Assembly: GCA_022566435.1 (NCBI GenBank)
Contig: JADFIX010000057.1
Span: forward strand, 1 to 10,435
Reading direction: 5' to 3'
Source of the DNA: Planctomycetota bacterium
GTDB taxonomy: Bacteria > Planctomycetota > Phycisphaerae > UBA1845
Length of the DNA: 10,435 bases
Part shown: positions 1-10,435 of the stretch, one piece after another
How positions within the stretch are numbered: the first letter of the stretch is position 1
Layout of the letters: every line of letters begins with the position of its first letter
The notes under the pieces: model-generated
What the model saw: only the letters and a program-made list of their open reading frames with translations
Database searches by the model: none
Told to the model about the DNA's origin: nothing
Position numbers and translations under genes: made by a program

Positions 1-1069
1 TGGTGACTGGTCCGGCCGGCTCGACCGGGCCGCTGTGACCTTCCGGCCTCGACGTCGAGCGCCGATGCAAGATTCGCCGGCCTGTCGCCCCAGCCAATCG
101 CTCGCGCCTCTCCTGCAAATCGCGATCTCGCCATTCCGCGAATTTTTCGCCGGCATCGCGTAAGGTACTTGCTGCCCGTCGTGGGTTGATGCGCGCCCGT
201 TTGCGGTTGGCAGCTCGATCCGCCAGCTTGTCCCCCTTGGGCGGCGCGTCCGGCGACGTTTCTGGGGTTGGCGTAACTCCGGGACCAGTGCCCGGCGCTG
301 AACGTAATACGGGGCTGTCGCGTCGGGGCGGTCGGAAGTCGTTTTCAGGGGCCTCATATCGCACAACGCGCGGGCCTTGAAGCTTGGCCGGCGCCGGCAC
401 ATGTTGCGGTCCGGCGGGTGTGACGGGCTCGCGTTTGGTTTTTTCCTTCGTCGCTTCCGTCTCCGGTTTCTCTTCGTCATCCGCTGTCGTCGCGGGACTT
501 TCGCCGGTCGGTGGTGCCAACTCCACGACCGTCGGTGTCGAAACGCCGGATGGCAAGTCATTGGTTGACGCGGTGTCCGCCGGTTCCCCTGAAGAAGGCA
601 GCGTCACCTCGGCAACGGCAGATACCGCGCCCACGGATTGTCCCACCGGTTGCCCCTCGGCGACCGGCATGAGCTCGGAAGCCGCCGCTGTGCCGCTCTT
701 GAACTCCGCCAGTTCATCAACCGCGACGGAATCGTGGTGTGTTCCGGCGACAACTTCGGCCGCGACCATGGTGGAGACTTCCGCCGCGACTTCCGATGCA
801 CTGGCTTCGAAGGCGACTTCTTGCTTCTTGGGAGGAACTCGTTTCTTCCTCTTCGCAGCGGCGCGGACCTTCTTGAGGTCAACCGGCTTGGCGGTCTCCA
901 GTGCGCTATCTTGGGACCCTTCGCTAAACCACTCTATAATGGTCGCGTGAAGGCCCGCACTCAGCGTGGACATGTGATTCTTGACCGCGTCGATGCCTTC
1001 CGCACGACACTTTGTGATAATGTCCTTGCTGGCTACGTTCAGTTCCTTGGCGAGGATATGAACGCGCAT
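1..1069 (-). CDS. infB: Translation initiation factor IF-2, N-terminal part (gene runs off the left edge)
   Basis: IF-2 is the GTPase that places initiator fMet-tRNA on the 30S subunit and promotes 50S joining. Only the first 356 codons are in the window; the G domain lies beyond position 1. Residues 1-50 (MRVHILAKELNVASKDIITK onward) form the IF2_N domain. Residues about 60-85 are Lys/Arg-rich, and 85-225 are a long Ala/Glu/Pro/Thr low-complexity linker. A conserved stretch follows at 229-242 (KLQGPRVVRYEAPE), then an Arg-rich helical region at 285-337 containing EWRDRDLQERRERLAG, which I associate with planctomycete IF-2. The frame is open from the ATG to the edge. Upstream, GGAG lies about 14 bases from the ATG, a weak ribosome site. 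The gene follows nusA after a 95-base gap, the usual nusA-infB order, so co-transcription is likely. The call rests on the N domain, the conserved segments and the context. Confidence 0.94.
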   Translation of the reverse strand, partial: MRVHILAKELNVASKDIITKCRAEGIDAVKNHMSTLSAGLHATIIEWFSEGSQDSALETAKPVDLKKVRAAAKRKKRVPPKKQEVAFEASASEVAAEVSTMVAAEVVAGTHHDSVAVDELAEFKSGTAAASELMPVAEGQPVGQSVGAVSAVAEVTLPSSGEPADTASTNDLPSGVSTPTVVELAPPTGESPATTADDEEKPETEATKEKTKREPVTPAGPQHVPAPAKLQGPRVVRYEAPENDFRPPRRDSPVLRSAPGTGPGVTPTPETSPDAPPKGDKLADRAANRKRARINPRRAASTLRDAGEKFAEWRDRDLQERRERLAGATGRRILHRRSTSRPEGHSGPVEPAGPVT

Positions 1070-1164
1070 TTTTTCAGCCAAAACTCCACTCCGTCCAAGC
1101 TACCGCAAACCAATCCAATCGGGCAAAGGCGCAACGCTACTCGCTTCGCGCTGGCAGACCCGCG

Positions 1165-2595
1165 TCACGTCGCCGCGCCGTCCTCTTGGACGACGTCTAC
1201 TTCCTCTACGGATTCGGTTTCCACACCCTCTGTGTCGGTCGATGCATCCTTCGTTTCTGCGTCATCCGAAGGGACCGCGCCTTCCGATTGTTCGGCGTCC
1301 GCCGATTCGGATCCGGGCTCGGCATCGCCTTCGTTCTCCGCCACGGCTTCCGCGAGAGAATCATCATCGCCAGCCTCAGTCTCGGCTTTCGCCTCAGCCT
1401 CGGCGGCTTTCTTGGCCTCGATCGCGGCCTTTCTGGCAGCCTCCGCCTCTACCGCCGCTTGTTTCGCACCCTCCGCGGCGGCGTCCAGGACTCGGTCTGC
1501 CAATTCCGGACTCATCTCCAAGTCGTTCATCAGTGGATCGCGGCCGATTCCCGCAAAATCCGCCAGAGAGACGATGCCCATCGCCAGCATCTTATCCAGG
1601 AGGAGGTCCTCGATGCCTTCGACGTTCTTGAGCGCGCGTTCCACGCCGTCGACGTTTTTGTCGTATTCCGCCGGGGTCAGGATGTCGATGTCCCAGCCTG
1701 TCAACTGGGCGCCCAATCTGACATTCTGCCCACGCTTTCCAATCGCCAACGAAAGTTGATCTTCGTCCACAATCACGGTCGCCCGTCCAAGTTCAAAGCA
1801 CAGGTGGGTCTCGCGCACTTCCGCGGGCTTAAGCGCGTTGGATATAAGAACTTGCGACGATTCGTTCCACCGAACGATATCAATCTTCTCTCCGCCGAGT
1901 TCGTCCACAATATTGCGAATACGGCTACCGCGAACACCGACACAGGCGCCCACGGCGTCGACCTTCATGTCGATCGACGAGACGGCGACCTTGGTACGAT
2001 ATCCCGCTTCTCTCGCCAGCGCACGAATCTCGATAATCCGTTCCGCGACTTCGGGGACTTCCAACTCGAAGAGCTTGCGGATGTAGTCCTTGTGAGTTTG
2101 GGTCAAGATGATCTTGACCTGCGTCTGATCCTCTCGGACGTTGAGAATCATGGCCCGGATTCGCTCGCCGGGATGATGGGCGTCGCCGGGAATCTGCTCG
2201 CTTCGCGGCAAAAAACCCTCGCCCCGCCCCAAGTTGACGGTCAACCCCGCGGATTCATGCCTCGTCACCGTGCCGGTAACCACCGTGCCGACACGCTCCG
2301 AGTATTCATCGAAGATGGCGCTTCGCTCGTCTTCGCGTATGCGCTGGATCATGACTTGCTTCGCGATCTGCGCGGCGATGCGACCGAGGGTCTTCATATC
2401 GATGGGCTCGCCGTTTACCGTCGCGTCGATCTCACCCGTCGTTCGATCGATTACGATGATGACATCTTCAGCACCGTCAAATGCCTTCCGTGCGGCCGAC
2501 ACCATCGCCGCTTCCAGATCAAGGAACACGAACTCCTTCTCGATGTTCTTGTCTCGACTGATCGAATCGACAAATCTTATGAGATCGGCGTTCAT
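1165..2595 (-). CDS. nusA: Transcription termination/antitermination factor NusA
   Basis: NusA binds RNA polymerase and nascent RNA and modulates pausing, intrinsic termination and antitermination. The 476-residue protein shows the standard order. Residues 1-100 are the NusA N domain (DSISRDKNIEKEFVFLDLE, then the IAAQIAKQVMIQRIREDER helix). Residues 101-168 are an S1 domain (RVGTVVTGTV, GRGEGFLPRSE). KH1 follows with GACVGVRGSRI at 216-226 and KH2 with LAIGKRGQNVRLGAQLTGWD at 283-302. Residues 318-372 resemble a helix-hairpin-helix-like region (VEGIEDLLLDKMLAMGI), not a full pair of E. coli-type AR repeats. The tail is unusual: 373-408 is an Ala/Glu/Lys helix (possible coiled coil) and 409-476 is strongly acidic and low in complexity. 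The ATG start matches the family N-terminus; the nearest SD-like bases (GGAAGG) are rather far upstream. No rimP precedes it; instead there is a long structured leader with an intrinsic terminator. Confidence 0.97.
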   Translation of the reverse strand: MNADLIRFVDSISRDKNIEKEFVFLDLEAAMVSAARKAFDGAEDVIIVIDRTTGEIDATVNGEPIDMKTLGRIAAQIAKQVMIQRIREDERSAIFDEYSERVGTVVTGTVTRHESAGLTVNLGRGEGFLPRSEQIPGDAHHPGERIRAMILNVREDQTQVKIILTQTHKDYIRKLFELEVPEVAERIIEIRALAREAGYRTKVAVSSIDMKVDAVGACVGVRGSRIRNIVDELGGEKIDIVRWNESSQVLISNALKPAEVRETHLCFELGRATVIVDEDQLSLAIGKRGQNVRLGAQLTGWDIDILTPAEYDKNVDGVERALKNVEGIEDLLLDKMLAMGIVSLADFAGIGRDPLMNDLEMSPELADRVLDAAAEGAKQAAVEAEAARKAAIEAKKAAEAEAKAETEAGDDDSLAEAVAENEGDAEPGSESADAEQSEGAVPSDDAETKDASTDTEGVETESVEEVDVVQEDGAAT

Positions 2596-2712
2596 TGCGA
2601 TCCAATGATTCCTTCCGTGCGGCCGTTCATTGCCTGTGATGGTCTCTACACATCCGCAAATTCAACCTGCGTTCGCCAAAGCGAAGCCGGTCGTATTTCG
2701 CCCCGTTCGACC

Positions 2713-2747
2713 AAAAAAAAACGTGGGCGCAAATTGCGATCCCACGT
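2713..2747 (-). terminator. Intrinsic (Rho-independent) terminator upstream of nusA, minus strand
   Basis: On the minus strand ACGTGGG (2747-2741) pairs with CCCACGT (2727-2721). An inner CGCAATTTGCG can extend the stem after a two-base bulge. The final T of the stem and eight more (2720-2713) make a run of nine. The plus strand has no T run on the other side, so it works in one direction. It lies 118 bases before the nusA ATG, and no minus-strand protein gene lies above it. It therefore ends either a small RNA or a regulated fraction of nusA leader transcripts. Confidence 0.82.
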
Positions 2748-2884
2748 GGAGCCAGACAAACCGCCGAAATGGAGTGTCCTAGTTACCGCATCACGCCACT
2801 CCACCCTGGCTCGAAGGCCGTCCATAAAGGAAGACCCCACTCGTGCTGGCCGCAATCAGTCAGCACAAGTCGTTTCTCCACGCT

Positions 2885-2916
2885 GTGCAATCAAAGGGAC
2901 AACTAACACATTGCAC
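2885..2916. repeat. Inverted repeat GTGCAAT / ATTGCAC
   Basis: GTGCAAT (2885-2891) and ATTGCAC (2910-2916) form a perfect 7-bp inverted repeat with an 18-base spacer. The same GTGCAA/TTGCAC core makes up the 16-bp palindrome at 3118-3133. It could be an RNA stem in the leader or a pair of protein-binding half-sites; the sequence alone does not decide. Confidence 0.45.
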
Positions 2917-3046
2917 CTTCAACAAACCAGAGTACGACACCGCGACTTCCATCGCTGCCGAACGCTCCGAATTTTCCGCTCTCTAGCCCAAAAAGACAGC
3001 TCCCGCCGTTTTTGTGTACGAGACTGCCCACTCACGCAAGCCCATG

Positions 3047-3074
3047 ATTATAGACTTCGGCGCTTGGCTGTCAA
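3047..3074 (-). promoter_or_regulatory. Perfect-consensus sigma-70-type promoter reading towards nusA
   Basis: On the minus strand TTGACA (3074-3069) is followed after 16 bases by TATAAT (3052-3047). Both hexamers match the housekeeping consensus exactly, and the start would fall near 3040. That gives a leader of about 445 bases to the nusA ATG, interrupted by the intrinsic terminator at 2713-2747. It is probably the main promoter of nusA-infB, of a small RNA, or of both. Confidence 0.75.
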
Positions 3075-3117
3075 ATCCTCCCGTCCCACTCGGATTCGAC
3101 GAGAGAATTCACGATTT

Positions 3118-3133
3118 TTGTGCAATTGCACAA
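3118..3133. promoter_or_regulatory. Perfect 16-bp palindrome, candidate operator
   Basis: TTGTGCAATTGCACAA reads the same on both strands. Its near edge is about 44 bases upstream of the -35 box of the nusA-side promoter and 170 bases before the lipoprotein ATG, in the shared divergent region. The symmetry suits a dimeric DNA-binding regulator, but none is encoded nearby and I cannot name the family. The half-site core recurs at 2885 and 2911. Confidence 0.5.
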
Positions 3134-3289
3134 TTGACTGATCCCGCCAACAGGCGTTTGGGCTGAAATTGGGCGGCGCATGGTTGAATCTCCGGACGGC
3201 TGCCGATAAACATCGAGTGGTCGCACTTAGCGAGGTTCCGTGCGATTGAAGTGTATATGCATATTTGAAACTGGTGGAAAATTTGGCCT

Positions 3290-3295
3290 GAGGAG
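3290..3295 (+). promoter_or_regulatory. Ribosome binding site of the lipoprotein gene
   Basis: GAGGAG lies 8 bases before the ATG at 3304. A GTG at 3295 is in the same frame but overlaps this site, so the ATG is the better start. Confidence 0.75.
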
Positions 3296-3303
3296 TGCAA
3301 TTC

Positions 3304-3846
3304 ATGAGCTGCGGACGCCGAAAAATATACCTCGCGTGGGCGGCTTCTTGGGTCGCCGGATTGGCTACGATCTTCGTCGGGTGTGCCGGAGACTTTCTCG
3401 TGGATTTCGTGCCCGATCCCAACGCAGATCCCGCGCCGGGGGGTTCGCTCGGACCCGTCACCGCCGACGAGGTGCTCATTCGATTTCGCAATTTCTCCCA
3501 GACCGACGCGGTCAACGTCGAGTTCTTTCTCTCGAATACTCCGCTTGGGACACTGCCTGCAGATCTCCTTGTTGATCAATATGGCACGAGCGCAAGTATC
3601 GGTGTGGCCGGTACCGGCATACTCCAACCTCTTCATTCGGATGAGGTGCTGTTCCCCTGCACCGCAGACTTGGTGATCGGGACAACCGGGGGCACGTTCA
3701 TCGACAATGATACGGGCGAGGTTCGAGGAATCGGTGATATGCGCTGGTCGCGGGACGCGTCGGTCGGGCTATGCGGTCGCAGAGTGACCTTTGGCTTTGG
3801 ACCGGTCGACGACGGTTTCATTACCCGCTTGACGATTGGACAATAG
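3304..3846 (+). CDS. Predicted lipoprotein of unknown function
   Basis: 180 residues. The N-terminus is basic (MSCGRRK), followed by a hydrophobic segment (8-26) ending in IFVGC with Cys27, a lipobox-like site (Phe at -3 is atypical). It is therefore probably a signal-peptidase-II lipoprotein anchored in a membrane. After a Pro/Asp-rich linker (36-50) comes a beta-rich domain: DEVLIRFRNFS at 55-65, NVEFFLSNTPLGTLPADLLV at 71-90, a Gly-rich ASIGVAGTG, then VLFPCTADLVIGTTGGTFID at 115-134. Cys119 and Cys157 could form a disulfide. The pattern suggests an extracytoplasmic beta-sandwich; I recognise no catalytic motif and assign no function. It ends 22 bases before the exported hydrolase-like gene, which has its own ribosome site, so the two are probably one transcript. 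Similar short lipoproteins seem familiar from planctomycetes, but I cannot check that here. Confidence 0.82.
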   Translation: MSCGRRKIYLAWAASWVAGLATIFVGCAGDFLVDFVPDPNADPAPGGSLGPVTADEVLIRFRNFSQTDAVNVEFFLSNTPLGTLPADLLVDQYGTSASIGVAGTGILQPLHSDEVLFPCTADLVIGTTGGTFIDNDTGEVRGIGDMRWSRDASVGLCGRRVTFGFGPVDDGFITRLTIGQ

Positions 3847-3855
3847 CGACGTTTC

Positions 3856-3862
3856 GAGAGGA
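3856..3862 (+). promoter_or_regulatory. Ribosome binding site that sets the GTG start of the hydrolase-like gene
   Basis: GAGAGGA lies 6 bases before GTG at 3869. The longer in-frame start (TTG at 3836) overlaps the lipoprotein gene, lacks such a site, and would put charged residues ahead of the signal peptide. Confidence 0.7.
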
Positions 3863-3868
3863 CGCCAC

Positions 3869-5218
3869 GTGCGCGTTTTGGTCGTAGGATTCGGCAGTCT
3901 GTCAATGCTCCTGCATGCGTTTTGCGTCGCCGCATTACCGGCGTCCGACCACACGCGAGCGACGAGCGAAGGGAAAGAACCTGCCGACTTGGTTGTCGCG
4001 TATTTCCGAACCGAGGAATCGGATGCGCGCCATCGGCTTGCCGACGAAATTGATGAAATCTGCGGTGGGTCGATCGATAGGGTCGCGCAAGCCGTTCGCG
4101 ATGCCCGGCTCTGGCCGACGCTGACGGATCGTGTCGGGTCTTTGTCGTTTGACTGCGGAACCACCGACCCCGTCGAAATCATCTATCAACTGCCAGTCGG
4201 TTACGATGCGACGACCCCTTGGCCGGTCATAGTCTTTGCCGGCGACTGCGACGCCACGCTATCATTCGCACAGTTGTCCGAGCCGCTCGGCGACTTGGCG
4301 GATGGGTTTATCCTGCTCCATCCGAGGCAGTGGATCGGAGGATCGTTTGATCAATCACTCGGCGCGGCTGGGGATTTTCGCCAGTTCGTGCGACATGTGA
4401 GGCGCGCGTTTCATACAGATACCGATCGCCTTTACCTATACGGACGGGGCGTCGGCGGCGATGCAGCCTGGATGTCGGGCATCATGCATCCGGATCTGTT
4501 CGCAGGTATCGTCGTCTTCGATTCATACCCCAAGGTTCCCTTTGCCGAGCAACTCTATCCGATCATCCTCCCGAATCTCGCTTCGCTCGAGGCTCTTTCA
4601 ATCTGGGGCGATCCGCCGCCGGGAATTCTTACCGGTCGGGCGAACGCCGTGGCGGTACACAATCGCGCCATCGTTGAGTTCGCCCGCACGGCCTCCCTGC
4701 CCATAGAGGGCATGGCCCTTTCGGCCGGCGTGTCGCAATCGGCGACGGCGAAAGCGCAACAGACACTTCTATCATGTCGCCGGCGGTTTGACCCGGTCGC
4801 GGTTTCTCATTGGTTCCGTTATCCCACGCAGGGGCACAGCGCGTGGCTTCGGCAATCGAAGTTCCTCGGTGAGGTTTGGACGGCGGATCAGCTGTCCATT
4901 CGGCCGGGACCATTCGTTGATCGAGACGTTTTCATCGGGGATGTCCTCCGGGGGCGTTTGGCCTACCTCGGCGGGTATCGCGACGGCGACAGTTTCCATC
5001 TCGAGACCAGAAAATGTGCTGGTGTCACACTATCATTGCCGCTACGTGAGGCGGCTCCGAGGCGATCGATCACCGTCTATTGCAATCGTAAGCGACGATA
5101 CGCCGGCGCGATCAAGCCGTCCGCGCGAACCTTGTTGTCACATGCCTACCGCACCTGGGACATGCAGCATCTCGTGGTCGCCGAGATATCCTTTTCGATC
5201 AGGCGAGATCTACCATAA
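3869..5218 (+). CDS. Exported alpha/beta-hydrolase-like protein (prolyl oligopeptidase / PHB-depolymerase-like fold) lacking the nucleophile Ser
   Basis: 449 residues from a GTG start. Residues 1-25 form a signal peptide (VGFGSLSMLLHAFCVAALPA), so the protein is exported. A helical N-terminal part (about 38-90) precedes the hydrolase core: EIIYQLPVGYDATTPWPVIV at 103-122, then FILLHPR, then LYLYGRGVGGDAAW at 188-201. That last motif fits the nucleophile elbow G-x-S-x-G-G, but the Ser position holds Gly194 (codon GGC, one base from AGC). His323 in TQGHSAW fits the catalytic His. I see no clear acidic triad member; WGDPPPG at 246-252 replaces the usual strand end. Residues about 350-449 are a beta-rich C-terminal domain with SITVYCNRKRRYAGAI and a final helix, like the domain after such hydrolases in other planctomycetes. 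It was probably derived from a peptidase/esterase and is now a binding or scaffold protein. It is probably co-transcribed with the lipoprotein gene just upstream. The fold is fairly sure; activity is doubtful. Confidence 0.8.
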   Translation: MRVLVVGFGSLSMLLHAFCVAALPASDHTRATSEGKEPADLVVAYFRTEESDARHRLADEIDEICGGSIDRVAQAVRDARLWPTLTDRVGSLSFDCGTTDPVEIIYQLPVGYDATTPWPVIVFAGDCDATLSFAQLSEPLGDLADGFILLHPRQWIGGSFDQSLGAAGDFRQFVRHVRRAFHTDTDRLYLYGRGVGGDAAWMSGIMHPDLFAGIVVFDSYPKVPFAEQLYPIILPNLASLEALSIWGDPPPGILTGRANAVAVHNRAIVEFARTASLPIEGMALSAGVSQSATAKAQQTLLSCRRRFDPVAVSHWFRYPTQGHSAWLRQSKFLGEVWTADQLSIRPGPFVDRDVFIGDVLRGRLAYLGGYRDGDSFHLETRKCAGVTLSLPLREAAPRRSITVYCNRKRRYAGAIKPSARTLLSHAYRTWDMQHLVVAEISFSIRRDLP

Positions 5219-5257
5219 ACCTGGACATCGCGGTGCGGTGAGCCACTGGGCCCGATC

Positions 5258-5285
5258 TTGTCATTCCGCTCGCTGTGATTATAGT
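5258..5285 (+). promoter_or_regulatory. Sigma-70-type promoter of the FHA-phosphatase gene, near-leaderless
   Basis: TTGTCA (5258-5263) and TATAGT (5280-5285) are 16 bases apart, each one mismatch from consensus. The expected transcript start is about 5292, only a few bases before the ATG at 5296. No Shine-Dalgarno sequence precedes that ATG, which fits a leaderless or near-leaderless message. Confidence 0.55.
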
Positions 5286-5295
5286 AGACTTCACC

Positions 5296-6912
5296 ATGGC
5301 ACAACTACGCTACCTCGATGACGCCGGTCAATTGCAAACCAAAACCCTGGACGTCGAGCACTTCGTCGTCGGTCGCGCGCCGGGCTGCCAGATCGTGCTG
5401 GACGACGACACGATTTCGCGAGAGCACATCCGTATCGATATGGAGCCGGACGGTCGATTTCGCGTGCGCGATATGGGTAGTCGCAACCGGTCATTCGTCA
5501 ACGGCGAGTTGACCACCGAAACGCTACTCGTGGCGGGCGACATTCTTCGCGTGGGCGATCGGGTCTTGGAGTTTTTGGACACGACCATCGCGCGCGATGA
5601 ACTGAGCCTCGAAGACCCCCTCACGGGAAATCTCGAACTGCCGGCGGACTGCGATTGGGTCAAATTGAAGAATCCGATTTCTCTTTCGATATCTCAGGCG
5701 GAACGATTGGCCCGGCTATGGAGCGACTTGCCTCTTATGGCACGGGCGGAGGATATTGCCGATTTGGCCTTAGGACAAATGCTATTGGATCTCCAGGCCG
5801 ATCGCGGACTGATCGCGCTTCGCGGCGAGTCCAAGACCGATCTGAGCCCTTTGGCCCATCGAGCACTTCGTCGGCCGACCACCGGGGCGATGACCGCCGT
5901 GAACAAAGCGTTCCTCTTCGCACCGTTCTTGCAAAGCCTGGCTGGACGATACCCTCAAACGGCATCGAAGATCGATGCAAAGGCGTCGTACGCCTCGACG
6001 GCGATCGTCGCGCCGCTGACATTTCGGGGCGACGTCGTCGGAGTTTTGTATATCGATCGCGCCGTTTCGAAGAAGCCCTTTGCGGCGGCCGCCCTGCAAC
6101 AATGCATCGCGGCGGGCGCGCAAATCGGCGCCATGCTGGGTGAGGCGTCGCGTAAGCTTGTACGATCCGCGGCGCGCGAAGGGGTCGCATGGATGACCAC
6201 GCTTCGGCGGGTGCAGTCGGCCCTGGGAACGCCGATCGAATCGAGCGACAGTTTCGCAGTGGCGTCTAAGCGCTTCGCCGGTCGAGTGCGATGCGGGGAC
6301 TTCGCCGATGTCATTCACATCGATGACCAACAATGCTGCGGATTGGTCGTGGATGGGGGGGGACACGGTATTACGGGCATGGTTCAGGCGACAGCCATTC
6401 GGGCGGGACTACGTACATGCGTGTCCGTCTCGGAGGATTCGATTTCGGATCCCGCGCCCGTGTTCAACGAGCTGAATCGAATGCTTTCGACCTCACAGAC
6501 GCGGCAGGTGCTCGCCTGCACGTATATGGGAATCGACACATCGGCCGGCAGGTTGACCTACATTAACGCCGGCGGATCGCCGCCTTTGCTGATGGTGGCG
6601 GCCGGCCGGTTGGTCACGCTCGACCAGCCCTCACTCGTATTGGGAATCGACCCCGACTACGTCTACGAAGCCACCCGCGTCGACCTTCCGGAGGTTTTTC
6701 GGGTTGTCTCTCACACGGACGGCTTGGTGGAAGCCACGAATCGGGCCGGCGAAGCACTGGGCGATCAGCGCCTGCACGAAGCGTTACTCGATCGCGACGC
6801 GTTCGCCGGCGTCGACGAGGTCGTGGCGATGATCGCGGCGTTGTGGTCCAACCACCTGGCCGGCTCACAGCCCGATGACGATGCCCTCGTATTGGTCATC
6901 GGTCACGGATAA
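5296..6912 (+). CDS. FHA-GAF-SpoIIE/PP2C-type serine/threonine phosphatase
   Basis: 538 residues, cytoplasmic, with no membrane segment. Residues 20-95 are an FHA domain that would bind phosphothreonine: VGR at 25-27, TISREH at 39-44, GSRNRSFVNG at 61-70. Residues 135-285 resemble a GAF domain (ADIADLALGQMLLDLQADRG-like helix, then STAIVAPLTFRGDVVGVLYI at 234-253). Residues 310-538 are a SpoIIE/RsbU-type PP2C domain: CGDFADV at 333-339 (usually GGDxxDV), LVVDGGGHG at 350-358, YINAGGSPPLL at 422-432, HTDGLVEATN at 473-482, and DDDALVLV at the end. The likely metal ligands (Asp335, Asp353, Asp475, Asp528) are present, so activity is expected, reversing Ser/Thr phosphorylation of an unknown partner such as an anti-sigma-antagonist protein. 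ATG 5296 is preferred over GTG 5275, which lies upstream of the expected transcript start. The GspE-type ATPase gene follows after 55 bases, so a link to secretion or pilus control is possible but unproven. Confidence 0.9.
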   Translation: MAQLRYLDDAGQLQTKTLDVEHFVVGRAPGCQIVLDDDTISREHIRIDMEPDGRFRVRDMGSRNRSFVNGELTTETLLVAGDILRVGDRVLEFLDTTIARDELSLEDPLTGNLELPADCDWVKLKNPISLSISQAERLARLWSDLPLMARAEDIADLALGQMLLDLQADRGLIALRGESKTDLSPLAHRALRRPTTGAMTAVNKAFLFAPFLQSLAGRYPQTASKIDAKASYASTAIVAPLTFRGDVVGVLYIDRAVSKKPFAAAALQQCIAAGAQIGAMLGEASRKLVRSAAREGVAWMTTLRRVQSALGTPIESSDSFAVASKRFAGRVRCGDFADVIHIDDQQCCGLVVDGGGHGITGMVQATAIRAGLRTCVSVSEDSISDPAPVFNELNRMLSTSQTRQVLACTYMGIDTSAGRLTYINAGGSPPLLMVAAGRLVTLDQPSLVLGIDPDYVYEATRVDLPEVFRVVSHTDGLVEATNRAGEALGDQRLHEALLDRDAFAGVDEVVAMIAALWSNHLAGSQPDDDALVLVIGHG

Positions 6913-6967
6913 TGTCTGGCTTGGTCGGAGTGAATCAGTCTCGACGAAATCTTTACCTGGTGTCAAC

Positions 6968-8644
6968 ATGATTGCAGCCGAATCGGCGGAACAGCGAGTC
7001 ATCTCGAAGCTGCTCAATGACGGTACGCTGACGACCGTCGGTCTGGCGACCATGCGGCGTGAGTCCGAGCTAATGGGCTTGCCGATCGTCGAAGTGCTTC
7101 AGGAGCACGATGTCGTGAGCGAAGCCGAGGTCGCCAACATCTATGCGGACCTGAGCGGGTTTCGGTTTCTCGATCTGACGCGGCGTAAGGCTTCCCGTGC
7201 CTGGGTCCTGACGTTGCCGGAAAACATCGCCCGCAAGAAGAATTGCCTGCTCTTCGGCGAAGTTTCCGGTCAGTTGGTGGTGGCCGTGGCGGACCCGGTC
7301 GACCCGTCGGTCATGGCGGTGATCTCGGCACGTTTCGAGCGCCCGGTGCAATACGTGGTCAGTCCACGTTATCAGATTGTCGAGGTCATCGACGAAATGT
7401 ACGGTAGCGCCCGCGAACAGGGTGCCCGCGTGCGCGCGACCGCCCCGATCTCGACGACCGTGGCCAAGACGTCGGCCACCGGCGTCAATGTCGTAGAGCA
7501 ACTCGACAGTATCCTAGACGAAGCCGTCGACCGACGCGCCAGCGATGTTCACCTCGAATCGGAAACCGATAGGCTTCGCGTACGACTGAGAATCGACGGG
7601 CGGATGATCGAGGTTCGGGCGTACCCGCTGGACGTGGCACCCGCCATGATCTCCCGCGTCAAGGTCTTGGCCACCATGGACATCACCGAGAAGCGAAAGC
7701 CGCAGGACGGGCGCTTCAGCCATCGCAGTTTCGATCAGGACATCGACATTCGCGTGGCCGTCATACCCACGGCACGAGGCGAGCGAGTCACCCTGCGCCT
7801 CTTGTCCTCCGACCGCGGTCGTTTGACGCTGGAAAACCTCGGGATGGGCCTGGAAATGCGTCAGGCGTTCGAGCGATTGATCCGCCGCCCCTATGGAATC
7901 ATCCTCTTGACCGGGCCGACGGGCAGCGGCAAAACGACAACGCTCTACGGCGCGCTGCAGACGATCAACAGCGTCGACAAGCATATCATCACCATCGAAG
8001 ACCCGGTGGAATACCAGATGGCCGGGATCAACCAGGTCGCGGTCGACACCGAGTTCGGGGTGTCCTTCGCGCTTGCCCTGCGGAGCATTTTGCGACACGA
8101 CCCCGACGTCGTCATGGTGGGCGAGATTCGTGACGAAGAAACCGCGCATCTCGCTTTGGAAGCGGCACTCACGGGCCACCTTGTGTTGGCGACGCTGCAC
8201 ACGAACTCGGCCGTGGGGTCCGTCGCACGACTCCTGGACATGGGATGCGAGCCCTATTTGGTGGCCAGCGCCCTGATCGGCGTGATGGCCCAACGGCTAG
8301 TACGTAAAATCTGCCTGAACTGCAAGCGCGGCTACACGCCCAATCGAACCGAGCGTGAAATCATGGGCATTCCGCTGGACCGGACCGGTGCGGAGATTTA
8401 CCGCGGTGCCGGATGTTCACGCTGCTTGCGTACGGGCTATTTCGATCGCGTGGGGGTGTATGAGTTCGTCCCGTTCGATTCCGGGCTCTCCAAGCTGGTG
8501 ATGCACAAATCGACGATCGACCAGATGCACGCCCATGCCGTCGAACACGGTTGCATCACGTTACGCGACGATGCTCTGGGCAAGGTACGCGAGGGTTTGA
8601 CCACACTCGAGGAAGCCCTGCGCGTGACGCGGCGGGAGGCTTGA
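6968..8644 (+). CDS. gspE: GspE/PulE/PilB-type secretion or type IV pilus assembly ATPase
   Basis: 558 residues, a hexameric cytoplasmic ATPase that drives pseudopilus or pilus assembly at the inner membrane. Residues about 10-145 are the N-terminal MshEN/GSPII_E_N region. The N2 domain begins near 172 (LDEAVDRRASDVHLE at 183-197; RLRVRLRIDG at 202-211). The motor domain has Walker A GPTGSGKT at 316-323, the Asp box ITIEDPVEY at 341-349, Walker B LRHDPDVVMVGEIRDEE at 375-391, and the His box TGHLVLATLHTNSA at 402-415. A tetracysteine zinc site is present (Cys449/Cys452 and Cys483/Cys486), typical of assembly ATPases rather than PilT retraction motors. ATG 6968 is preferred to an upstream start overlapping the phosphatase gene; the ribosome site is weak (GGTG). 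No other pilus or type II secretion gene is in the window, so gspE versus pilB is unsettled; the symbol marks the family. All ATPase motifs look intact. Confidence 0.93.
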   Translation: MIAAESAEQRVISKLLNDGTLTTVGLATMRRESELMGLPIVEVLQEHDVVSEAEVANIYADLSGFRFLDLTRRKASRAWVLTLPENIARKKNCLLFGEVSGQLVVAVADPVDPSVMAVISARFERPVQYVVSPRYQIVEVIDEMYGSAREQGARVRATAPISTTVAKTSATGVNVVEQLDSILDEAVDRRASDVHLESETDRLRVRLRIDGRMIEVRAYPLDVAPAMISRVKVLATMDITEKRKPQDGRFSHRSFDQDIDIRVAVIPTARGERVTLRLLSSDRGRLTLENLGMGLEMRQAFERLIRRPYGIILLTGPTGSGKTTTLYGALQTINSVDKHIITIEDPVEYQMAGINQVAVDTEFGVSFALALRSILRHDPDVVMVGEIRDEETAHLALEAALTGHLVLATLHTNSAVGSVARLLDMGCEPYLVASALIGVMAQRLVRKICLNCKRGYTPNRTEREIMGIPLDRTGAEIYRGAGCSRCLRTGYFDRVGVYEFVPFDSGLSKLVMHKSTIDQMHAHAVEHGCITLRDDALGKVREGLTTLEEALRVTRREA

Positions 8645-8709
8645 CGGTCGCTACGGCAGAAGCGCACGCGGTGCAAGATCGTTTTGACGTTGTTGCGATG
8701 TGAATCGTC

Positions 8710-9390
8710 ATGTGCGGACGCTTTACGCTGATATCCCCCGGAGAAGTATTGGCCGAGTTCTTCGAGCTGGTCGATACGCCCACCGTGTTACCGCGCTACA
8801 ACATCGCCCCGACGCAGGCGGTCGGCGTCGTGCGCCACGACTGCGACATCCGCAGGTTCGATCTGATGCACTGGGGGCTCATTCCGTCGTGGGCGAAAGA
8901 CCCCACCATCGGCAACCGAATGATCAACGCCCGGTCCGAAACGGCCGCGACAAAACCGTCCTTCCGATCGGCCGTCAAGTACCGTCGCTGCCTCCTTCCC
9001 ACCGACGGGTTTTATGAATGGAAAGCAATCGCCGGACAGAAACGAAAGCAGCCCTATTACATTCGAATGGCCGACGGTCAGCCGTTTGCTTTTGCGGGAC
9101 TTTGGGAGCACTGGGAAGGCCCGGACGGGGCGGCCGTCGATTCGTGCACAATTCTTACGACCGAACCGAACGAAATGATGGCGGATATCCACAATCGCAT
9201 GCCGGTGATTCTGGACCCCAAAGACTTCGCGCAATGGCTCGATCCCTCGGTACAGGCGGCAGACGTTCTCTGTCCGTTGCTTAGATCGTTTCCACCAGGT
9301 GGCATGAAGGCAATTCCGGTTAACACCACGGTGAATAGACCGTCAAACGATACGGCGGCGTGTATTGAACCGCTCGATGTCGATTCGTGA
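8710..9390 (+). CDS. yedK: SOS response-associated peptidase / abasic-site shield protein (SRAP, YedK/HMCES family)
   Basis: 226 residues, the usual length for bacterial SRAP proteins. The family forms a thiazolidine DNA-protein crosslink with abasic sites in single-stranded DNA through Cys2, after removal of Met1, and so shields them from strand breakage. The N-terminus is MCGRFTL, giving Cys2 and Arg4. Other active-site residues are in place: Asn73 in MINARSE, Glu103 in DGFYEW, and His161 in IHNRMPVIL. RYNIAPTQ (29-36) and HWGLIPSWA (54-62) are further family motifs. The protein should be active and cytoplasmic. Met1 must be followed directly by Cys, so the ATG at 8710 is certain although no Shine-Dalgarno sequence precedes it. 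It stands alone after the ATPase gene (65-base gap), with no LexA-like site or lesion-bypass gene that I could see. Confidence 0.95.
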   Translation: MCGRFTLISPGEVLAEFFELVDTPTVLPRYNIAPTQAVGVVRHDCDIRRFDLMHWGLIPSWAKDPTIGNRMINARSETAATKPSFRSAVKYRRCLLPTDGFYEWKAIAGQKRKQPYYIRMADGQPFAFAGLWEHWEGPDGAAVDSCTILTTEPNEMMADIHNRMPVILDPKDFAQWLDPSVQAADVLCPLLRSFPPGGMKAIPVNTTVNRPSNDTAACIEPLDVDS

Positions 9391-9446
9391 GTGTGTATGG
9401 CTCGCCAATCGCGTGCGGCCGGTTCTCTTGAATACGGTGCCTTTAC

Positions 9447-10435
9447 GTGTCGGAATTTTCCAACGAGACCGGATCTGGCGAGTCAGTCCATGATGCTTCT
9501 GGCAACGCGGACCGATACTGCATCGCCTGCGGCTACAACCTTCGCGGACTCGGCGAGCAGCCTCGGTGTCCCGAGTGCGGTCTTCTGCACATCACGGACC
9601 ATTTTCGGCAGCAGGTGTGGGATCTCGTCGACTCCGGCAAATGGTTTTTTTCGGGCCTGCTTACCCCCTTTCGAAAACGACTTCCCGGTTGGTGGTGGGC
9701 CCTGGATCGCGAGGGCGACGTCAGCCATTCATTCCGGAACGTAGGAAAAAACATACTACTGGCGGCCATCATCATCTTCTCGGCCGCTGCTCTCTGCGAT
9801 GCGTTTGTCGTAGAGCATACGCGGACGTTTTCGTTTTTGGATGGTAACGGAGAAACGGTCGTCAGTCGTTGGTCCCGCAGCGAAATTGGCCTTCTTCGCT
9901 CGAGCTACGTCAACGAAGAAGCTTCAAATATGACTTGGTCTCGTCCGATCCAATCGATTCTGCCGCCACAATCGGTTGTTCGCATCAATTTCGCCCCATC
10001 CGGTGCTTTCGTCGGCCCGGGAACTCAGATGCTGTTGCTCGCCTGCCTGATGTGGCTGTGTCCGAGCTGCATCGGCCTGTGGACCCAAATCCGAAAGGGT
10101 CTGCCGGCCTTCGCAAAGGCACCGCGCACGATTCTCGCCGCTGCGAACCTGGAATCGCATCGGGTCGTCTACAATGCTGTGCTGTCAGCTATTTGGATGT
10201 TGTTCGATTTGATGCTCCGCTGGCGCGCCGGCACGTATGACGATACGTACGAGACTGCATTCCTGGCATCGGTTTCTGGGTTCTATTTGATCGCCGCCAC
10301 GGGTTGGGTCGGTCCGCTTCGGAGCGACTACACGGGGCAACTGGGATGGTCTCGTTGGCATGCCTTGCGGATCATCTTGATGTATGCGATTTTCGCTCCG
10401 CCGATCGTACTTCTTACGATCAACCTGGCGGTTTT
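9447..10435 (+). CDS. Zinc-ribbon multi-pass membrane protein of unknown function (3' end beyond the window)
   Basis: 329 codons are in the window and the frame is still open at the right edge. After a polar N-terminus comes a short zinc ribbon: Cys25-x2-Cys28 in CIACGYNLRGL, then Cys41-x2-Cys44 in RCPECG. An amphipathic stretch rich in Trp follows (59-86, WDLVDSGKWF and GWWWALD), then hydrophobic segments near 103-122, 192-212, 241-258, 270-290 and 307-328. It is thus probably an inner-membrane protein with the ribbon in the cytoplasm. The Cys-x2-CGYxLRGL/CPECG ribbon before membrane helices is a pattern I associate with planctomycete proteins of unknown function. The GTG at 9447 is the first start after an in-frame stop (TGA at 9429-9431); no strong ribosome site was seen. 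No ATG occurs in frame before the ribbon. It begins 56 bases after the SRAP gene on the same strand. Confidence 0.82.
   Translation, partial: MSEFSNETGSGESVHDASGNADRYCIACGYNLRGLGEQPRCPECGLLHITDHFRQQVWDLVDSGKWFFSGLLTPFRKRLPGWWWALDREGDVSHSFRNVGKNILLAAIIIFSAAALCDAFVVEHTRTFSFLDGNGETVVSRWSRSEIGLLRSSYVNEEASNMTWSRPIQSILPPQSVVRINFAPSGAFVGPGTQMLLLACLMWLCPSCIGLWTQIRKGLPAFAKAPRTILAAANLESHRVVYNAVLSAIWMLFDLMLRWRAGTYDDTYETAFLASVSGFYLIAATGWVGPLRSDYTGQLGWSRWHALRIILMYAIFAPPIVLLTINLAV

Follow-up and report, generated by a model that had tools for sequence, protein, structure and literature searches.

A start-stop-like minimal reading frame spaced to a rimP-leader-like terminator ahead of nusA-infB in a Phycisphaerae family: a probable attenuator

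The nusA-infB operon joins transcription and translation, and how its products are balanced against ribosome supply is only partly understood. The locus described here raises the question of what lies between a strong promoter and the first gene of such an operon. The window, meaning the whole analysed stretch of 10,435 nt (contig JADFIX010000057.1 of a Planctomycetota bacterium, assembly GCA_022566435.1, 939 contigs and 64% complete), carries nusA and part of infB on its minus strand. The leader that precedes them had been taken in an earlier note to be a possible undescribed structured RNA of about 328 nt, either a stand-alone small RNA or an attenuator. Its layout is as follows.

3069..3074, minus strand: -35 element TTGACA, from a promoter scan
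3047..3052, minus strand: -10 element TATAAT, 16 nt from the -35 element
2803..3040, minus strand: non-conserved 5' part of the leader (start near 3040 predicted only)
2799..2802, minus strand: Shine-Dalgarno-like GGAG, 7 nt before the ATG
2783..2791, minus strand: minimal ORF, ATG CGG TAA (Met-Arg-stop), kept in 48/48 leaders
2747..2782, minus strand: linker from minimal ORF to hairpin, 31–44 nt from stop to GTGGG in 48/48 leaders
2722..2746, minus strand: terminator hairpin CGTGGG..CCCACG, whose stem covaries in 30 genera
2713..2721, minus strand: T-tract of nine Ts, read from the window sequence
1165..2595, minus strand: nusA (Pfam KH_5, NusA_N, S1)
2..1081, minus strand: 5' part of infB, running off the window (Pfam IF2_N, E 1.6e-9; start as in the ORF listing)

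Both the promoter and the hairpin with nine Ts that the earlier note had read ahead of nusA are present. TTGACA-N16-TATAAT, on the minus strand, is the sole 12/12 promoter match in the window, where four promoter-like sites were found against 3.0 expected from shuffles, the other three scoring 10, 10 and 9. The hairpin at 2722–2746 is CGTGGGATCGCAATTTGCGCCCACG on the minus strand, followed by T9; it was not among the results of the terminator consensus scan, presumably because of that scan's loop limit of 8. The statement that no credible ORF lies ahead of nusA could not be kept, as the two-codon ORF at 2783–2791 behind GGAG had been overlooked. Rfam gave no match for the whole window at gathering score, nor did 20 related loci give one at that score, and positions 2600–3300 gave none at E ≤ 10, in agreement with the earlier view that no known RNA family fits. 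A tRNA/tmRNA search found none, and blastn of the leader against plasmids gave no match. Beyond the promoter, the closest plausible frame (3295–3846, plus strand) is divergent and without a Pfam family. Elsewhere in the window, 5275–8644 (plus strand) encodes a protein with FHA and SpoIIE phosphatase domains and, after it, an ATPase of the GspE/PilB type that has a MshEN domain, and an SRAP-domain gene is found at 8710–9390.

The relatives compared included metagenome assemblies of Phycisphaerae and Planctomycetota. In one Phycisphaerae family nusA was found in 48 of 51 genomes, and the leader could be read in all 48, representing 30 genera; hairpin positions were placed by hand in three of them (L015, L022 and L037), and the leader of G001 was taken via L005, nusA being on two contigs and L035 having just 64 nt upstream. 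When 60 genomes were searched by blastn, the leader matched 11 relatives, always directly ahead of nusA and at the 3' end around the terminator (ten matches within query positions 334–380 and one at 289–377, of 391). For the 5' ~230 nt, blastn found no shared sequence and no k-mer exceeded shuffles in 22 genera. Of the 48 family leaders, 32 have an upstream promoter scoring at least 10/12 (27 of them at 12/12), with a spacer of 16 in 31 of the 32, and the predicted start lies 218–274 nt from the minimal ORF in 29 leaders and 140, 189 or 360 nt from it in three others. The other 16 leaders are without such a promoter, and in these a long frame, called ABC-transporter-like by eye from tail sequences and not from a profile search, ends 51–142 nt before the minimal ORF. 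The same module is kept downstream of either. Since the 5' part lacks enriched k-mers and there are two upstream settings, the conserved unit, judged at sequence level, is the Shine-Dalgarno-like element, minimal ORF, linker and terminator, about 95 nt at the 3' end of the leader.

The alignment and covariation test proposed in the earlier note gave a divided answer: the terminator stem covaries across the 30 genera, while the rest of the leader has no consensus structure. RNAalifold returned the terminator stem only when applied to 30 genera, and essentially the terminator hairpin when applied to 48 anchored cores. Within the stem, 97.1% of cells are paired and 16 cells have changed on both sides, compared with 4.2 in shuffles, and slid versions of the stem reached no more than 67.6% paired and three such two-sided changes. 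Of the stem's seven pairs, four are invariant, as is GTGGG in the 30 genera. The proposed structured RNA of ~328 nt is thus reduced to its last ~95 nt, with the terminator as the only consensus structure. An independent structured small RNA, transcribed from a promoter of its own and acting in trans, would fit the bracketing by a strong promoter and a terminator as well as the folding of the leader (z -2.19, with an equally good fold in one of 100 shuffles), but we consider it very unlikely, given that the 5' part is not conserved, that in 16 of 48 genomes an ABC-transporter frame takes the place of the promoter and the 3' module nevertheless remains ahead of nusA, and that consensus structure is limited to the terminator.

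The other possibility raised in the earlier note, that of an attenuator, has gained ground. Compensatory changes preserve the hairpin, and each of the 48 family leaders that could be read has it before nusA. From the end of the T-tract to the nusA ATG there are only 23 nt in L020 and L021, and 36–40 nt in L015 and four genomes of genus g29; the 23-nt gap is too short for an additional promoter and ribosome site, so in these two relatives nusA must be reached by read-through.

The most regular feature of the module is the minimal ORF. An ATG, zero or one codon and a stop, behind a Shine-Dalgarno-like element and 31–44 nt before the GTGGG of the hairpin, occur in all 48 leaders, whereas 200 dinucleotide-shuffled sets gave a mean of 0.295 of 48 and a maximum of 2 of 48. 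The distance window was derived from the same data prior to the shuffle test, so windows slid upstream are the fairer control: at 60–73, 90–103, 120–133 and 150–163 nt, none of them yielded a case with a Shine-Dalgarno-like element, and without that element the counts were 1, 1, 0 and 2. The stop is TAA in 20 leaders, TAG in 20 and TGA in 8. Codon 2 takes 13 distinct forms or is missing (CGC 15, CGA 6, CAC 6, CGT 5, absent 5, GTA 2, TCC 2, and seven singletons). Variation within genera preserves both start and stop: g5 has CGC or CGA with TAG or TAA, g3 has TAG or TGA, and g29 has ATGTAA or ATGTAG. Because stops interchange and codon 2 varies within genera while start and stop are kept, what is conserved is a reading-frame pattern and not a fixed motif, and by this pattern the minimal ORF is under strong evolutionary constraint.

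It could be argued that ATGCGCTAA and its flanks are a site on RNA or DNA to which NusA or some other protein binds, and that the resemblance to an ORF is one of appearance only. NusA binds RNA, and CGC is the most frequent second codon (15/48), both of which would suit a binding site. Such a motif is unlikely, however, as the stops interchange and codon 2 is variable or missing; TGG is never seen at the stop position even though G occurs at both sites (chance about 0.013); and GGAG holds a ribosome-binding spacing, with 7 nt between Shine-Dalgarno-like element and ATG in 32 of 48 leaders, 8 nt in nine, 9 nt in four and other distances in three. Codon 2 encodes arginine in 27 of the 48, a bias that is not explained by the use of the ORF as a gauge of initiation and may have a structural origin.

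The position of the minimal ORF suggests what it may act upon. It lies 31–44 nt from the hairpin and 92–285 nt from nusA across the 48 leaders, and this tight spacing on one side and loose spacing on the other tie the ORF to the terminator. The same distances bear on the alternative that it acts on the translation or stability of the nusA mRNA, by reinitiation or ribosome protection, and not on termination. The two-codon minigenes of LEE1 and axe-txe provide a precedent for such an effect (PMC8708949, available part), but with a terminator between ORF and nusA and a spacing that follows the hairpin, we judge it quite improbable here. A further alternative is a plain NusA-responsive terminator, the ORF being a relic of the arrangement with the ABC gene, at which ribosomes from upstream are released before they reach the hairpin. 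The ABC frame that ends 51–142 nt upstream in 16 of 48 genomes suits this idea; yet the 32 leaders without such a frame still keep the Shine-Dalgarno-like element and ORF, and a Shine-Dalgarno element recruits ribosomes and does not merely release them, which leaves the relic a poor prospect.

The reading preferred here, to which we assign a probability of roughly 60%, is that the leader is a cis-acting attenuator of nusA-infB, combining a rimP-leader-like terminator with a uORF of start-stop-like form, whose probable role is to sense ribosome loading. Transcription would begin at the strong promoter and much of it would end at the intrinsic terminator, nusA-infB being expressed from read-through, as the geometry forces in two relatives. 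NusA could plausibly limit its own synthesis at this terminator, as it is reported to do in Bacillus subtilis. The Shine-Dalgarno-like element would recruit a ribosome to the putatively translated one- or two-codon ORF just before the terminator. With no elongation there, or only one variable codon of it, an amino acid is an unlikely signal for the ORF, and its likely input is initiation, together with termination or recycling; it would most likely report the ease of ribosome initiation, and perhaps also termination or drop-off. Initiation as the input fits an operon with the gene for IF2. A ribosome stationed ~40 nt before the hairpin could then alter termination through its proximity to the RNA polymerase-NusA complex. 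As to sign, we lean slightly (about 55:45) towards negative feedback on IF2, in which a ribosome on the ORF would favour termination. The arrangement suggests that ribosome loading at the minimal ORF may help to set the amounts of NusA and IF2. The fuller proposal, that the attenuator's sensor is an ORF with practically no elongation, which reads initiation, termination or recycling and feeds back on the IF2 and NusA operon, with control of the NusA type combined at the one terminator, is put forward tentatively, at somewhat under even odds.

A classic antiterminator switch was also considered and is unsupported. A hairpin hiding the Shine-Dalgarno-like element is frequent in single folds, and its swap test was weak (median rank 0.375 where 0.5 is expected, with 8 of 30 genera below 0.2), a test that is insensitive where both arms are conserved. 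The swap test found no pairing specific to the terminator (ranks 0.51 and 0.66, near chance). Placing a ribosome footprint on the ORF hardly altered the predicted terminator, the mean being 0.69 when free, 0.74 when blocked and 0.72 with control footprints in 47 leaders (L022 is missing from this set), nine of which rose and four fell by more than 0.1. Neither test revealed an antiterminator, the far 5' part of the leader being covered by the footprint folding alone, and the route from ribosome to terminator is accordingly conjectural.

The terminator itself is of a known type. The rimP-leader is described as a conserved GGGc..gCCC terminator ahead of rimP-nusA-infB with NusA proposed as its regulator, and its general form has no visible antiterminator (Naville and Gautheret 2010, PMC2965389, available part). 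Like that element (RF01770), the one described here is a G-rich/C-rich hairpin with a T-tract before nusA-infB, found in 48 of 48 family leaders. At the place of the GGGc(...)gCCC signature the window has GGGA..GCCC, and GGGC..GCCC occurs in some relatives, such as g29 and several other families. Unlike the rimP-leader as described in the available part of PMC2965389, it has a minimal ORF and Shine-Dalgarno-like element 31–44 nt before the hairpin, and its stem is GUGGG..CCCAC. None of the 51 family genomes exceeded the RF01770 cut-off, with four weak matches on other contigs; only one of 14 controls did so, which makes the RF01770 model a narrow one. A search for rimP (PF02576) was negative in all 51 genomes of this family (f1) and positive in 10 of the 14 controls. 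Because rimP was not found and the RF01770 cut-off was not reached, the element is called rimP-leader-like and is not assigned to RF01770. NusA of B. subtilis controls its own operon through termination in the leader (PMC12288461, available part), and a similar control of operon entry by leader termination is proposed here; the available description of that leader mentions no minimal ORF, which is present in this one. The available part of PMC8060035 contains nothing on nusA autoregulation.

Very short ORFs in leaders have several precedents, all cited here from the parts of the sources that were available. Two-codon minigenes, known from the leaders of LEE1 and axe-txe, share with the present ORF (48/48 leaders) a Shine-Dalgarno element, ATG, at most one codon and a stop in an mRNA leader, and would share with it action in cis; theirs is on the translation or stability of the next gene, whereas the ORF described here is spaced to a terminator, in 30 genera (PMC8708949). 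Amino-acid leader-peptide attenuators (trp, ilv; ilvB1, PMC13236596) likewise place a short ORF before their intrinsic terminator; in contrast to them, there are no regulatory codons here, with zero or one variable codon after the ATG, and no antiterminator was found. An ORF without elongation is also seen in start-stop uORFs, both eukaryotic, as in NIP5;1 (PMC5972666), and at bacterial sites detected in ribosome profiling (PMC11955535). The eukaryotic ones, such as NIP5;1, act on scanning or decay, and the 18 Campylobacter start-stop sites are internal, out-of-frame ORFs of 2–3 codons. No conserved minimal uORF spaced to a terminator was found in the open-licence full texts searched. If the preferred reading is correct, a one- or two-codon ORF kept at a set distance from a terminator in 30 genera would gauge initiation with unusual directness. 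Such an ORF is also easy to miss, being far under the length limits of gene calling and having no regulatory codons for leader-peptide screens to detect. The module is compact (~95 nt) and mutable, and is suited to asking whether a barely elongating ribosome controls an intrinsic terminator.

A covariance model built from 30 of the 48 modules recovered all 48 nusA leaders. Use of the module at other genes was considered and rejected: of the three non-nusA matches with E below 0.01, two overlap long frames and the third is a terminator-like hairpin ending a frame. One weak match (E 0.03, L208, on G003:C20) has GGAG and then ATGCGTTAA ahead of an ORF that by eye is PilT-like, without a terminator.

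Of 150 genomes of the class, 147 contained nusA. Nine of these belong to the family, and from the remaining 138 a set of 99 leaders was analysed, L126 and L091 having been dropped. A nusA-proximal hairpin with a T-tract is widespread in the class, often as AAGTGGG..CCCACTT-TTTT. It was found by script in 81 of the 99 outside leaders, and the 18 without it were excluded from the count. A minimal ORF with a Shine-Dalgarno-like element 25–75 nt before the hairpin was present in 21 of these 81, compared with 0.39 in shuffles (maximum 4); 10 of the 21 fall within some open frame, and five, from families f18 and f9, are doubtful, most of them showing an ABC-like tail. By family, the ORF was seen in six of seven leaders of f8, in the single leaders of f2, f5 and f15, in both leaders of f20, in two of three of f25, one of two of f23, one of four of f22 and one of 16 of f17. 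It was not seen in f4 (0/7), f11 (0/8), f12 (0/3), f13 (0/8) and f16 (0/2), together 0/28 leaders with a hairpin found by script, and was likewise missing from the small sets of f14, f19, f21, f24 and f27. Since the former five families carry the hairpin without the ORF, the ORF is not required wherever the terminator occurs.

Several variants were noted outside the family. In L160, L162, L165, L166 and L167 (f9, f18), GGAG or GGGG precedes an ATGTAG that lies inside a frame ending before the nusA terminator, and most of these frames have an ABC-like tail (..EPEHVA..); the ATGTAG could be a start-stop ORF embedded in the frame, or could simply result from the coding sequence. In L102, L108, L113, L115 and L122 (f17), another conserved element, GGCATGGAGTCAC-nnnn-GTGAC..GCC, lies ~315–345 nt before nusA; it had no Rfam match at gathering score, L115 giving just three sub-threshold matches. 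Five f21 leaders (L121, L123, L128, L143, L150) carry ORFs of 3–4 codons starting ATGGCCGA, behind GGAG(G) and ahead of the nusA terminator. In the Planctomycetia, which lie beyond the window's own class (L186, L188 and L189, f44), ATGTAG or ATGTAA is found by eye upstream of nusA, behind a purine-rich GAGAGG or GCGAGG.
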